Shown: positions 1 through 64,000 of the stretch, piece by piece | How the letters are laid out: each line of letters starts with the position of its first letter | Position numbering within the stretch: the stretch's first letter is position 1 | Source: Lachnospiraceae bacterium | Lineage (GTDB): Bacteria > Bacillota > Clostridia > Lachnospirales > Lachnospiraceae | Length of the DNA: 64,000 nucleotides | Direction: 5' to 3' | Assembly (NCBI GenBank): GCA_016284175.1 | Contig: JAEEOJ010000031.1 | Location: 17,713 to 81,712 of the forward strand | Program-made: the position numbers and the translations under genes | The notes under the pieces: model-generated | What the model was told of the DNA's origin: nothing | Databases searched by the model: none | What the model saw: only the letters and a program-made list of their open reading frames with translations

Positions 1-59
1 GATTTAGTTCGCATACAAAAGACATATTAACATAAAGTATTTAATATGTAAACAAATAT

Positions 60-2228
60 TTATTTTTTGTCTTCTTCTGTATTTTCTCCTTGGTTAGAAA
101 ACTGCCTTTTATGTTCTTCAGCAATCTGTCTGACTTCGTCTTCCGCTTCAATGAAAACCTGAGCTACGATGGGATCAAAATGAGTTCCTGCACCCTTTTT
201 GATAATATCCATAGCATCTTCAAACTTCATGGCAGGTTTGTAAACTCTCGCTGACACAAGTGCATCAAATACATCGGATACGGCCATTATACGAGCCGAC
301 AAAGGAATATCATCCCCCTTTAAGCCATAAGGATAACCGGAACCGTCGTATTTTTCATGATGATAAGCCGCAATATTCTTAGCTTCTTTAAGATAATCCG
401 AAGTGGATGAAATCTTCATCGCATTGTCGATTATAATCTCACCTTCGGTTGTATGCTTCTGCATCTTCTTGAATTCTTCGTCGTCAAGTCTTCCGTTCTT
501 ATTAAGTACAAGATCGGAAACCTTAATCTTACCTACGTCATGTAAAGGTGCGGAATTTGCAACTTCATAAATATATTCATCAGTAAGAATATCTGTAAAA
601 TATCCTTTTTCTTTTAACTTTCGTAAAAGGAGCTCAACGTAAGCTGTTGTCTTTTTGATATGGTCTCCCGTACTCTTATCACGGCTTTCCACAAGGTCTG
701 CCATAATATAGATAAGACCGTTCTGCATCCTGGAGATTTCTTCGCTCTTTCTCTTTACATCTTCCAGATACTCGACAGTTTCACCGAATGTCTTCGAAAG
801 AGAATCATAAAGAGTCTCAATTTCATCACCTGTTGAAATCTTAAGTTCATTGATTCTGTCTACTCCCTTTTCAAGTGCCTCATCGTTATTGTATGCAAAT
901 TTTCTCGCTGCAAATGTCATGGCATCAATAGGATATGTAAGGCTAAACTGCATATGCCACATGCAGTAGACAAGAATCATTATAAAGAAGCCCAGGAACA
1001 GTGATAATACTTTTACGAGGAAGCTTATACCGTTGGTTGTAACCTGTTCCATACTGATATCTGCACATGCATAGCAGACACATTTATGATTGGAGTCATA
1101 AACGGGTTCATAGCAGGTAAGAAGCCATCCGAAAGTATCATCTGTAACAACTGGCTTGATTTCCTGACCTGAAAGAAGAGATGGAATATAATCAGAAAAC
1201 GACTCGTCAAATTCAACTACATCTCCGAGTTTACCGCCTTCCATTTCCTCGGTATCAAGGTCAAATACAACATGACAGCCGTCAGGCATTATTTTATATA
1301 CATAAATATATTTAATATCCGGTGAACTTGCTTTTATTTTACGAAGTTTATTCATTGTGTCGGCATAATCCACCGAGCTGGTTCCTTCTTCGAAATAATC
1401 GTCTACTCTGTCACCGTCAACTGTACTTGCTACAATAGAAGCAACATTTTTGGCAGTAAATGTATACTGCTCATAAGCGAAATTCTGATAAAGAATATAA
1501 CTGATTGCAGTCGTAACAGTCGCAACAAATACCATTACCGCACCGATAATAAAGATTATCTTTGTTCTTAAAGGAGCTTTTCTGCTTGCATTATTATGTA
1601 CCTCTTTAATCTCGTCTTTGTTAAGAGGTTTCTGCTTCCAGTGTGTAAGCGCCAGCATAGAAGCAAATTTTTCAGGAACAATTTTGATTACTATAAATAC
1701 AATTACAACCGTAATGGATTTATCGAGTAAATCAATTGCGGAATCGGAAATTAACTGAGCAAAGAAAACATTAACCTTTCCGCTTGCAAGAAGAGACTGC
1801 GCAAAGGGCGCGGAAATTCCTTCTCCCATTCCGAAACCGTACATAAAATATGTAAGGAGTGAACCGATTACACCGCCTATAAATGCAAATACAGGAATTG
1901 TTAAAATAGCTTTATAGAATTTATCAAAGAATCCCTTATCATAAAAGTATCTTGCAGTAACTGAAAGAAGAACGCTGATTACCGCATAATAAGCATTCGC
2001 AGGATCCGCTGTGAAATTGATAATATTTGAACAGTATCCGACGATAATGCCGGGAAGATAGCCACCGAGAATCGATGCCAAAAATGTTCCTACGCTGTCA
2101 AGGAACAAAGGAAGATGAAAATGGCCTACCAGTCTGTTTAATCCGATATTAATCAGAATAAAAAGGCCATAAAAAACTACACGCTTAATAAACGACTTAA
2201 ATCCGCCGGAAATTCCCTCTTTTTCCAT
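60..2228 (-). CDS. Membrane-bound HD-GYP c-di-GMP phosphodiesterase with extracytoplasmic sensor
   Basis: About 722 residues. The first ~190 residues hold several hydrophobic helices resembling an ECF-type/MASE-like integral membrane sensor. A soluble sensor-like segment (about 225-400) lies between two further membrane helices, followed by a HAMP-like linker and a C-terminal HD-GYP domain (about 510-700). The HD-GYP domain carries the metal-binding APLHDVGKI, the second-site HHEKYDGSGYP and the VSDVFDALVSARVYKPA block, so it should hydrolyse c-di-GMP in the cytoplasm in response to an external or membrane signal. An ATG five codons upstream (2243) is possible, but AAAGGGG sits five bases before the ATG at 2228, so I chose that start. 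It stands alone, downstream of the MocR-type gene. The ligand is unknown. A second HD-GYP protein lies at 33704-35410. Confidence 0.88.
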   Translation of the reverse strand: MEKEGISGGFKSFIKRVVFYGLFILINIGLNRLVGHFHLPLFLDSVGTFLASILGGYLPGIIVGYCSNIINFTADPANAYYAVISVLLSVTARYFYDKGFFDKFYKAILTIPVFAFIGGVIGSLLTYFMYGFGMGEGISAPFAQSLLASGKVNVFFAQLISDSAIDLLDKSITVVIVFIVIKIVPEKFASMLALTHWKQKPLNKDEIKEVHNNASRKAPLRTKIIFIIGAVMVFVATVTTAISYILYQNFAYEQYTFTAKNVASIVASTVDGDRVDDYFEEGTSSVDYADTMNKLRKIKASSPDIKYIYVYKIMPDGCHVVFDLDTEEMEGGKLGDVVEFDESFSDYIPSLLSGQEIKPVVTDDTFGWLLTCYEPVYDSNHKCVCYACADISMEQVTTNGISFLVKVLSLFLGFFIMILVYCMWHMQFSLTYPIDAMTFAARKFAYNNDEALEKGVDRINELKISTGDEIETLYDSLSKTFGETVEYLEDVKRKSEEISRMQNGLIYIMADLVESRDKSTGDHIKKTTAYVELLLRKLKEKGYFTDILTDEYIYEVANSAPLHDVGKIKVSDLVLNKNGRLDDEEFKKMQKHTTEGEIIIDNAMKISSTSDYLKEAKNIAAYHHEKYDGSGYPYGLKGDDIPLSARIMAVSDVFDALVSARVYKPAMKFEDAMDIIKKGAGTHFDPIVAQVFIEAEDEVRQIAEEHKRQFSNQGENTEEDKK

Positions 2229-2441
2229 AGGAGCCCCTTTCATTAATCACAAAGAAAAATAAATATATTGTAAAACTCCCAACCAGATTTATTATATCTG
2301 AAATAATTTTAAAATAAACGGCTTTTAAACAGATTTATAATCAATAATACAAGAAAATATCGGATTAGTCATTTTATTGTCTTTTAGCAGTCTGTGTTTT
2401 GTTCTGTTTGACTATTTTTAAACAAATTTTACTTTTATTTT

Positions 2442-3527
2442 CTATCGTTTTCTTAAGTTCCTTCTTACTCTGTTAATATGTCTTTCAAACTCTCCGCTGT
2501 CCAATAAATTCGATACGACAAGCTGTTCGAGAGTCGGTACCGGGCATGAATAAAACGATGTTTTTTCTTCGAATTTTTCAAGCAGATTTAACGGCAGGAG
2601 CATATACGCCATTCTTAAAGATGGAGAAATTGTCCTCGTAAAAGTATTAACATATATTACACACCCCTTCTTATCCATCGAGAAAATCGTATCAACAGCT
2701 TTTCTGGAGGGCGTGAATTCCGATTCGAAATCATCTTCTATTATTATTCCGCCTATTTCGTTGGCCCACTGTAAATATTCATTTTTCTTGCCGGCTGATG
2801 CACTGACACCCGTTGGAAAGCTTCTGTACGGAGTGATATGAAGAATACCTGCTTTACTCTTTCTTAACTCACTGCTTTCTATACCGTCCTTACCAAGTTT
2901 AAGAGTTTCCGTTGTTACCCCGTCAGATTCATATACTTCTTTAATCCTCGAATAACCGGGAGTTTCTATACCGTATATAACATCTGTTCCAAGCGTCCTT
3001 ACTATCATCGCATAAAGGTACTCTGCTCCGGCGCCAATCATAATCTGCTTGGGAGAAACATGAATATGTCTGCTTCGTAAAAGATACTCGCTTATGGAAT
3101 TTCTTAGTTTCATTATTCCGAAAGTCGGTGATTTCTGCATGATATCATCTGGCATTGTAGATAATACGTGTCTGACTGTTTTGGCATATACATCAAAGGA
3201 AAAATAATATGATTCGTCCTTAAAAGAATCGTTATATAATTTTAAGCCTGAAGAAGTTTCATCATTTATTTCCGTTTCTTTGTTTACAGTATTCTGATTA
3301 CCGTAAAAAGTATCTCCTGCTTCGTATACAACAAAGTAACCGCTCTTCTCGACACTTTCTATATAACCTTCATCCAGAAGAAGTTCATAAGCATGTTCAA
3401 CGGTTATTATGCTTACTCCCCACTGATCTGCCAGTGTTCTTTTAGAAGGCAGTTTGCTGCCTGTTTTATATACGCCTTCTGTTATTTCTTTTTTCAGGCT
3501 TTCATAAATAGATAAATACTTCTTCAT
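2442..3527 (-). CDS. MocR/GntR-type regulator with shortened, lysine-less aminotransferase domain
   Basis: 361 residues. The N-terminal ~75 residues are a GntR winged helix-turn-helix (SKRTLADQWGVSIITVEHAY). The rest is a fold-type I aminotransferase-like domain as in MocR, PdxR and GabR, with the recognisable IIIEDDFESEF block. MocR proteins normally use PLP as an effector through a Schiff-base lysine in a GTFSKTL-PSLR motif; here the matching segment reads NTFTRTISPSLR, with Arg (AGG) instead of Lys. The family is usually 450-480 residues, but this one stops with TAG right after the HINRVRRNLRKR helix, so the C-terminal small domain is missing. The 213 bases downstream show no continuation in any frame. 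It may be a decaying gene or a PLP-independent repressor. A TTGAAA-17-TAATAT promoter lies upstream. Confidence 0.85.
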   Translation of the reverse strand: MKKYLSIYESLKKEITEGVYKTGSKLPSKRTLADQWGVSIITVEHAYELLLDEGYIESVEKSGYFVVYEAGDTFYGNQNTVNKETEINDETSSGLKLYNDSFKDESYYFSFDVYAKTVRHVLSTMPDDIMQKSPTFGIMKLRNSISEYLLRSRHIHVSPKQIMIGAGAEYLYAMIVRTLGTDVIYGIETPGYSRIKEVYESDGVTTETLKLGKDGIESSELRKSKAGILHITPYRSFPTGVSASAGKKNEYLQWANEIGGIIIEDDFESEFTPSRKAVDTIFSMDKKGCVIYVNTFTRTISPSLRMAYMLLPLNLLEKFEEKTSFYSCPVPTLEQLVVSNLLDSGEFERHINRVRRNLRKR

Positions 3528-3596
3528 AATTTATCCTCAATTAAAATCTGGTATTGTCGTAATTCCGATTCTATACAATTTTATATATCCAAATTG

Positions 3597-3625
3597 ATAT
3601 TATCTTTTTTTATATTATTTTTCAA
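3597..3625 (-). promoter_or_regulatory. Candidate promoter of the MocR-type gene
   Basis: TTGAAA (3625-3620), 17-bp spacer, TAATAT (3602-3597). It lies between the terminator at 3663-3683 and the regulator start, giving a 5' leader of about 60 bases. Confidence 0.5.
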
Positions 3626-3662
3626 CCGGGTTAAACTCTTAATTGCCATTTTAAATAAAAAA

Positions 3663-3683
3663 GGACTTACAAAACGTAAGTCC
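3663..3683 (-). terminator. Intrinsic terminator after the small membrane protein gene
   Basis: GGACTTAC/GTAAGTCC stem with a 5-base loop, followed on the minus strand by TTTTTTATTT. It ends the transcript of the gene at 3705-4268. Confidence 0.8.
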
Positions 3684-3704
3684 CTTAAGTATCTTTTATG
3701 ATTT

Positions 3705-4268
3705 TTACAATTCGGCAAACTCTCCGCCGGCTGTATCGGTTTCATAATTACCGAAGCCGTATTCGGGCTCATTTTTCATAATTAAAAGAATGCTGATTGC
3801 ATACACAAGCGGAACAAAGAAGCCGATAATCGAAAGGATCAGTGCTTTCTCCGAATCACAACCGTACGTAACATGAATATCGTACATTTTTCTTATACTT
3901 ACGGCACAAATAAATACTGCAAGTGCCGCATCCAAAAGTTGTCCGAGAACAGGAACAAGGTTTAATCCTGCAATAATACCCGAACCGAAGTAAATGGCAA
4001 TTATGGAAACAATCGCAACCGTGGCTCTTTTATCTGTATCAACTATGTTGAAAATCTTGAAGTTTCTCTTAGGTAACGTGTATTCAAGATATGTCTGTGC
4101 AATAGGGATAAAAGCAAGCCAGGGATATTTGTGCCCTGCATTTTTAGCCATAACAAACAATGCAATTGCAGGAAGAAGGTAACCTGCAAGAAACGCTGTA
4201 AGGCCTATAACTCCGGCAATAACAACCGTAATAGTGTATGTAAACAAAGATGTAATAAATGTTATCAT
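3705..4268 (-). CDS. Conserved membrane protein of unknown function
   Basis: 187 residues with about four hydrophobic helices (near residues 8-40, 80-105, 110-130 and 145-165) and short polar loops, including the KNAGHKYPWLAFIPIAQTYLEY segment common in small clostridial membrane proteins. No catalytic motif is visible. It follows ppdK by 54 bases with an intrinsic terminator between them, so it depends either on read-through or on a weak promoter I cannot identify. A strong terminator closes the unit at 3663-3683. I do not recognise a specific function. Confidence 0.75.
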   Translation of the reverse strand: MITFITSLFTYTITVVIAGVIGLTAFLAGYLLPAIALFVMAKNAGHKYPWLAFIPIAQTYLEYTLPKRNFKIFNIVDTDKRATVAIVSIIAIYFGSGIIAGLNLVPVLGQLLDAALAVFICAVSIRKMYDIHVTYGCDSEKALILSIIGFFVPLVYAISILLIMKNEPEYGFGNYETDTAGGEFAEL

Positions 4269-4285
4269 ATAAAAACTCCTAAAAT

Positions 4286-4312
4286 AAAGGGAAAGCTGTT
4301 CGCTTTCCCTTT
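4286..4312 (-). terminator. Intrinsic terminator after ppdK
   Basis: AAAGGGAAAGC/GCTTTCCCTTT, an 11-bp stem with a 5-base loop, followed on the minus strand by ATTTTAGG. It lies 10 bases after the ppdK stop codon. Confidence 0.8.
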
Positions 4313-4322
4313 GTAATAATGA

Positions 4323-6950
4323 TTAGTTTCTAGCGATTGCAGCCTGTGCAGCGGCAAGTCTTGCAATAGGAACTCTGAAAGGTGAACATGATACATAATC
4401 AAGTCCGATCTTGTCACAGAACTCTACTGACTGAGGATCTCCGCCGTGCTCACCGCAGATACCGATGTGAAGGTTAGGATTTACAGGCTTACCGAGTTTG
4501 ATAGCCATTTCCATAAGTTTGCCAACACCGGTCTGATCAAGCTTAGCAAAAGGATCGTTCTCAAAGATCTTTGTATCGTAGTAAGCTTCAAGGAACTTAC
4601 CTGCATCGTCTCTTGAGAAACCGAATGTCATCTGTGTAAGGTCGTTTGTACCGAAGCAGAAGAAATCAGCTTCTGTTGCAATCTCGTCAGCTGTAAGAGC
4701 AGCTCTGGGGATTTCAATCATTGTACCTACTTCGTATTTAAGATCAACGCCTGCAGCTTTGATTTCTGCATCTGCTGTCTCAACTACAATCTTCTTAACA
4801 ACCTTTAATTCCTTAACATCACATACAAGAGGAATCATGATTTCAGGCTTCATGTTCCAGTCGGGATGAGCCTTTGAAACATTGATAGCTGCACGAATAA
4901 CAGCCTTTGTCTGCATCTTTGCAATTTCAGGATATGTAACTGCAAGACGGCATCCTCTGTGTCCCATCATAGGGTTAAACTCATGTAATGAATCGATGTA
5001 TTCTTTAATCTTTTCAACACTCTTGCCCTGTGAATCAGCGAGTTTCTGAATATCAGCTTCTTCTGTAGGAACGAACTCATGAAGAGGAGGATCAAGGAAT
5101 CTGATAGTAACAGGACATCCTTCAAGAGCTTCGTATAACTGTTCGAAGTCACCCTGCTGATAAGGAAGGATCTTTTCAAGAGCTGCTTCTCTTTCTTCTT
5201 CCTTGTCTGAGCAGATCATTTCACGGAATGCAGCAATTCTGGATTCCTCGAAGAACATATGCTCTGTACGGCAAAGTCCGATACCTTCTGCACCGAGTTC
5301 TCTTGCTTTCTTAGCATCAGCAGGAGTATCAGCGTTTGTACGAACCTTAAGTCTTCTGTATTTGTCGGCCCATGCCATAACACGTCCGAACTCACCGGCA
5401 ATCTTTGCATCAACTGTTGCAATCTTACCGTCATAAATATTACCCGTTGTACCGTCGATTGATAACCAGTCGCCTTCATGGTATTCCTTGCCTGCAAGAG
5501 TAAACTTCTTATTAGCTTCGTCCATAGCGATTTCGCCACAACCTGATACGCAGCATGTACCCATACCACGAGCAACAACTGCTGCGTGAGATGTCATACC
5601 GCCACGAACTGTAAGGATACCCTGAGCAACCTTCATACCTGTAATATCTTCAGGTGATGTCTCAAGTCTTACAAGAACAACCTTCTCACCTCTGCCTGCC
5701 CATTCTTCAGCATCTTCTGCAGAGAATACGATACGTCCGCAAGCAGCTCCGGGTGAAGCGCCAAGGCCTTTGCCTGCAGGTGTTGCAGCCTTAAGTGCAG
5801 CCTGATCGAACTGAGGATGAAGAAGTGTGTCAAGGTTTCTCGGATCAATCATTGCTACAGCTTCTTTTTCTGTTCTCATACCTTCGTCTACGAGGTCACA
5901 TGCAATCTTTAAAGCAGCCTGAGCTGTTCTCTTACCGTTTCTTGTCTGAAGCATGTAAAGCTTTCCGTGCTCAACGGTAAATTCCATATCCTGCATATCT
6001 CTGTAATGATTTTCAAGAGTTTTGCAGACATCTTTAAACTGTGCGAATGCTTCGGGGAACTTCTCTTCCATTTCAGCTATCTTCATGGGAGTTCTTACAC
6101 CTGCAACAACGTCTTCGCCCTGTGCGTTTGTAAGGAATTCACCGAATAAGCCTTTGTTTCCTGTAGCGGGGTCTCTTGTAAATGCAACACCGGTACCACA
6201 GTCATCACCCATGTTACCGAAAGCCATTGACTGTACGTTTACTGCTGTACCCCATGAATAAGGGATATCGTTGTCACGTCTGTAAACGTTAGCTCTGGGG
6301 TTGTCCCATGAACGGAATACGGCTTTGATTGCACCATATAACTGCTCCTTGGGATCTGAAGGGAAATCTGTGCCGATTTTTGATTTATATTCAGCCTTAA
6401 ACTGATTAGCAAGTTCTTTAAGGTCATCAGCAGTAAGTTCTACGTCCTGCTTAACACCTTTCTTTTCCTTCATCTGATCGATGAGTTCTTCGAAGTATTT
6501 CTTACCTACTTCCATGACTACGTCAGAATACATCTGAATGAATCTTCTGTAGCAGTCCCAAGCCCAACGGGGATTGTTAGACTTCTCAGCGATAACGCCT
6601 ACAACATCCTCATTAAGACCAAGGTTAAGAATTGTATCCATCATACCGGGCATTGATGCTCTCGCACCTGAACGAACGGAAACAAGTAAAGGATTCTCAA
6701 GGTCACCGAACTTCTTACCGGTAATTTCTTCCATCTTTAAAATATACTCATCAATCTGAGCCTTAATCTCAGAATTAATTTCTCTTCCATCCTCATAATA
6801 CTGAGTACATGCCTCTGTTGTGATGGTAAATCCCTGAGGCACGGGCAAACCGATATTGGTCATCTCCGCAAGATTGGCGCCCTTTCCGCCAAGGAGATTA
6901 CGCATATCAGCGCTACCTTCTGTAAATAAATATACCCATTTCTTTGCCAT
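4323..6950 (-). CDS. ppdK: Pyruvate, phosphate dikinase
   Basis: 875 residues, the normal length for this family. It interconverts ATP + pyruvate + Pi with AMP + PEP + PPi in the cytoplasm, and in anaerobes it serves glycolysis or gluconeogenesis in a PPi-linked way. The N-terminal nucleotide-binding domain has GGKGANLAEMTNIGLPVPQGF and SVRSGARASMPGMMDT. The central swivelling phosphohistidine domain has GGMTSHAAVVARGMGTCCV (His near residue 455). The C-terminal PEP/pyruvate TIM barrel carries GIGLCRTEHMF, MMGHRGCRL and the catalytic cysteine in HIGICGEHGGDP. The start has AGGAGGA ten bases upstream. A leader of about 190 nt with a hairpin and a terminator-like structure precedes it (7013-7147), so attenuation control is likely. 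Confidence 0.98.
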   Translation of the reverse strand: MAKKWVYLFTEGSADMRNLLGGKGANLAEMTNIGLPVPQGFTITTEACTQYYEDGREINSEIKAQIDEYILKMEEITGKKFGDLENPLLVSVRSGARASMPGMMDTILNLGLNEDVVGVIAEKSNNPRWAWDCYRRFIQMYSDVVMEVGKKYFEELIDQMKEKKGVKQDVELTADDLKELANQFKAEYKSKIGTDFPSDPKEQLYGAIKAVFRSWDNPRANVYRRDNDIPYSWGTAVNVQSMAFGNMGDDCGTGVAFTRDPATGNKGLFGEFLTNAQGEDVVAGVRTPMKIAEMEEKFPEAFAQFKDVCKTLENHYRDMQDMEFTVEHGKLYMLQTRNGKRTAQAALKIACDLVDEGMRTEKEAVAMIDPRNLDTLLHPQFDQAALKAATPAGKGLGASPGAACGRIVFSAEDAEEWAGRGEKVVLVRLETSPEDITGMKVAQGILTVRGGMTSHAAVVARGMGTCCVSGCGEIAMDEANKKFTLAGKEYHEGDWLSIDGTTGNIYDGKIATVDAKIAGEFGRVMAWADKYRRLKVRTNADTPADAKKARELGAEGIGLCRTEHMFFEESRIAAFREMICSDKEEEREAALEKILPYQQGDFEQLYEALEGCPVTIRFLDPPLHEFVPTEEADIQKLADSQGKSVEKIKEYIDSLHEFNPMMGHRGCRLAVTYPEIAKMQTKAVIRAAINVSKAHPDWNMKPEIMIPLVCDVKELKVVKKIVVETADAEIKAAGVDLKYEVGTMIEIPRAALTADEIATEADFFCFGTNDLTQMTFGFSRDDAGKFLEAYYDTKIFENDPFAKLDQTGVGKLMEMAIKLGKPVNPNLHIGICGEHGGDPQSVEFCDKIGLDYVSCSPFRVPIARLAAAQAAIARN

Positions 6951-7012
6951 ACCTATTTGTTCCTCCTTTGAAACTCAGATTTTGTAAAACTTACAATAAC
7001 GGCAAATAAAAA

Positions 7013-7147
7013 CTAGGAACGTATCTTTACGTTCTTAATTTTCCCTAATAAGAAACGGCCTTAAATAACCGTTAAATATTCAATTCCTAGGTCTCGCCGG
7101 GATATATTTCAGAATAGAAACACTTTTCATTCCCGTGAAACCTAGAA
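7013..7147 (-). promoter_or_regulatory. Structured ppdK leader: candidate attenuator or riboswitch
   Basis: Reading the minus strand, a long helix pairs TTCTAGGTTTC (7147-7137) with GAGACCTAGGAA (7095-7084) and continues as CGGGA/TCCCG (7135-7131/7102-7098). Downstream, GAACGTA-AAGA-TACGTTC (7034-7017) is followed by CTAG and TTTTTATTT, a terminator-like hairpin. CTAGGAA, the 3' arm of the first helix, is complementary to TTCCTAG at 7019-7013, which overlaps the 3' arm of the terminator. The two structures therefore exclude one another, as in transcriptional riboswitches. I do not recognise the fold as a known class. If transcription starts at 7142, the outer 5 bp of the first helix would be lost. 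Confidence 0.55.
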
Positions 7148-7148
7148 T

Positions 7149-7157
7149 ATTATATCA
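7149..7157 (-). promoter_or_regulatory. Extended -10 promoter element of ppdK
   Basis: TGATATAAT, a perfect TATAAT (7154-7149) with an extended TG motif. No good -35 box is seen. The predicted start of transcription is near 7142. Confidence 0.55.
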
Positions 7158-7207
7158 CAAGAGAATAATTAGTTCCATAATTTTTTATACTTTATGTGAA
7201 CTAATTT

Positions 7208-8164
7208 TTATCCTTCAAATTCAACTGTGGCAGCTGTACTTCCGTCCGGATTAAGATAAACATATCTTAATTTAACTGTATCTTTTACGTTCGAAGGTAT
7301 TTTTACCATATCCAATGTCCTCTGTTTAACATCATCGGTAAAATAAGCATCGGTTTCTGCCTGAACATCTCCGACATTATATGCATATGTATAAGTATAA
7401 GTAAGTTCATTTCCCACACATTCACATGTTAAATCAGTATATGCATCAGGATTTGAAGCAAGTAACTGTTCTGCGTTTACATCCCAGTAATCAGTTCCGA
7501 ATGTGGATTCAAAATAATGCTGAACAGTGCCTTCCTCGGCATCTGTTTCAAAAGCTTTATATTCGGCATCCAAATCCTCATAAGCTACAACATCGGCTGC
7601 TACGGAACCGTCATTGTTATAGTAAATAAACTCCATTTCCATGGGATCTTTAACATCAATTACAGTACGTAAAGCATCAAAAAGTTTTCCTTTTGCGGAT
7701 TCTGTGTTTGTTTCAACTACAGCCTGCGCATCTCCGAGATAATCGGCATAATAATATTCATAAATCATTCTGTTACCGGAAAATGATACTTTCATATCCG
7801 TATAAACATTCTTGTATTCATCGGGAAGATTAGAAAAACTGTCTAAATACATTTTATTCTCGGGAGCCGTGAAGAAATCTTCAAGATTTTCATATGCATA
7901 TTCTTTTTCGGGAGCAGCCTCTTCATTCGGTTCTTGTTCTGTATCTTTATTTTCATTATTCAAACTATTGTTTAATTTTTCTGCGGATTCTTTAAATGCT
8001 TCAATGTCAAAATCATTCTCAATATCAACACCCAAATCTTCTACATATAAAGCCTCGGTTTCAGGTTCATTCTTAGAAGATGAAAGGTCGGGAAGTCCGC
8101 ATGCAGCAAGAGCACAAAAAGCAACAGCCGAAACAATTATTAAATACAGTCTTTCTTTTTTCAT
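7208..8164 (-). CDS. Secreted lipoprotein with two tandem DUF4854-like domains
   Basis: 318 residues. The N-terminus is a lipoprotein signal (MKKERLYLIIVSAVAFCALAAC) with a lipobox cysteine at residue 22. An acidic, asparagine-rich linker follows (to about 100), then two homologous domains of ~95 residues. Both copies share the pattern YxDLTxxxxGNxLxYxYxY, a helix rich in T/D/A, and a final Y-x-N-x-DGS-x-A strand (YYNNDGSVAA and YLNPDGSTAA). I associate this arrangement with DUF4854 lipoproteins of Lachnospiraceae, with moderate certainty. Function is unknown; it sits on the outer face of the membrane. AAGGAAA lies upstream of the start. It is followed by the ppdK promoter and preceded by the glyS terminator. 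Confidence 0.8.
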   Translation of the reverse strand: MKKERLYLIIVSAVAFCALAACGLPDLSSSKNEPETEALYVEDLGVDIENDFDIEAFKESAEKLNNSLNNENKDTEQEPNEEAAPEKEYAYENLEDFFTAPENKMYLDSFSNLPDEYKNVYTDMKVSFSGNRMIYEYYYADYLGDAQAVVETNTESAKGKLFDALRTVIDVKDPMEMEFIYYNNDGSVAADVVAYEDLDAEYKAFETDAEEGTVQHYFESTFGTDYWDVNAEQLLASNPDAYTDLTCECVGNELTYTYTYAYNVGDVQAETDAYFTDDVKQRTLDMVKIPSNVKDTVKLRYVYLNPDGSTAATVEFEG

Positions 8165-8193
8165 TTACTCATTTCCTTTCTGTTTTTACACAT

Positions 8194-8227
8194 AAAAACC
8201 CTCATTTATTAATTAAACGAGGGTTTT
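8194..8227 (-). terminator. Intrinsic terminator after glyS
   Basis: AAAACCCTCGTTTAAT pairs with ATAAATGAGGGTTTT on the minus strand and is followed by TATG. It lies 9 bases beyond the glyS stop. Confidence 0.8.
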
Positions 8228-8236
8228 ATACACTGA

Positions 8237-9634
8237 TTAAAAAGTAAATTTATCTGCAAAATATGCATCAAGATCCGCTATAGCAACTCTCTCCTGCTCC
8301 ATGGAATCACGGAAACGTACGGTTACGCAATTGTCATTTTCTGAATCAAAATCATATGTAATGCAGAAAGGAGTACCGATTTCATCCTGTCTTCTGTATC
8401 TCTTACCGATATTTCCTCTGTCATCGAATTCACAGTTATACTTCTTTGAAAGCTCTGCAAAAATCTTCTCTGCACCTTCGTTAAGCTTCTTTGATAAAGG
8501 AAGAACACCGATTTTAACTGGTGCAAGTGCAGGATGGAAACGCATTACTGTACGCATATCCGGAGCTTCCTCGGTGCCGAGGTTTTCTTCATCGTAAGCT
8601 GCGCAAAGAAATGCAAGAACAACTCTGTCACAACCGAGTGAAGGCTCAACTACGTAAGGAATGTATTTTTCATTTGTTTCATCATCAAAGTAAGACATAT
8701 CCTGCTTGGATACTTCCTGATGCTGTGTAAGGTCATAATCTGTTCTGTCAGCGATACCCCAGAGTTCGCCCCATCCGAACGGAAATAAGAACTCAATATC
8801 TGTAGTACCCTTTGAATAGAAGCAGAGTTCTTCGGGATCATGGTCACGAAGTCTCATTTCGTCTTCCTTAATACCGAGGCTTAAGAGCCAGTCACGGCAG
8901 AAGCCTCTCCAGTACTGGAACCAGTCAAGGTCTGTACCGGGCTTGCAGAAAAATTCAAGTTCCATCTGTTCGAACTCTCTTGTTCTGAAAGTAAAGTTAC
9001 CGGGTGTGATTTCGTTTCTGAAAGACTTACCGATCTGTCCGATACCGAAAGGAACTTTCTTTCTGGAAGTTCTCTGAACGTTCTTAAAGTTAACGAAAAT
9101 ACCCTGAGCTGTTTCAGGTCTTAAGTATACTGTATTCTTAGCATCCTCGGTAACACCCTGAAATGTCTTGAACATAAGGTTAAACTGTCTGATATCTGTA
9201 AAGTCATGCTTACCGCAGGTAGGACAGGGAACAGCATTGTCTTTGATAAATGCCATCATTTCGTCCTGTGAAAAAGCATCAATGGGCTTGGGTAAAGTAA
9301 TGCCCTTCTCTTCTGCGAAATCTTCGATAAGTTTGTCTGCTCTGAATCTTTCGTGGCACTGCTTACAATCCATTAAAGGATCGGAAAAACCGCCGAGATG
9401 GCCTGACGCAACCCATGTCTGAGGGTTCATTAAAATGGCACAGTCAACACCTACGTTGTAAGGGTTTTCCTGTACGAATTTCTGCCACCATGCTTTTTTA
9501 ACATTATTCTTAAGCTCTACGCCGAGATTACCGTAATCCCATGTATTAGCAAGACCACCGTAAATTTCGGAGCCGGGATAAATAAATCCTCTGCCTTTCG
9601 CAAGAGCTACAATTTTGTCCATTGATTTTTCCAT
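8237..9634 (-). CDS. glyS: Glycyl-tRNA synthetase, dimeric (alpha2) class II type
   Basis: 465 residues, matching the single-chain alpha2 GlyRS found in many Firmicutes and archaea/eukaryotes, not the alpha2beta2 GlyQ/GlyS form. It charges tRNA-Gly with glycine. Visible signatures are [20 protein letters not shown] at the N-terminus, the motif 2 region [31 protein letters not shown], the motif 3-like region [15 protein letters not shown], and a C-terminal anticodon-binding domain (about 370-465). Zinc-binding-type cysteines occur as CKQC and CPTCGKH. GGAGG precedes the ATG. It is monocistronic, with a near-perfect promoter upstream and a terminator downstream. The short leader has no room for a T-box. 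Confidence 0.98.
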
Positions 9635-9691
9635 TTGTATCCTCCGGTATTAAAACACTTGTATTTCTAATTATCTTTAAAACTTTTTACA

Positions 9692-9720
9692 ATTATACAT
9701 ATATGATAAATTAATGTCAA
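9692..9720 (-). promoter_or_regulatory. Consensus promoter of glyS
   Basis: TTGACA (9720-9715), 17-bp spacer, TATAAT (9697-9692): a perfect SigA-type match. Predicted start near 9685, leaving a leader of only ~50 bases. The -35 box abuts the recO stop codon. Confidence 0.88.
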
Positions 9721-9728
9721 AGCATTTA

Positions 9729-10379
9729 TCAGTCAATCAGTAAAAGAGACGTAAACTTTCTGTCAAAAGTAAATTCCGACACTTCCTTTGCAAACGAAAT
9801 AAGTTCATTCTCGCTCTCTTCTGACAGTTTAAATGAAAAGACTTTGTTAACGGGCGATTCGATTATAAAATTTACCGCCTTAATCACTCCGGGTGCGAAT
9901 CTGTTTTCATCCGGAGGCGGAAGTTCACCGTTTAACTGAATGGCTTTTATCTCAAACACCGCTCTTGTGAATTTGAGTGAATGTATCGGATTTTCAAGCA
10001 CTCTCACGCCCTGATATAACAATCGTAAAAGATCCGCATCATCATTGTTTTCTCTCGAATAATAATCCGCTATCTCAAGGAAATACATTCCGTAATAAGC
10101 CATTGTGATATCGGACCTCATGCCTTCAAAATAATCGTCTATAAAAGCTTCTCTTAATGAATAAGCACTTCTTCCGGCAAACAAAGTAAATCTTCCGAAA
10201 GCAAACGGATTGGTTGCTGCCGAAAGAATTGAGTTCTGTCTCCTTGCGCCTTTTGCAAAAACAGAGATTTTTCCTTTTTCTTTTGTGAGAATTACAACTC
10301 TTCTGTCAAATTCCCCGCTCGGTTCCTGTTTTATAACCATTCCGGTCACAGACAAAAGATTATCAGAAAGATTATTCAT
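9729..10379 (-). CDS. recO: DNA repair protein RecO, short form without zinc finger
   Basis: 216 residues, against about 240-255 for typical RecO. The N-terminal OB fold is clear (SVTGMVIKQEPSGEFDRRVVILTKEKGKISVFAKGARRQNS), followed by the helical domain. The segment that normally holds four zinc-binding cysteines is replaced by NGELPPPDENRFAPGVIKAVNFI, and the protein contains no cysteine pair. RecO loads RecA onto SSB-coated single-stranded DNA with RecR. Its start overlaps the era stop by 8 bases, so the two genes are translationally coupled in the operon DUF4349-era-recO, a classic era-recO pairing. Confidence 0.93.
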   Translation of the reverse strand: MNNLSDNLLSVTGMVIKQEPSGEFDRRVVILTKEKGKISVFAKGARRQNSILSAATNPFAFGRFTLFAGRSAYSLREAFIDDYFEGMRSDITMAYYGMYFLEIADYYSRENNDDADLLRLLYQGVRVLENPIHSLKFTRAVFEIKAIQLNGELPPPDENRFAPGVIKAVNFIIESPVNKVFSFKLSEESENELISFAKEVSEFTFDRKFTSLLLID

Positions 10380-11277
10380 CCTTATCCTCAGATATAAATC
10401 CGAAATTCTTTAAAAGAAACTCCGAGTCTCTCCAGTTTTCTTTAGTTTTGACAAAAAGTTTTAAATTAACTTTTTTATCAACCATCTTTTCAATATCGAT
10501 TCTGGCCATAGAGCCTATTTCTTTTATCTTCGATGCGCCCTTGCCTATTATCATACCCTTGTGTGTGTCTCTTTCACAGATAATGCTGGCTTCAATATCG
10601 CAGACATTTTTCGAAAAGCTCATTGTTTCAATAACAACTGCAATTCCGTGAGGGATTTCATCACCCAGGCATCTTAAACACTTTTCTCTGATAATCTCTG
10701 ATACAATCTGTCTCTCCGGCTGATCTGTCAGAGTCTCGGGATCATAAAAGAAAGGTCCTTCGGGAATGAATTTTTCCAGCACTTCAAGAAGTGTATCCAT
10801 ATTCTTGCCGTTCTTGGCCGAAAGGGGAATTACATCCGCAAAATCCATCTGTTTGGAAAAGAGTTCGATTGCTTTGAAAACCTTTTCTTTTTCGTACTTG
10901 TCAGTCTTTGTTAAAACAAGTATTACCGGAATACTTACAGTACGCAAAAGAGAGAGGATGTTTTCATCCTGCTCTCCCAAATGAGGGTCTGCCTCTGTTA
11001 AATAGAGGCAGACATCCGATTCATTAAATGTTCTTTTTGCTGCAGATACCATGCTTTCGCCGAGTTTGTTCTTCGCTTTGTGAAGTCCCGGTGTATCTAC
11101 AAAGACCATCTGTACATTGCCCTTTGTATACACAGTCGAAATTCTGGTTCTGGTTGTCTGGGGTTTGCTCGATGTAATGGCAATTTTCTGACCGATGATT
11201 TTATTCATCAGTGTACTCTTACCTACATTGGGTCTGCCGATAATCGATACAAATCCGGATTTAGTTTTATTTTCCAT
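10372..11277 (-). CDS. era: GTPase Era
   Basis: 301 residues, usual length. Era is a GTP-switch protein that binds the 3' end of 16S rRNA during 30S maturation at the membrane-ribosome interface. The G domain shows GRPNVGKSTLMN (P-loop), DTPGLHKAKNKLG (switch II) and LTKTDKYEKE (NKxD-type specificity). The C-terminal KH domain carries the RNA-binding GMIIGKGASKIKEIG. GGAG precedes the ATG. It lies 12 bases after the DUF4349 lipoprotein gene and overlaps recO. Confidence 0.97.
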   Translation of the reverse strand: MENKTKSGFVSIIGRPNVGKSTLMNKIIGQKIAITSSKPQTTRTRISTVYTKGNVQMVFVDTPGLHKAKNKLGESMVSAAKRTFNESDVCLYLTEADPHLGEQDENILSLLRTVSIPVILVLTKTDKYEKEKVFKAIELFSKQMDFADVIPLSAKNGKNMDTLLEVLEKFIPEGPFFYDPETLTDQPERQIVSEIIREKCLRCLGDEIPHGIAVVIETMSFSKNVCDIEASIICERDTHKGMIIGKGASKIKEIGSMARIDIEKMVDKKVNLKLFVKTKENWRDSEFLLKNFGFISEDKDE

Positions 11278-11289
11278 GTTACTCCGATT

Positions 11290-12468
11290 TTATTGCTTTT
11301 CTTCGGTTTTAACTTCTTCTTTCTTATCTTCTGCTTTGGCTTCTTCTTTCTTTTCTTCGGCTTCAACCTTTTCAGCTACCGTAGCAAGTTTTTCTTTATC
11401 TTTCTTAACCTTTTCAAGATAAGCCTGATCTTTTTTTGCTTTCTTTTTTGCTACTTTTACGATGATAAGTACAATGATAAAGATAATTACTACAGGTATA
11501 GCGAGGCAAAGGAGTCCGCGGATGATGTAAGGAAGGTTGACGATAAGTCTGATAAAGAAATCTCTTGTATCAACTAATACATCCTTAACACTTGTAGCAA
11601 AGCCTTCTTTAAGTTCCTGTCCGGGGGTCTTCTCTTCAATTACTGTAGGTGTAAGAACCTTAACTTCGTTAATGTTGAAATTAACTGTAGCGTAATCAAC
11701 AAGATCATCATAAACTCTTAAAGAAGATTCCATTGATTCGATATTGTATCTTACTTCTGTAAGTCTCTGTGTAAGGTATGTGATATCTTCGATTGTTTCA
11801 GCTTTTTCAAGAAGAGCAAGTAAGCTTTCCTGCTCAGCCTTGTACATTTCTTTTTTGCTTTCGGTATCAACATAACTTAAGGTTACGTCTCTGGTGGATG
11901 TAGTCTTCTGCGTTACATTTCCTATACCTGAAACATTATTTACAAAGCCTTCCAAAGCGGTATCCGGAACACGAACGGTAATTGTAGCGTATTTGCTCTG
12001 ATTGGAATTGTTGTAAAGACTTCCATTATAAGAATATTCACTTTCAATGTATCCGCCGACCGAATTGATCTGATTGCGAAGGTTTGCAATAGTTTCATCA
12101 AAGCTTACAGTTTCTATTGTCATATCAACAGTCTTAATAAGCTTTCTGTTCTGAGCTACCGAAGCATTAGCCTGAGTCTCGCTAATCGGTGTAGACATAT
12201 TACCAACGCTGTAACTGCCTTCTTCATCATATAATTCAGCTTCAGTCGCATACTCATAATCATCATAATAATCAGCTCCAGTCGCATACTCATAATCATC
12301 ATAATAATCATAGGATGCACCGGCTGTCGCAGGTGCAGCTTCGTTTAATGCATATTTTGCAAGTGAAGTTTCAGAAGTGTTATTACCTCCACATGCAACC
12401 ATCGTTGAAGCCATAGCAATCATTGCGCCTGTCACAGATAATTTTTTAATCAGTTCACTTTTCTTCAT
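11290..12468 (-). CDS. DUF4349 membrane-anchored lipoprotein
   Basis: 392 residues from the ATG at 12468, which is preceded by GGAGGAAAAG; an upstream in-frame ATG (12528) lacks a ribosome-binding site. The signal peptide ends in a lipobox, STMVAC. A Tyr/Asp-rich segment follows with a 12-residue repeat (DYYDDYEYATGA/DYYDDYEYATEA). Then comes the DUF4349 domain (about 105-320), with a coiled-coil stretch and YATITVRVPDTALEGFVNNV, then a transmembrane helix (about 325-350) and a Lys/Glu-rich cytoplasmic tail. The fold resembles a periplasmic adaptor-like coiled coil; function is unknown. It leads the era-recO operon. Confidence 0.88.
   Translation of the reverse strand: MKKSELIKKLSVTGAMIAMASTMVACGGNNTSETSLAKYALNEAAPATAGASYDYYDDYEYATGADYYDDYEYATEAELYDEEGSYSVGNMSTPISETQANASVAQNRKLIKTVDMTIETVSFDETIANLRNQINSVGGYIESEYSYNGSLYNNSNQSKYATITVRVPDTALEGFVNNVSGIGNVTQKTTSTRDVTLSYVDTESKKEMYKAEQESLLALLEKAETIEDITYLTQRLTEVRYNIESMESSLRVYDDLVDYATVNFNINEVKVLTPTVIEEKTPGQELKEGFATSVKDVLVDTRDFFIRLIVNLPYIIRGLLCLAIPVVIIFIIVLIIVKVAKKKAKKDQAYLEKVKKDKEKLATVAEKVEAEEKKEEAKAEDKKEEVKTEEKQ
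12243..12312 (-). repeat. Two-copy 36-bp in-frame tandem repeat in the DUF4349 gene
   Basis: The unit (TCGCATACTCATAATCATC on the plus strand and flanking bases) occurs at 12243 and again 36 bases later. It encodes a 12-residue Tyr/Asp-rich repeat, so slippage would change protein length in steps of 12. Confidence 0.75.
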
Positions 12469-12572
12469 AATCTTTTCCTCCGTTAAATTTCCGATAATCT
12501 CCGAAATTTTATTAATCGTTTGATACATACACGAAATTAAAGCTATTATTTATGGGAAAATCTTAAAATTTT

Positions 12573-15488
12573 TTATACGAGATTTAAAACCTTGTCAAAT
12601 AAGCCTTCGTTTTCCTTGATTTTACCTTCTGCTCCGACTACACAGATGTACTCTTTTTCAAATGCTGCTTTTATTCTTTCAGCAAGTTCTCTGATATCTT
12701 CCATGCTGCAGGATAAAATCTCGTCTCTGGCCTTCTGTCTGTCTTTCTCTTCAACACCGATCAAGAAGTAAACACAGTTTGCTTTACCTTCCGTAGATGC
12801 CGTCTGAGGCACATCTATATCGGAAATAGCACCTATTATAAACTGATTCATCTGTCTTTCGCTGCATTCGAAGTTTTCAACATAGTCAGCAAGTTCTCTG
12901 TAAATACGAAGCGTATTGTTTATATGAGGGTCTCTGTATGATACCAGTGAGCAAAGTCCCGAAATCGTAAAATTAGCAAAACATCCGTATGCACCGCCCT
13001 CAACTCTGACATTGTTCCAGAGATAATCATAAGCCATTATCGTTCTTAAAACATTGAAAGCGCCTGTATATTTATATCCCTTGGAAATATATTCACCGGA
13101 CATTGCAACGAACTGAACCTGTCCGGGGAATATAAATGCTTCGTTTCCTTCATTGCAGTCAACTTCGATTGAACTCTTTTCAATCTCGCCTGTGTAAAGA
13201 CGGTCGATAAAGGCTTTGAGTTCTTCATCAAGTTCATTCTGTTTATCCAAAGGTGATGTCAGATTAATAAAAAGATTTTCTTTTCTTAAAATCACCGGTA
13301 AAAGATACTTAAATTCTTCAATTATCTTTATTAATGAATTATCTTTATCTTTTTCAAGCTCAGAGATAAATTTAACGGCATCCATACCAATGGATATGTC
13401 ATTTATCTTAAACATCTTGTCAAAGTACGAAGTTGCTCTTGTAAGTGCAACTGTATGCGGTGAGGATATTAACATACTCTCGCCCTGTGACTTAAGTTCA
13501 GACAAATACTCTCCGATTTTTTCTTTATCATCGAGAACACTGTTAAAAAGAACATCCGAAAGCAGTTCAAATACTTTCTTTTTGTTTTCATACAGGAACT
13601 TGATATTTATTTCAAAGAATGATTTCATTTCACCTGTTTTTATATTTCTGCAGGTGTTAAATGACATATTCATTCCGCCTGTATTAAGCTTTATTTCATT
13701 CGACAGCTCGCCGTAACTTAAATTCTTTGTATCGAGTCTGGCAAGCATATTCGCAAGCAGAGGCATGTATCTTATATGTTCAAGCGAAATCGAATTGACA
13801 TCAAAAAGTAATGTAAGATAAGCGATACCTGATGTGAAGATATCCTGCTTTAAAAAATTAACGCCTTCCAGATCATACAGTTTGTTCTTGTCAGGTCTGG
13901 TTTCTTTTTTAATATCCGAAACCTTTAAGAGTTTAATCTTTTCAAGATCTTCCTGCTTATCCGGAGTTTTCTGATACTCCTTTAAAGCCTTTGTATCTTC
14001 AACTATTTTTTCTATTTCTTCTTTTGAAAGACTTTCCTTCTTTGCTTTTAATGCATCCGCAAGTTCACTCTCTTTCTTAAGAGTAAGACCTTTTACGGGA
14101 ACGCCCATACAGAAGATACAGTGGTTGTTTTCAAGGAAATATTTTTTAAGCAGCTTTTCAAAATAGTCTGTTTCAACCGCTTCTTTTAATTTCTTATAGG
14201 TCTCAAGGCTTTCCATATGGTAAAGTGCAAGATAATCATCGTATAGCCATGACTCTAAAAGATCTAATCCGTAAGCAAGTCCCTTGGGAATACGTCCGAA
14301 ATCTGCTTCCCTGTATTTAAACTCTTCTCTCACAAGAAATGCTAAAAGAGTCTTCTTATCAAAGCCTTCGCGAACTGTTCTTTCAAGCTCATCGTTAATA
14401 ATTCTTAAAAACTCATCCTTATCTTCTTTATTGGCACCTTTAGCATAAAAGCCGAAAAGATTCTGCTTAATAGAACAGTCACTGGAAGCATATACTTCAT
14501 CACCTATTCCTGCATCAAGCAAAGCTTTTCTTAAAGGCGCTGCGGGATTGCCGCTGAATGCGTATTCGAACGCTCTTAAAACAATCGGCAGTTCCTTATC
14601 CGAATAATCCGAAAAGCAGTAAGTAAGATTAAGATATGTCTTATCTTCATCGTCTTCGTTTTCCGTCAAAGGATACTCGATAACGGCCTCTCTTCTTTCA
14701 TTAAAAGGCTCCTGAGTGGAAATATTCGAAGAAACTTCTATCTGCTCGTATTTGGATAAATACTCTTTGTCGATATATTCAAGTCTTTCAGCCATATCAC
14801 AGTTTCCGTAGAGGAAAATGTAGCTGTTTGAAGGATGATAATATTTAGAATGAAAATCAAGGAAATCTTCGTATGTTAAATCGGGAATAACATCCGGATC
14901 TCCGCCGGATTCAACACCGTAAGGTGTATCTGGGAAAATCGAATTCATTATCTGACGTTCAACTATATCGTCAGGATCAGAGAAAGCACCCTTCATTTCC
15001 GAATAAACAACACCATTTATGGTCAGTTCATCATCAGCATTTTCAAGTTCGTAATGCCAGCCTTCCTGTCTGAAGATCTTTTCTTCCTTGTAGATGTTAG
15101 GATGAAAAACAGCATCAAGATAAACATCCATTAAGTTCTTAAAATCAAAATCATTGCAGCTTGCAACGGGATAAACAGTCTTATCCGGATATGTCATTGC
15201 ATTTAAAAATGTATTGAGACTTCCTTTGCAAAGCTCAACAAACGGATCTTTTATGGGATATTTATCGCTTCCGCAAAGCACGGTATGCTCTACAATGTGA
15301 GCAACACCTGTCGAATCCTTCGGAGGTGTTCTGAAACCAATGTAAAAGACTTTGTTTTCTTCTTCATTGGGCATCACAACAACTCTCGCACCGGTTCTTT
15401 TATGAGTTAAAACATATGCGTCGCTGTTAATATCACTTAAAAATTTATGCTCTTTTATTTCATAAGTCTGAAGTTCTTCAAGCTTCAT
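12573..15488 (-). CDS. Zinc metalloprotease of the M16C (PreP-like) family
   Basis: 971 residues, the length of presequence-protease/insulinase-type M16C enzymes. The inverted zinc motif is HIVEH (near residue 63), and the distal glutamate lies in NGVVYSEMKGA. The protein consists of four M16 half-domains joined by a charged helical hinge (about 465-535, rich in Lys/Glu), and cleaves short unfolded peptides inside a closed chamber. No signal peptide is present, so it should act in the cytoplasm on oligopeptides. A hairpin terminator sits only 17 bases upstream of the start with no clear promoter after it, so expression may rely on read-through from the EAL-domain gene. Confidence 0.93.
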   Translation of the reverse strand: MKLEELQTYEIKEHKFLSDINSDAYVLTHKRTGARVVVMPNEEENKVFYIGFRTPPKDSTGVAHIVEHTVLCGSDKYPIKDPFVELCKGSLNTFLNAMTYPDKTVYPVASCNDFDFKNLMDVYLDAVFHPNIYKEEKIFRQEGWHYELENADDELTINGVVYSEMKGAFSDPDDIVERQIMNSIFPDTPYGVESGGDPDVIPDLTYEDFLDFHSKYYHPSNSYIFLYGNCDMAERLEYIDKEYLSKYEQIEVSSNISTQEPFNERREAVIEYPLTENEDDEDKTYLNLTYCFSDYSDKELPIVLRAFEYAFSGNPAAPLRKALLDAGIGDEVYASSDCSIKQNLFGFYAKGANKEDKDEFLRIINDELERTVREGFDKKTLLAFLVREEFKYREADFGRIPKGLAYGLDLLESWLYDDYLALYHMESLETYKKLKEAVETDYFEKLLKKYFLENNHCIFCMGVPVKGLTLKKESELADALKAKKESLSKEEIEKIVEDTKALKEYQKTPDKQEDLEKIKLLKVSDIKKETRPDKNKLYDLEGVNFLKQDIFTSGIAYLTLLFDVNSISLEHIRYMPLLANMLARLDTKNLSYGELSNEIKLNTGGMNMSFNTCRNIKTGEMKSFFEINIKFLYENKKKVFELLSDVLFNSVLDDKEKIGEYLSELKSQGESMLISSPHTVALTRATSYFDKMFKINDISIGMDAVKFISELEKDKDNSLIKIIEEFKYLLPVILRKENLFINLTSPLDKQNELDEELKAFIDRLYTGEIEKSSIEVDCNEGNEAFIFPGQVQFVAMSGEYISKGYKYTGAFNVLRTIMAYDYLWNNVRVEGGAYGCFANFTISGLCSLVSYRDPHINNTLRIYRELADYVENFECSERQMNQFIIGAISDIDVPQTASTEGKANCVYFLIGVEEKDRQKARDEILSCSMEDIRELAERIKAAFEKEYICVVGAEGKIKENEGLFDKVLNLV

Positions 15489-15504
15489 AAAATCCTTCTC
15501 CTTT

Positions 15505-15530
15505 AAAAAGCGGAGAGATTGCTCTCTCCG
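15505..15530 (-). terminator. Terminator between the EAL gene and the M16C gene
   Basis: CGGAGAGA-GCAA-TCTCTCCG, an 8-bp stem with a tetraloop, followed by CTTTTT on the minus strand. Its U-tract lies just before the AAAGGAG ribosome-binding site of the protease gene, so it could act as an attenuator. Confidence 0.75.
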
Positions 15531-15562
15531 TATTTTATTAGGTATTTAAATCCGAGTTTAAT

Positions 15563-18358
15563 TTACATTACATTATCAAGTTCCTTGCAGTATTTAGGAA
15601 TGTAAATGTAAATATTTTCAAACAGTTTGGAGGCAGTTGCCATATACTGGTACGAACCTTCTTCCGTTTCAATCTTCTTGTTATAGAATTCGGTATCTGT
15701 AATAATCTTCTGGAATACAGGAACATCATACTGGTTAACGGGATCGGGCGAGTTGCCTAAATCCGCATAGATATTACCGCCTGTAATCTCAAGTCTGCCC
15801 TTCATACCGCCAAGGCTGACAGGATTTGCTGCAAGTAATACAACCTTATGAACACCGTTCTGGATTCTTGTCATGCCGTAGCCGTGATATGTTCCGATAC
15901 CGCCGACTTCAGAGCCTTCAACATAGATAAATACCTGCTCAGCCGAGCTTCTGATATCCATATCTCCGTCAAGTGAACCGATACCCATACCGCTCATTGA
16001 ATGTACGTTACATGATACAAATCCGGAATTGATGTAAATTCTTCCCTTACCATACTGCAGTACACCGATACCTGTAGCACGGCTTCCGGAAGCTTCAAGT
16101 TCTATATCTGCACTGGTATTGATTTCTACCCTGCCTTCCATGGAACCGATACCGATTGCATCGGCACCCGAGGCTGAAATAGCCACATGGGACTGATTGA
16201 CAATAATCTGTGTATATCCCTGAAGCGAACCTATTCCGACTACTCTTGAACCGTTTACGATGATTTCAACATTACCGGAATCAAGCTTAATCTTGGAATT
16301 TTCATCAGCAAGATAACCGCCGATTGCAAATGCCTGATCAGAGTTGGCTTCAATTCTAAGTGTACCTGTACCTTCGAAACTGATATCTCCGTAAGGTGTC
16401 TTTTCATCAGAACCGGTACCGATACCGATACCGTTGTTGTGATCAACTCTGATGGTAAGATTACCCTTGCCCTGGATGATGAGTCTCGATGTGGAAGGAA
16501 CTTTGATACCTTCATAAGAGAATATGTTGTTACCCTCAAGAGTAAGTGTAACAAATGAATTCTCACCGATTTCAATGGTAGGATTGTTTCTTCCTCGTAT
16601 ATTAACATCCTTAAGATTGATAATGGTTTCTTTATTATCGGGAACCTTAATGGACATGTTAACTTCTTTTTTGCTCTTAAGTCCGACAAGATTAACCGAA
16701 GGCTGTTCGACGATAATCTGTGAATAGAAATCGAGAGCAAGGTTGATAAGAGAAACCGTCTCGAAATTGCCGGGTGTATAGGACTTGTTTTCAAGAGCAA
16801 GCTTGGCGAGTTTAAGGTTGATGGCCATAATCTCGTCTTCTATTTCAGATGAAATCGAATCTGCTATAACGCTGTTGGGACGTCCTGTATAGAAGCCCTG
16901 GATTAAGTGACAGCCAAGTTGGATAACCATCTGAAGTTCATCGGGAGTTTCAACGCCTTCTGCAAGAATCTTCATGCCATGATTGTTGCCGAACGAAATT
17001 GTATTGGAAACAATCTGCTGTTTTCTCGAGTCTGTATCGATACCCATGATGATGGAATGGTCAATCTTGATATAATGCGGCGAGTTATTAAGAAGCGTGG
17101 ATGCATTCGAATAACCTGTACCGTAATCATCAAGTGCAAGTTCACATCCGGACTTCTTCATGTACTTGTGTACCGTCTCGCATGAATCTTCTGACTGCAT
17201 ACCGTTTTCGGTAATCTCTATAACGAGGTTTTTCATAACGTCCTTGTATTGAACATACAAATCGTTAAACTCGTCTTCTTTTATGATAACTGTGGGAATT
17301 GAGTTAATGAAAAGCTTGCGGTTTTCGAAAATCGATGCATTCTCATTCATAATCTTAAGTACGTTAAAGAATGTATAATGCTCCACTTCGTAAAGTCTGT
17401 CGTTTCGCTCAGCCATTTCAAGAACGTCAACAGGCGAGAAACCGATTTCCTTGTTGGTTCTCATAAGTGCTTCATAAGCATAAATCTTACCTGTTTTGGC
17501 AGATACGATAGGCTGGAAATTATACTGAAGTTCATTGCCGTCAAGAATCTTTTTAATCTTGTCGTTTCTTAAGTACTCTGTTTCCTGACGCTTTAAGGCA
17601 TCCTGTGAGAAGTAATGAGGCTCGCTCTTTGAGAACATGGATGCTTCCATTGCAGCGAATCCTGCATATGTTAAAAGATCTTCATAGATTTTACCCTGGC
17701 TGGAAGATGCATAACCACAGTAAACACAGAAGTTTTCGGATGATGGCAAATGAAGAAGAATCGCATTGATCTCATCCATAAGGTTCTTATGGTAAGTCTG
17801 GATATCTTTTAACTCGACTTCATTGGTCATAACCAGAAATTCATGTCCGGATTTACAGCCTAAAGTTACGAATCTTTCGCCCATTCGTTTCTGATACATC
17901 TTAAATACTTCGCCGATTTCCGCTTTAATATCAGCCGCTTTCTGTGAACCCACGAAATGACGGAGATGTTCAAGACCTTCTATTTCAAAAATTGCCAGAT
18001 AAACATCGGACATTGAAATAGCAAGCTGCTGTATGGCCTTATCCGAAAACGTATCAAGATAAAGCAGACCCGTCTCGGGATCTACATCAGCAGAATCTGT
18101 GATATTTAAGAAAATGGGTAAATCTTCTCTCTGAAAGGCCTTTACCATTTTAAACGCAATGAAAAGACCGACAATAAAGAATGCTGCTCCCAGTATGAAA
18201 TATGCGAGTGCAAACCAGGTAAGTCTGAAGAATGCATAAATATAATATGCGCCTACTGCAAATAAAAGAAAGGCAAGCACTATAAAAATATTCTCGATAA
18301 TGAGAAAATATCGTATTTTTTTATATCCGCTGACCTTCTTGTCCTGTTCTAAATCCAT
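15563..18358 (-). CDS. Membrane GGDEF(degenerate)-EAL protein with C-terminal beta-helix-like domain
   Basis: 931 residues. Two transmembrane helices (about 18-45 and 48-72) are followed by a GGDEF-like domain whose signature is CKSGHEF, so cyclase activity is probably lost. The EAL domain (about 275-495) keeps the expected catalytic set: YEALMR, FINSIP, LVIEITE, ALDDYGTGYS, YIKID, LAEGVET and QGFYTGRP, predicting active c-di-GMP hydrolysis. After a linker, residues ~575-880 consist of repeating strands with GIGIGTG, AIGG, VGIGSLQG, AIGIGSMEG, TGIGVLQYG and MGIGSLDG turns, which look like a right-handed beta-helix or carbohydrate-binding repeat. With this topology the repeat domain would face the cytoplasm, which is unusual. 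Confidence 0.88.
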   Translation of the reverse strand: MDLEQDKKVSGYKKIRYFLIIENIFIVLAFLLFAVGAYYIYAFFRLTWFALAYFILGAAFFIVGLFIAFKMVKAFQREDLPIFLNITDSADVDPETGLLYLDTFSDKAIQQLAISMSDVYLAIFEIEGLEHLRHFVGSQKAADIKAEIGEVFKMYQKRMGERFVTLGCKSGHEFLVMTNEVELKDIQTYHKNLMDEINAILLHLPSSENFCVYCGYASSSQGKIYEDLLTYAGFAAMEASMFSKSEPHYFSQDALKRQETEYLRNDKIKKILDGNELQYNFQPIVSAKTGKIYAYEALMRTNKEIGFSPVDVLEMAERNDRLYEVEHYTFFNVLKIMNENASIFENRKLFINSIPTVIIKEDEFNDLYVQYKDVMKNLVIEITENGMQSEDSCETVHKYMKKSGCELALDDYGTGYSNASTLLNNSPHYIKIDHSIIMGIDTDSRKQQIVSNTISFGNNHGMKILAEGVETPDELQMVIQLGCHLIQGFYTGRPNSVIADSISSEIEDEIMAINLKLAKLALENKSYTPGNFETVSLINLALDFYSQIIVEQPSVNLVGLKSKKEVNMSIKVPDNKETIINLKDVNIRGRNNPTIEIGENSFVTLTLEGNNIFSYEGIKVPSTSRLIIQGKGNLTIRVDHNNGIGIGTGSDEKTPYGDISFEGTGTLRIEANSDQAFAIGGYLADENSKIKLDSGNVEIIVNGSRVVGIGSLQGYTQIIVNQSHVAISASGADAIGIGSMEGRVEINTSADIELEASGSRATGIGVLQYGKGRIYINSGFVSCNVHSMSGMGIGSLDGDMDIRSSAEQVFIYVEGSEVGGIGTYHGYGMTRIQNGVHKVVLLAANPVSLGGMKGRLEITGGNIYADLGNSPDPVNQYDVPVFQKIITDTEFYNKKIETEEGSYQYMATASKLFENIYIYIPKYCKELDNVM

Positions 18359-18388
18359 AAATAATTATTCCCCATAGTTTGATATTTT

Positions 18389-18417
18389 ATTATACCAAAA
18401 CTACGGGGAAAACACAA
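18389..18417 (-). promoter_or_regulatory. Promoter of the EAL/beta-helix gene, placed in a hairpin loop
   Basis: TTGTGT (18417-18412), 17-bp spacer, extended TGGTATAAT with TATAAT at 18394-18389. The -10 box lies in the loop of an inverted repeat CCCCGTAGTTT/AAACTATGGGG (18374-18407) that may also end the upstream operon. Confidence 0.65.
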
Positions 18418-18418
18418 G

Positions 18419-18817
18419 TTAAGTCGAGAAAGCAAGAAGTGCTAATTTATTGAAAACTATTTCTTCGTCAAAATACTTTTCATCGGACGAATGAAGCTCT
18501 AAGTATTCGTCTGCAGTAAGTGTTTTTGATTTGTAAACTTCCTTACCGTTCTTTTCGGAATATACGCCTACTTTGAATTTAAGTTTAAGCTGTTTTACAG
18601 CCTGATAAACAAAATCTTCGCTGTTTATGTTTGCAAGAAGATCGCAGATTTTTGCATTCCTCTGTTCTTCTTCTCCGAAAAACTTGTTAAACACAGCTTT
18701 GACCTTAAAAGGAACATCTTCGAATGCCATCAATTCGGCGACACTCATCTGTGCTCCGACATATATATGAGTCATATCCTGTACGACTGCTTTAAACTCT
18801 CTGTTAATCTGTTCCAT
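18419..18817 (-). CDS. Conserved hypothetical protein
   Basis: 132 residues, soluble, no signal peptide. The N-terminal half is helical (MEQINREFKAVVQDMTHIYVGAQMS); the C-terminal half has an alternating strand pattern with many Lys and Glu. I see no catalytic motif. It is the last gene of a six-gene operon, 6 bases after the sigma-like gene, and ends just before the promoter of the EAL gene. It resembles short Lachnospiraceae-restricted proteins, but I do not recognise the family. The tight spacing suggests a job linked to the sigma-like protein, which is inference only. Confidence 0.7.
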   Translation of the reverse strand: MEQINREFKAVVQDMTHIYVGAQMSVAELMAFEDVPFKVKAVFNKFFGEEEQRNAKICDLLANINSEDFVYQAVKQLKLKFKVGVYSEKNGKEVYKSKTLTADEYLELHSSDEKYFDEEIVFNKLALLAFST

Positions 18818-18823
18818 ATTTTT

Positions 18824-19561
18824 TTATTTAGGTTCGTCAATAATTTCAATACCGCCGGTAATCTGCAAAACCTCTTTAATAAAGTCTTCTTCAAAATCAC
18901 CGAATTTGCAGAGTTCTTCAATGGTCACGTTTCTCTGAAGAGTTTCGTAAAGCTCTTTAGCCTTTTCCAACACCTCGTTAGCATTTTCGGCCCAGGTATT
19001 TTTCTTTGCGGCCTCATTGTTATCGTCGTATAAAAGCTCTTCCATTGCACTCATTATTCCGTCAGTAATAAAACCGTCGAGTTCCTTTGCGGAGTTTTTT
19101 TTATCAAGCGACTCTAAAATAACGGCCAGCGCAACATTTCCCTCGCCGATTAAATCTTCGATAGGAACGCCCGAGCCTGTGTAAAGCTTAGACATTTCAA
19201 CAATATCGTGAAGATAACTTTCAATTACCTGATCTCTTAAAATACTCTCTCCTTCGGCGAATCTTTTAAGAATGTCATGCTTTTCCTTCTGTGTGTATTT
19301 CTTTACGCCTTCAAGCTCATCAATGTACATCTGAAGGAAATCGACATCTTCCTCGTCTAAGATTTCATCGAAATCAAAGGGTTCGTCGACACCGATTTTT
19401 GCATCATAAAGGAAATTGTATATAAATTGTTTTTTCTCTTCATCCAGATTGATGTCCTTAAAATACGAATCGACATCTTCTTTGCTGACGCAGTTGCCGT
19501 TCTCTCTGCCGTATTTTAAGAGCTTATCCATCTGTGATATAAAAAGTTTTTTCTCGTCCAT
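18824..19561 (-). CDS. Sigma-70-like protein lacking region 4
   Basis: 245 residues. The first ~50 resemble sigma region 1.1 (SQMDKLLKYGRENGNCVSKEDVDSYF). Residues ~110-150 resemble regions 2.1-2.2, the core-binding helices: QVIESYLHDIVEMSKLYTG followed by VPIEDLIGEGNVAL. The aromatic -10-reading segment of region 2.3-2.4 (FSTYATWWIRQ in normal factors) is replaced by ELDGFITDGIMSAMEELL. Residues ~195-240 resemble region 3 (VLEKAKELYETLQRNVTIEELCKFG). There is no region 4. The protein may bind RNA polymerase core without directing promoter recognition. It lies 12 bases after the rhomboid-like gene and 6 before the next. The family assignment comes from motif reading only. Confidence 0.72.
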   Translation of the reverse strand: MDEKKLFISQMDKLLKYGRENGNCVSKEDVDSYFKDINLDEEKKQFIYNFLYDAKIGVDEPFDFDEILDEEDVDFLQMYIDELEGVKKYTQKEKHDILKRFAEGESILRDQVIESYLHDIVEMSKLYTGSGVPIEDLIGEGNVALAVILESLDKKNSAKELDGFITDGIMSAMEELLYDDNNEAAKKNTWAENANEVLEKAKELYETLQRNVTIEELCKFGDFEEDFIKEVLQITGGIEIIDEPK

Positions 19562-19573
19562 TTTTATTACCGG

Positions 19574-20515
19574 TTATTCAATATGTTTGTGTGTAAATAA
19601 ATGCTCGTTGCAGTATTCGTAATTGCCGTTACATTTTGAGCAGTATCTGAATGTAAGTTCAGGATTGGAAACATCTGTCTGTCCGCATATCGCACATTTA
19701 TGTCTTATCTGCGATACGGGTTCTGACACAGCTTTAATCTTCTTTTTGAATTCCTGCTGACGTTTGATTTCCTTAAATCTCTTTTTGCCTTTTCTTAAAA
19801 TCAGATAGAATATCAGGACATTAAGAAGTGATGTACTTACCGCAACAAGTGTTATGATTCCGCTGTTAAATCCGCCCTGAACAAATGCAAGCAGTACGCT
19901 TACACCAAGAACGATTAAGTATATGATTCCGAGCACCTTTACTTTTATCGGAATGATAAAGAAAAGAAGCACTCTCATATTCGGATATGTAATTGCATAA
20001 GCAAGGAATATCGAAAGGTTTAAATAATATGTACCGAAACTGAACGACATGTAATGGAAAAACCATGAGCCGCCAAGCGATGCGGGACACGCTTTTCCAA
20101 GCGCCATTTTATAATAACCTTCCAGGTTTGCAACATAATCGGGCGCTAAAAGTTTAAAATATCCGAAGAGTAAAAATGCACCGACTATTGTAAGGAATAC
20201 ACCCGTGAAAAAGAAAAAGTTAAACGCAAATTTTCCCCATGCAACTTCAAGATTTCTGCCGATTGAATAATAAAAGAATAAGAAAATCAGCACGAAGAAT
20301 ACGTTTGACGCACTGTCGGGTACAAATATCCAGGAAACAAGTCTCCAGACCTGTCCGTGAACTATAGCCTCGGGATTAAGTGTAATAAAGTAAATCCAGT
20401 CGGGTTTTACGAGGTTCATTAAGAATCCGAAGGCATATATAATTACAATTATAAGAGGTAAATTCGGAATCGCATATTTGCCGAATTTTCTCTCCATTTT
20501 GTTAAACCATGTCAT
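19574..20515 (-). CDS. Rhomboid-fold membrane protein without catalytic serine, zinc-ribbon tail
   Basis: 313 residues with six or so membrane helices and a C-terminal cytoplasmic tail. Rhomboid-like landmarks include the first loop HGQVWRLVSWIFVPDS, the second helix NVFFVLIFLFFYYSIGRNLE, and YPNMRVLLFFIIPIKVKVLG before helix 5. The GASG motif that holds the protease nucleophile is absent; the matching helix reads SFGTYYLNLSIFLAYA. So this is probably a non-proteolytic rhomboid relative, acting on membrane protein folding or trafficking. The tail holds CAICG...CSKCNGNYEYC, a possible zinc ribbon. It sits in the operon between metA and the sigma-like gene with gaps under 20 bases. Confidence 0.8.
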   Translation of the reverse strand: MTWFNKMERKFGKYAIPNLPLIIVIIYAFGFLMNLVKPDWIYFITLNPEAIVHGQVWRLVSWIFVPDSASNVFFVLIFLFFYYSIGRNLEVAWGKFAFNFFFFTGVFLTIVGAFLLFGYFKLLAPDYVANLEGYYKMALGKACPASLGGSWFFHYMSFSFGTYYLNLSIFLAYAITYPNMRVLLFFIIPIKVKVLGIIYLIVLGVSVLLAFVQGGFNSGIITLVAVSTSLLNVLIFYLILRKGKKRFKEIKRQQEFKKKIKAVSEPVSQIRHKCAICGQTDVSNPELTFRYCSKCNGNYEYCNEHLFTHKHIE

Positions 20516-20532
20516 AATAAGCAGTCCTTATA

Positions 20533-21468
20533 CTATAATGATGCACTGTCAAAACCGATATTCTCCACATCATAGGGAGTAATCTGGTATACATAGTAAT
20601 TAAGCCAGTTGCTGTAAAGATTTATACTGTGACTTCTCCACTGTAAAAGAGGTCTGTTCTTGGGATTGTCGTCAGGATAATAATTGTATGGAATCTTGGG
20701 ATTAAGTCCCTTGCCCATATCTCTTTTATATTCGCTGTCGAGCGTATATCTGTCATACTCGGGATGCCCTGTTACAAACACCTGCTTACCGCCTTCGCTT
20801 ATACAGATAAATACACCTGCCTCGTCGGATTCTGCCAGGATTTTAAGTTTGTCGCAGTTCTCGACATCCTCTTTGCTGACTTCGGTATATCTTGAATGCG
20901 GAGCATAAAACTCATCATCAAAACCTCTTACCAGAGGCTCCTTTCTGTTTTTAACCCTGTGCTTGTAAATACCGGTAATCTTTTCTTTTAATTCTTTCTT
21001 TTTAAGTCCGAAATGATAGTAAAGGCCGGCCTGCGCACCCCAGCAGATATGAAGTGTACTGGTAACATTCTTCTTGGACCATTCAAAAATCTGGCAGAGT
21101 TCTTCCCAGTAATCAACATCTTCGAAAGCGAGCTGCTCAACGGGAGCGCCTGTGATAATTAAACCATCGAATTTCTCGTTCTTTATTTCATCATAAAAGG
21201 TATAAAACTTGTTTAAATGGCTTGCGGATGTATTCTGAGAAATGTGTGATTTTACATTTAAGAAAGTAACATCCACCTGTAAGGGAGTATTGGATAAAAC
21301 TCTTAAGAGCTGAAGTTCTGTCTCTTCTTTTAAAGGCATTACGTTAAGAATCGCAACCTTTAAAGGTCTGATGTCCTGATGCATAGCCCTGGTTTCATCC
21401 ATCACAAATATATTTTCGTTTTCGAGTGTCTCTTTTGCAGGGAGATCACTTTGTGTTCTGATCGGCAT
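20533..21468 (-). CDS. metA: Homoserine O-acetyltransferase (MetA/MetAA)
   Basis: 311 residues, full length. It activates L-homoserine in methionine biosynthesis in the cytoplasm. The nucleophile is Cys142 in HICWGAQAG. Residue 111 is Glu (TGAPVEQL); in characterised members, Glu at this position marks use of acetyl-CoA, while Gly (as in the Escherichia coli enzyme) marks succinyl-CoA. I therefore call it an acetyltransferase despite the traditional succinyltransferase name. It lies 10 bases after ligA and 17 before the rhomboid-like gene. No SAM or T-box leader is present because it is internal to an operon. Confidence 0.95.
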
Positions 21469-21478
21469 TTCTGACTCC

Positions 21479-23437
21479 TTAAACAGTTATATTAAACTCG
21501 CTCATAAAATCATCTTCGGAGATAATTCTGATACCGAGTTCTTTTGCTTTTTTATTTTTGCCTGAAGATGAATTAACATCATTGTTAATCAGTGCTTCGG
21601 TCTTGTTCGATACACTGCCCGATACTTTTCCGCCACGGCTTTCAATTATTCCTTTTAAAAGGTCGCGGTTTTCAAAATGATTGAGCGTACCTGTAATGAC
21701 AAATGTTTTGCCTGCGAGGTCTTTCTCGCCTGTGCTTTCAATTTTTTCAAGCTCGACATACTCTAAAATATTGTCGACTTCTTTAATTCTTGCTTCATCA
21801 TGAAAGAAATTGTAAATGCTTGTAGCAATTACTTCTCCGACCTGATCTATAGTTGATAATTCATCCACGGAAGCATTTCTTATTTTATCAAAATCGTAAT
21901 CATAAAACGATGCGATAAGCTTTGCGTTTGCAACACCGACATTTTCGATACCGAGTCCGTATAAAAGTTTCGGTAATGTGGTTTTCTTTGCCTTTTCGCA
22001 GGAAGCAATCATATTTTCGTATGATTTGATTCCGAAGCCTTCCATCGTCACGATATCGTTTTTATATCTCTCAAGTCTGAAGAAATCAGCATACTCCTTT
22101 ATGAAGCCTTTTTCAATAAATTTAACGATTGTTTCTTCGGATACACCGTCAATACTAAGTGCATTTCTTGATGCAAAAAGCGTTAAACTCTTCTCCTGCT
22201 TAACAGGGCATAAAGGATTTCTGCACATCAGTACATCGGTACCGTCTGTTGATTCAACAACAGTTTTACCGCCGCATGAAGGACAGCATTCGGGAAGCAC
22301 AATATTATCGCTCTTTGTAAGGTTTTCGGATATCTGAGGGATAATCATATTGGCTTTATAAACCAGTATTCTGTCACCGATACCGAGTTTAAGCGAACGC
22401 ATGACTGAAATGTTGTGTACACTTGCTCTCGACACATTCGTGCCTTCCAGGTCAACGGTATCAAATATAGCCACGGGATTGATTAAACCGGTTCTCGAAG
22501 GACTCCATTCAATCTCTCTTAATATGGTTTCAGCCTGTTCGTCCTGCCATTTAAAAGCAATAGCATTTCTCGGTGCTTTCGCAGTTGAACCGAGCGATTT
22601 TCCGTAAGCTATATCATCATACATCAAAACAAGACCGTCTGACGGAATGTCGTAAGTCTTTATTTCGTTTGAATACCATTCTATCTTTTCAAGAAGATTG
22701 TCTCTGTCGACCTCTTCTTCATGTACACATTCAAATCCAAGACTCTTTAAAAACTTCATCTGTTCAAGTCTTGAATTGTTGAAATCAACATCTTCCGCTT
22801 CCACAAGATTAAATGCAAAGAAGCATACATTTCTTGATGCTGTTACTTTCGGATCAAGCTGTCTTACCGAACCGGAACATAAGTTTCTCGGGTTCTTGTA
22901 CTGCTCGTCGGGATTTTCGATTTTTTCGTTTATCTTTTTGAAATCAGAATACGAAATTACGGCTTCGCCTCTTAAAACAAGATGGCCTTTATAGGAAATT
23001 CCTACAGGAAGATTCTTAAAACATTTTGCATTCTGAGTGATAACTTCGCCTACTTCACCGTTACCTCTTGTAACTGCATTGGTAAGTTTTCCGTCATCAT
23101 AAGTAAGGACGATTGTAAGACCGTCCAGTTTCCACGAAAGCAGGCCCTTCTTATCCTTAAGCCACTCTCTCAACTCTTCCCTGTCTTTGGTCTTCGAAAG
23201 GGAAAGCATGGGTGAAGGATGCGTAAACTTGGGCAGAAAAGAAACAGGTTCATAGCCAACTTTTCTTGTCGGAGAATCGGATAAAATTATCCCTGTTTCT
23301 TCCTCAAGTTTTACAAGCTCATCATAAAGCGAATCATACTCAAAATTGGAAATGATTTCCTCATCCTTTGCATAATACGCTTCATTTGCCTTTTTTAATA
23401 TTTCACAAAGTTCTTTTATTCTGTCGATTTCGCTCAT
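21479..23437 (-). CDS. ligA: NAD-dependent DNA ligase
   Basis: 652 residues, near the usual 660-680. The adenylation lysine lies in [11 protein letters not shown] (KxDG), with [16 protein letters not shown] and LRGEAVI as further adenylation motifs. An OB fold, a four-cysteine zinc finger (CCPSCGG...[10 protein letters not shown]), helix-hairpin-helix repeats ([12 protein letters not shown]-type turns) and a C-terminal BRCT domain (about 575-652, [12 protein letters not shown]) follow. It seals nicks in replication and repair. The sequence is somewhat divergent from textbook LigA. Its start overlaps the pseudouridine synthase stop by 4 bases (ATGA), implying translational coupling. Confidence 0.95.
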
Positions 23438-24156
23438 ACATTTTCGGGGTTTTTAAAAACCATATCGTAAAGTTTATCCAGCTCTTCGCCTGTTATTTCT
23501 CTGTATTCGTTGGGTTTAAGATCTCCTAAAAGAATATTGCATACTCTGATTCTTTTAAGAGAAACTACGTCTAACCCGCATTCAAAACACATTCGTCTTA
23601 TCTGTCTGTTTAAGCCCTGCGTAAGAGTTATCTTAAAAGTTCTTAAATCCACGGGAACAACCTTGCAGGGTTTGGTTTCAACACCTAAATCAAAAAGGAA
23701 AAGTCCCTTCTCCATTCTCTCAAAGATAATGGGTTCAATGTCTTTATCAACGGTAACTATGTATTCCTTTTCATGGTTATTGGAGCCGCACATCATTACG
23801 TGAATAAGATCACCGTCATTGGTCATTAAAAGAAGTCCTTCGGAATCCTCATCAAGACGTCCTGCATATGTAAGTCTGGTAGGATATTTAAAAGCTTCGG
23901 TAAGAGTTACATTTGCATGAACATCGGCTTCGGTAACAGTTACGCCGACAGGTTTGTAATATGCTACAACCTTCTTTTCTTCAGGCTTAACTGCCTTACC
24001 GTCAAGAGTTACTTCGTCTGCTTCGGTAACCTTGCTTCCAAGTTCGGCTTTCTTACCGTTAATAAGTACTCTGCCGGCTTCAATAAGGCCGTCTGCTTCT
24101 CTTCTTGAGCATATCCCGCAAAGAGCTATGTATTTGTTGATTCTGTATTCGTCCAT
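23434..24156 (-). CDS. RsuA/RluB/RluF-family rRNA pseudouridine synthase
   Basis: 240 residues. An N-terminal S4 RNA-binding domain (RINKYIALCGICSRREADGLI, to about residue 62) is followed by the pseudouridine synthase domain with the catalytic aspartate in AGRLDEDSEGLLLMTNDGDL. The NRQIRRMCFECGLDVVSLKRIRV block is typical of the RsuA/RluB/E/F branch; the closest feel is RluF, which modifies 23S rRNA, but the target uridine cannot be assigned from sequence. It leads the operon with ligA and metA. No clear Shine-Dalgarno is seen before the ATG, and the terminator at 24181-24206 lies just upstream. Confidence 0.92.
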   Translation of the reverse strand: MDEYRINKYIALCGICSRREADGLIEAGRVLINGKKAELGSKVTEADEVTLDGKAVKPEEKKVVAYYKPVGVTVTEADVHANVTLTEAFKYPTRLTYAGRLDEDSEGLLLMTNDGDLIHVMMCGSNNHEKEYIVTVDKDIEPIIFERMEKGLFLFDLGVETKPCKVVPVDLRTFKITLTQGLNRQIRRMCFECGLDVVSLKRIRVCNILLGDLKPNEYREITGEELDKLYDMVFKNPENV

Positions 24157-24180
24157 AATATTTCGTGAGAAAAAAATAAT

Positions 24181-24206
24181 AGTGCATAATCAATTGATTA
24201 TGCACT
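24181..24206 (-). terminator. Perfect palindromic terminator after the SH3b gene
   Basis: AGTGCATAATC-AATT-GATTATGCACT, an 11-bp perfect stem followed on the minus strand by ATTATTTTTTT. It separates the SH3b gene from the rluF-like gene. Confidence 0.85.
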
Positions 24207-24211
24207 TTTTA

Positions 24212-25462
24212 TTACTGTACATAGTCGCTTTTAACGTAGGCATCCTTGCCGTTATATTTTATCTTTGTCCAGCCGTTTGAAAGCTTTTCGACAAATTCAA
24301 GTTTATCTCCGTTATAAGCAAATCCGACTCTTTCGGCATCGATATCTGCTTCGGATCTGATATTTACATTATCGATTGCGGAAACGTACTTTTTCTCTCC
24401 GTTATCCGTAGTCGTAGTAGTTGTATTATTATTTGCTGTATTATCCGTCTGATTTGTATCAGTGTTATTTTCTACAGCGTTTCCGTCCGAATCGACTACC
24501 TGAAGATATTCAGACTTGATATAAGCTTCTTTGCCTTCGTATTCAACCTTTGACCAGCCGTTAAGCTTTGCTTCGATTCTCGTTAAAATCGCACCTTCGG
24601 AAACTGTTCCGAGTCTTTCTGCAGTTTCGGAATCCGAAGATCTGACATTAACACTTGTGGTGGCTTTAACTCTTTCTCTTACAGGACCCTGATTAGCCTG
24701 ATTGTCATCATTCTGAGCCTGTTCTGCAGCGATTCTTTCTCTTTCCTCGTTTAATGCAACCATATCGTTGTTCATGATATCCTGATATGAAAGCATAAAA
24801 TCATTGAGCTTTTCATCGGATTCAAGAGTCTCGTTGTATTTAAGAGAAACCTGATTATAAATATCCTGAACATCCTGCTGCATATAAGCAATATAGAAGT
24901 TCTGAAGAACCAGCGATGACATATTGTTCTGCTTGAATATTCTGTATTTTTCAAGTGAATCCTTTGCATAGTAAAGACCGATAATACCCGGAACGGGTGT
25001 ATCTATGTCCTTGAAATAGATATCATATGTAACGTAAACATAATAGGATTCTTTTTCGTATCCCTGCTGGGTATAACAGGATATATTGTCATAATGATCG
25101 ATGTATCTGCTCTTTACCTCAACGTTATCGAGCTCGTTGGAATTAATGGAGTACATATTCTCTTTAAGATAAGCCTGATCGTTGTCAGCCAGAGCATTAA
25201 GGTAATTCTCCATTGCCTTGTTTACAAAATCATAAGCATCCTTAACCACCGTAAAATCCTGCTCAAGCAAAGCTTTCTCTTCTTCGGACAAAGCATCATA
25301 AGCACGCTGTGCGGCTTTCTTTTCACGAACGCGTGTAATGCCGACAAGCGCGATGGATACAATAAGCAATATAACTACAAAAACAAGTGTCGCAGAAACT
25401 AGTATATTCTTTTTAACAATCATCCATACCTTTTCAAGTAAAGATTTTGAATTGTCTTTCAT
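24212..25462 (-). CDS. Membrane-anchored protein with two SH3b domains
   Basis: 416 residues from the ATG at 25462, preceded by GGGAGTG; the longer frame runs into the tRNA and is not credible. A single transmembrane helix (about 17-40) places the rest outside the cell. Residues ~55-215 form an alpha/beta domain with many Tyr and Asp. Two bacterial SH3 domains follow (about 262-325 and 355-416), each with VNVRSSDSETAERLG- or VNIRSEADIDAERVG-type starts and GWSKVEYEGKEAYIKSEYLQ- or GWTKIKYNGKDAYVKSDYVQ-type ends, joined by an Asn/Thr-rich linker. SH3b domains usually bind peptidoglycan. It is monocistronic with a strong terminator. A related protein lies at 53516-54064. Confidence 0.87.
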   Translation of the reverse strand: MKDNSKSLLEKVWMIVKKNILVSATLVFVVILLIVSIALVGITRVREKKAAQRAYDALSEEEKALLEQDFTVVKDAYDFVNKAMENYLNALADNDQAYLKENMYSINSNELDNVEVKSRYIDHYDNISCYTQQGYEKESYYVYVTYDIYFKDIDTPVPGIIGLYYAKDSLEKYRIFKQNNMSSLVLQNFYIAYMQQDVQDIYNQVSLKYNETLESDEKLNDFMLSYQDIMNNDMVALNEERERIAAEQAQNDDNQANQGPVRERVKATTSVNVRSSDSETAERLGTVSEGAILTRIEAKLNGWSKVEYEGKEAYIKSEYLQVVDSDGNAVENNTDTNQTDNTANNNTTTTTTDNGEKKYVSAIDNVNIRSEADIDAERVGFAYNGDKLEFVEKLSNGWTKIKYNGKDAYVKSDYVQ

Positions 25463-25495
25463 TAAATAAATACACTCCCAATAAACAACATAGTA

Positions 25496-25567
25496 TGCAC
25501 CCGACAGGAATCGAACCTGCATCCTTGGCGTCGGAGGCCAATATTCTATCCATTAGACTACGGGTGC
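25496..25567 (-). tRNA. tRNA-Arg (anticodon CCG)
   Basis: A 72-nt cloverleaf: acceptor GCACCCG/CGGGTGC, anticodon stem TTGGC/GCCAA with loop CTCCGAC, giving anticodon CCG for the codon CGG, and T arm GCAGG-TTCGAAT-CCTGT (the last A-T of the loop closing on the stem). Discriminator base A; the 3' CCA is not encoded. Confidence 0.95.
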
Positions 25568-25660
25568 AAATTAATCCCTAGGCATAAACATACTAAGATA
25601 TTTTATCACTAAAGCCACTATTTGTCTACCTTTATACCCTTTTCTAACTAAGCATAAAAA

Positions 25661-25708
25661 TCCGGAATTTCCATATCTAAAATATAAAAAATATATGGAA
25701 ATTCCGGA
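25661..25708 (-). terminator. Long-stem terminator after the DUF5688 gene
   Basis: TCCGGAATTTCCATAT pairs perfectly (16 bp) with ATATGGAAATTCCGGA across a 16-base loop, followed on the minus strand by TTTTTATG. It also separates DUF5688 from tRNA-Arg. Confidence 0.8.
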
Positions 25709-25723
25709 ATAAATATTATGCCT

Positions 25724-26629
25724 TTAAGCGCATGTTATACATTCTTTGTCTCTGCTGTAATAATATGAGTGATTCGAAAGAATATCCATGAGCGGAACCT
25801 GTGTGGCATTCACTTCACAAATCATGTCGTTCAGCTTGTCTACAGAATCCACAAGAATTGAAGGAATCATAATAACTTCATGTACCGAACTCGGAAGTAT
25901 GTAAAGATCAGAATTGAGACTTTCTGAAAAGTCTTTAATGACATTGTCATAAAGAATTGCGGATGCACCGAACTGCTTCTTTTCATTCGACAGAACATAC
26001 ATACCGCAGTCTGATAAAATATCCTCTTCTATTTCATCTAAATTTTTCTTTTCATGATGGATGATTTCCATCAGAGTCTGAGCCATACTTTTAAGTTCCG
26101 GCTTTAATATTTTAGGAGAGTTTACCTTTGCAAGTTTATCTATATCCTCTGTAGTCTTGCCCCAGAGTTCAAGATGTGCGTTATTGATTAAAATCGATGC
26201 ACTTTCAAAGATATCTTCCTTTATTGCGATGTAATAAACAACCGCAAGATCAAGAAACTTTTTATGAGGAACCGTATTAAGCAGGTCCTCATTCTTTTCA
26301 TAATTAACCAGTTTGTAAACAATACGGTCTTTTATGTTTTCAAAAAGAATCAGACTTTCAGGATTAAAATCATCCTCAATACTGTTGTTCTTAATAAGCC
26401 ATTCAATGTGATCCGCTATATCATCTATATCTTCTCCTCCGACGAATCTGTCATAATAATCATTTACATACACAGTAGGAGAAATGCTTTTATTCGGAAA
26501 TCTGACAACCAGACCGTCCAGCTTTATTCCGTTGTTTTTAAGCACTTCTTTATATTCAATTTTACAGTCTTCTCCAAATCTCTCAGCAAGTGCTTCGAGA
26601 ATACATTCTTTAAATATATTGTAATCCAT
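25724..26629 (-). CDS. DUF5688 family protein
   Basis: 301 residues from the ATG at 26629, preceded by GGAGGT; an in-frame extension to 26677 would run into the efp terminator and is rejected. Soluble, no membrane helix. The SPTVYVNDYYDRFVGGEDIDDIADHI block and the long alpha/beta body (VPHKKFLDLAVVYYIAI, SVHEVIMIPS) match the DUF5688 family that is expanded in Lachnospiraceae. No catalytic residues are known. It is a single gene bounded by terminators on both sides. Confidence 0.82.
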   Translation of the reverse strand: MDYNIFKECILEALAERFGEDCKIEYKEVLKNNGIKLDGLVVRFPNKSISPTVYVNDYYDRFVGGEDIDDIADHIEWLIKNNSIEDDFNPESLILFENIKDRIVYKLVNYEKNEDLLNTVPHKKFLDLAVVYYIAIKEDIFESASILINNAHLELWGKTTEDIDKLAKVNSPKILKPELKSMAQTLMEIIHHEKKNLDEIEEDILSDCGMYVLSNEKKQFGASAILYDNVIKDFSESLNSDLYILPSSVHEVIMIPSILVDSVDKLNDMICEVNATQVPLMDILSNHSYYYSRDKECITCA

Positions 26630-26670
26630 ACATAACCTCCATAAGAAAATACCAATAAAAGAAATCAAAA

Positions 26671-26705
26671 AAGACAATGAACATTTTGGAAATATTCATT
26701 GTCTT
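26671..26705 (-). terminator. Intrinsic terminator after efp
   Basis: AAGACAATGAA/TTCATTGTCTT stem (11 bp, 13-base loop) followed by TTTTGATTTC on the minus strand. Confidence 0.8.
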
Positions 26706-26734
26706 CATTAGCTTTGTATATTTGTGAAGAAAGA

Positions 26735-27292
26735 TTATACTCTTGAGAGATATTCTCCGGTTCTTGTATCAATCTTAATCTTCTCACCGATTTCTACGAA
26801 GAGAGGAACGGAAACTTGCGCACCAGTCTCAACGATAGCGGGCTTGGAAGCACCTGTTGCTGTGTCACCCTTGAATCCGGGTTCTGTTTCTGTAATCTCA
26901 AGTTCAACGAAAAGAGGGGGTTCAACTGAGAATACCTGTCCGTTATGTGAAAGCATCTTAACCATTTCGTTTTCTTTTACGAACTTTAATGCATCACCGA
27001 TCTCGTCCTTGCTTAAAGCGATCTGCTCGTATGTTTCAACATCCATGAAGTTGTACATATCGCCGTCTGCGTAAAGATACTGCATATCCTTGCGGTCGAT
27101 ACGAGCCTGAGGGCATTTTTCTGTAGGTCTGAAAGTTTTTTCAACTACACCGCCGTTCTTGATGTTTTTAAGCTTTGTTCTAACGAATGCAGCGCCCTTA
27201 CCGGGTTTTACATGCTGGAACTCTATAATCTGAAATACGTTTCCTTCTAATTCAATGGTAATACCGTTTCTAAAATCTCCGGCTGAAATCAT
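26735..27292 (-). CDS. efp: Translation elongation factor P
   Basis: 185 residues from the ATG at 27292 ([10 protein letters not shown]), which has GGAGGAG upstream and gives the canonical family length; an upstream ATG is not supported. EF-P binds ribosomes stalled on polyproline and stimulates peptide bond formation. The loop that enters the peptidyl-transferase centre reads VKPGKGAAF, with Lys32 at the position modified in many bacteria. The OB domains and the terminal motif [17 protein letters not shown] are intact. It has its own promoter and terminator. Confidence 0.97.
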
Positions 27293-27336
27293 ATATACTC
27301 CTCCTAAAAAGTTATAACACAATTAAATACTCAAAT

Positions 27337-27365
27337 ATTTTAATATAAGAATTTGGATAATTCAA
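27337..27365 (-). promoter_or_regulatory. Candidate efp promoter
   Basis: TTGAAT (27365-27360), 17-bp spacer, TAAAAT (27342-27337). Predicted leader about 38 bases. Confidence 0.55.
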
Positions 27366-27421
27366 GTCCATTTTGTATAAATTCACACATAGTACACCAA
27401 ATTTTTATAAAAATTGACAAT

Positions 27422-28039
27422 TTAAAAAACTTTTATCAAAAGAAGGTTTCCGCTCTTACAAAAAACTGTTGCGGTCTGACCTTTATTGACTTCATTGCTG
27501 ACCCCGTACTGGAAGCCGGATTTAATGCTCCCGTTTTCGAGCAGATACTTTGCATTCTTAATATCTATACCGTCAGCCGAATCACTTAATGTGAGAAGCG
27601 AAAAATACGAAAACGAATCATCGATACTCTCTTCATGCGAGACAATACTCATTTCGGAATAATCGTCTATCATAATTCCTTTAAGGCCTTTTTCTTTAAG
27701 CATTATAAGAAGCGCAACATTTCCCAAAGTATGATCCAGTCTCTCTCCTATGCAGCCGACAAAAAGAAAATCCGTATATCCTCTTTCAATGCAGACCTTA
27801 AGCGCATGACATGTATCGGTATCGTCTTTCTCGCAGGGAAGAACTATTGTCTCAACATCAAGATTAGGATTTTCGTGGGAATCGAAATCTCCGACAATCA
27901 AGTCCGGCTTAAATTCCAGCTCGTCCATATGTTTAAGACCGCCGTCACAGTAAACAAAATAATCTTCTTTACTCAGATACTGTTTTACCTTATTGTAATT
28001 GTTAATTGCGGCACTGCCGACTATTACACATCTTTTCAT
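27422..28039 (-). CDS. thiN: Thiamine pyrophosphokinase
   Basis: 205 residues, the usual length. It transfers pyrophosphate from ATP to thiamine to make TPP in the cytoplasm. Seen motifs: YCDGGLKHMDELEFKPDLIVGDFDSH near the N-terminus, PCEKDDTDTCHALKVCIERGY (the DxTD-type metal site), and FVGCIGERLDHTLGNVALL. The C-terminal thiamine-binding part ends NEVNKGQTATVFCKSGNLLLI. It follows birA by 19 bases, so the two cofactor genes are probably co-transcribed. No TPP riboswitch is visible. Confidence 0.92.
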   Translation of the reverse strand: MKRCVIVGSAAINNYNKVKQYLSKEDYFVYCDGGLKHMDELEFKPDLIVGDFDSHENPNLDVETIVLPCEKDDTDTCHALKVCIERGYTDFLFVGCIGERLDHTLGNVALLIMLKEKGLKGIMIDDYSEMSIVSHEESIDDSFSYFSLLTLSDSADGIDIKNAKYLLENGSIKSGFQYGVSNEVNKGQTATVFCKSGNLLLIKVF

Positions 28040-28058
28040 AATTAACCCTAAAATATAT

Positions 28059-28838
28059 TTATATCATAAACAGACTGATTTCTCCGGAATCGAAAGTCTT
28101 CTTTTCACCGTTTTTTGTTTCAAGTATAATTGCGCCGTTATCATTAAAATCGATAACTGTTCCGTTATCAAGAACTCCCGAAGCATCGCTTAATTCAACT
28201 TCTTTTCCCAAAACTATCGAAAGTTCTTTGTATAAAGGCAGATAAGAATTTAAATCACAGCTTTCGAAGAATGTCTTAAGACCGTTTGCAATTCCGATTA
28301 CAATATCATCATATACGGAATTATCTTTGTTATCCGCTACAAGCGAGCCGGCTTTATCCGAAATCTCTTCAGGAAAATCCTCTGTAGAAAGATTAATACC
28401 TATTCCGACAATAACCGCATTTTTATCATTCTCATATATATCTTTGAAAATGTATTCGCACAAAGTACCGGAAACCTTTTTACCGTTATGATACAAATCA
28501 TTTACCCATTTAATTCCGCAGTCGATGTTCAATGTATCTTTTATTGTCTTTGCTGCGATTACAGATGTTGCAACAGTAGCTTTAAGCACATTTTCAGGCG
28601 AATCGTTCGTAAAATGAGTAAAGGTCAGATAAATTCCTGTATCCTTCGGAGAATAAAAAGATCTGCCTTTTCTTCCTTTGCCTGCAGTCTGCTTTCTGGC
28701 AACAAGAACGAAATCTTCTCTGACTCCGTCTTTTATTCGTCTCTTTGCCTCTTCATTGGTCGAATCCGTTTCATCGAGTATATCAATATTAACTTTTACT
28801 TTTTCGTTCAGATAGTTTTTGTTATACATAACAAACAT
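28059..28838 (-). CDS. birA: Biotin-[acetyl-CoA-carboxylase] ligase, catalytic-domain-only
   Basis: About 259 residues (256 if the ATG at 28829 is used; no Shine-Dalgarno marks either). It activates biotin as biotinyl-AMP and attaches it to BCCP. Motifs: ETDSTNEEAKRRI (substrate entry), RKQTAGKGRKGRSFYSPKDTGIYLT (the biotin/ATP loop, with GKGRKGR in place of GRGRRGR), and GIKWVNDLYHNGKKVSGTLCE. A small C-terminal SH3-like domain is present. The N-terminal DNA-binding domain of bifunctional BirA is absent, so it is not a repressor. It leads a two-gene unit with thiN. Confidence 0.93.
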   Translation of the reverse strand: MFVMYNKNYLNEKVKVNIDILDETDSTNEEAKRRIKDGVREDFVLVARKQTAGKGRKGRSFYSPKDTGIYLTFTHFTNDSPENVLKATVATSVIAAKTIKDTLNIDCGIKWVNDLYHNGKKVSGTLCEYIFKDIYENDKNAVIVGIGINLSTEDFPEEISDKAGSLVADNKDNSVYDDIVIGIANGLKTFFESCDLNSYLPLYKELSIVLGKEVELSDASGVLDNGTVIDFNDNGAIILETKNGEKKTFDSGEISLFMI

Positions 28839-28879
28839 ATATTATCACATAATTTAACGCATAAACATACAAAATTAAA

Positions 28880-28908
28880 CCCGCCCAACATATTTAATGT
28901 CGGGCGGG
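28880..28908 (-). terminator. Strong intrinsic terminator before birA
   Basis: CCCGCCCGACAT/ATGTTGGGCGGG, a 12-bp G+C-rich stem with one G-U pair and a 5-base loop, followed by TTTAATTTTG on the minus strand. It ends the gene at 28940-29362. Confidence 0.85.
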
Positions 28909-28939
28909 AAATTTTATCGATTAATAGAATATCTGGCGT

Positions 28940-29362
28940 TTAATAATATAACTGTTTACCGCAGTGAGTACAGTGTTTTCCGTAATTATGTATAAGAATT
29001 ATATCGCAGTAAGGGCATCTGAACGCACCGTTTAATATTCCTGTTATCAGTACAACTGTTCCTAAAACAATACCTGCTATAGCTGAATAGAAGAACAAAT
29101 CTATATTTTTACTAAAAGCTGCAATAGCTCCTCCAATCATAAAAGGAAGAAGTTCCGAACTTATCATTACGAGAAAATATGTAAGTCTCATTCTTGCTCT
29201 TTTAGCTCGCATATCTTCCATCTTCTGGGCTATTCTGTGTTCTTCACTTTCTTTTTCTTTTAAAAATCTTTCGTTATCCACAACTGTAAAATGATATTTA
29301 CATAAAGGACATTCGTCTAAGTTTTCACCTATTGATTCATAACATTTAGGGCAAATCTTCAT
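28940..29362 (-). CDS. Double zinc-ribbon membrane protein
   Basis: 140 residues from the ATG at 29362, preceded by AGGAGGG; a longer in-frame start (29413) lacks such a site. An N-terminal zinc ribbon (MKICPKC...CPLCKYHF) is followed by a charged amphipathic helix (about 30-55), two transmembrane helices (about 60-80 and 85-108) and a second C-terminal zinc ribbon (CPYCDIILIHNYGKHCTHCGK). Both ribbons face the cytoplasm in the simplest topology. Function unknown. It is a single gene ended by a strong terminator. Confidence 0.78.
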   Translation of the reverse strand: MKICPKCYESIGENLDECPLCKYHFTVVDNERFLKEKESEEHRIAQKMEDMRAKRARMRLTYFLVMISSELLPFMIGGAIAAFSKNIDLFFYSAIAGIVLGTVVLITGILNGAFRCPYCDIILIHNYGKHCTHCGKQLYY

Positions 29363-29479
29363 ACAAAATCCCTCCTTTGTTGAAATCCCCTTTGTTGTAA
29401 TTAATAATAGCATTTTAAAAGAAAATATATAGTCAAATATCGGCGAATTATGAAGATTGAATTATTCAGTCCCGGCAAA

Positions 29480-30694
29480 TTATATATTCGAAATATATCT
29501 TGAACCTTTTTTTATAATTTTACCGTCCATTTCAAGTTCAACGAGGGATATGCTTAAATCTTCTATGGAATATTTATCTCCGAGCTTTTGGTAAATGGTA
29601 TCAAGCGAACATTCATAATCAGAAATAATCGAAAGCAGAATATCCTCAAGACTGTTTTCTACAGAACCTGAAGAATTAAAAACTAAATCATCTATCTGAT
29701 TATTGTTAATATCTCTTTTATGAGAACCCACGAATGATCCGTTAACGTATTTAAATCCTTTATTTCTCAAATCCTGAATAATAGCTTCGCTGTTAACTGC
29801 TATTTCCGCTCCCGCTACAATCAGATTATTGCAGCCGTCAGACAAAGCATCTGTAATTCTTCCGGGAACCGCAAAAACTTCCCTGCCCTGATCCAAAGCT
29901 GAAGTTACGGTAATGTATGTACCGCTTCTTTTACGGGCTTCAACTACAAGAACAATATCGGAAAGGCCTGATATGATTCGGTTTCTCGAAGGAAAATAAG
30001 TTCTTAACGGCTCGGTCCCGGGATTGAATTCGCTTATGATTCCGCCGTCCTTAAGTATATCTTCAAACAAATCCTTGTTATCTTCAGGGTAAACAACATC
30101 AACTCCGCATCCTAAAACACCGAATGTGTTTCCGCCAACTGAAATAGACGCTCTCTGAGAAATTCCGTCTACGCCTCTTGCCATTCCGCTTATTATCTGA
30201 ACTCCTGCAGAACTTAATTCTCTTGCAAACATCCTTGCTGTTTTCTCACCGTAAGGCGAACACTCCCTGGCTCCTACTATCGCAACGGACGGTCTTTCTT
30301 CCTCAGGAAGTTTTCCCTTGTAAAAGAATAATAATGGCGGATCTCCGATATTCTTAAGTCTGTTCGGATAATCCTTCTTGGATAAATGCGTCCAGTGAAT
30401 ATCTTTTCTGATTAATTCCGCATAAAAGATTTTTGCATTTTCTTTTAGTTCTTTCTCTTCTTTTAATACAGTTTCTTTTATGCTTTTAAGCTTATTTAAG
30501 TCTTTTTCTTCATGTACCGATTCATTACTGTCACGAAGTATATTATCAAGATACATATAATCAAAATCCGTATGTAATGTATTTTCAAAATTGATATTTA
30601 GTTTACATAACTTATTTGCCAGTCTTCCGGAAAGGCCTTTTGCTTTTAACATATATGCGTATAAATCCTCGTTATCAATTATTTCTCTAATCAT
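29480..30694 (-). CDS. dprA: DNA processing protein DprA/Smf
   Basis: 404 residues. DprA protects incoming single-stranded DNA during natural transformation and loads RecA. The extended Rossmann core shows SVAIVGARECSPYGEKTARMFARELSSAG, ISGMARGVDGISQRASI, LGCGVDVVYPEDNKDLFEDI and GIISEFNPGTEPLRTYFPSRNRIISGLSD. An N-terminal helical extension (SAM-like) and a C-terminal winged-helix-like domain (about 340-404) flank it. It follows the comM/yifB gene by 10 bases, the standard dprA-comM pairing. Confidence 0.96.
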   Translation of the reverse strand: MIREIIDNEDLYAYMLKAKGLSGRLANKLCKLNINFENTLHTDFDYMYLDNILRDSNESVHEEKDLNKLKSIKETVLKEEKELKENAKIFYAELIRKDIHWTHLSKKDYPNRLKNIGDPPLLFFYKGKLPEEERPSVAIVGARECSPYGEKTARMFARELSSAGVQIISGMARGVDGISQRASISVGGNTFGVLGCGVDVVYPEDNKDLFEDILKDGGIISEFNPGTEPLRTYFPSRNRIISGLSDIVLVVEARKRSGTYITVTSALDQGREVFAVPGRITDALSDGCNNLIVAGAEIAVNSEAIIQDLRNKGFKYVNGSFVGSHKRDINNNQIDDLVFNSSGSVENSLEDILLSIISDYECSLDTIYQKLGDKYSIEDLSISLVELEMDGKIIKKGSRYISNI

Positions 30695-30704
30695 CTTTAC
30701 TCCT

Positions 30705-32249
30705 TTATAAATACAAACTGTTCATTCTGTAATTGAGTGCTTCGGACAAATGTTTTTTCTGTATATTTTCTGAGCCGTCAAGATCCGCGATTGTTCGTGC
30801 AACTCGTAAAATCTTATGATATGCTCTCGCGCTTAAATCCATAGCTTTAAAAGCCCTTTCAAGAAAGACTTCGTCTTTGGCATCAATTACGCAGTACTTT
30901 TCTATTTCTTTTACGGTCATCTCTGAATTAAAACGAATGCCCGTACCTTTGAATCTTTCGTTCTGAATATCCCTTGCAGCCATAATCTTCTTTCTCATTG
31001 AGGCAGAGTCTTCTTCAACTGTTTTCCCGGATTTTAAATTGTCGTATTCAAGCGGTTCTGTCTGAACGCAGATATCTATTCGGTCTAATATAGGTCCCGA
31101 GAGTTTTCCAATATAATTCTTAATCTGAGTTTCCGTACATCTGCATTTATTTCTGTCAGGGTAATAACCGCAGGGACAGGGATTAATCGCAGCAACAAGC
31201 ATAAAATCAGACGGATATTCAAAAGTTCCCGTGCTTCTGCTTATAACTATCTTTCTGTCTTCAAGTGGCTGTCTTAAAATCTCAAGGGCTCTTCTGTCAA
31301 AATGTACCGCTTCGTCCAAAAACAATACTCCTCTGTGAGACAAAGAAATAACTCCGGGCTTTGGAATATTACCCCCGCCCGAAAGCGCATTATCAGTAAT
31401 TGTATGATGTGGTGAATTGTAAGGACGTTTTACAACAAGTGAATCGAATTCTTTGATGAATCCTGCTATCGAATAAATCTTGCTGACTTCTATGCTCTCC
31501 TCATAAGAAAGGGGAGGAAGAATTGTAGGTATACGCTTTGCGACCATTGTTTTGCCGCAGCCCGGTGTTCCGATCATTAAGATATGATGAAAACCCGCCG
31601 CAGCAATTAAGCATGCTCTCTTAAGTTCTCTCTGCCCGGAGACTTCGGAAAAATCCACATTGTAATCGTACTGATTTGATTTAAAAAGTTCATCGATATC
31701 AATTTCTTCCGGAACATAATCAAGTTTCCGTTCCTCCTCATCCAAAGTTAGAAACCTTATTACTTCAAGTATGTTTTCCATTCCGTAGACTTCTATGCCT
31801 TCAATCGCAGCGCCTTCCAAAGCATTTACCTTCGGAAGAATTACCTTTTTAAATCCCTGGTTCTTCGCTTCAATCACGACCGGCAAAACTCCGTCTACAA
31901 ATCTTAAATCACCGTCGAGACCGAGTTCCCCTAAAAACAAAATTCCGTCTGTACTGCTCTGCCTGATTTCCCCCAAAGCAATCAGTAAAGATATGGCAAT
32001 AGGCAAATCGAATTTCGTACCTCCTTTCCTGATATTTGCGGGCGAAAGATTTACCGTGATACGTTCAGGCGGAATTGAAAACCCGTTATTTTTTAGCGAT
32101 ACTTTTACCCTTTCCTTTGCCTCCCTGACTTCAGAATTAAGCATGCCAACCATATCAAAAGCAGGCAGACCGTTTGACGCATCCGTTTCCACACAGATAA
32201 TGTAACTGTTTATGCCGTAAACAGTTCCCGAATAAACAAAACTAACCAT
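30705..32249 (-). CDS. comM: YifB/ComM family Mg-chelatase-like AAA+ ATPase
   Basis: 514 residues from the ATG at 32249, which has AGGGGGT five bases upstream; an in-frame ATG at 32300 lacks support. An N-terminal Lon-protease-like fold (FVYSGTVYGINSYIICVE to about 175) is followed by the AAA+ module with Walker A GTPGCGKTMVAK, Walker B GVLFLDEAVHFDRRALEILRQPLEDR, and the zinc-like cysteine set NPCPCGYYPDRNKCRCT. The ComM branch promotes branch migration of heteroduplex DNA in transformation. It is in an operon with dprA. A leader with a nested palindrome (32354-32389) precedes it. Confidence 0.93.
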   Translation of the reverse strand: MVSFVYSGTVYGINSYIICVETDASNGLPAFDMVGMLNSEVREAKERVKVSLKNNGFSIPPERITVNLSPANIRKGGTKFDLPIAISLLIALGEIRQSSTDGILFLGELGLDGDLRFVDGVLPVVIEAKNQGFKKVILPKVNALEGAAIEGIEVYGMENILEVIRFLTLDEEERKLDYVPEEIDIDELFKSNQYDYNVDFSEVSGQRELKRACLIAAAGFHHILMIGTPGCGKTMVAKRIPTILPPLSYEESIEVSKIYSIAGFIKEFDSLVVKRPYNSPHHTITDNALSGGGNIPKPGVISLSHRGVLFLDEAVHFDRRALEILRQPLEDRKIVISRSTGTFEYPSDFMLVAAINPCPCGYYPDRNKCRCTETQIKNYIGKLSGPILDRIDICVQTEPLEYDNLKSGKTVEEDSASMRKKIMAARDIQNERFKGTGIRFNSEMTVKEIEKYCVIDAKDEVFLERAFKAMDLSARAYHKILRVARTIADLDGSENIQKKHLSEALNYRMNSLYL

Positions 32250-32353
32250 AATACCCCCTAAAAGAAATAAAGAAAAATAAGCATGCAAAAAAGCACGCAA
32301 AAAAGAATCTTTAAAAGTTTATTTAATTGGTTTGGGAAAGAATAAGATTTTAA

Positions 32354-32389
32354 GATAAATCAACATGAATATGTTCGGAACGATTTATC
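32354..32389 (-). repeat. Nested palindrome in the comM/yifB leader
   Basis: On the minus strand GATAAATC-(GTTCCG)-AACAT-ATTC-ATGTT-GATTTATC: a 13-bp interrupted hairpin with a six-base bulge, about 105 bases before the comM start. It could be an operator or an mRNA structure; it lacks a U-tract that would make it a terminator. Confidence 0.5.
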
Positions 32390-32412
32390 TTTTATGATTT
32401 TTATATTACAAA

Positions 32413-32436
32413 GTTCGGGCGAATTAACGCCCGAAC
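32413..32436 (-). terminator. Hairpin after pilT, probable terminator
   Basis: GTTCGGGCG/CGCCCGAAC, a 9-bp stem with a 6-base loop, followed by TTTGTAATAT on the minus strand. The U-tract is short. Confidence 0.65.
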
Positions 32437-32474
32437 TGTTTGTTTGCAATATAGTTTTACGAACTTTAAATGAA

Positions 32475-33554
32475 TTAAAGCGGAGCCTGAACGCCCTTTA
32501 AGCCAAGCTTCTGAATCATGCCGACAGGGTCCTGAGCGAACTGTACAACCATTTCCTGGTCAATCTTACCTTCGAGGTAAAGCTGTGTAAGAGCTTCGTC
32601 CATTGTAATCATACCCATCTTTCTGTTGGTCTGCATTACGGACTGTAACTGGTGTGATTTACCTTCACGGATAAGGTTTCTAACAGCGTGGTTACCAAGC
32701 ATAACTTCGAATGCAGCTACACGGGAACGTCCGTCTGCCGTAGGAATAAGCTGCTGAGAGATAACCGCTTCAAGAACGTTAGCAAGCTGAACTCTGATCT
32801 GCTGCTGCTGATGAGGCGGGAAAACGTCGATGATACGGTCGATGGTTGATGCAGCACCGATTGTATGCAGTGTTGATAATACAAGGTGGCCTGTTTCGGC
32901 TGCGGTTACGGCTACGGAAATTGTTTCGTAGTCACGCATCTCACCTACGAGGATAATATCGGGATCCTCACGAAGAGCAGCTCTTAAGGCATTTGCATAA
33001 CTCATTGTATCGAAACCAACCTCACGCTGGTTAACCATTGCAACTTTGTGAAGGTGCAAATACTCGATAGGGTCTTCCAGTGTAATAATATGAGCATCTC
33101 TGTTGTTGTTAGCTTTATCAATAATTGATGCAAGTGTTGTTGATTTACCTGAACCTGTAGGACCTGTTACAAGTACAAGACCTCTTTTACGATTGTAAAG
33201 ATCAACAACGGCGTTGGGAACGCCCAACTGTGCAGGTGTAGGGATAACTGTATTAACGGCACGGAGAGCCATAGCTACAGAACCACGCTGACGGAATGCA
33301 TTTACACGGTAACGTCCGAGGTTGGTAACTGCGAATGACATATCGAGTTCACCTCTCTCTTCGAACATCTGCTTCTGATGCTCCGTCATAATCTGACCTA
33401 CTATATCCAAAGTATCTTCGGGTTTAAGTACAGGAAAATCCATGTTTAAAAGATGACCGTTAACACGCATTTTGGGAGGAAGTCCTGCTGTCAAATGAAT
33501 ATCTGACGCTCTGGAATCCATTGCAACCTGTAAAACCTCTTCAATTCTTACCAT
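32475..33554 (-). CDS. pilT: Type IV pilus retraction ATPase PilT
   Basis: 359 residues, full length. PilT is a hexameric cytoplasmic ATPase that pulls type IV pili back by depolymerising them. It has an N-terminal PAS-like domain (SRASDIHLTAGLPPKMRVNGHL), Walker A GPTGSGKSTTLAS, the Asp box ITLEDPIEYLH, the Walker B LREDPDIILVGEMRD, the His box TGHLVLSTLHT and the retraction signature AVRNLIREGKSHQ. No pilus assembly, pilin or secretin genes are nearby, so it is an orphan here. It has a good promoter and a hairpin after it. Confidence 0.95.
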   Translation of the reverse strand: MVRIEEVLQVAMDSRASDIHLTAGLPPKMRVNGHLLNMDFPVLKPEDTLDIVGQIMTEHQKQMFEERGELDMSFAVTNLGRYRVNAFRQRGSVAMALRAVNTVIPTPAQLGVPNAVVDLYNRKRGLVLVTGPTGSGKSTTLASIIDKANNNRDAHIITLEDPIEYLHLHKVAMVNQREVGFDTMSYANALRAALREDPDIILVGEMRDYETISVAVTAAETGHLVLSTLHTIGAASTIDRIIDVFPPHQQQQIRVQLANVLEAVISQQLIPTADGRSRVAAFEVMLGNHAVRNLIREGKSHQLQSVMQTNRKMGMITMDEALTQLYLEGKIDQEMVVQFAQDPVGMIQKLGLKGVQAPL

Positions 33555-33612
33555 AACTTAATGTCCCCTTTTCGTAACATTATAATTTTCACGAGTAATC
33601 CGCGACTTAATA

Positions 33613-33641
33613 ATTATACCTTTTTAGAGTAAATCTTTCAA
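33613..33641 (-). promoter_or_regulatory. Promoter of pilT
   Basis: TTGAAA (33641-33636), 17-bp spacer, TATAAT (33618-33613). Predicted start near 33606, leader about 52 bases with AAAAGGGG before the ATG. Confidence 0.75.
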
Positions 33642-33703
33642 GTAATATCTATAAACAAAGCATTAAATAAAACTAATTTTTCCTAAAATAAACATGGACA
33701 AAC

Positions 33704-35410
33704 TTAATTATCCTGAGCTTTGTAATAAGCTTCAAATCTGGGCCTTGCTTTCTCGTAATAAGGCTTTAACTTAATGTCAAACTGCGTTCCCATGCCTTCC
33801 ATAATTATCCTGTCAGCTTCCTCAAAAGACATGCTTTCCTTGTATACTCTCTTACTTACCAAAGCATCATAAACGTCTGCTATGGCCATTATACGAGCTT
33901 CCAGAGGTATCTCTTCGCCTTTGAGTTTATCAGGATAACCTGAGCCATCCCATCTTTCATGATGGAAGTGAGCAACGTTTTCCGCAATCTTCTTAAATGC
34001 TTCGTCATCTGTGTCTTTTAGGATCTCGTGAACAATTCTCGCACCCTCTGCCGAATGGATTTTCATCTTTTCAAACTCTTCGGGCTCGAATCTTCCGGGC
34101 TTTCTTAAAATCACATCATCTACGGCTATTTTTCCGATGTCATGCATGGGCGCTGCTTTTATGATGCATTTGCAGAATTCGTCGCTTAATTTAAGGTCGT
34201 CGCTCTTTTTGATTTCATCTATGAGAATCCTTACGCCTTCGGATGTTCTTCTGATATGACCGCCTGTTGAATTGTCGCGGCTTTCAACCATCATCGCCAT
34301 CGACATTATGAGGTTGTCGTGCATTTCAACGATATGCTTTGTCTTCTCTATTACTTCTTCTTCGAGTTCCGAATTGTAGCTGTCAAGAAGCTTGATGTAT
34401 TTCTGATTCTGGGTATCATCTTTTAGGAAAATCTGATAGCCTCTTTTCCTCAAGCCATCGTACAGATAATTGATTTCGACGGTATAAAGAAGTTCATTCT
34501 TTTCATCTTTCGGGTCTTTCTTAATATACAGATCAGGTTTTTCGTTGGTTTCGTTTTTAAGATGTTCAACCCAGTGATTTAATTTCTTTTCGAATTCGGG
34601 AATCTTTGATAATTTGTCATCTGCCTTTAATTCGTCAAGTTCAGGGATTATGTTTCTTGCTGTTTCGTTACTTCCGAGATAATGGTTCTTAAAATCGACC
34701 GAAATAAAGCCTATCTCACCTGTCTGAACCAGGGACTCAACGACCATTTCCGTAACGTTATAAATAGACATTCTTCTTACAATCAGAAGATAAACAACCT
34801 GCGCAAGTACATATACAAGAGGCAGAACGTCTATTTTACGGCCGATGAAATTATTTCCGAAATATCCGATGAAGGCCAAAAGTTCGGGAATTGTTAAAAG
34901 CAATAAGATAGTTCTTGAAACCTGCTTTTTCTTAAAATACGCATAAGCAATCGTAAAAATACCGATTAACATATACGCAATAACCATCACATAGAAAAGT
35001 GTGTGAACCGGTCCGTAAACTTTTACGAATGAACCCGTGCTTTCATCGAAATACAAATCTTTGTAATAGTAAGTTCTGTGGCCGATTGAAAGAACAAAGA
35101 TATACATTATTGCATTGACGAAAAACAAAGCAAATCTTATATAACGGTTTACTTTCAAATCGCAGAGAGCCCAGACACTCATCGTGATAAAGAATGTCAG
35201 GAAACACCCGCCTAAATATACTATTTTGTACGCAATAATTACTTCATCGACACTATTCGCCAGGCTGGTTATAAGGTATCCTAAGTTTGCTATCGGAATA
35301 ACAATGAATATCGCAGAAATATTTATGTCATAATGCTTGTTCCAGACAAGAACATAAAGCATTGATAATGAAAGCGATAATGCGAACATTAATTCATAAA
35401 AAATATACAT
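33704..35410 (-). CDS. 7TM-sensor HD-GYP phosphodiesterase
   Basis: 568 residues. Seven hydrophobic helices (about 1-220) resemble the 7TM region found in some sensor kinases. A PAS-like segment (about 225-345), a short coiled coil (YNSELEEEVIEKTKHIVEMHDNL) and an HD-GYP domain (about 360-560) follow. The HD-GYP residues are complete: APMHDIGKI, HFHHERWDGSGYPDKLKG and IADVYDALVSKRVYKE. It should hydrolyse c-di-GMP in response to a membrane-sensed cue. It follows hemW by 5 bases, probably in the same transcript, and precedes pilT, which suggests but does not prove a role in pilus control. Confidence 0.9.
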   Translation of the reverse strand: MYIFYELMFALSLSLSMLYVLVWNKHYDINISAIFIVIPIANLGYLITSLANSVDEVIIAYKIVYLGGCFLTFFITMSVWALCDLKVNRYIRFALFFVNAIMYIFVLSIGHRTYYYKDLYFDESTGSFVKVYGPVHTLFYVMVIAYMLIGIFTIAYAYFKKKQVSRTILLLLTIPELLAFIGYFGNNFIGRKIDVLPLVYVLAQVVYLLIVRRMSIYNVTEMVVESLVQTGEIGFISVDFKNHYLGSNETARNIIPELDELKADDKLSKIPEFEKKLNHWVEHLKNETNEKPDLYIKKDPKDEKNELLYTVEINYLYDGLRKRGYQIFLKDDTQNQKYIKLLDSYNSELEEEVIEKTKHIVEMHDNLIMSMAMMVESRDNSTGGHIRRTSEGVRILIDEIKKSDDLKLSDEFCKCIIKAAPMHDIGKIAVDDVILRKPGRFEPEEFEKMKIHSAEGARIVHEILKDTDDEAFKKIAENVAHFHHERWDGSGYPDKLKGEEIPLEARIMAIADVYDALVSKRVYKESMSFEEADRIIMEGMGTQFDIKLKPYYEKARPRFEAYYKAQDN

Positions 35411-35415
35411 TATGT

Positions 35416-36540
35416 TTAATCTCCCAAAAAATCAGACCATACATAATTCGCCAGATCTCTTCCTTTTTCGGTCAGGAAAAGATGATTATCTTTTCTTTCA
35501 AGTAATTCCTCTTTTATATGCAAAGCGATTTTATCGCCATATACATCTAACGCAGATTTACCAAATGTCTTTTCAAAATCCGTCAGATTAACACCCTCGT
35601 TCATTCGAAGGCCTAAAATCATAAATTCAGACATCTGCTCATCTATATTCAGTACATCGAATTCAGTGTACACATTTTTGTTATCGGAATAGTTTAGGTA
35701 AACCTTTATATCATCTGTGTTTATAAAACGTGTTTCGTTCATAAAAGAAGCAGCCGAAAGTCCGAATCCAAGATATTCGTCCCTCTTCCAGTATTTGATA
35801 TTATGCTTACATTCAAAACCTTTTTTAGAATAGTTTGAAATCTCGTACTGATGATATTCGCTTCCAAGAATCTCAGGTATCGAATGAACCATTAGCCTTT
35901 CTTCTTCCTCGTTTGGAAGTTTCAGATTCATACCGTAAAAAGGCGTCCCTTCTTCTAAAATAAGGCTGTAAATTGAGATGTGCTCGGGGCTTAATTCTTT
36001 TATGATTTCAAGTCCTTTTGAAAACGTTTCAAATGTCTGCTCAGGAATTCCATTCATCAAATCTACATTGATATTATCAAATCCTTCTTCTCTTAAGATC
36101 ATAAAAGATTCATGAAATTCATTATATGTATGAATTCTTCCGAGTATCTTAAGTTCACTGTCCACAGTACTCTGAAGCCCCAGACTTATTCTGTTAATAC
36201 CAATCTCTTTATACGCTTTCGCTTTTTCTTTCGTAAGTGTACCCGGATTTGATTCCATGCTTATTTCAGCATTCGTATCAATTTCATAGTTTGAATAAAG
36301 GCAGTCAAAAAACCTCTTCGTTAAATCCGGAATAAGAATACTCGGCGTACCTCCACCCACAAAAACAGTATCTACAACATAGTCTTTGTAAGCTTCATTG
36401 TTCCTCTTCATCTCCACACAAAGCGCATTAATATAATTCATTTGCATATCTTTATCAGATGCAAACGAATTAAAATCACAGTAATTGCATTTCTTCACAC
36501 AGAAAGGAATATGAATATAGATTCCGAGTTTCTTTTTCAT
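35416..36540 (-). CDS. hemW: HemW-type radical SAM protein (heme chaperone family)
   Basis: 374 residues. The 4Fe-4S motif CVKKCNYCDF (CxxxCxxC) sits at the N-terminus after LGIYIHIPF, followed by VFVGGGTPSIL and NVDLMNGIPEQTF, which are typical of the oxygen-independent coproporphyrinogen III oxidase-like family. The two later landmarks YSLILEEGTPFY and CKHNIKYWKRDEYLGFGLSAASF fit HemW. HemW inserts heme into target proteins and is often mislabelled HemN; it usually lies next to lepA, as here (lepA is immediately upstream). Between the two genes lie 189 bases of palindromic repeats. Confidence 0.93.
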   Translation of the reverse strand: MKKKLGIYIHIPFCVKKCNYCDFNSFASDKDMQMNYINALCVEMKRNNEAYKDYVVDTVFVGGGTPSILIPDLTKRFFDCLYSNYEIDTNAEISMESNPGTLTKEKAKAYKEIGINRISLGLQSTVDSELKILGRIHTYNEFHESFMILREEGFDNINVDLMNGIPEQTFETFSKGLEIIKELSPEHISIYSLILEEGTPFYGMNLKLPNEEEERLMVHSIPEILGSEYHQYEISNYSKKGFECKHNIKYWKRDEYLGFGLSAASFMNETRFINTDDIKVYLNYSDNKNVYTEFDVLNIDEQMSEFMILGLRMNEGVNLTDFEKTFGKSALDVYGDKIALHIKEELLERKDNHLFLTEKGRDLANYVWSDFLGD

Positions 36541-36567
36541 AATGTTTCAGTTTGGGACGTGTGCGGA

Positions 36568-36598
36568 GCACTTGGCGAGGTTTTTTCGAGCCTAGTGC
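36568..36598. repeat. Imperfect palindrome, copy 1 of a hairpin pair
   Basis: GCACTTGGC...GCCTAGTGC with the central sequence GAGGTTTTTTCGA. It shares the pattern CACTTGGYGAGGTWTTTTCGARCCTAGTG with the copy at 36612-36642. Confidence 0.7.
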
Positions 36599-36611
36599 GT
36601 GCCATGGGATT

Positions 36612-36642
36612 CCACTTGGTGAGGTATTTTCGAACCTAGTGG
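36612..36642. repeat. Imperfect palindrome, copy 2 of a hairpin pair
   Basis: CCACTTGGT...ACCTAGTGG with the centre GAGGTATTTTCGA. Same spacing and core as copy 1; the differing stem bases are compensatory (C-G to T-A at the inner pair, G-C to C-G at the outer pair). Confidence 0.7.
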
Positions 36643-36668
36643 AAGACCTGTTCCGTTTTGGCTTTTTT

Positions 36669-36723
36669 GACCAATTGGGGACGGTTCTATTTTGGCTTTT
36701 TTTACCATTTTAGAACCGTCCCC
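36669..36723 (+). repeat. REP-like palindrome after lepA (copy A)
   Basis: GGGGACGGTTCTA (36677-36689) pairs perfectly with TAGAACCGTCCCC (36711-36723). The first 39 bases (36669-36707) are identical to the reverse complement of 46747-46785. It starts 7 bases beyond the lepA stop and may serve as its terminator. The GGGGACGGTTC-type core resembles REP elements mobilised by Y1/RAYT transposases, none of which is in the window. Confidence 0.75.
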
Positions 36724-36729
36724 ATTTGG

Positions 36730-38541
36730 CTATTTTTTATCATCAAGTTTTAATACAGACATAAACGCGGCCTGGGGTATCTCTACGTTACCAATCTGGC
36801 GCATTCTCTTTTTACCTTCTTTCTGTTTTTCAAGAAGCTTCTTTTTACGCGTAATATCACCACCGTAACATTTAGCCAATACGTCCTTACGCATTGCTTT
36901 TACGGTTTCTCTTGCGATAATCTTTCCGCCTACAGCTGCCTGAATAGGTATCTCGAATAAATGTCTGGGTATTTCGTCTTTAAGTTTCTCGCACATTTTG
37001 CGGCCTCTTTCATAAGCTGTATCTTTATGCACGATAAACGAAAGAGCATCGACTTCCTCATGATTTACGAGAATATCAAGCTTTACGAGTTCTGATCTTT
37101 CATAACCTTTAAGATCATAATCAAAAGAAGCATAACCTTTTGAACGGCTCTTAAGCGCATCAAAGAAATCGTAAATGATTTCGTTTAAAGGAAGTTCGTA
37201 TTTAAGAAGAGCTCTGGTCTCTTCCATATATTCCATACCAAGATATCTGCCTCGTCTTTCCTGGCAAAGTTCCATAATGGAACCGATAAACTCGGTTGTA
37301 ACCATAATCTCTGCAGACACAATCGGTTCTTCCATATAATCAATCAGTGAAGGATCAGGAAGATTCGAAGGATTGGTTAATTCAATCATTTCGCCTGCCG
37401 TTGTATGCACCTGATAAACAACACCGGGAGCAGTTGTTACAAGATCGAGATTATATTCTCTCTCAAGTCTTTCCTGAACGATTTCAAGATGAAGAAGTCC
37501 AAGGAATCCGCATCTGAAACCAAATCCCAGAGCAATTGATGTTTCAGGTTCATAATTAAGCGAAGCATCGTTTAACTGAAGTTTTTCAAGTGCATCCCTA
37601 AGGTCCGGATATTTTGCACCGTCTGCAGGATAAACACCGCAGTAAACCATTGAATGTACCTTTTTATAGCCGGGACAGGGTTCTTTGCAGGGATTCTTTG
37701 CTTCGGTAACAGTATCGCCTACTGCAGTATCCCTTACGTTCTTAATAGACGCCGTAAAATAACCAACCATTCCGGCTGTAAGTTCATCGCATGGAATAAA
37801 CTGGCCTGCGCCGAATGTACCGACTTCAACAACTTCACATGTAGCCTTTGTTGCCATCATAAGTACATTAGTACCTTTGGATATTCTGCCATCCATCAAA
37901 CGACAAAAAACAATTACACCTTTATATGAATCATATATTGAATCAAAAATAAGAGCTTTTAAAGGAGCATTCACATCTCCCTTGGGAGCGGGTATTTTAT
38001 GAACAATTGCTTCTAAAACTTCATCTATTCCAATACCGTTTTTCGCAGATATTAAAGGAGCGTCCTGAGCTTCCAGTCCGATAACGTCTTCTATCTCGTC
38101 GATGACTCTTTTAGGATCGGCGCTCGGTAAATCTATTTTATTAATAACCGGAAATACATCCAGATTGTGGTCAAGTGCAAGATAAACATTGGCAAGAGTC
38201 TGTGCCTCTATGCCCTGTGCGGCATCAACAACAAGAATTGCTCCGTCGCACGCAGCCAAAGACCTGCTGACCTCATAGTTAAAGTCAACATGCCCCGGTG
38301 TATCTATCAAATTGAAAATGTATTCGTTGCCGTCTTTGGCCTTATAAACGGTTCTTACAGCCTGTGACTTGATTGTGATACCTCTCTCACGCTCAAGGTC
38401 CATATTGTCGAGAACCTGCGCCTGCATTTCACGGCTGGTAAGAAGTCCTGTGCTTTCAATTATTCTGTCAGCAAGCGTTGATTTACCGTGATCGATATGG
38501 GCAACTATACAAAAGTTTCTGATTTTGCTCTGATCTGTCAT
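36730..38541 (-). CDS. lepA: Elongation factor 4 (LepA)
   Basis: 603 residues, full length. A ribosome-bound translational GTPase. G1 is [15 protein letters not shown]2 region [11 protein letters not shown]3 [17 protein letters not shown]4 [10 protein letters not shown], followed by domains II-IV and the LepA-specific C-terminal domain ending [20 protein letters not shown]. It lies between rpsT and hemW, a common gene order (rpsT-lepA-hemW). A terminator (38556-38587) sits between rpsT and lepA, and the REP-like palindrome follows its stop codon. Confidence 0.97.
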
Positions 38542-38555
38542 TTTCTTAACTTAAA

Positions 38556-38587
38556 AAACTCTTCCACATGACGGTATGGAAGAGTTT
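38556..38587 (-). terminator. Intrinsic terminator after rpsT
   Basis: AAACTCTTCCA/TGGAAGAGTTT stem (11 bp) with a 10-base loop, followed by TTTAAG on the minus strand, 20 bases beyond the rpsT stop. Confidence 0.8.
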
Positions 38588-38607
38588 CTCATTCCTAAAA
38601 AATATAA

Positions 38608-38871
38608 TTAATTAAGTTTATTAACTGCAAGGCTTAAACGGGAAATCTTTCTTGAAGCGTAGTTCTTATGATATACGCCCTTGGATGTAGCTTTCTCGAT
38701 AACGCTTGTAGCATTTACTAATGCTGCCTTTGCTGCTTCCTTATCATTAGCATCGATAGCTGCATATACTTTCTTAACTGCAGTCTTAACGCCTGAACGG
38801 ATTGCTTTATTTCTCTCAGCGTTTCTTGCGGAAACTTCAATTCTCTTCTTTGCAGATTTGATATTAGCCAA
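38608..38871 (-). CDS. rpsT: 30S ribosomal protein S20, UUG start
   Basis: 87 residues when started at the TTG at 38871, giving the family N-terminus (M)ANIKSAKKRIEVSARNAERN. GGAGG at 38884-38880 lies eight bases before this TTG, an ideal distance. An in-frame ATG at 38886 overlaps that same GGAGG, so it cannot be the true start. S20 binds 16S rRNA early in 30S assembly. In Escherichia coli the S20 gene also starts with UUG and is repressed by its own product, so the rare start codon here may be a regulatory device. A consensus promoter and a leader hairpin lie upstream. Confidence 0.95.
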   Translation of the reverse strand: MANIKSAKKRIEVSARNAERNKAIRSGVKTAVKKVYAAIDANDKEAAKAALVNATSVIEKATSKGVYHKNYASRKISRLSLAVNKLN

Positions 38872-38898
38872 GACTATTACCTCCATTAAAAATTCTCA

Positions 38899-38929
38899 AC
38901 ATTAAATCCTGACACGGATGATTTAATGT
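38899..38929 (-). promoter_or_regulatory. rpsT leader hairpin
   Basis: ACATTAAATC pairs perfectly with GATTTAATGT around ATCCGTGTCAG, followed by TGAGAATTTTTAA, then the GGAGG and TTG start. It begins about 8 bases after the predicted transcription start. It could be an autoregulatory site for S20 or a weak attenuator. Confidence 0.55.
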
Positions 38930-38943
38930 ACATACATTGATAT

Positions 38944-38972
38944 ATTATCAATACTTTATTATATTTTGTCAA
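38944..38972 (-). promoter_or_regulatory. Promoter of rpsT
   Basis: TTGACA (38972-38967), 17-bp spacer, GATAAT (38949-38944). Predicted start near 38937. It lies close to the stop codon of the oxidoreductase gene at 38980. Confidence 0.8.
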
Positions 38973-38979
38973 CAACAAA

Positions 38980-41900
38980 TTATAATTTTACGTTACGATT
39001 TCTGACAATGGGACTTTCAAGCGGTTCCGTCATTTCAGCAGCTTCTTTTGCATCAAGCATTACACTGATAGGAGCCTGTACCATCTCTTCGGATGATTCG
39101 GCTACTTCTTTTTTGCCTTTACCCTTTTTGCCTTTTTTTCCTTTTTTAGTTGTTTTGGGAGTTTCAGCCTTAACAGGTTTTACGGGTTCATCCGGTACAG
39201 GTTCTTCAACTTTATCTTTTACGGGAATAACTTCACCGTTTCTGATAACAGCTATAACCTTCTGCTTGTCGCTGAATACAGTTTCCTTACGCTCAGGCTT
39301 TACAGGGCGAACCTCTTCTTCGGGCTCTCTTGTAATCTTGGTTGATTTAATAACTCTTGCATTCTTAAATACTATGGAAGTATCTATTTCTTTCTTATAG
39401 TATTCAGGCTTTCTCTCACCGAGAGGTTTAACCGGTGAAGGAGAAATGGAATCGTTATTCTGAACGGATGCGCCTTCAGATTTTGATGAATCATATCTGA
39501 AACCCGATTCTTTAATAATCTGATAAGAACTTAAATCCTTGGGAGCACTTTCAGTCTTTTCTTCAACAGGTTCTTCAACCTTAGGTGTGCTGCTTTCAGA
39601 TTTTGAATGCATTACATATTCTTTACCGCCGTCAAGGTCGTCAAGCATGTAATCCATTACGCCTCTTTTACCTTTAAGACTTGCAGCAAAGCTTTCACCA
39701 TAAAGATCTGATGAAATATCACCTCTGTTAACAACTCTTTCATTCGAGTTATCTTCTTTGCTTGCAGGGGCGCCTACACCGTTATATTTATTCTGCCAGC
39801 TCTTTACGATAGCTCTGCTGGCTGCCTGTTCGTTAATATGTAAAAGATCGTCTTCATCTGTTTCTGATGTTACAGCAACTTCTTCTGCCGCTTCAGCAAA
39901 AGCAGGATCTTCATATTTGGGTTCTTCGTAAGTTTCTTCTATTTCTTCTTCGATAACTTCGGGAACCGATTCTTCAAATGAAACTTCTTCTGTTGATTCT
40001 TCTACAGTTTCTATAACAGGTTCTTCGAAGGTTTCAGTTACTTCTTCTACTGTTTCTGCAACAGGTTCTTCAACAGTTTCTTCAACAGTTTCTTCTACTG
40101 CTTCTTCTACTGTTTCGACAACCGGTTCTTCAAAAGAAACTTCTTCTGTTACTTCTGTTGCAGGCTCTTCAAAAGCAACATCCTCAGTTGCTTCTTCTAT
40201 TACTTCTGCTGCAGGCTCTTCAAAAGCAACTTCCTCAGTTACTTCTTCTGTTACTTCTGCTGCAGGCTCTTCAAAAGCAACATCCTCTACTGTTTCTTCA
40301 GCAACTTCTTCAGCAGTCTCTTCAATAACTTCTTCAGTTATTTCTTCTGCAGGAACTTCTTCTACTATTTCTTCGTTTACTTCTTTAATCTCTTCAACGA
40401 TTTCCTCTGCAGGTTCTGTAACTGCTTCATTAACCTCATTCACAGCTGCCTCTTCAACTGTTTCAGCTACAGTTTCTTCTACGGGAGTTTCTGCTGCTTC
40501 TTCTATTACTATTTCTTCAATATCGCCTTTTTGGCCCTTACCGGGAACAAATTCAGGCATCTTTTTATTTGATTTTTCGATAGGAAGAGAAAGAATCTTT
40601 GATAATTCATCATCTTCATTTCTGTCAATAATAACAGGGCAGTTAAGTCTTTCTTTTTCAATCTCTTCAGGAATTTCTTCATTTTTGAAACGACTGGTAA
40701 CCTTTAAAACTGTACGAGGTGAATCGGAGTTAGTATCTTTCATAATAACTCTCTCGTGAGGATTGGTTGAATCCACTACATCATCAGTTTTAAACTTTTC
40801 TACTCTGTTAAATGCAACACCTGTAGACTCGGCATCGCCGGATTTAGCCTGTTCTCTTGTAACAAGTCTTTCTGTTTCTTCAACATCATTTACAAAATTA
40901 TATGTCTTACCGAATTTGGTAGCAGGCTTTTCGTTATTGTTTCTCTGCCATCTTTCGTTATTTCTGTTATTGTTTGCACTTCGGGTTCTACGTGAGAATA
41001 CAGATCTTCCTCCGCCGGGAAGGCTGATGGAATCTGTTGATTCTTCGCTTTCTTTTTCTTCCGCATTTCCGAATTCGCTGGCAAGCGCAATAGGAGAAAC
41101 AAATCTTCCGCTTGTTTCTTTCTTTTCTTCTGCAACTTGAGCGACTTCTTCTTTTACTTCTTCTAAAGCTTCAGCAACTTCAGCCACTTCTTCGACAGCC
41201 TTTTCGGTTTCTGTCACTGCTTCTTCAACTGCTTCGGGAATTTCGGCAACTGTTTCTTCTGCAACTTCTTCTGTTGTTTCAACAACTTCTTCTACAGTTT
41301 CTTCTGCTTGAACTGCTTCTTCGGCTACTTCTTCTACAACTTCAGAAACAACCTCTTCTGCTTCAGCAACTTCAGCTACAACTTCTTCGACTGCTTCTTC
41401 AGCCACAACTACTTCTTCTACAGGCTCTTCAACAAACGCTTCTTCAACTGTTTCAGCAACTTCCGCTGCAGGCTCTTCAGCAAATGTTTCAAATCCTTCT
41501 GTGATTTCTTCCTCTTCTTCATCATCAGGATCTGCTTCAAGTCTTTCGCCGTCAATCTGTTCTGCGAATGCTGCAAATTCATCAATAGCGTTTACAGGAG
41601 CTTCTTCGATAACATCTGCTGTTTCTTCAACTTCTACTGTTTCAAATACACTTTCGTTTTCAAAATCATTAACCTTTTCAAAGGTTTCTTCTGCAACAGC
41701 TCCAACAAATTCCGGAGCATTTTCATAAGTATTAACTTCCTCTACAGCAACAGGCATGGGAGGAACCAAAACTGCTTCAACGGGCTTTTCAAACTGAGCA
41801 TCAATATTGTTAAGCTCTTCCATTGTAAGAGCAACATCCATAGGTTCATCTTCAGCTGTAATAGGAATAGACTTCTCAGGACGTGCTGCAATAACTACCG

Positions 41901-43623
41901 AATCATTTAAAATAATCGGCTCGCTTAACTTGTTGGGATCACCTTTCTTGATAGGAGTCATCATGGGACGACGCATTCTTCTGGGCGGAACATATTCTTT
42001 ATTCTCGCCATTATCGTCAATCTTCTTCTGAAGAGGAACGTAATTTCCCCTGTACTCTCCTTCACCTGAAAGAAGCGCAGAGTTATAAGCCTTTCCGTCA
42101 TCACCGTCAGACTTTTCGTTTACATCCCAGATATTATCCTTGCTCTTAACATATCCTAAAATATTCTTAACTGCTTCAAAAGAAGTCTTCATGGATTCAT
42201 CTATTGAACTGAATCTGTGCTGACCGTTTCTTCCTACGCAGTAAAGGTTTTCAAATTTGTTAAGGTATTTCTTAATCTTGTCGAAATTCTCATATCCGTC
42301 ATAGTATGAAGGGAACGCTTTGCTGAATTTCGTCTTGTTATAACCGACTACCTTTTCTTCGGAATCAATGATACCGAGTTTAACAAGATCGTTTATAACC
42401 GTCTTTCTCCAGTCACGGTTGCCCATTGACCAGTAATAATCACCTTCGTTGCAATAGTAGTTAAGGCCGAGATAGAAATGCTCGGGATTTCTTACCATGT
42501 AAGGTGAAAAGTTATTATAAACCTGAATCCTTGATACTTTTACGTTTGGATTGCTGACATAAATAACCGAATCGGGAATTGCATTGTCAACAGTCTTGTA
42601 ATCTTCGGTATCGTTTTTCCATTTAATTTCGGTAAGTTCAACACATACACTTACCATACCTCTGTAGGAAAGATTTTCTGCTGCAAGGATTACAGCGGGA
42701 TCTGCATTATCCATTCCTAAAATAAGGTCTCTTACAGGCATGGACGAAATAAGATAATCACAGTTAACAACAAATTCGTCACCGTCTGCAGAACATCTTA
42801 CGGAATGAATCTTATCATTCATAATTGTAACGCCGGTAACCTTACAGTTTTTATGAATGCTGCCGCCCTTTTCAATAAATCTGTCGGCAACTGTCTCCCA
42901 CATCTGATATGCGCCGTACTTGGGATAATAATATCTTGCGGCATAAGGTGCGGGTAATTTTTCATAATCTTCGTTTTTCTTCTCTGCGCTGATAATGGGC
43001 GCTATAAGACTCTTTTCGGATACAACACCAAAATCGGAATGAATTCTGGAAGCTTCTCTGCCCCAGATTTTCTCAATGTATTCTTCGATAAACATCTGAT
43101 AAAGCTGCTTACCGAAACGATTTATATAATAATCTTCAAGCGATGTTTCTTTGTGCTTGAAAACGTTTCCGCCAATCTGTGAAAAGCCTGATTTTATGGA
43201 TGTGGCAATACCGAAATTCTTTACCGCATCTTTGTTAAACTTAATCGGACTCTCATAAAACTTATTGTCTTTATAAATTCTTGTTAATTTTTCACGCGAT
43301 AAAATAACATCCTCTTCGACGTCGGGATCCGGACCGCCGTTGTGGATTTTACAATATCTGTCTATTAACTTGTCGTCTTTGGAAGGAACTCCCTGAGCGG
43401 GAAGGATTGAAGTCCAAAAATTCTTAACTGCAGGATTTTTGGATATAAACATATGACCGCCTGCATCTAAAACATTCTCTTCGTTTTCGAGGCGTGCGCA
43501 AAGACCGCCGACAACCGACGTTTCTTCAACTATGGTAACTTCGTAATCGGATGATTTTGATAATAAATCATAGCCCGCCGTAAGCCCGGCAGGTCCAGCA
43601 CCAATAATTATAACCTTTTTCAT
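38980..43623 (-). CDS. FAD-dependent oxidoreductase fused to a giant acidic low-complexity tail
   Basis: 1,547 residues. Residues 1 to ~495 form a complete FAD-binding oxidoreductase of the UDP-galactopyranose mutase/protoporphyrinogen-oxidase-like superfamily: GAGPAGLTAGYDL at the N-terminus, VVGGLCARLENEENVLDAGGHMF, KIWGREASRIHSDFGV and the C-terminal GRNGQHRFSSIDESM. From ~600 to ~1,250 it is a low-complexity run of Glu, Val, Ala, Thr and Pro (EEPVEEVV-, EEPAAEVTEE-type repeats), interrupted near ~850-1,000 by a Ser/Asn/Arg-rich patch. The last ~300 residues are mixed charge with a basic run (KKGKKGKKGKGKK) near residue 1,500. No signal peptide or membrane helix. The enzyme part may act on nucleotide sugars. 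It follows the DUF1836 gene by 24 bases. Confidence 0.88.
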   Translation of the reverse strand: MKKVIIIGAGPAGLTAGYDLLSKSSDYEVTIVEETSVVGGLCARLENEENVLDAGGHMFISKNPAVKNFWTSILPAQGVPSKDDKLIDRYCKIHNGGPDPDVEEDVILSREKLTRIYKDNKFYESPIKFNKDAVKNFGIATSIKSGFSQIGGNVFKHKETSLEDYYINRFGKQLYQMFIEEYIEKIWGREASRIHSDFGVVSEKSLIAPIISAEKKNEDYEKLPAPYAARYYYPKYGAYQMWETVADRFIEKGGSIHKNCKVTGVTIMNDKIHSVRCSADGDEFVVNCDYLISSMPVRDLILGMDNADPAVILAAENLSYRGMVSVCVELTEIKWKNDTEDYKTVDNAIPDSVIYVSNPNVKVSRIQVYNNFSPYMVRNPEHFYLGLNYYCNEGDYYWSMGNRDWRKTVINDLVKLGIIDSEEKVVGYNKTKFSKAFPSYYDGYENFDKIKKYLNKFENLYCVGRNGQHRFSSIDESMKTSFEAVKNILGYVKSKDNIWDVNEKSDGDDGKAYNSALLSGEGEYRGNYVPLQKKIDDNGENKEYVPPRRMRRPMMTPIKKGDPNKLSEPIILNDSVVIAARPEKSIPITAEDEPMDVALTMEELNNIDAQFEKPVEAVLVPPMPVAVEEVNTYENAPEFVGAVAEETFEKVNDFENESVFETVEVEETADVIEEAPVNAIDEFAAFAEQIDGERLEADPDDEEEEEITEGFETFAEEPAAEVAETVEEAFVEEPVEEVVVAEEAVEEVVAEVAEAEEVVSEVVEEVAEEAVQAEETVEEVVETTEEVAEETVAEIPEAVEEAVTETEKAVEEVAEVAEALEEVKEEVAQVAEEKKETSGRFVSPIALASEFGNAEEKESEESTDSISLPGGGRSVFSRRTRSANNNRNNERWQRNNNEKPATKFGKTYNFVNDVEETERLVTREQAKSGDAESTGVAFNRVEKFKTDDVVDSTNPHERVIMKDTNSDSPRTVLKVTSRFKNEEIPEEIEKERLNCPVIIDRNEDDELSKILSLPIEKSNKKMPEFVPGKGQKGDIEEIVIEEAAETPVEETVAETVEEAAVNEVNEAVTEPAEEIVEEIKEVNEEIVEEVPAEEITEEVIEETAEEVAEETVEDVAFEEPAAEVTEEVTEEVAFEEPAAEVIEEATEDVAFEEPATEVTEEVSFEEPVVETVEEAVEETVEETVEEPVAETVEEVTETFEEPVIETVEESTEEVSFEESVPEVIEEEIEETYEEPKYEDPAFAEAAEEVAVTSETDEDDLLHINEQAASRAIVKSWQNKYNGVGAPASKEDNSNERVVNRGDISSDLYGESFAASLKGKRGVMDYMLDDLDGGKEYVMHSKSESSTPKVEEPVEEKTESAPKDLSSYQIIKESGFRYDSSKSEGASVQNNDSISPSPVKPLGERKPEYYKKEIDTSIVFKNARVIKSTKITREPEEEVRPVKPERKETVFSDKQKVIAVIRNGEVIPVKDKVEEPVPDEPVKPVKAETPKTTKKGKKGKKGKGKKEVAESSEEMVQAPISVMLDAKEAAEMTEPLESPIVRNRNVKL

Positions 43624-43647
43624 TCCCCAAACCCCTTTTGCAAAAAT

Positions 43648-44325
43648 TTATTTGCTCTTTTTTTTGTCTGCCTTCTTTGAATTTGTATTCTCTTCTTCAG
43701 AATGTCTGACTTCATCAATCAGCTGTTCGATAAGCATCTTTTTGATGAAAACGTCGTAGCTTAAAAGACAGATTAATAAGAAGAGCCTCATATAATCGCC
43801 TTCATCGCCTTCGTATTCAGGGAAGCAGTGGCTGCTGGCTTCAAATTTATCCTGAATATCTTTCTTCAGAAGCTCGATTCTTTCCTCACCAATGTCAAGG
43901 ATAGAATCATAAAATTCATCAAATTTTATGGAACCCTCACCCGCGAAATACTTTTCGGTAATCGGATTAATAAGGGTATAAACATCGTTAATCGAAAGGA
44001 AATTCTTCAAGTAGTATATGAAAATAAGGGTCATCATATGCTCTTTGGAATATTTCTTCTTAACGGGCGAAGGAAGAAGATTGTTTTTGGCATAGTTATT
44101 AATCATGGTTTTGGTGAAAATCTTCTCTTCACCGTCATCGGTACTTCTTCTGGTGTAATTAAGTTTTTCATCCAGAAAAGAAAGCACCTGATCCATATAA
44201 AGATCTATGTTCGGAATATCTCCGCTTTTGATATTCAGAACATTTCCCATTTCCTCAAGAATGGAGTTTAAAACCTCTTCAAAAGATCTCTGATTATTCT
44301 CTTCCTTTTTGTTGTTTGATTCCAT
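43648..44325 (-). CDS. DUF1836 domain protein
   Basis: 225 residues, soluble. The DUF1836 core is visible at about residues 60-140: MINNYAKNNLLPSPVKKKYSKEHMMTLIFIYYLKNFLSI followed by DVYTLINPI, which resembles the DNA-binding helix of MerR-like regulators. The N-terminus is acidic and the C-terminus ends in Lys/Ser-rich NSKKADKKKSK. A regulatory role is plausible but unproven. It forms a two-gene unit with the oxidoreductase gene 24 bases downstream and is divergent from the TrpR-like gene across 225 bases of very AT-rich DNA. Confidence 0.82.
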   Translation of the reverse strand: MESNNKKEENNQRSFEEVLNSILEEMGNVLNIKSGDIPNIDLYMDQVLSFLDEKLNYTRRSTDDGEEKIFTKTMINNYAKNNLLPSPVKKKYSKEHMMTLIFIYYLKNFLSINDVYTLINPITEKYFAGEGSIKFDEFYDSILDIGEERIELLKKDIQDKFEASSHCFPEYEGDEGDYMRLFLLICLLSYDVFIKKMLIEQLIDEVRHSEEENTNSKKADKKKSK

Positions 44326-44398
44326 AAATGCACGACTAAAAAAATTTCAAAAATAAGATGGACAATTAAATGATAAATTAATCGTCCGATATAAATAA

Positions 44399-44427
44399 AT
44401 TATATATATTTTGGCTGTAAAAGTAAA
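44399..44427 (-). promoter_or_regulatory. Candidate promoter of the DUF1836 gene
   Basis: TTTACT (44427-44422), 17-bp spacer, TATAAT (44404-44399). It faces away from the plus-strand promoter at 44456-44484. Confidence 0.55.
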
Positions 44428-44455
44428 GTAATCAAAAGATAAATAAAATATTAAA

Positions 44456-44484
44456 TTGAAATAAAAAAATAATTGTGATATACT
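44456..44484 (+). promoter_or_regulatory. Promoter of the TrpR-like gene
   Basis: TTGAAA, 17-bp spacer, extended TGATATACT (-10 TATACT at 44479-44484). Predicted start near 44491. Confidence 0.75.
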
Positions 44485-44550
44485 TTAAAAAACGCTTTAT
44501 AAATGTAAAGTTTTAAAGTTTTTAAGTGTGAAAGTACGGAGGTGGAATTT

Positions 44551-44853
44551 ATGAATCCGAAATTAAAAACCGATGCTATGGATTCGCTTTTCGAAGCAAT
44601 TCTCTGTTTGGAATCAAAGGAAGAATGTTATACCTTTTTTGAAGATTTATGTACAATAAACGAACTTCTTTCACTCTCCCAGCGTTTTGAAGTAGCCACA
44701 ATGCTCAGAGACAAGAAGACATATATGGAAATAGTTGAAAAAACCGGCGCATCTACTGCTACTATCAGCAGAGTGAACCGGTCTCTTAATTACGGCTGTG
44801 ACGGCTATGATATGATATTTGAACGTCTTCCTAAAAAAGATGACGAAAACTAA
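44551..44853 (+). CDS. YerC/YecD-type TrpR-like regulator
   Basis: 100 residues from the ATG at 44551, preceded by GGAGGTGG with five-base spacing; a GTG three codons upstream is part of that ribosome-binding site. The protein has the TrpR-superfamily helix-turn-helix: LCTINELLSLSQRFEVATMLRDKKTYMEIVEKTGASTATISRVNRSLNYG. This branch (YerC/YecD) is widespread in Firmicutes; its ligand and targets are not known. The last four bases overlap the stop codon of the convergent M23-like gene, so the two 3' ends interlock with no terminator between them. Confidence 0.9.
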   Translation: MNPKLKTDAMDSLFEAILCLESKEECYTFFEDLCTINELLSLSQRFEVATMLRDKKTYMEIVEKTGASTATISRVNRSLNYGCDGYDMIFERLPKKDDEN

Positions 44854-45536
44854 CCTGATATTTCAATCATATCAAAAGGATTAATATAGGTATTCTCGTA
44901 TAAAATATGATATGCGAGGATACCTTTAAATTTTGTAACTTCAAAGATCATCTGACCTTTTAACACTTCATCACCCTTTGCTATCTTGGGTTCTTCAGCA
45001 TATCTGTAAATGGTTTCATATCCGTTCTGATGATCTATTCTCACAAGATAACCGTATATATCATCCTCTGAAACTTCAGATACCACACCATTTCCTGTAG
45101 CTATTATTTTAGCGCCGTCAGAAACTGAAATCTCAAGTGTATAAGGATTCATAAGACTGTCTTCAAAGCTTGTATCATCTCCTGATACGGTAATATTCGC
45201 TTCCTTGGCATCTTCCGGATCGGAAATAATAGTAGCCTGACCGCTGACAGGAATACCTACAGGATTTTTCTTGGCTTCTTCTATTTCTTTGTTTTCATTT
45301 TCAATCGATACATGTTCGGCTAAAAGGGCAACTTTCTGCTGAAGATTTTCTATCTCTGTTTCGTACTCTTCGTTCTGAATTGTGGTAGTATTTTTAAGTG
45401 ATGAAAAATCGTTTGAAATTCTCACAACACTGACAACAAGAACGATGTTTACAGCCAGAAAAATGAGTGTCAGCATGAGTAGCCAATACATTATCAAACT
45501 GCCCTTTTTATCGTTATTATCGTTGCTTTTGTTCAT
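44850..45536 (-). CDS. Degenerate M23 (LytM-type) membrane protein
   Basis: 228 residues. A single N-terminal transmembrane helix (about 16-38) is followed by a coiled coil (QNEEYETEIENLQQKVALLAEHVSIENENKEIEEAKK) and an extracellular C-terminal M23-like domain (about 125-228) with GAKIIATGNGVVSEVSED, GYLVRIDHQNGYETIYRYAEE and VLKGQMIFEVT. The zinc ligands of active M23 enzymes are not conserved: there is no HxxxD, and the HLH motif reads YHILYE. So it is probably a non-catalytic LytM-type regulator of cell-wall hydrolases, like EnvC or NlpD, with a coiled coil plus dead LytM. It is convergent with the TrpR-like gene. Confidence 0.82.
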   Translation of the reverse strand: MNKSNDNNDKKGSLIMYWLLMLTLIFLAVNIVLVVSVVRISNDFSSLKNTTTIQNEEYETEIENLQQKVALLAEHVSIENENKEIEEAKKNPVGIPVSGQATIISDPEDAKEANITVSGDDTSFEDSLMNPYTLEISVSDGAKIIATGNGVVSEVSEDDIYGYLVRIDHQNGYETIYRYAEEPKIAKGDEVLKGQMIFEVTKFKGILAYHILYENTYINPFDMIEISG

Positions 45537-45557
45537 ATCGAAAATCCTTAAAATTTC

Positions 45558-45586
45558 TTTACATTAAATTTATATTATGATATTCT
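45558..45586 (+). promoter_or_regulatory. Promoter of the cold-shock gene
   Basis: TTTACA (45558-45563), 17-bp spacer, TGATATTCT with -10 TATTCT at 45581-45586. Predicted start near 45593, at the foot of the hairpin GTTGC-GTGT-GCAAC (45593-45606). Confidence 0.7.
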
Positions 45587-45632
45587 ATTTGTGTTGCGTG
45601 TGCAACTGAATTTTTTACGGAGGTAAGCATAC

Positions 45633-45830
45633 ATGAAAGGTACAGTTAAGTGGTTTAACAACCAGAAGGGTTACGGATTTATCTCTGACGAATCCGGAAA
45701 AGACATCTTTGTTCACTACTCAGGAATCGTATCCGATGGTTTCAAAACCCTTGAAGAAGGCGCTGCTGTAGAATTCGAAGTTATCGAAGGCGACAAGGGA
45801 GTTCAGGCAGTTAATGTAACCAAGTTATAA
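45633..45830 (+). CDS. Cold-shock protein, CspA/CspB family
   Basis: 65 residues, a single cold-shock domain. The RNA-binding motifs RNP1 (KGYGFISD) and RNP2 (DIFVHYSGI) are intact. It acts as an RNA chaperone that melts secondary structure. RNP2 ends in VHYSGI, where VHFSAI is usual. GGAGG lies ten bases upstream of the ATG. The gene is monocistronic, with an AT-rich 78-base 3' region and then a bidirectional terminator shared with hisA. Confidence 0.96.
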
Positions 45831-45908
45831 TTAGTCATTTTTATGTGCCTTAATATATTGATTAATATATAGAGCAAGTTGTAAAAGGATTAAAGTTTAA
45901 CTAGATTC

Positions 45909-45936
45909 AAAAAGGACCGAATTTACGGTCCTTTTT
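45909..45936. terminator. Bidirectional terminator between csp and hisA
   Basis: AAAAAGGACCG/CGGTCCTTTTT, an 11-bp stem with a 6-base loop and U-tracts in both directions, between convergent genes. Confidence 0.88.
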
Positions 45937-45943
45937 CTTTTGA

Positions 45944-46708
45944 TTAATTATATACTGCTACTTCTTCAAACTTTAGATTTCCGCCGAAAATATCAAGTGC
46001 GGAACCTATTGTAAAATCAATCTTTCCGTCCGATGCTTCATTAATCGTTTCCACATCTTCAAGAGAACGAATACCGCCGGCATATGTAACTTTATTGCCG
46101 TCGTATTTGGATAATTCTTTTATGATGTCAGTCTCCGGTCCATTGCACTTTCCTTCAACATCAACAGCATGTATAAGATATTCGTCGCAATACCCTTCTA
46201 GCTTCTTTAAGGTATCGCAGTTCATTTCGGTTTCGGTAATCGTCTGCCATCTGTCTGTGGTTACAAAGTACTTGTCGCCGACTTTTTTGCAGGATAAGTC
46301 GAAAACGATTTTTTCTTTTGAAACCGCATCTTTAAGCTTCTTCATTTTCTCTTCGGATAGTTTACCGTCTTCAAATAAATAGCTTGTTACGATTACATGT
46401 GAAGCGCCTGCTTCAATGAATTCAGCAGCGTTCTTATCATTAATTCCGCCTCCGACCTGAAGACCGTAAGGAAACGTTTTGAAGGCTTTTATGGCTTCTT
46501 CTTTAGATGCTTCATATTCATCTGTTCCGGCTTTATTGAGAATAATCACATGGCCACCATAAAGACCTTTATCTTTATAAAGCTTAGCGAAATACATAGA
46601 ATCTTTATCCGATATGAAATTTTCTTTGGCAGAATTATCTGTAAGACTAGAGCCTACAATCTGCTTAACTTTGCCATTATGAATATCTATACAAGGTCTG
46701 AACTTCAT
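45944..46708 (-). CDS. hisA: Eukaryotic (HIS6)-type phosphoribosyl-AICAR isomerase HisA
   Basis: 254 residues. HisA converts ProFAR to PRFAR in histidine biosynthesis with a (beta/alpha)8 barrel. The sequence follows the yeast HIS6 type, not the usual bacterial HisA: CIDIHNGKVKQIVGSSLTD, YFAKLYKDKGLYGGHVI, LQVGGGINDKNAAEFIEAGASHVIVTSYLF, VFDLSCKKVG, RWQTITETEMNCDTL, YLIHAVDVEGKCNG and FTIGSALDIFGG. The catalytic Asp8 is present. It is separated from any other his gene in the window and flanked by a terminator and a REP-like element. I infer either ancient transfer or a distinct bacterial lineage of this type. Confidence 0.93.
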   Translation of the reverse strand: MKFRPCIDIHNGKVKQIVGSSLTDNSAKENFISDKDSMYFAKLYKDKGLYGGHVIILNKAGTDEYEASKEEAIKAFKTFPYGLQVGGGINDKNAAEFIEAGASHVIVTSYLFEDGKLSEEKMKKLKDAVSKEKIVFDLSCKKVGDKYFVTTDRWQTITETEMNCDTLKKLEGYCDEYLIHAVDVEGKCNGPETDIIKELSKYDGNKVTYAGGIRSLEDVETINEASDGKIDFTIGSALDIFGGNLKFEEVAVYN

Positions 46709-46735
46709 ATATCAATCCTCAAAATAATCAGAGAT

Positions 46736-46785
46736 GTGTCCCCACCTGGTAAAAAAAGCCAAAATAGAACCGTCCCCAATTGGTC
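46736..46785 (-). repeat. REP-like element between hisA and dapB (copy B)
   Basis: Positions 46747-46785, read on the minus strand, equal 36669-36707 in all 39 bases (GACCAATTGGGGACGG...TTTTTTTACCA). The palindromic half of copy A is missing; instead the far end carries GGGGACAC (46743-46736). It begins 1 base after the dapB stop codon. Confidence 0.75.
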
Positions 46786-46786
46786 A

Positions 46787-47542
46787 CTATGCAATTACAT
46801 CCTGCATATCGTAATATCCTGCCTCTTTGCCTGCAAGGAATTTTGCTGCTGTTAAAGCGCCTTTTGCAAAGATAGCTCTTGAATAAGCTGTATGGTTAAG
46901 AGTAATAACCTCATCTTCTCCTGCGAAGATAACATCGTGAATACCTACGATTGTACCGCCTCTTACTGCAGAAATACCAATCTCGTTTTCTCTTCTTGCT
47001 TCGCTTCTGCCCGTTCGGTCATAAACGTAAGTATATTTGTTATCAAGCGATTCGTTGATTGTATCAGCAAGCGCTAAAGCTGTTCCGCTCGGAGCATCTT
47101 TTTTCATTTTATGATGCTGTTCAACTATCTCGATATCAAAACCTGCATTGCCTAAAACAGGTGCTGCGCCTTTTAAGAGTTTTATTAAAAGGTTAACGCC
47201 GAGAGACATATTTGCGGATTTTAATATAGCAATTTCTTTCGATGCTTCTTTTACTCTTGCCATCTGCTCTTCTGTTAAACCTGTAGTACAAAGAACAATG
47301 GGAAGCTTTTTCTCAAGGCAGTAATCCAGCAGTCCGTCTACCGCATTGGCAAATGCGAAATCAATTACTACATCTGCCTGAATATTGCACTCGGCAATAC
47401 TTTTATATACAGGATAATCGTTTAATACTCCGTCAAAGGGATCGATTCCCGCTACAATCTGCATATCGTTATCTTCTTTTACGAGTCTTGTAATAGCCTG
47501 TCCCATACGGCCGTTACATCCGTGCATAATTATTCTTAACAT
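46787..47542 (-). CDS. dapB: 4-hydroxy-tetrahydrodipicolinate reductase
   Basis: 251 residues from the ATG at 47542 (MLRIIMHGCNGRMGQAI), the family N-terminus. It reduces HTPA to tetrahydrodipicolinate with NAD(P)H for lysine and cell-wall diaminopimelate. Motifs: HGCNGRMGQ (nucleotide loop), DFAFANAV, LCTTGLTEEQ and the substrate site EIVEQHHKMKKDAPSGTA. The only Shine-Dalgarno (AGGAGG) lies just two bases before another in-frame ATG at 47569, too close for good initiation; a hairpin ATGCTC-TTTTAT-GAGCAT lies between, and folding it would bring the GGAGG near the 47542 start. It follows dapA, with a terminator and a candidate -10 box (TATAAT, 47585-47590) in between. Confidence 0.93.
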   Translation of the reverse strand: MLRIIMHGCNGRMGQAITRLVKEDNDMQIVAGIDPFDGVLNDYPVYKSIAECNIQADVVIDFAFANAVDGLLDYCLEKKLPIVLCTTGLTEEQMARVKEASKEIAILKSANMSLGVNLLIKLLKGAAPVLGNAGFDIEIVEQHHKMKKDAPSGTALALADTINESLDNKYTYVYDRTGRSEARRENEIGISAVRGGTIVGIHDVIFAGEDEVITLNHTAYSRAIFAKGALTAAKFLAGKEAGYYDMQDVIA

Positions 47543-47616
47543 ATCTTTTATATGCTCATAAAAGAGCATTTCCTCCTTTTTCGATTATAATCTGAAAATA
47601 AATTTTTGTACACAAA

Positions 47617-47641
47617 AAGGGCGCCTTTACAAGGTGCCCTT
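47617..47641 (-). terminator. Hairpin terminator after dapA
   Basis: AAGGGCACC/GGCGCCCTT stem with one mismatch and a 7-base loop, followed by TTTGTG on the minus strand, 14 bases beyond the dapA stop. dapB would need read-through or its own promoter. Confidence 0.65.
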
Positions 47642-47655
47642 AAAATTCTTAGAAA

Positions 47656-48540
47656 TTATAACAATCCGTAAGCTTTCATCTCTTCTTTAAGAGCTTCTGC
47701 TTTTGTCTCGTCCATTGTGCAAAGCGGCGATCTGTAAACATCATCGCACATTCCCATGTAGCTCATAGCCTTCTTAATAGGTATGGGATTTACCTCGCTG
47801 AATAAAGCATCGGTAAGAGGAACCGCTTTTAACTGCATTTCCATTGCTTCGGCAACCTTGCCTTCGGTAAACTTAGCACACATGTCATGAACATCTGCAG
47901 GAGCAATATTTGAAAGTACGGAGATAACTCCGAGTGCTCCGATAGACATAAACGGAAGTGTCATAATATCATCGCCGCAGTAAATATCAACTTTACCTTT
48001 TGCGAGATGGGAAAGTCTTGCTGTCTGAGCAAGGTCTCCTGTAGCTTCCTTAACGCCTACGATGTTTTCAACTTCGGTGCAAAGCTTAACGATTGTCTGA
48101 GGAAGGATGTTCACTCCGGTTCTTCCGGGGATATTGTAAAGGATGCAGGGAATCTTAACTGAATCTGCAATAGCCTTAAAATGTAAGAACAAACCTTTCT
48201 GAGTCGATTTATTGTAATAAGGTGATACGAGTAACAGCGCATCCGCACCTCTCTTTTCAGCTTCTGTAGACAAATGAATTGCCTCGGCTGTGGAGTTGGA
48301 GCCTGTTCCGGCGATAACCGGCACTCTGCCGTTTACGCGCTTGACGCAGGCCTCAATAACGTCCAAATGCTCTTCATGACTCATCGTAGATGATTCGCCT
48401 GTTGTACCGCATACAACAATGGCGTCAGTCTTATGAGCGATCTGGAACTCAATATTCTTGTAAAACTGTTCGTAATCGACTTCACCGTTGGCTTTAAACG
48501 GTGTCACTATGGCTACTGCCGCGCCTGTAAAAACTGACAT
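47656..48540 (-). CDS. dapA: 4-hydroxy-tetrahydrodipicolinate synthase
   Basis: 294 residues, full length. It condenses pyruvate with aspartate semialdehyde in the first step of the diaminopimelate/lysine branch. The Schiff-base lysine lies in VGVKEATGDL; the catalytic tyrosine in LYNIPGRTGVN; the substrate loop in VCGTTGESSTMSHEEH. AGGAG precedes the start. A consensus promoter lies upstream and dapB downstream, so the two adjacent steps are encoded in order. Confidence 0.97.
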   Translation of the reverse strand: MSVFTGAAVAIVTPFKANGEVDYEQFYKNIEFQIAHKTDAIVVCGTTGESSTMSHEEHLDVIEACVKRVNGRVPVIAGTGSNSTAEAIHLSTEAEKRGADALLLVSPYYNKSTQKGLFLHFKAIADSVKIPCILYNIPGRTGVNILPQTIVKLCTEVENIVGVKEATGDLAQTARLSHLAKGKVDIYCGDDIMTLPFMSIGALGVISVLSNIAPADVHDMCAKFTEGKVAEAMEMQLKAVPLTDALFSEVNPIPIKKAMSYMGMCDDVYRSPLCTMDETKAEALKEEMKAYGLL

Positions 48541-48573
48541 TTTCGCCTTCTCCTTTCAAAAAAACTATCCTTA

Positions 48574-48601
48574 ATTATACCGAATAGCCTTTTTTTGTCA
48601 A
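48574..48601 (-). promoter_or_regulatory. Promoter of dapA
   Basis: TTGACA (48601-48596), 16-bp spacer, TATAAT (48579-48574). Predicted start near 48567. No lysine riboswitch fits in the short leader. Confidence 0.82.
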
Positions 48602-48648
48602 TCAAATTTCTGATTAAAATCGTATTTCTTTGTTAAATACTCATAAAA

Positions 48649-48673
48649 AAATAATCCCGCGAAAGGATTATTT
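48649..48673 (-). terminator. Intrinsic terminator after folA
   Basis: AAATAATCC/GGATTATTT stem (9 bp, 7-base loop) followed by TTTTTAT on the minus strand. Confidence 0.75.
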
Positions 48674-48682
48674 CTTTATATG

Positions 48683-49174
48683 TTAAATTCGTTCATACTC
48701 GGTAAAGAAAAATGTATTGTCAAAATATGTCTGTTCGTCTGATTCTTTTACCATCTTCCACTCTTCATCCTCATCCAGATTGGGGAAGTAAGAATCTGCA
48801 CTGAATGCTCTGTCAACTTTTGTGATAAATGCTCTGTCACAGTAAGGAAGAAATTCCTTGTACACGCTTGAGCCGCCGATGATATAAATATCTTCATCAT
48901 TATACTGTTTTAAAAGTTCAAGGCACTCTTCAATCGAATGAACATAAATTTCGCCGTCTTTAGATTCAAGGTTTTTATTTGAAGTAATAACTATATTTGT
49001 TCTGTTTTTAAGAGGCTTCTGACCGGGAAAAGAATCAAGAGTTTTTCTTCCCATAACAACTACTTTTCCTGTAGTGGTCTCTCTGAAAAACTTCTGATCG
49101 GAAGGAATTCTTACAAGAAGTTCGTTTTTATATCCGATTCCCCAGTTGGAATCAACGCAGACAATTAAATTCAT
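48683..49174 (-). CDS. folA: Dihydrofolate reductase
   Basis: 163 residues, usual length. It reduces dihydrofolate with NADPH. Motifs: LIVCVDSNWGIGYKNELLVRIPSDQKFFRETTTGKVVVMGRKTLDS in the N-terminal half (substrate Asp/Glu helix and NADPH loop), TNIVITSN, and EDIYIIGGSSVYKEFLPYCDRAFITKV. It lies 12 bases after thyA; pairing these genes is logical because ThyA makes the dihydrofolate that FolA recycles. A terminator follows. Confidence 0.96.
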   Translation of the reverse strand: MNLIVCVDSNWGIGYKNELLVRIPSDQKFFRETTTGKVVVMGRKTLDSFPGQKPLKNRTNIVITSNKNLESKDGEIYVHSIEECLELLKQYNDEDIYIIGGSSVYKEFLPYCDRAFITKVDRAFSADSYFPNLDEDEEWKMVKESDEQTYFDNTFFFTEYERI

Positions 49175-49186
49175 TTTCTTCTCCTT

Positions 49187-50035
49187 TTATATAGCGATGG
49201 GAATATTCTCAATCTGAGGTCCCGTCACATAATTTTCAACCTTTACATCATCTCTTGTGAACTCATAAAAGTCATGAATGTCCGGATTTAACCAGAATGT
49301 CGGAGCATCATATGTAGGTCTTTCAATTAATTCTTTTACGAGCGGAATATGTCTGTCGTAAATATGCGCATCAGCAATTACATGAACAAGTTCGCCCACT
49401 CTCATGTCACATACCTGAGCAAGCATATGAACAAGCACGGAATACTGAACTACATTCCAGTTGTTTGCCGCAAGCACGTCCTGAGAACGCTGATTTAAAA
49501 TCGCATTTAACGTAAGCTTGTCGTCACCCTTCTTCTGAGTTACGTTAAAGGTCATGCTGTAAGCGCAGGGATAAAGGTTCATCTCATGTAAATCCTGATG
49601 AACGTAAATGTTGGTCATTATACGACGTGAAAAAGGATTGTTTTTAAGATCGTAGATGACTCTGTCGACCTGATCCATCATGCCTTCTTTATACTGATGC
49701 TTTACGCCAAGCTGATATCCGTATGCTTTTCCGATGGAGCCGTTTTCGTCAGCCCACTCGTCCCAGATATGGCTGTGCAGATCATTGATATTGTTGGACT
49801 TTTTCTGCCATATCCATAAAATCTCGTCGGTTGCCGATTTAAGAGCGGTTCTTCTTAACGTGATAAGAGGAAATTCCTTTGATAAATCATATCTGTTTAC
49901 AACACCGAATTTCTTGATAGTGTAAGCGCTTGTACCGTCTTCCCAGTGAGGTCTTACCTTCTCGCCTTCGGTACTGGTACCGTTCTCAAGAATATCCTTG
50001 CACATATTAATGAAAATCTGATCTGCGTAACTCAT
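49187..50035 (-). CDS. thyA: Thymidylate synthase (ThyA family, Bacillus ThyA-like branch)
   Basis: 282 residues. It methylates dUMP to dTMP with methylene-THF. The catalytic cysteine is in LYPCAYSMTF, the phosphate-binding region in NQRSQDVLAANNWNVVQYSVLVHMLAQ, and the uracil/sugar region in VIADAHIYDRHIP. The CAYS and YDRH forms differ from the CHxxxQF and YxNH of the Escherichia coli enzyme and fit the divergent branch seen in Bacillus ThyA and related phages. It is in the middle of the yigZ-thyA-folA operon, with 12-base gaps on both sides. Confidence 0.95.
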   Translation of the reverse strand: MSYADQIFINMCKDILENGTSTEGEKVRPHWEDGTSAYTIKKFGVVNRYDLSKEFPLITLRRTALKSATDEILWIWQKKSNNINDLHSHIWDEWADENGSIGKAYGYQLGVKHQYKEGMMDQVDRVIYDLKNNPFSRRIMTNIYVHQDLHEMNLYPCAYSMTFNVTQKKGDDKLTLNAILNQRSQDVLAANNWNVVQYSVLVHMLAQVCDMRVGELVHVIADAHIYDRHIPLVKELIERPTYDAPTFWLNPDIHDFYEFTRDDVKVENYVTGPQIENIPIAI

Positions 50036-50047
50036 TTCTTTCCCCTC

Positions 50048-50662
50048 TCATAAAGCATACATACATGCTGTTTCGTCTGTTTTTTCAACGCTTCCGTTAG
50101 TTATGTTAACCAAATCTGTATCTACCGCAGAATACATTTCTTTTTCTAAAACTATCGTAATCTCTACGGCATCGGAATATTCGCTGTCCAGAACTTTTAT
50201 GTCTTTATCTCTTAAATACGAACTGATTCTGGCATCGAAATTATATCCGTATTTGTATTTTACGATTACCGCTTCTGTCTCGTTCTTAAAAGTACTTTTA
50301 TCGATTGCATCTTTTAGGGCGGCTGAATATGCCCTTACAAGTCCGCCCGTTCCTAAAAGAGTCCCGCCGAAATATCTTGTTACAACGCATAAAATATCAG
50401 TCAGGCCTTCTTTCTGAAGTATATCAAGCATCGGTCTGCCGGCTGTACCGGAAGGCTCGCCGTCATCGCTGCATTTGATATCCGAACCGTCATCACCCAT
50501 TACATAAGCATAGCAGTGATGTTTCGCATCGTAATACTTTTTCTTCTCGGCCTTAATGATTTCAGTCACTTCATCCGCGCTTGTCACAGTAAACAGATGA
50601 CAGATGAATTTAGACTTTTTTTCTATATAAATACCTTCTTCGGATTCGACTAATTTTTTCAT
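50048..50662 (-). CDS. yigZ: YigZ/IMPACT family protein
   Basis: 204 residues. The N-terminal IMPACT domain shows KKSKFICHLFTVTSADEV, YYDAKHHCYAYVMGDDG, SDDGEPSGTAGRPMLDIL and RYFGGTLLGTGGLVRAYSAA. A C-terminal ferredoxin-like DUF1949-type domain covers about 140-204. The family is linked to translation control and ribosome interaction in eukaryotes; the bacterial role is not settled. It leads the operon with thyA and folA. An extended -10 promoter lies immediately upstream. Confidence 0.92.
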   Translation of the reverse strand: MKKLVESEEGIYIEKKSKFICHLFTVTSADEVTEIIKAEKKKYYDAKHHCYAYVMGDDGSDIKCSDDGEPSGTAGRPMLDILQKEGLTDILCVVTRYFGGTLLGTGGLVRAYSAALKDAIDKSTFKNETEAVIVKYKYGYNFDARISSYLRDKDIKVLDSEYSDAVEITIVLEKEMYSAVDTDLVNITNGSVEKTDETACMYAL

Positions 50663-50678
50663 TTTAACCTCGAAGATA

Positions 50679-50707
50679 ATTCTATCAAAGGGGACACCTT
50701 TTTACAA
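50679..50707 (-). promoter_or_regulatory. Promoter of the yigZ-thyA-folA operon
   Basis: TTGTAA (50707-50702), 17-bp spacer, extended TGATAGAAT with -10 TAGAAT (50684-50679). The spacer contains GGGGACACC (50690-50698), which resembles one end of the REP-like element. Confidence 0.65.
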
Positions 50708-50730
50708 GATGAAAGAGCTTTTTGAAACTA

Positions 50731-50759
50731 TTAACAAATTTCTTATTTTATATTATAAT
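50731..50759 (+). promoter_or_regulatory. Promoter of the class A PBP gene
   Basis: TTAACA (50731-50736), 17-bp spacer, TATAAT (50754-50759). Predicted start near 50766, leaving a leader of about 95 bases. Confidence 0.75.
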
Positions 50760-50860
50760 ATATATTTGATTTTATGTTTGCTTATGAAAACAAACACCAA
50801 TATGTTGTGCGATACGACTTGAAAACGCCTTATTTAGGCTTATTTACGAAAGGAAACAAC

Positions 50861-53440
50861 ATGAACTTTTCCAAGCTTGGAATTAAAAGAACTTTAAGAC
50901 AGATGCGTTCAAAAGGCATTAAAGTTGCCAATCTTTTTAAAGTATCTGCTCTTGAATTAATATTTATCGGATTTATCATCGGATGCGTGCTTCTTTTATG
51001 TGTCGGTTTAGGTGCATTTAACGGAGTTCTGGCAAGTTCACCCGAGGTCGATATGTCAGACCTTAAGCCCAAAGGATACGCTTCGGTTGTATATGACAGC
51101 GAAGGTCATGAAATGACCAAACTTGTTTCGGCTAACGCTAACAGAAGTTATGTTGGTATTGATAAGATTCCTCAGGATCTCTGCGATGCTTTTGTTGCTA
51201 TCGAGGACGAACGTTTTTATGAGCATAACGGTATTGATATCAAGGCTATTGTCCGTGCAGGTTTTGATGGCATCAGAAACGGTTTTGATTTCCACCAGGG
51301 TGGTTCAACCATCACTCAGCAGGTTATTAAAAACAACGTATTTGACGAAACCTGGGTGACCGAAACAAATCAGATTAACAGATTTAAGAGAAAAATTCAG
51401 GAACAGTATATCGCAATCGATACCGAGAAAAAGATGTCCAAGACAGAGATTCTTGAGTATTACTTAAATACCATCAACCTCGGTCAGAATACTCTTGGTG
51501 TTCAGGCAGCTTCTCAAAGATATTTCGGAAAACCGGTTTATCAGCTTACATTATCCGAATGCGCTGTTCTTGCCGGTATCACACAGAACCCTGCAAAGTA
51601 CAATCCTATCTCCCACCCTGATAAGAACGAGGAAAAAAGAGCTACAGTTTTAAAATATATGTATGAACAGGGCTATATTACAAAGGATGAATGGACCGAA
51701 GCGCTTGCTGACGATGTATATTCAAGAATCAAAAAGAATAACGAAGTTGTTGCTTCAAAGAGCATTAACTCATATTTTGTTGACGAACTTACAGATCAGG
51801 TTACCAAGCATTTAGTCGAAGTTGCAGGTTATACCGATAAACAGGCATATGATCAGCTTTATTCCGGCGGTCTTAAAATTTATTCTACTCAGAATCCCGA
51901 GATTCAGGGTTACTGCGATGAAGTTTTCGGCAACGAAGAAAGCTATGCAGGTAAAACCAAATATCTTTTGGACTATAAGTTAACCGTAGATAAAGCTAAC
52001 GGTGACGTGGTAAACCACTCTACCGAAATGTTCCAGAGTTACTTCAAAGAGTTTAACAAAGATTTCAATCTTATTTACAATTCTGAAGAAGAAGCTTTGG
52101 CTGCTATTGAAGAATACAAAGCAGCAGTTATGGAAGAAGGCGATGAGGAAAGAGCCGAAACCTATAATCTTGTTCCCCAGCCTCAGGCATCCATAACCGT
52201 TATGGACCAGCATACAGGATATGTTCTTGCCATGGTCGGCGGACGTGGTGAAAAAATTGCAAGTAAAACTCTTAACAGAGCTTCAGATACAATGAGACAG
52301 CCGGGTTCGGTATTTAAGGTGCTTTCAACCTACGCTCCCGCTATTGATTCAGGTGAATTCACTTTGGCCGATGTTCAGGACGACGCTCCTTTTACATACA
52401 AAAACGGACGTCCTATTTCAAACTGGTACGGACAGAATTATCGTGGTGTTTGTTCTTTAAGAACAGGTATTAAGGATTCACTTAACATCGTTACCGTAAA
52501 AGTACTTACTCAGATCGGCCCTCAGGCCGGTTTCGACAAACTGATTGATTTCGGTTTCACTACACTTGTTGACAGAGAAGTAACCAGAGACGGTCAGGTT
52601 ATGTCAGATATCAACCAGGCTCTCGCTCTCGGCGGTATTACTCACGGTGTTACAAATATGGAAACAAATGCCGCATACGCAAGTATCGCAAACGGCGGTA
52701 TTTACAATCAGCCTCTTTTATATTCAAAGGTTACAGATGACGAAGGTAATATAATTCTCGACAGTTCAATGTTTGAACAAAGAAGAGTTTTAAAAGAAAC
52801 TACAGCATTCCTTCTTACAAGTGCAATGCAGGACGTTATCAGAAACGGTACCGCACACATGGTTGACTTCGGTAACATGTCTATCGCAGGTAAAACAGGT
52901 ACAACCTCCTCCTACAACGATATATGGTTCGCCGGTTATTCACCGTATTACACAGCTACCGTATGGGTTGGTTTTGACAATAACGTAGACCTCGGAAAAG
53001 ACCAGCATGATATAGCTAAATACCTTTGGAAAGAATGTATGCAAAGAATCCATTCGGATCTTCCCAATACTTCATTCGATATTCCTAACGGTATTACAAC
53101 CCGTGCCATCTGCTCTGAGTCCGGTAAGATACCCAATGAAGGCCTCTGTGACGACCATATCAGAACAGAATACTTTGAGGTCGGTACGGAACCCACAGAA
53201 TTCTGTGATGTTCATTATAAAGGCATTATATGCGCTTACGACGGCAAGATTGCCTGTGAGACATGTCCTTTCGCTGTAGAAGGTGTTGCTACTCTTCCTC
53301 TCAAAGAATCAGAGGCTCTTGATTACGGCAAGAACAGTGTTGAAGATAATCACTGTATGCACAATTCAGAGTTCTATGCTCAGGAGAACTATCAGGATAT
53401 CTTAAATGCACAGATGTGGGAAATTCAGTCCAGACAGTAA
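50861..53440 (+). CDS. Class A penicillin-binding protein (PBP1A-like)
   Basis: 859 residues from the ATG at 50861 (MNFSKLGIKR), preceded by AAAGGAAA; an in-frame ATG at 50774 has no ribosome-binding site. A basic cytoplasmic tail and one transmembrane helix (about 28-52) are followed by a GT51 glycosyltransferase domain (FVAIEDERFYEHNGIDIKAI, GGSTITQQVIKNNV, YLNTINLGQNTLGVQAASQRYFGK). The transpeptidase domain carries the serine in PGSVFKVLS (SxxK), the SLN motif in KDSLNIVTVK, and GKTGTTSSYNDIWFAGYSP (KTG). The C-terminus has several cysteines (CSESGKIPNEGLC, CETCPF). It polymerises and cross-links peptidoglycan. It has its own promoter and terminator. Confidence 0.96.
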   Translation: MNFSKLGIKRTLRQMRSKGIKVANLFKVSALELIFIGFIIGCVLLLCVGLGAFNGVLASSPEVDMSDLKPKGYASVVYDSEGHEMTKLVSANANRSYVGIDKIPQDLCDAFVAIEDERFYEHNGIDIKAIVRAGFDGIRNGFDFHQGGSTITQQVIKNNVFDETWVTETNQINRFKRKIQEQYIAIDTEKKMSKTEILEYYLNTINLGQNTLGVQAASQRYFGKPVYQLTLSECAVLAGITQNPAKYNPISHPDKNEEKRATVLKYMYEQGYITKDEWTEALADDVYSRIKKNNEVVASKSINSYFVDELTDQVTKHLVEVAGYTDKQAYDQLYSGGLKIYSTQNPEIQGYCDEVFGNEESYAGKTKYLLDYKLTVDKANGDVVNHSTEMFQSYFKEFNKDFNLIYNSEEEALAAIEEYKAAVMEEGDEERAETYNLVPQPQASITVMDQHTGYVLAMVGGRGEKIASKTLNRASDTMRQPGSVFKVLSTYAPAIDSGEFTLADVQDDAPFTYKNGRPISNWYGQNYRGVCSLRTGIKDSLNIVTVKVLTQIGPQAGFDKLIDFGFTTLVDREVTRDGQVMSDINQALALGGITHGVTNMETNAAYASIANGGIYNQPLLYSKVTDDEGNIILDSSMFEQRRVLKETTAFLLTSAMQDVIRNGTAHMVDFGNMSIAGKTGTTSSYNDIWFAGYSPYYTATVWVGFDNNVDLGKDQHDIAKYLWKECMQRIHSDLPNTSFDIPNGITTRAICSESGKIPNEGLCDDHIRTEYFEVGTEPTEFCDVHYKGIICAYDGKIACETCPFAVEGVATLPLKESEALDYGKNSVEDNHCMHNSEFYAQENYQDILNAQMWEIQSRQ

Positions 53441-53461
53441 ATAATTCAGATTATATACACT

Positions 53462-53495
53462 AAAAAAGATTCGGATTTTATTCCGAATCTTTTTT
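53462..53495. terminator. Bidirectional terminator after the PBP gene
   Basis: AAAAAAGATTCGGA/TCCGAATCTTTTTT, a 14-bp stem with a 6-base loop and U-tracts in both directions, between convergent genes. Confidence 0.9.
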
Positions 53496-53515
53496 ATGAT
53501 TAAATTCATTTTTAA

Positions 53516-54064
53516 CTAATCTTCAGAAGATTCTTCAGTGTTTTCATCGCTCTCTGTTTCTTCGTTTTCCGAAGCAGCTGCATCATTTGAAGAATTATCT
53601 AATTCCACATATTCTTCATATACACCTAAATCGTTTAAGAACATCGGAACGATTTCAACATATTCTGCGTAAACATAAGCAGGCTTTCCGTCGTATTCAA
53701 TCTTAATCCATTCTGAACCTTCTCCGGATATAATCTTGAAATCATATCCTTTATACGCAGAGCCAAGACGCTCATAATCGGTACCCGGGCCTGATCTGAT
53801 ATTTACATTGTCTTCAATTAATCTTGCACGATTATGTACATCAATCTGTACGGTCTTATTCTGGCTTTCTTCCTTTTCCTTGACCTGCATCTGGATTTCT
53901 TCCATATCTACCTTTTCCTTAACCGGAAGGTAATAATTGGTATCCTCTTTTACGACTTCAGGTCTGGTGGCGATTTTTACCACACAAAAGATAATAGCAA
54001 TGGAAAGACAGATAATAACGCCATACATGATAGAAGTTCGTGACTTTTTATCCAGTAACGACAT
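53516..54064 (-). CDS. Membrane-anchored SH3b-domain protein
   Basis: 182 residues. One transmembrane helix (about 12-33) then an extracellular part. A short coiled-coil-like segment rich in Glu/Lys/Gln (about 50-72) precedes a single SH3b domain (about 78-140: NVNIRSGPGTDYERLGSAYKGYDF ... WIKIEYDGKPAYVYAEYVE). The tail is very acidic (NEETESDENTEESSED). Likely a peptidoglycan-binding protein of the cell surface, similar in plan to the two-SH3b protein at 24212-25462. It follows the zinc-ribbon gene by 26 bases and is convergent with the PBP gene. Confidence 0.85.
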   Translation of the reverse strand: MSLLDKKSRTSIMYGVIICLSIAIIFCVVKIATRPEVVKEDTNYYLPVKEKVDMEEIQMQVKEKEESQNKTVQIDVHNRARLIEDNVNIRSGPGTDYERLGSAYKGYDFKIISGEGSEWIKIEYDGKPAYVYAEYVEIVPMFLNDLGVYEEYVELDNSSNDAAASENEETESDENTEESSED

Positions 54065-54090
54065 TTAAGTTTACCTGTAAAAATATTTAT

Positions 54091-55305
54091 TTACTGTTTT
54101 GTTGCATAGAAAGCAATTTCTTCGGTATAAGGAGTTTCCATATCACCATACTTAATTGAAATGGTCATGTTTCCGGAAATGTAATCTCCGTCTGCAACGC
54201 CAACCATATCAATTGTATAAGTACCGGTTGTATCTTCAAATCCGAATAAAGAATTTGAAAGATAACCGTTTAAATCGGTATCGGTAACAGAAAGGCTGTA
54301 AGTACCATTGTCTTTAACTATAATATCTCCGCCTTCATATTTACCCTTTGCATAATCGCTGTAGGTAATGAATGTCTTGTTGTTAAATCTCTGATATCCG
54401 AGATAATCGCCCATATTAACGATCAAATCCCAAGCTGCGGGAGTTGTGTCAGAATCCTCATAAAGAGAAATTGCAAAATCGTCATAAGAATTGTCTGTAT
54501 AAAGATCTGTAACGTCAATAGTAACACCGTTATCTGCAAGATAATCAGCAAGTTCCTGTGAACCGTATGTATTAACTACCTGACTTGTACCTGCATAATC
54601 ACCATAATATGAAGATGACATTGTGTAATCATTATTAGGTGTTGCAGTTCCTGTAAGTTTATCCTTAAATACAAAGAAAGCAATTAATCCGCCGATTACA
54701 AGTAAAAGAACAAGGAGTAAAACAATAACTACAAAGATAATTGCAGCAATGAGACATCCTTTTCCTTTCTTCTTGGGCTTGTCTGCTTTTTCTTTTTTCT
54801 TCTTTTCTTTCTTATCTGCGACAGGAGCTGCAGGAGCAGGCGCGGGAGCAGGTGCAGACTGAGGTGCAGGTTCTGCAACGGGTGCAGGTGCGGGCTGTTC
54901 TGCTACGGGAGCAGGTACAGGCTCTTCAACCTTAACTTCTTCTATAACTTCAGCTACAGGAGCAACAGCCTCTTCTTTAACTTCGGCTACTGCTTCAGCA
55001 ACTTCTTCTTTCTTCTCTTCTACAGTTTCAACAACTTCTTCCTTAACTTCGGCAACTGTTTCAACTGCTTCTTCTTTTACTTCTTCTACAGTCTCAGCAA
55101 CCTCTTCTTTAACTTCGGCTACTGCTTCAACTGCTTCTTCCTTCTTCTCTTCTACAGTTTCTACTACAGCTTCTTTAACCTCAGCAGCAGTCTCAACAAC
55201 TTCAGTTTTTACTTCTTCAGCTGCTTCTGCAACAACCTTGGTTCCGCAGTTAGAACAAAACTGTGCGCCGTCAGGAAGTTTGGTTCCGCAAGTACTACAA
55301 TACAT
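54091..55305 (-). CDS. Zinc-ribbon membrane protein with acidic coiled repeat
   Basis: 404 residues. An N-terminal zinc ribbon (MYCSTCGTKLPDGAQFCSNCGTK) is followed by an Ala/Glu/Val/Lys-rich periodic segment (about 25-130, AEVKEEAVETVEEKKEE-type), a Pro/Ala-rich linker (about 130-170), a Lys-rich stretch (KKEKKKKEKADKPKKKGKG), one strong transmembrane helix (about 185-212) and an extracellular C-terminal domain of ~190 residues with many Tyr, Asp and Thr. Function unknown. The A/E/V repeat resembles that of the tail of the oxidoreductase at 38980-43623. AAGGAG precedes the ATG. Confidence 0.82.
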   Translation of the reverse strand: MYCSTCGTKLPDGAQFCSNCGTKVVAEAAEEVKTEVVETAAEVKEAVVETVEEKKEEAVEAVAEVKEEVAETVEEVKEEAVETVAEVKEEVVETVEEKKEEVAEAVAEVKEEAVAPVAEVIEEVKVEEPVPAPVAEQPAPAPVAEPAPQSAPAPAPAPAAPVADKKEKKKKEKADKPKKKGKGCLIAAIIFVVIVLLLVLLLVIGGLIAFFVFKDKLTGTATPNNDYTMSSSYYGDYAGTSQVVNTYGSQELADYLADNGVTIDVTDLYTDNSYDDFAISLYEDSDTTPAAWDLIVNMGDYLGYQRFNNKTFITYSDYAKGKYEGGDIIVKDNGTYSLSVTDTDLNGYLSNSLFGFEDTTGTYTIDMVGVADGDYISGNMTISIKYGDMETPYTEEIAFYATKQ

Positions 55306-55380
55306 AACAATTCTCCTTTACCCATAATATAGCTAAATCGTTCATTTTAAATCGATTACGCTTAATTTTTCACAAATTTT

Positions 55381-55410
55381 ATTATACCATTTCAGACACT
55401 TCAAATACAA
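55381..55410 (-). promoter_or_regulatory. Promoter of the zinc-ribbon gene
   Basis: TTGTAT (55410-55405), 18-bp spacer, extended TGGTATAAT with TATAAT at 55386-55381. Predicted start near 55374. It is divergent from the tRNA-Thr promoter 20 bases away. Confidence 0.7.
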
Positions 55411-55430
55411 CTCTAAATGAAACTATTTTA

Positions 55431-55460
55431 TTGACAAATTTTATACGCTTATGATAATAT
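55431..55460 (+). promoter_or_regulatory. Promoter of tRNA-Thr
   Basis: TTGACA (55431-55436), 18-bp spacer, TGATAATAT with -10 TAATAT (55455-55460), 16 bases before the tRNA 5' end. Confidence 0.75.
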
Positions 55461-55476
55461 ATATCACGTTGCAAAT

Positions 55477-55549
55477 GCTGCTATGGCTCAGTAGGTAGAG
55501 CGTCGCATTGGTAGTGCGGAGGTCACGGGTCCGATTCCCGTTAGCAGCT
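55477..55549 (+). tRNA. tRNA-Thr (anticodon GGT)
   Basis: A 73-nt cloverleaf on the plus strand: acceptor GCTGCTA/TAGCAGC, D arm GCTC-AGTAGGTA-GAGC, anticodon stem TCGCA/TGCGG with loop TTGGTAG, giving anticodon GGT, and T arm ACGGG-TCCGATT-CCCGT. Discriminator T; the 3' CCA is not encoded. It has its own promoter and a terminator at 55585-55614. Confidence 0.94.
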
Positions 55550-55552
55550 CTC

Positions 55553-55755
55553 GCGTTAAGCACAAGTAAAATAAAAATCAAAAAGCGCACCTCAAGCTTG
55601 CTTGAAAGGTGCGCATTTTTTATTTTTATTTGACGCCGCTCGCGGTGAAATAAATGCGTTAGCATTTATGAATGCGCGAGCAACTTGTGCTTAACGCTCG
55701 AATAATGAGCGAGCGCCTCGTGCTTTACGCGAAAGCGTGAGCACTTGTGCTTTAC
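55553..55755. repeat. Cluster of palindromes and short repeats behind tRNA-Thr
   Basis: GCGTTAAGCACAAGT (55553-55567) is the perfect reverse complement of ACTTGTGCTTAACGC (55683-55697). The motif GAGCRMCTYGTGCTTWAC occurs three times in the same direction (55678, 55711, 55739), the last one overlapping the stop codon of the DUF3048 gene. A hairpin GCTCGCG...CGCGAGC encloses ATAAATGC-GTTA-GCATTTAT (55638-55681), and smaller hairpins CGCTC/GAGCG and ACGC-GAAA-GCGT follow. No reading frame here is credible. Confidence 0.75.
55585..55614. terminator. Bidirectional terminator between tRNA-Thr and the DUF3048 gene
   Basis: GCGCACCT-CAAGC-TT-GCTTG-AA-AGGTGCGC followed by ATTTTTTATTT on the plus strand and TTTTTGATTTTTATTTT on the minus strand. 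The flanking A/T tracts also pair, extending the stem. Confidence 0.85.
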
Positions 55756-56927
55756 TTCAGCTCTACCTTATCCCAGGAATCTGCAGGTACAAATGCAATG
55801 TATGTCTTGCCTGTATTAAGCTTTATTTCTTCACCTGATGATTTGTAGTAATAATGAGTGATACCTTCGGGTGTTGCCTTTGACCATGTAATGGGAACTG
55901 CAATACCTCTTGATAAGTAGTATCCTTCATGTGATGTCGAATCTGTTACATTGTATGTAAGATATCCGTTCTGATCGAGCTGTGTGAAAGAAATGCATTC
56001 AAGGATTACATTTGTAAAGCTTGTTATCTCTCCGTCAAGAGCATCGATATGAGCCTTGTCGTATTCGTAATACTCGTATACTTTCTTATCAGCATTATAC
56101 TTAAGCTGAGTTTTGTTGTGAGGGAACGGTAAATCAACATCAACAACTTTCTTTCCGTCTTTGTTATCTTCTATCTTGTTGTCGCCCTTAGGAGCAAATT
56201 CCCAGTGCTTGCCTTCATAATACTTGTTATATTCAACAGAATATCCGGCCTTTTCGATTCTCTCACCCAAACCGCTGAAAGATTTGCCTGTATTGGGATT
56301 GGTATATGACTCGTATGTTACATATTCGGTGAATTCCGAAGGTTTGCCGTTTGAATATCTTGCAAAACCGCCTGAAAGGTTGTTGCAGTAAGGCATTCCG
56401 ATATAGTTATCGATATAGAAAGGTCCGCCATCGTGAACAAGGATTGCGTTCCATTCTCCGGAAAGCATTACGTTCGTTGTACGTGTACTTCTGATACTTC
56501 CGAACTGCTCAATCTTTTCATAGTCCTTAACAAGGCACATGAGTCTGGTAATTCTTCCGTTAGCGGTTGAATTCATAAGTTCGTATACAACATCTGCCTG
56601 ATTAACTCCATAGTGATCAAGAGCGGTAAGTTCATTATCGACCATAATTGCTACGGGTCTCTGTTTTTCAAGTTTCTCGTCAATCCATTCGTTTGTAAGT
56701 TCACTTCTTACAAAACCTTCTTTGGTTTCTTCGTAAGTATCTTCTTCTTCAGGCTCTTCCTCAACGGGAGTAATGATATCCGATTCAATTGAAACAACTG
56801 TTACAGGCTCTTCTTCCTCGGGAAGTCCTGTTAAATCAGGATCCTTTTTACATGCAATAGAAAATGCAAGGATTGAAATCATACTTGCGGATAAAGCCGC
56901 GATGGTTGTGATCTTCTTTAAATTCAT
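55752..56927 (-). CDS. DUF3048 (YerB-like) lipoprotein
   Basis: 391 residues. A lipoprotein signal (MNLKKITTIAALSASMISIL then AFSIAC, lipobox Cys at about 26) is followed by an acidic Glu/Pro-rich linker (to ~70) and the two-part DUF3048 domain: RPVAIMVDNELTALDHYGVNQADVVYE, GRITRLMCL, FGSIRSTRTTNVMLSGEWNAI and VHDGGPFYIDNY, then the C-terminal part ending GKTYIAFVP. It acts on the outer face of the membrane; members such as Bacillus YerB are not biochemically defined. An extended -10 (TGATATAAT, 56983-56975) lies upstream. Confidence 0.9.
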   Translation of the reverse strand: MNLKKITTIAALSASMISILAFSIACKKDPDLTGLPEEEEPVTVVSIESDIITPVEEEPEEEDTYEETKEGFVRSELTNEWIDEKLEKQRPVAIMVDNELTALDHYGVNQADVVYELMNSTANGRITRLMCLVKDYEKIEQFGSIRSTRTTNVMLSGEWNAILVHDGGPFYIDNYIGMPYCNNLSGGFARYSNGKPSEFTEYVTYESYTNPNTGKSFSGLGERIEKAGYSVEYNKYYEGKHWEFAPKGDNKIEDNKDGKKVVDVDLPFPHNKTQLKYNADKKVYEYYEYDKAHIDALDGEITSFTNVILECISFTQLDQNGYLTYNVTDSTSHEGYYLSRGIAVPITWSKATPEGITHYYYKSSGEEIKLNTGKTYIAFVPADSWDKVELK

Positions 56928-56974
56928 AAAGCTATCCTTTCAACATAAAACTTTGTGTAATAAAACACCAATAA

Positions 56975-56983
56975 ATTATATCA
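56975..56983 (-). promoter_or_regulatory. Extended -10 element before the DUF3048 gene
   Basis: TGATATAAT with TATAAT at 56980-56975 and no clear -35. Predicted start near 56968, leader about 40 bases. Confidence 0.45.
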
Positions 56984-57017
56984 CTTATATATACAAAATA
57001 AAAGATTTTTCGCTATT

Positions 57018-58208
57018 TTAGTCATTAAACTGTCCGTATCTTTCCTTTTCGTACAACAAATTCAGTTCGAAAATATCTTCATTCATGAGCTTTTGGATAT
57101 CTTCAGCTCTTTCACGCGGAGTATGGAATTTTTTCAGTTCGTAACCTTTTTTGATATTTTTCTCAATAGCCTTCTTGTATATTCTTCTAATCTTCGAAAG
57201 TTTTTCCTTTTTCACGTTTCTTTTACGAACAATCTTTTCTCTGATTTCTATCATTCCTTCATCTTCAATGGTCTGAGTCTGAATCTCTCTTCTTACAGAC
57301 AAGGATTTTATGATCGAAATCATGATCTTGACAAACACAAACAATAATACGAGCGCAAGAAAAACAAAGATTATTACCGAAATAACGTTAAATACAGGAT
57401 TTGCTGCACCGTCAGTTACCTCAGGCTCTTCCATTATGGCTACAGGGATTTCTTCATCAGATCTTATAAGCAGATCAAATATCCATCCTATAAACTTAAG
57501 AACATATCCGAGAACAAATCTTAATCCGGCCGCAAATTTATCATATAAGAAAAGTGCAAGGCTATCGAGCTTTTCGATTTTTGCAACAACCATTATCACA
57601 AAGGACATAACGATAAAAGGAATTGCCAGTTTGGAATCGTTTAGAAGCATATCGTCGAGAGGCATCTTTTCATTGTTTTTTCTCTCAATTGATAATAAAT
57701 GCGCATTCGAGAAGAAAAGTCTGAAATAATACAGCATAACAAATGCCACACCAATTACAAAATATGCAAACATGGTTGTTCTTAACGAAAGAATGTCCGC
57801 AACAAGATATCCGATTGCAGGAAGCAGTACCAGTACTACTCCGACATATTCAAAACCCTGACCCTGAGCCTTAAAATAGTTCCTCATGTTCGTAATAAAT
57901 ACGATAAATAAAACAAATGCAAAAGCCATTTTTTGAAGCGGATCAATCGGAACGAATATAATACCCAGAACAAGGAATGCATGCGTTAAACCGTAAACGG
58001 CAAAATTATTCAAAAATGATTTCATTTTACCGAATATCATTCTGATAGCCAGTGAAAACAAAAGCATGATAACAGTTCCGGCCGGCAGGACGAAATTAAA
58101 AGGTACTTTATACATTACATCCCAGATTTCGACCACTGAAATGTAAATCAGAATAACCATTATGAAATTGGCGGCTTCAGCCAGATTGTAATATCTTCTA
58201 CTTTTCAT
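57018..58208 (-). CDS. Multi-pass membrane protein with DUF4129-like tail
   Basis: 396 residues. About eight hydrophobic helices (residues ~10-180, ~195-215 and ~270-300) are followed by a cytoplasmic, highly charged C-terminus (RKRNVKKEKLSKIRRIYKKAIEKNIKKGYELKKFHTPRERAEDIQK...LLYEKERYGQF). The tail matches the DUF4129 pattern found at the end of transglutaminase-like membrane proteins. The transglutaminase domain itself is absent. Its start overlaps the DUF58 gene by 11 bases, so it is the third member of the MoxR-DUF58-membrane protein cluster, a module often tied to envelope stress or protein maturation. Confidence 0.8.
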   Translation of the reverse strand: MKSRRYYNLAEAANFIMVILIYISVVEIWDVMYKVPFNFVLPAGTVIMLLFSLAIRMIFGKMKSFLNNFAVYGLTHAFLVLGIIFVPIDPLQKMAFAFVLFIVFITNMRNYFKAQGQGFEYVGVVLVLLPAIGYLVADILSLRTTMFAYFVIGVAFVMLYYFRLFFSNAHLLSIERKNNEKMPLDDMLLNDSKLAIPFIVMSFVIMVVAKIEKLDSLALFLYDKFAAGLRFVLGYVLKFIGWIFDLLIRSDEEIPVAIMEEPEVTDGAANPVFNVISVIIFVFLALVLLFVFVKIMISIIKSLSVRREIQTQTIEDEGMIEIREKIVRKRNVKKEKLSKIRRIYKKAIEKNIKKGYELKKFHTPRERAEDIQKLMNEDIFELNLLYEKERYGQFND

Positions 58209-59322
58209 AATTTATTACCCATTTAAAGGTATCGTTTCCGTTTTCAGCAAAAGGAGTAATATCCGCATAATCAAAATCCGGAATAATAAGGCTTACATTG
58301 ATGCCTTCCCTTTTAAGCTCATAAAATTTATCAGCAAAATCATTTTTTCTGTAATTGGAAATAAGAATATAATCATTGTCGGCTTCGCGGTCAATATGCT
58401 CTTCTATAAGGTCCACAAATGATGTACACACATCCTTTACCTGTATTCTTGCAAGCGCCATATCGATATTTCTTACATGACCGTCATCGCAGCCTGCATC
58501 AACGCCGATAGGCTCTTCTGTTTCATAATCGGTTCCGTTGGAATACAAAGCAGTAGGAATCTGCTCGCCTACAAAATAATCCGCAAGACATGATGCTATT
58601 TTTATCGACCATTCTGCGAGTTCTTCTGCATTTCTGATTAAGTTCATATCGAGATTAAGGAGAATAACCACATGCTTTGTATTGGTTGAATTGAATGTGT
58701 TTACATGAAGAAAATCACTCTTTGCGGTTGCTTTCCAGTTAATATGGTTCATCGGATCGTACGGCTGGTACTCTCTGATAGAAGAAAACTCAAACGGATC
58801 TTCATTGATTTTGATTCTTTTAACAACATCACCCGTAAATCTGATAATATCGTCGTTAATGTTCTCTCTTCTTATTCTTGCAGGAAGAACAAGCACGGTT
58901 GAATATTCTTCGGACGAGGCAAAATTGCTCTTATCCATAAAAATATCCTTACAGATAATATCGATGGAGGTGATTTTGTATTCGCCTCTTTTAGAAGCCT
59001 GGAAAGCATATTTTCTGGTGATTATCTGAAAAGGTCTGCACGTAAAATAATCGTTTCTGTAATACTGGTCCGTTACGGCGGAGTTCTTTTCCTTGGGGAA
59101 AATAAAAGTTCTGGTAATGGAGAATTTCAGCTGTAAAACAGGCAATAAAAGAGCCTTGTCGTTTTTTATGACTTCGACAAGCGCATTTTTATCGCCCTCT
59201 CTTACGACAGGTTCTTCAAAATCAATATCAACTTGTAATCCTTTCAACCAGTTCTTTTTGTAAACTCTTCTCTGAATGAGAAACAAAATCAAACCGATTG
59301 CAAGCACTAAAAGCAGTCTCAT
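58198..59322 (-). CDS. DUF58 domain membrane protein
   Basis: 374 residues. One or two N-terminal hydrophobic stretches (LLLVLAIGLILFLIQRR) then a soluble domain. The DUF58 signature is SIREYQPYDPMNHINWKATAKSDFLHVNTF, followed by a von Willebrand A-like fold (HVVILLNLDMNL). In MoxR clusters, DUF58 proteins are thought to be substrates or partners of the MoxR ATPase. It lies 14 bases after moxR and overlaps the next gene by 11 bases. Confidence 0.9.
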   Translation of the reverse strand: MRLLLVLAIGLILFLIQRRVYKKNWLKGLQVDIDFEEPVVREGDKNALVEVIKNDKALLLPVLQLKFSITRTFIFPKEKNSAVTDQYYRNDYFTCRPFQIITRKYAFQASKRGEYKITSIDIICKDIFMDKSNFASSEEYSTVLVLPARIRRENINDDIIRFTGDVVKRIKINEDPFEFSSIREYQPYDPMNHINWKATAKSDFLHVNTFNSTNTKHVVILLNLDMNLIRNAEELAEWSIKIASCLADYFVGEQIPTALYSNGTDYETEEPIGVDAGCDDGHVRNIDMALARIQVKDVCTSFVDLIEEHIDREADNDYILISNYRKNDFADKFYELKREGINVSLIIPDFDYADITPFAENGNDTFKWVINYEK

Positions 59323-59336
59323 TGGTCAACTCCGAA

Positions 59337-60290
59337 TTATTGTTGATTAAATTCCTCACTGGGAACTTCCACACGGCTTACAAGCGCATTCAGATACTGT
59401 TCCTTGGATGTACGGTCTTTTCTGTTGATGAAAAGAATTCTGTGCATAAGAACGGGAATAATCAAGTTCTTAATATCGTCAGGAAGCACATAATCTCTTC
59501 CGTCGATAAGTGCAGAGGTTTTTGCTGCTTTTAAAAGAGCCAGTGTACCACGGGGACTTACGCCCATGTATGTACCGGAATCTGCTCTGGTAACCTCACA
59601 TACTCTTGCGATGTATTTAATTAAATCCTGATGAATCTTTACATCTTTTAAGAGGCTTCTGATTTCGATAATATCTTCTGCTTCAACAACATTGCTTAAA
59701 GTCTCTAAAGGCTCGTCATTTTCAAATCTGTTAAGCATCTTAACTTCTTCTTCGAGAGTCATATTACCGATGGTTAATTCCATCATAAATCTGTCGAGTT
59801 CGGCCTCGGGAAGAGGGAATGTACCTGCAGTTTCAACTGGGTTCTGCGTAGCGATTACAAAGAAAGGCGATTCAAGCTTTCTGCTCACGCCGTCTACGGT
59901 TACCTGTCTCTCCTGCATTGCTTCAAGAAGTGCGGACTGGGTTCTGGGAGTCGCACGGTTAATTTCATCCGCAAGCAGAATATTTGTAATGATGGGACCG
60001 GGAACGAAATTGAATTTCTCGCTCTGTCTGTTATATACGTTAAGACCAATGATATCGGCAGGAAGCAAATCGGGAGTAAACTGAATACGACTGAACTTAG
60101 CATTGATGGACTGTGACAAAGACTTCGCAAGCATGGTTTTACCTGTGCCGGGAAGATCTTCAAGAAGCACATGTCCGTCAGCAATAAGGCAAATCAGCAC
60201 ATTTCTTACAGTTTCGTCTTTTCCGACTATTACCTTTCCGATGTTATCCCTGATTAAATCAACTTTCTCTTTTGCTTCTGCAATATTCAT
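59337..60290 (-). CDS. MoxR-family AAA+ ATPase
   Basis: 317 residues, normal length. Walker A is EDLPGTGKTMLAKSL, Walker B LLADEINRATPRTQSALLEAMQE, sensor 1 FFVIATQNPVETAGTFPLPEAELDRFMM, and the C-terminal lid domain includes GVSPRGTLALLKAAKTSALIDGRDYVLPDDI. MoxR proteins act as chaperone-like ATPases that help metal insertion or assembly of envelope-linked complexes. It leads the three-gene cluster with DUF58 and DUF4129. AAAGGAAAGGAAA precedes the ATG. Confidence 0.94.
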   Translation of the reverse strand: MNIAEAKEKVDLIRDNIGKVIVGKDETVRNVLICLIADGHVLLEDLPGTGKTMLAKSLSQSINAKFSRIQFTPDLLPADIIGLNVYNRQSEKFNFVPGPIITNILLADEINRATPRTQSALLEAMQERQVTVDGVSRKLESPFFVIATQNPVETAGTFPLPEAELDRFMMELTIGNMTLEEEVKMLNRFENDEPLETLSNVVEAEDIIEIRSLLKDVKIHQDLIKYIARVCEVTRADSGTYMGVSPRGTLALLKAAKTSALIDGRDYVLPDDIKNLIIPVLMHRILFINRKDRTSKEQYLNALVSRVEVPSEEFNQQ

Positions 60291-60589
60291 AGCTCATTTC
60301 CTTTCCTTTTATGTGAGTTTATTAAATATCTTGCGTAAACGGATACATTTACAATATTGTTATCGGCATTTCTTTGCAATATATTGCTTTCCAATAAAAA
60401 AGTCATACTTGCAGTATCTTACTGCAAATATGACATATTTTATCAATAAAAACAACCGATATTTTATACTAAATTACTCGATAAATGACATAATTATTCA
60501 ATATGTAGTGTTTTTTAGGTAAAAATAACCCATATATTTGTTTATATAATGGCATTTTGCCAAAACGCTCATAAAAAAGTGAACAAAGC
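60291..60589. other. Intergenic region between queA and moxR
   Basis: 299 bases. It holds the queA terminator (60402-60434) and, to its left on the minus strand, the AT-rich promoter region of the moxR cluster, where no box is convincing (the best is TTGTAA with GATATT 18 bases on). Between 60435 and 60589 I see only A/T-rich DNA. Confidence 0.6.
60402..60434 (-). terminator. Intrinsic terminator after queA
   Basis: GTCATATTTGCAGTA/TACTGCAAGTATGAC, a 15-bp stem with one G-U pair and a 3-base loop, followed by TTTTTTATTGG on the minus strand. It lies about 155 bases beyond the queA stop. Confidence 0.8.
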
Positions 60590-61627
60590 TTATTTGTCGT
60601 CTATAAACATAGCGTCACCGAACGAAAAGAATCTGTATCTTTCTTTTACGGCCTCTTCATATGCTCTTAAAACATTCTCTCTGCCTGCAAGTGCGGAAAC
60701 AAGCATAATAAGTGTTGACTCAGGCAGATGGAAGTTTGTAATAAGGCAGTCTAAAACCTTAAACTTATATCCGGGATAAATAAAGATACTTGTATCCCTG
60801 CTCTCTGCTCTTACCGTTCCGTCATCATCAGCTGCTGATTCAATGGTACGGCAGCTCGTGGTTCCGACACAGATAATTCTTCCGCCGTTCTTCTTGGCTT
60901 CATTTATAATATCAGCCGTTTCCTTTGTAACCTGATACCATTCGGAATGCATATGATGATCGAGGATATTATCTTCTTTTACAGGTCTGAAAGTACCTAG
61001 ACCTACATGTAAAGTTACATATGCTATCTTTACGCCCTTATCTTCTATTCTTTTAAGAAGTTCGTTTGTAAAATGAAGGCCTGCCGTCGGAGCAGCTGCA
61101 GAACCGTCATATTTTGCATATACGGTCTGATATCTGTTCTTATCCTGAAGTTTGTGTGTTATATAAGGCGGAAGCGGCATTTCACCGAGCTTATCCAATA
61201 TTTCTTCCCATATACCGTCAAACTCAAATCTTATGATACGGTTTCCTTCCGGTGTTATGTCAACCACCGTGCTTTTTAAGATACCGTCACCATACGAAAA
61301 AGTATATCCGATTTTAGCCTTCTTACCGGGCTTAACCAGACATTCCCAGTCAGTATCGGAAAGTCTTTTAAGCAAAAGAAACTCAACACTTGCTCCCGTG
61401 CCTTCTCTCACACCGAATAATCTCGCGGGTATAACCTTGGTGTTATTAAGCACAAGGCAGTCACCGGGATTAAGATAATCGATGATATCGCTGAAACGAT
61501 GATGCGAGAATTCACCGGTATATTTATTCAGTTTAAGTAATCTTGATGAAGAACGGTCAGCCAGAGGGTCCTGCGCAATCAGTTCTTCGGGAAGATCATA
61601 GTAAAAGTCAGATTTTTTTAATTCCAT
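60590..61627 (-). CDS. queA: S-adenosylmethionine:tRNA ribosyltransferase-isomerase
   Basis: 345 residues, full length. It transfers the ribosyl moiety of SAM to preQ1 at position 34 of tRNAs, making epoxyqueuosine. Motifs: [73 protein letters not shown] and [23 protein letters not shown]. Its start is 1 base beyond the stop of the M18 peptidase gene, so translation is probably coupled. No preQ1 riboswitch is visible. Confidence 0.97.
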
Positions 61628-61628
61628 A

Positions 61629-63050
61629 TTACATGTTCTTCAAGAATGATATATATCCACGATATGTTTCGTAGATATCAGCCTTGCTTGTTGCTTCATA
61701 AGGCGCATGCATGTTAAGTACAGCTACTCCGCAGTCAATTACGTTCATACCGTATTTTGCAAGCATAAATGCGATTGTTCCGCCGCCGCCAAGATCTACC
61801 TTACCAAGTTCTGCGAGCTGGAAGTCAACATTATCTTTTGCGAAAATGCTTCTTAATGCTCCGAGATATTCCGCATTGGCATCGTTAGAGCCTGATTTAC
61901 CTCTGGAACCGGTAAATTTGCAAAGCACCATTCCTTTTCCGAGATAAGCAACATTCTTCTTATCAAAGCTTGATGCATATGAAGGATCGAATGCACTTGA
62001 TACATCGCTTGAAAGCATATTTGAATTTGCAAGCATTCTCTTTAATTTAATCTCTGAATAATCATCGCAGAGATTTAAGAGCTCTGCCATTACGTTTTCA
62101 AATAACTGAGACTGCATTCCCGTAGCGCCTACAGAACCGATTTCTTCCTTGTCCGTAAGAATGCAAACTGCGGTTCTTTTAACCTTCTTAACCTTAAGCA
62201 TTGATTTGTAAGAAGGGAATGCGCATACTCTGTCGTCCTGACCGTAACCAAGTACCATTGAACGGTCTAAGCCTGCTTCTCTTGCTTTACCTGCAGGAAC
62301 GATTTCAAGTTCTGCGGAAAGGAAATCCTCTTCCTCAATATCGTAATATTTCTTTAAGATATCAAGAACCGACTTCTTAACGGCTTCTTTTTCTTCTTTG
62401 TCTTCTTTTATGGTCTTAGCTTTAGTATTCTTATCATCTTTTGCTGCAGGCTTATTGCCGATGATGATATCAAGGGCTTCGCCCTCAATTACCTTGGCTG
62501 CTTTCTTTTCAAGCTGTTCCTGCGAAAGATGAATTAAAAGATCCGAGATAAAGAATACGGGATCGGTATCTTCTTCGCCAAGATTGATGATTGCTGTTGT
62601 GCCGTCCTTTTTGGCAACTACGCCGTGAATTGCAAGGGGAATGGTTACCCACTGATACTTCTTAATACCGCCGTAATAATGCGTATCAAGATAAGCGATT
62701 CCGCTGTCTTCATATAAAGGATTTGCCTTAACATCAAGACGCGGAGAGTCAATATGTGCACCGAGAATATTTACGCCGTCTTCAAGCTTGTCGCTTCCGA
62801 CATTCATCATAATGATGGACTTGTTCATCTTAACGGAATAAACCTTATCTCCGGCTTTTAACTTCTTTCCTGCCTTGATTGCATTGTTAATATCGATATA
62901 TCCCTCTTTTTCAATATCGTTAACTATCTTTTCTACGCATTCTCTTTCGGTCTTACACTCGGAAATAAAATCGATATAATCACTCGTAAAAGATTCGAGT
63001 TCCTTTAACTGAGTTGCATTGTACTTATTCCATACGCATTTATTATCCAT
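61629..63050 (-). CDS. M18 family aminopeptidase (aspartyl aminopeptidase type)
   Basis: 473 residues. A dinuclear zinc peptidase that removes N-terminal residues from peptides. The zinc-site motifs are [20 protein letters not shown] (HxD), [17 protein letters not shown] (general base Glu-Glu) and [17 protein letters not shown]; the last ligand is near [24 protein letters not shown] Lys-rich insert ([19 protein letters not shown], about 200-225) is unlike many family members. It overlaps the small membrane protein gene by 8 bases and abuts queA. Confidence 0.94.
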
Positions 63051-63348
63051 GATTTTCCCTCCGTAATCTCTCTATTTCCCGTTCATCATTTATTCGGTCT
63101 ATCTCTTTTATTTTTTCTTCTTTTAGTCTCTTCTTTTTCTTATTAGATTGTACAATTAAAATAATTATAATTGCAGTAATAATTGCAATCATCGTTAAAA
63201 TCGAAAGAACGATTGCCCCATCAAGAATCAATCCGACGAAAAGAAAGATTTCCCATCCAAAAACAAGCATAAGAATTACTGCTTCGGTGTCTAAATTGCC
63301 ATTGGCCAAAACCTGAATAAATAAAATAACGGATAAAACAGTAAACAT
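63043..63348 (-). CDS. Small membrane protein
   Basis: 101 residues with two or three hydrophobic helices (about 1-18, 25-48 and 50-68) and a highly charged cytoplasmic tail ([32 protein letters not shown]) likely to be helical. No family recognised. It lies 3 bases after pheT and overlaps the peptidase gene by 8 bases, so it is part of the pheT-orf-M18-queA transcript. Confidence 0.75.
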   Translation of the reverse strand: MFTVLSVILFIQVLANGNLDTEAVILMLVFGWEIFLFVGLILDGAIVLSILTMIAIITAIIIILIVQSNKKKKRLKEEKIKEIDRINDEREIERLRRENHG

Positions 63349-63351
63349 TTT

Positions 63352-64000
63352 TTAACTTCTTATATCAACATCCAATTTATACTTAAGGTTACCGAGAATC
63401 TTCTTAACATACTTATCAACTGAGTCTGCCTCGAAGTCTTCTTCAACGGGAGTAAATGTAATAGAAAATGCAAGGCTCTTCTTGTCGGAAGGAATATTTT
63501 CACCTTCATAAATATCGAAGAGTTTAACATTGGTAACATACTTGCAGGCACCCTTAATGGTATCTTCAACGCTGCCACATGAAACATCCTTGTTCATAAG
63601 AAGTGCAAGGTCTCTGTTAACCGATGCGAACTTTGATAAAGGCTTGAAGCTTGCCTTTGTATCAAGAGCATAGAGATAATCAAGATCAATCTCTAATATA
63701 TAAGCAGCAGTTCTTAAATCAAGTTTCTCTGCCACTTCGTATGCAACCTTTCCAAGATAACCGATTACGTTGTCGCCTTCTTTGATGGCTGCTGTCTGAT
63801 AAGGATGAAGGAATGTCTTTTCTGCAGGCTCATATTTGAATTCTGTGAAGAAAGAATCAGCTACCGCATTTGCAATTCCCTTAAGTGAATAGAAATCATA
63901 TTTATCACCAAAAATTGCAACGCAGAGTGTCTGCTTCTCTTCAGGATACTCGGTTAAAGGAAGGCTCTTGGGGATAAATCTCGAAGCAACTTCATAAAGT
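63352..64000 (-). CDS. pheT: Phenylalanyl-tRNA synthetase beta subunit, 3' part
   Basis: The last ~216 residues of PheT; the gene continues beyond the window at 64000. The frame is open from the right edge (LYEVASRFIPKSLPLTEYPEE...). Visible are part of the B6-B7 catalytic-like core (YDFYSLKGIANAVADSFF, HPYQTAAIKEGDNVIGYLGKV) and the C-terminal anticodon-binding FDX-ACB domain (FKPLSKFASVNRDLALLMNKDV, KLFDIYEGENIPSDKKSLAFSITF). PheS/PheT form an alpha2beta2 synthetase that charges tRNA-Phe. Confidence 0.95.
   Translation of the reverse strand, partial: LYEVASRFIPKSLPLTEYPEEKQTLCVAIFGDKYDFYSLKGIANAVADSFFTEFKYEPAEKTFLHPYQTAAIKEGDNVIGYLGKVAYEVAEKLDLRTAAYILEIDLDYLYALDTKASFKPLSKFASVNRDLALLMNKDVSCGSVEDTIKGACKYVTNVKLFDIYEGENIPSDKKSLAFSITFTPVEEDFEADSVDKYVKKILGNLKYKLDVDIRS

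Follow-up and report, generated by a model that had tools for sequence, protein, structure and literature searches.

A conserved terminator-like hairpin in the ppdK leader of a Lachnospiraceae genus as a candidate NusA/NusG-assisted attenuator or pause site

We find that the leader of ppdK, the gene for pyruvate phosphate dikinase (PPDK), a key enzyme in the glycolysis of many gut anaerobes, carries a terminator-like hairpin (H3) that, judged from comparison of its sequence among relatives, is a real, conserved and genus-restricted element. H3 is probably an ordinary brake of a known kind. Its features point to an attenuator of transcription that leaks, or to a pause site, assisted by NusA and NusG, a reading to which we give an even chance. 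The view that the leader is a metabolite-sensing riboswitch or a two-state switch, put forward in a first-pass annotation of the window (the whole 64,000-nt stretch of DNA analysed here), is not supported, and we see no sign of a riboswitch in the sequences compared.

The complete ppdK gene (4323..6950, 875 aa; domains PF01326, PF00391 and PF02896) lies on the minus strand, as do all the promoter and leader features described below. Its predicted promoter (7149..7177) consists of a -35 element TGGAAC (7177-7172), a 17-bp spacer and an extended -10 element TGA-TATAAT (TGATATAAT, 7157-7149), which together place the transcription start at 7143-7141 (about 7142). This arrangement is position-conserved ahead of ppdK across the genus, including relatives whose leaders are otherwise different. 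An inverted repeat, ATTAGTTC...GAACTAAT (7206-7165, minus), lies between the promoter and the next gene upstream (7208-8164); it overlaps the -35 element and may be a weak terminator of that gene. Just 3' of ppdK are encoded a regulator of the GntR family and a protein of 187 aa with no Pfam match (2442-3527 and 3705-4268, minus).

The whole leader folds better than its dinucleotide shuffles (z -4.76, 0/200), and the predicted RNA contains, in order, a 5' hairpin (H1), a second hairpin (H2), the terminator-like H3 with the U-rich tract that follows it, and finally a small hairpin around the Shine-Dalgarno sequence. H1 (7090..7142; GGUUUC-CGGGA ... UCCCG-GAGACC, inner stem GUGUUUC/GAAAUAU) also folds well alone (z -3.8). 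The first-pass annotation had described it as a long helix beginning further out, and the sequences it quoted are all found where it placed them, on the minus strand ahead of ppdK; the helix itself stands, but its outer 'TTCTA' is probably mostly untranscribed, given the predicted start at 7143-7141. That annotation left out H2 (7054..7073; AACGGUU-AUUUAA-GGCCGUU), the Shine-Dalgarno hairpin and a segment complementary to the start codon. H3 (7008..7043) has the form GAAAAUUA-A-GAACGUA AAGA UACGUUC-C-UAGUUUUU, with a 1x1 A.C mismatch, and folds alone with z -4.5.

For comparison, the sequence ahead of ppdK was collected from 24 members of the genus and about 125 further genomes. Among 31 genus genomes, only G011 (99% identical) and G016 (91%) match the leader of this genome (G000) at the DNA level over its whole length, and H1 is present in these three genomes only. 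All variable H1 and H2 pairs remain paired in G016, including one U-G to G-C change; H2 is preserved there through U-G to G-C, U-G to C-G and C-G to U-G changes. In the remaining matching genus genomes the match is confined to the last 24-87 nt of the leader. Upstream of H3, the structure differs: this species has H1 and H2, a simple hairpin of 18 bp occupies the region in G013, G022 and G024, and others have an A-U-rich hairpin, with no sequence core shared between lineages in this region of the genus leaders compared. This pattern bears on the idea that the locus encodes a small RNA in its own right, about 140 nt long and with H3 as its 3' end, ppdK being expressed through readthrough. Such an RNA would have its own predicted promoter and a terminator-like end, but its body is not conserved between close species, most relatives matching only the 3' 24-87 nt, and the leader remains joined to ppdK; we regard it as very improbable.

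H3, by comparison, aligns over nearly its full length in 11 genus members (nine distinct rows), with 14 pairs, four of which show changes on both sides; 95% of cells in the nine rows are paired, as against 42-55% when slid. Three further members, G010, G019 and G001, carry a recognisable form of the hairpin that has UAAG/CUUA in place of UAAC/GUUA and an inner stem altered on both sides. When these rows are added, hand-aligned on the paired positions, 93% of cells are paired versus 81% after shuffling, and the 12 double-changed cells are matched in 0/2000 shuffles, a significance that is overstated because the rows are related. The alignments indicate that H3 is homologous in the 14 genus members examined and has been kept by compensatory changes, so the first-pass claim of a terminator-like hairpin before the ribosome-binding site not only holds but applies to a structure under selection. 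In the PpdK tree, both forms of H3 fall in one supported clade.

Conservation of this kind could also reflect a binding partner. An RNA-binding protein that recognizes the H3 stem, with its 1x1 mismatch and A-rich loop, and controls termination in the manner of PRD-type antiterminators would fit the conservation of the stem UAA[C/G]GAAG and the adjoining mismatch between the two lineages. We nevertheless consider this quite unlikely, as the loop varies in length from 5 to 8 nt, the candidate protein CsrA is undetected in this genome and in nine hairpin-bearing relatives, and the known protein-binding leaders in Rfam give no match. A DNA operator, for which the stem would be read as a palindrome, is disfavoured because the spacing varies over the same 5-8 nt and G-U pairs are retained.

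A covariance model of H3 and the downstream leader finds one strong match per genome, at ppdK, and no strong match elsewhere in 299 genomes of the family, with none outside the genus. The weak extra matches inspected in this genome mostly resemble gene-end terminators, and a scan of the genome contigs gave no leader of the H3 type among the matches listed. Even within the H3 clade the element is not universal: G007 has lost the hairpin and G028 has a short leader. Other short-leader members of the genus likewise lack H3 and, from its loss in G007 and its absence in such species, it is dispensable. G005 and G009, in the sister clade, carry a terminator-like hairpin of their own. Terminator-like hairpins scoring at least -16 occur in 5 of 107 other ppdK leaders.

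The first-pass annotation had read the leader as a transcriptional riboswitch or attenuator in which H1 and a terminator are mutually exclusive, CTAGGAA from the 3' arm of the first helix pairing with TTCCTAG in the terminator. This model has in its favour the 8-bp complementarity CUAGGAAU:GUUCCUAG, present in this species and in the 99% identical G011. In the predicted transcript, however, H1 and this pairing compete for one base pair only, so that the two structures are barely exclusive and could nearly coexist. Forcing the pairing in G000 yields -33.1, compared with -40.7 for the terminator form, a cost of 7.6 kcal/mol. In G016, CCTAGGAA has changed to TCGATTAA, and because the 3' arm CCTAGGAATT there reads TCGATTAATT while TTCCTAG is kept, the proposed antiterminator cannot form. 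Nor does upstream complementarity to either arm of H3 exceed that of shuffled sequences in the leaders tested (p 0.18-0.95; 0.18 for the proposed pairing). The annotation had recognized no known aptamer core, and in agreement Rfam, searched with this leader at the gathering score and at E up to 10, returns only tRNAs and chance matches, and with 14 relatives no match; the leader is structured and unannotated. With no conserved core, and with the pairing already broken in G016, the switch model is largely refuted and we give it next to no credence. A leader peptide was also rejected: a 16-codon ATG frame at about 7130 has AAG in place of ATG in G011 and G016, and the other leaders have no conserved frame with a ribosome-binding site.

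The strength of H3 suggests what it might do instead. Its eight outer pairs are all A-U or G-U, the 1x1 mismatch lies inside them, and the U tract that follows is interrupted (GUUUUUAUUUGCC); relatives have similar stems. Under the same scoring, leader hairpins of the H3 form have d-scores of -1 to -31, with a poor -15.5 for H3 itself, versus +4 to +21 for 11 clear gene-end terminators in the window. H3 thus falls short of those gene-end terminators in strength and, its U tract being short, it may not terminate at all.

Weakness of this sort is a known property of factor-assisted terminators. In Bacillus subtilis, NusG-dependent terminators combine a foot of weak A-U/G-U pairs with interruptions in the distal part of the U tract (PMC8060035), and NusA and NusG stimulate termination where a weak terminator contains mismatches or an interrupted U tract (PMC9226507). 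TTNTTT is a NusG pause/termination signal (PMC8060035, PMC12288461), and NusG residues N81 and T82 are reported to be critical for pausing (PMC12288461). Within the interrupted U tract of H3 lies TTATTT (7004..7009), a match to this motif. Among hairpin-bearing leaders, TTNTTT occurs 2-8 nt past the core stem in 13 of 17, versus about 1% per position overall, although a T-rich tract by itself makes it likely; it is missing in G001, G005, G018 and G024 and present in the unalignable G009. The NusG of this genome reads WYVVRNTRGVTGFV and carries the pause-promoting YVVRNT motif. We take the N and T of this motif to be the likely counterparts of the critical N81/T82, judging from their positions relative to the B. 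subtilis NusG sequence. With the motif at -11 to -6 and the hairpin 11-12 nt from the 3' end, as the pause register has them, RNA in a paused complex would end at about GCCGU (7003-6999).

Taken together, the weak foot, the mismatch, the interrupted U tract, TTNTTT and the YVVRNT motif of NusG suggest that an attenuator or pause site assisted by NusA and NusG would explain most of what is conserved; a weak element of this kind, aided by general factors, would account for the conserved features with no ligand. That pausing or termination occurs, that NusA and NusG act at H3 and that H3 has any regulatory role are inferences from these features. According to the proposed mechanism, RNA polymerase would initiate at about 7142 and the nascent RNA would form H1, H2 and then H3. 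There polymerase would pause on account of the weak A-U/G-U pairs at the foot, the mismatch within the stem and the breaks in the U tract, with NusG touching TTATTT on the non-template strand and NusA aiding closure of H3; some complexes would terminate and others would read through into ppdK, H3 thus setting the amount of ppdK mRNA, which may depend on elongation speed or on NusA/NusG activity.

The mRNA made by readthrough may be subject to further control. Directly 3' of the U tract, all long leaders carry UUUG[C/U][C/U], which in this genome reads UUUGCC (7001..7006) and is complementary to GGCAAA (6943..6948), the last base of the AUG together with ppdK codons 2-3; the predicted pairing probability is 0.82. 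Of the 15 leaders computed, 10 have predicted values of 0.5-0.97, whereas those of G007, G010, G017, G019 and G001 are low. Pairing of UUUGCC with the start codon region in the readthrough mRNA may lower initiation, and the modelled UUUGYY:GGCAAA interaction hints at a translational layer of ppdK control. Next to it, the predicted Shine-Dalgarno hairpin GUUUC-AAAGGA-GGAAC (GTTTCAAAGGAGGAAC, 6959..6974) holds AGGAGG (6967-6962); it is invariant in the nine-row alignment and has a single exact match in this genome. The hairpin is also nearly constant over much of the genus, even where the leader otherwise differs. In the predicted folds of leaders L022, L023 and L058 (G010, G019 and G001, respectively), an upstream ACCG-A-CCUC pairs with GAGG...CGGU around the Shine-Dalgarno sequence, a possible translational lock in place of the UUUGCC pairing.

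These downstream elements allow an account with no role for termination, in which H3 and the upstream hairpins serve mRNA stability or processing (5' protection, an RNase stop), or translation is set by the UUUGCC:GGCAAA pairing together with the Shine-Dalgarno hairpin. A stable 5' structure, with no shared sequence there, occurs in nearly all hairpin-bearing leaders, H3 scores poorly as a terminator, and a six-base complement to GGCAAA is present in all 17 genus leaders that start AUGGCAAA, including G007, which has lost the hairpin; outside the genus it is present in 5 of 42 ppdK leaders, where 3.9 are expected. However, the UUUGYY site was for the most part inherited from a single event, and this account leaves unexplained the U-rich tract with TTNTTT that follows the hairpin in most lineages, among them the unalignable G009; we hold it to be unlikely. 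A combination of the two levels, in which the U tract of a NusG-dependent pause or termination site leads into UUUGCC, and UUUGCC then serves as an anti-start segment by closing the start codon in the readthrough mRNA, would be a new form of PPDK control through which elongation speed or the energy state of the cell sets PEP/pyruvate flux, and we offer it as a long shot.

If H3, on the NusA/NusG-assisted reading, does pause or terminate polymerase, it would provide a compact system in which attenuation of the NusG type could be tested outside Bacillus, and would caution that selected terminator-like hairpins in leaders are not necessarily riboswitches. A limited literature search found no description of leader-level control of PPDK. 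Transcriptional riboswitch leaders share with the ppdK leader a structured RNA and a terminator-like hairpin followed by the ribosome-binding site, but the ppdK leader differs from them in having no conserved aptamer, alternative pairing or Rfam match. The B. subtilis vmlR leader (PMC9226507) is similar in its succession of hairpins, a weak NusA/NusG-dependent terminator and then a Shine-Dalgarno hairpin; vmlR, however, is induced by antibiotics and contains both an upstream ORF and an antiterminator, whereas the search of the ppdK leader gave neither a conserved leader peptide nor an antiterminator. H3 also resembles the NusG-dependent, NusA-stimulated weak terminators of B. subtilis yetJ and ktrD (PMC8060035), with which it shares the weak A-U/G-U foot, the distal U-tract interruptions, a TTNTTT motif overlapping foot and U tract, and a NusG with the N/T pause residues. 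Those terminators were shown by Term-seq and in vitro transcription, whereas H3 is known from its sequence features and, in contrast to the yetJ and ktrD examples, sits in the 5' leader of ppdK.
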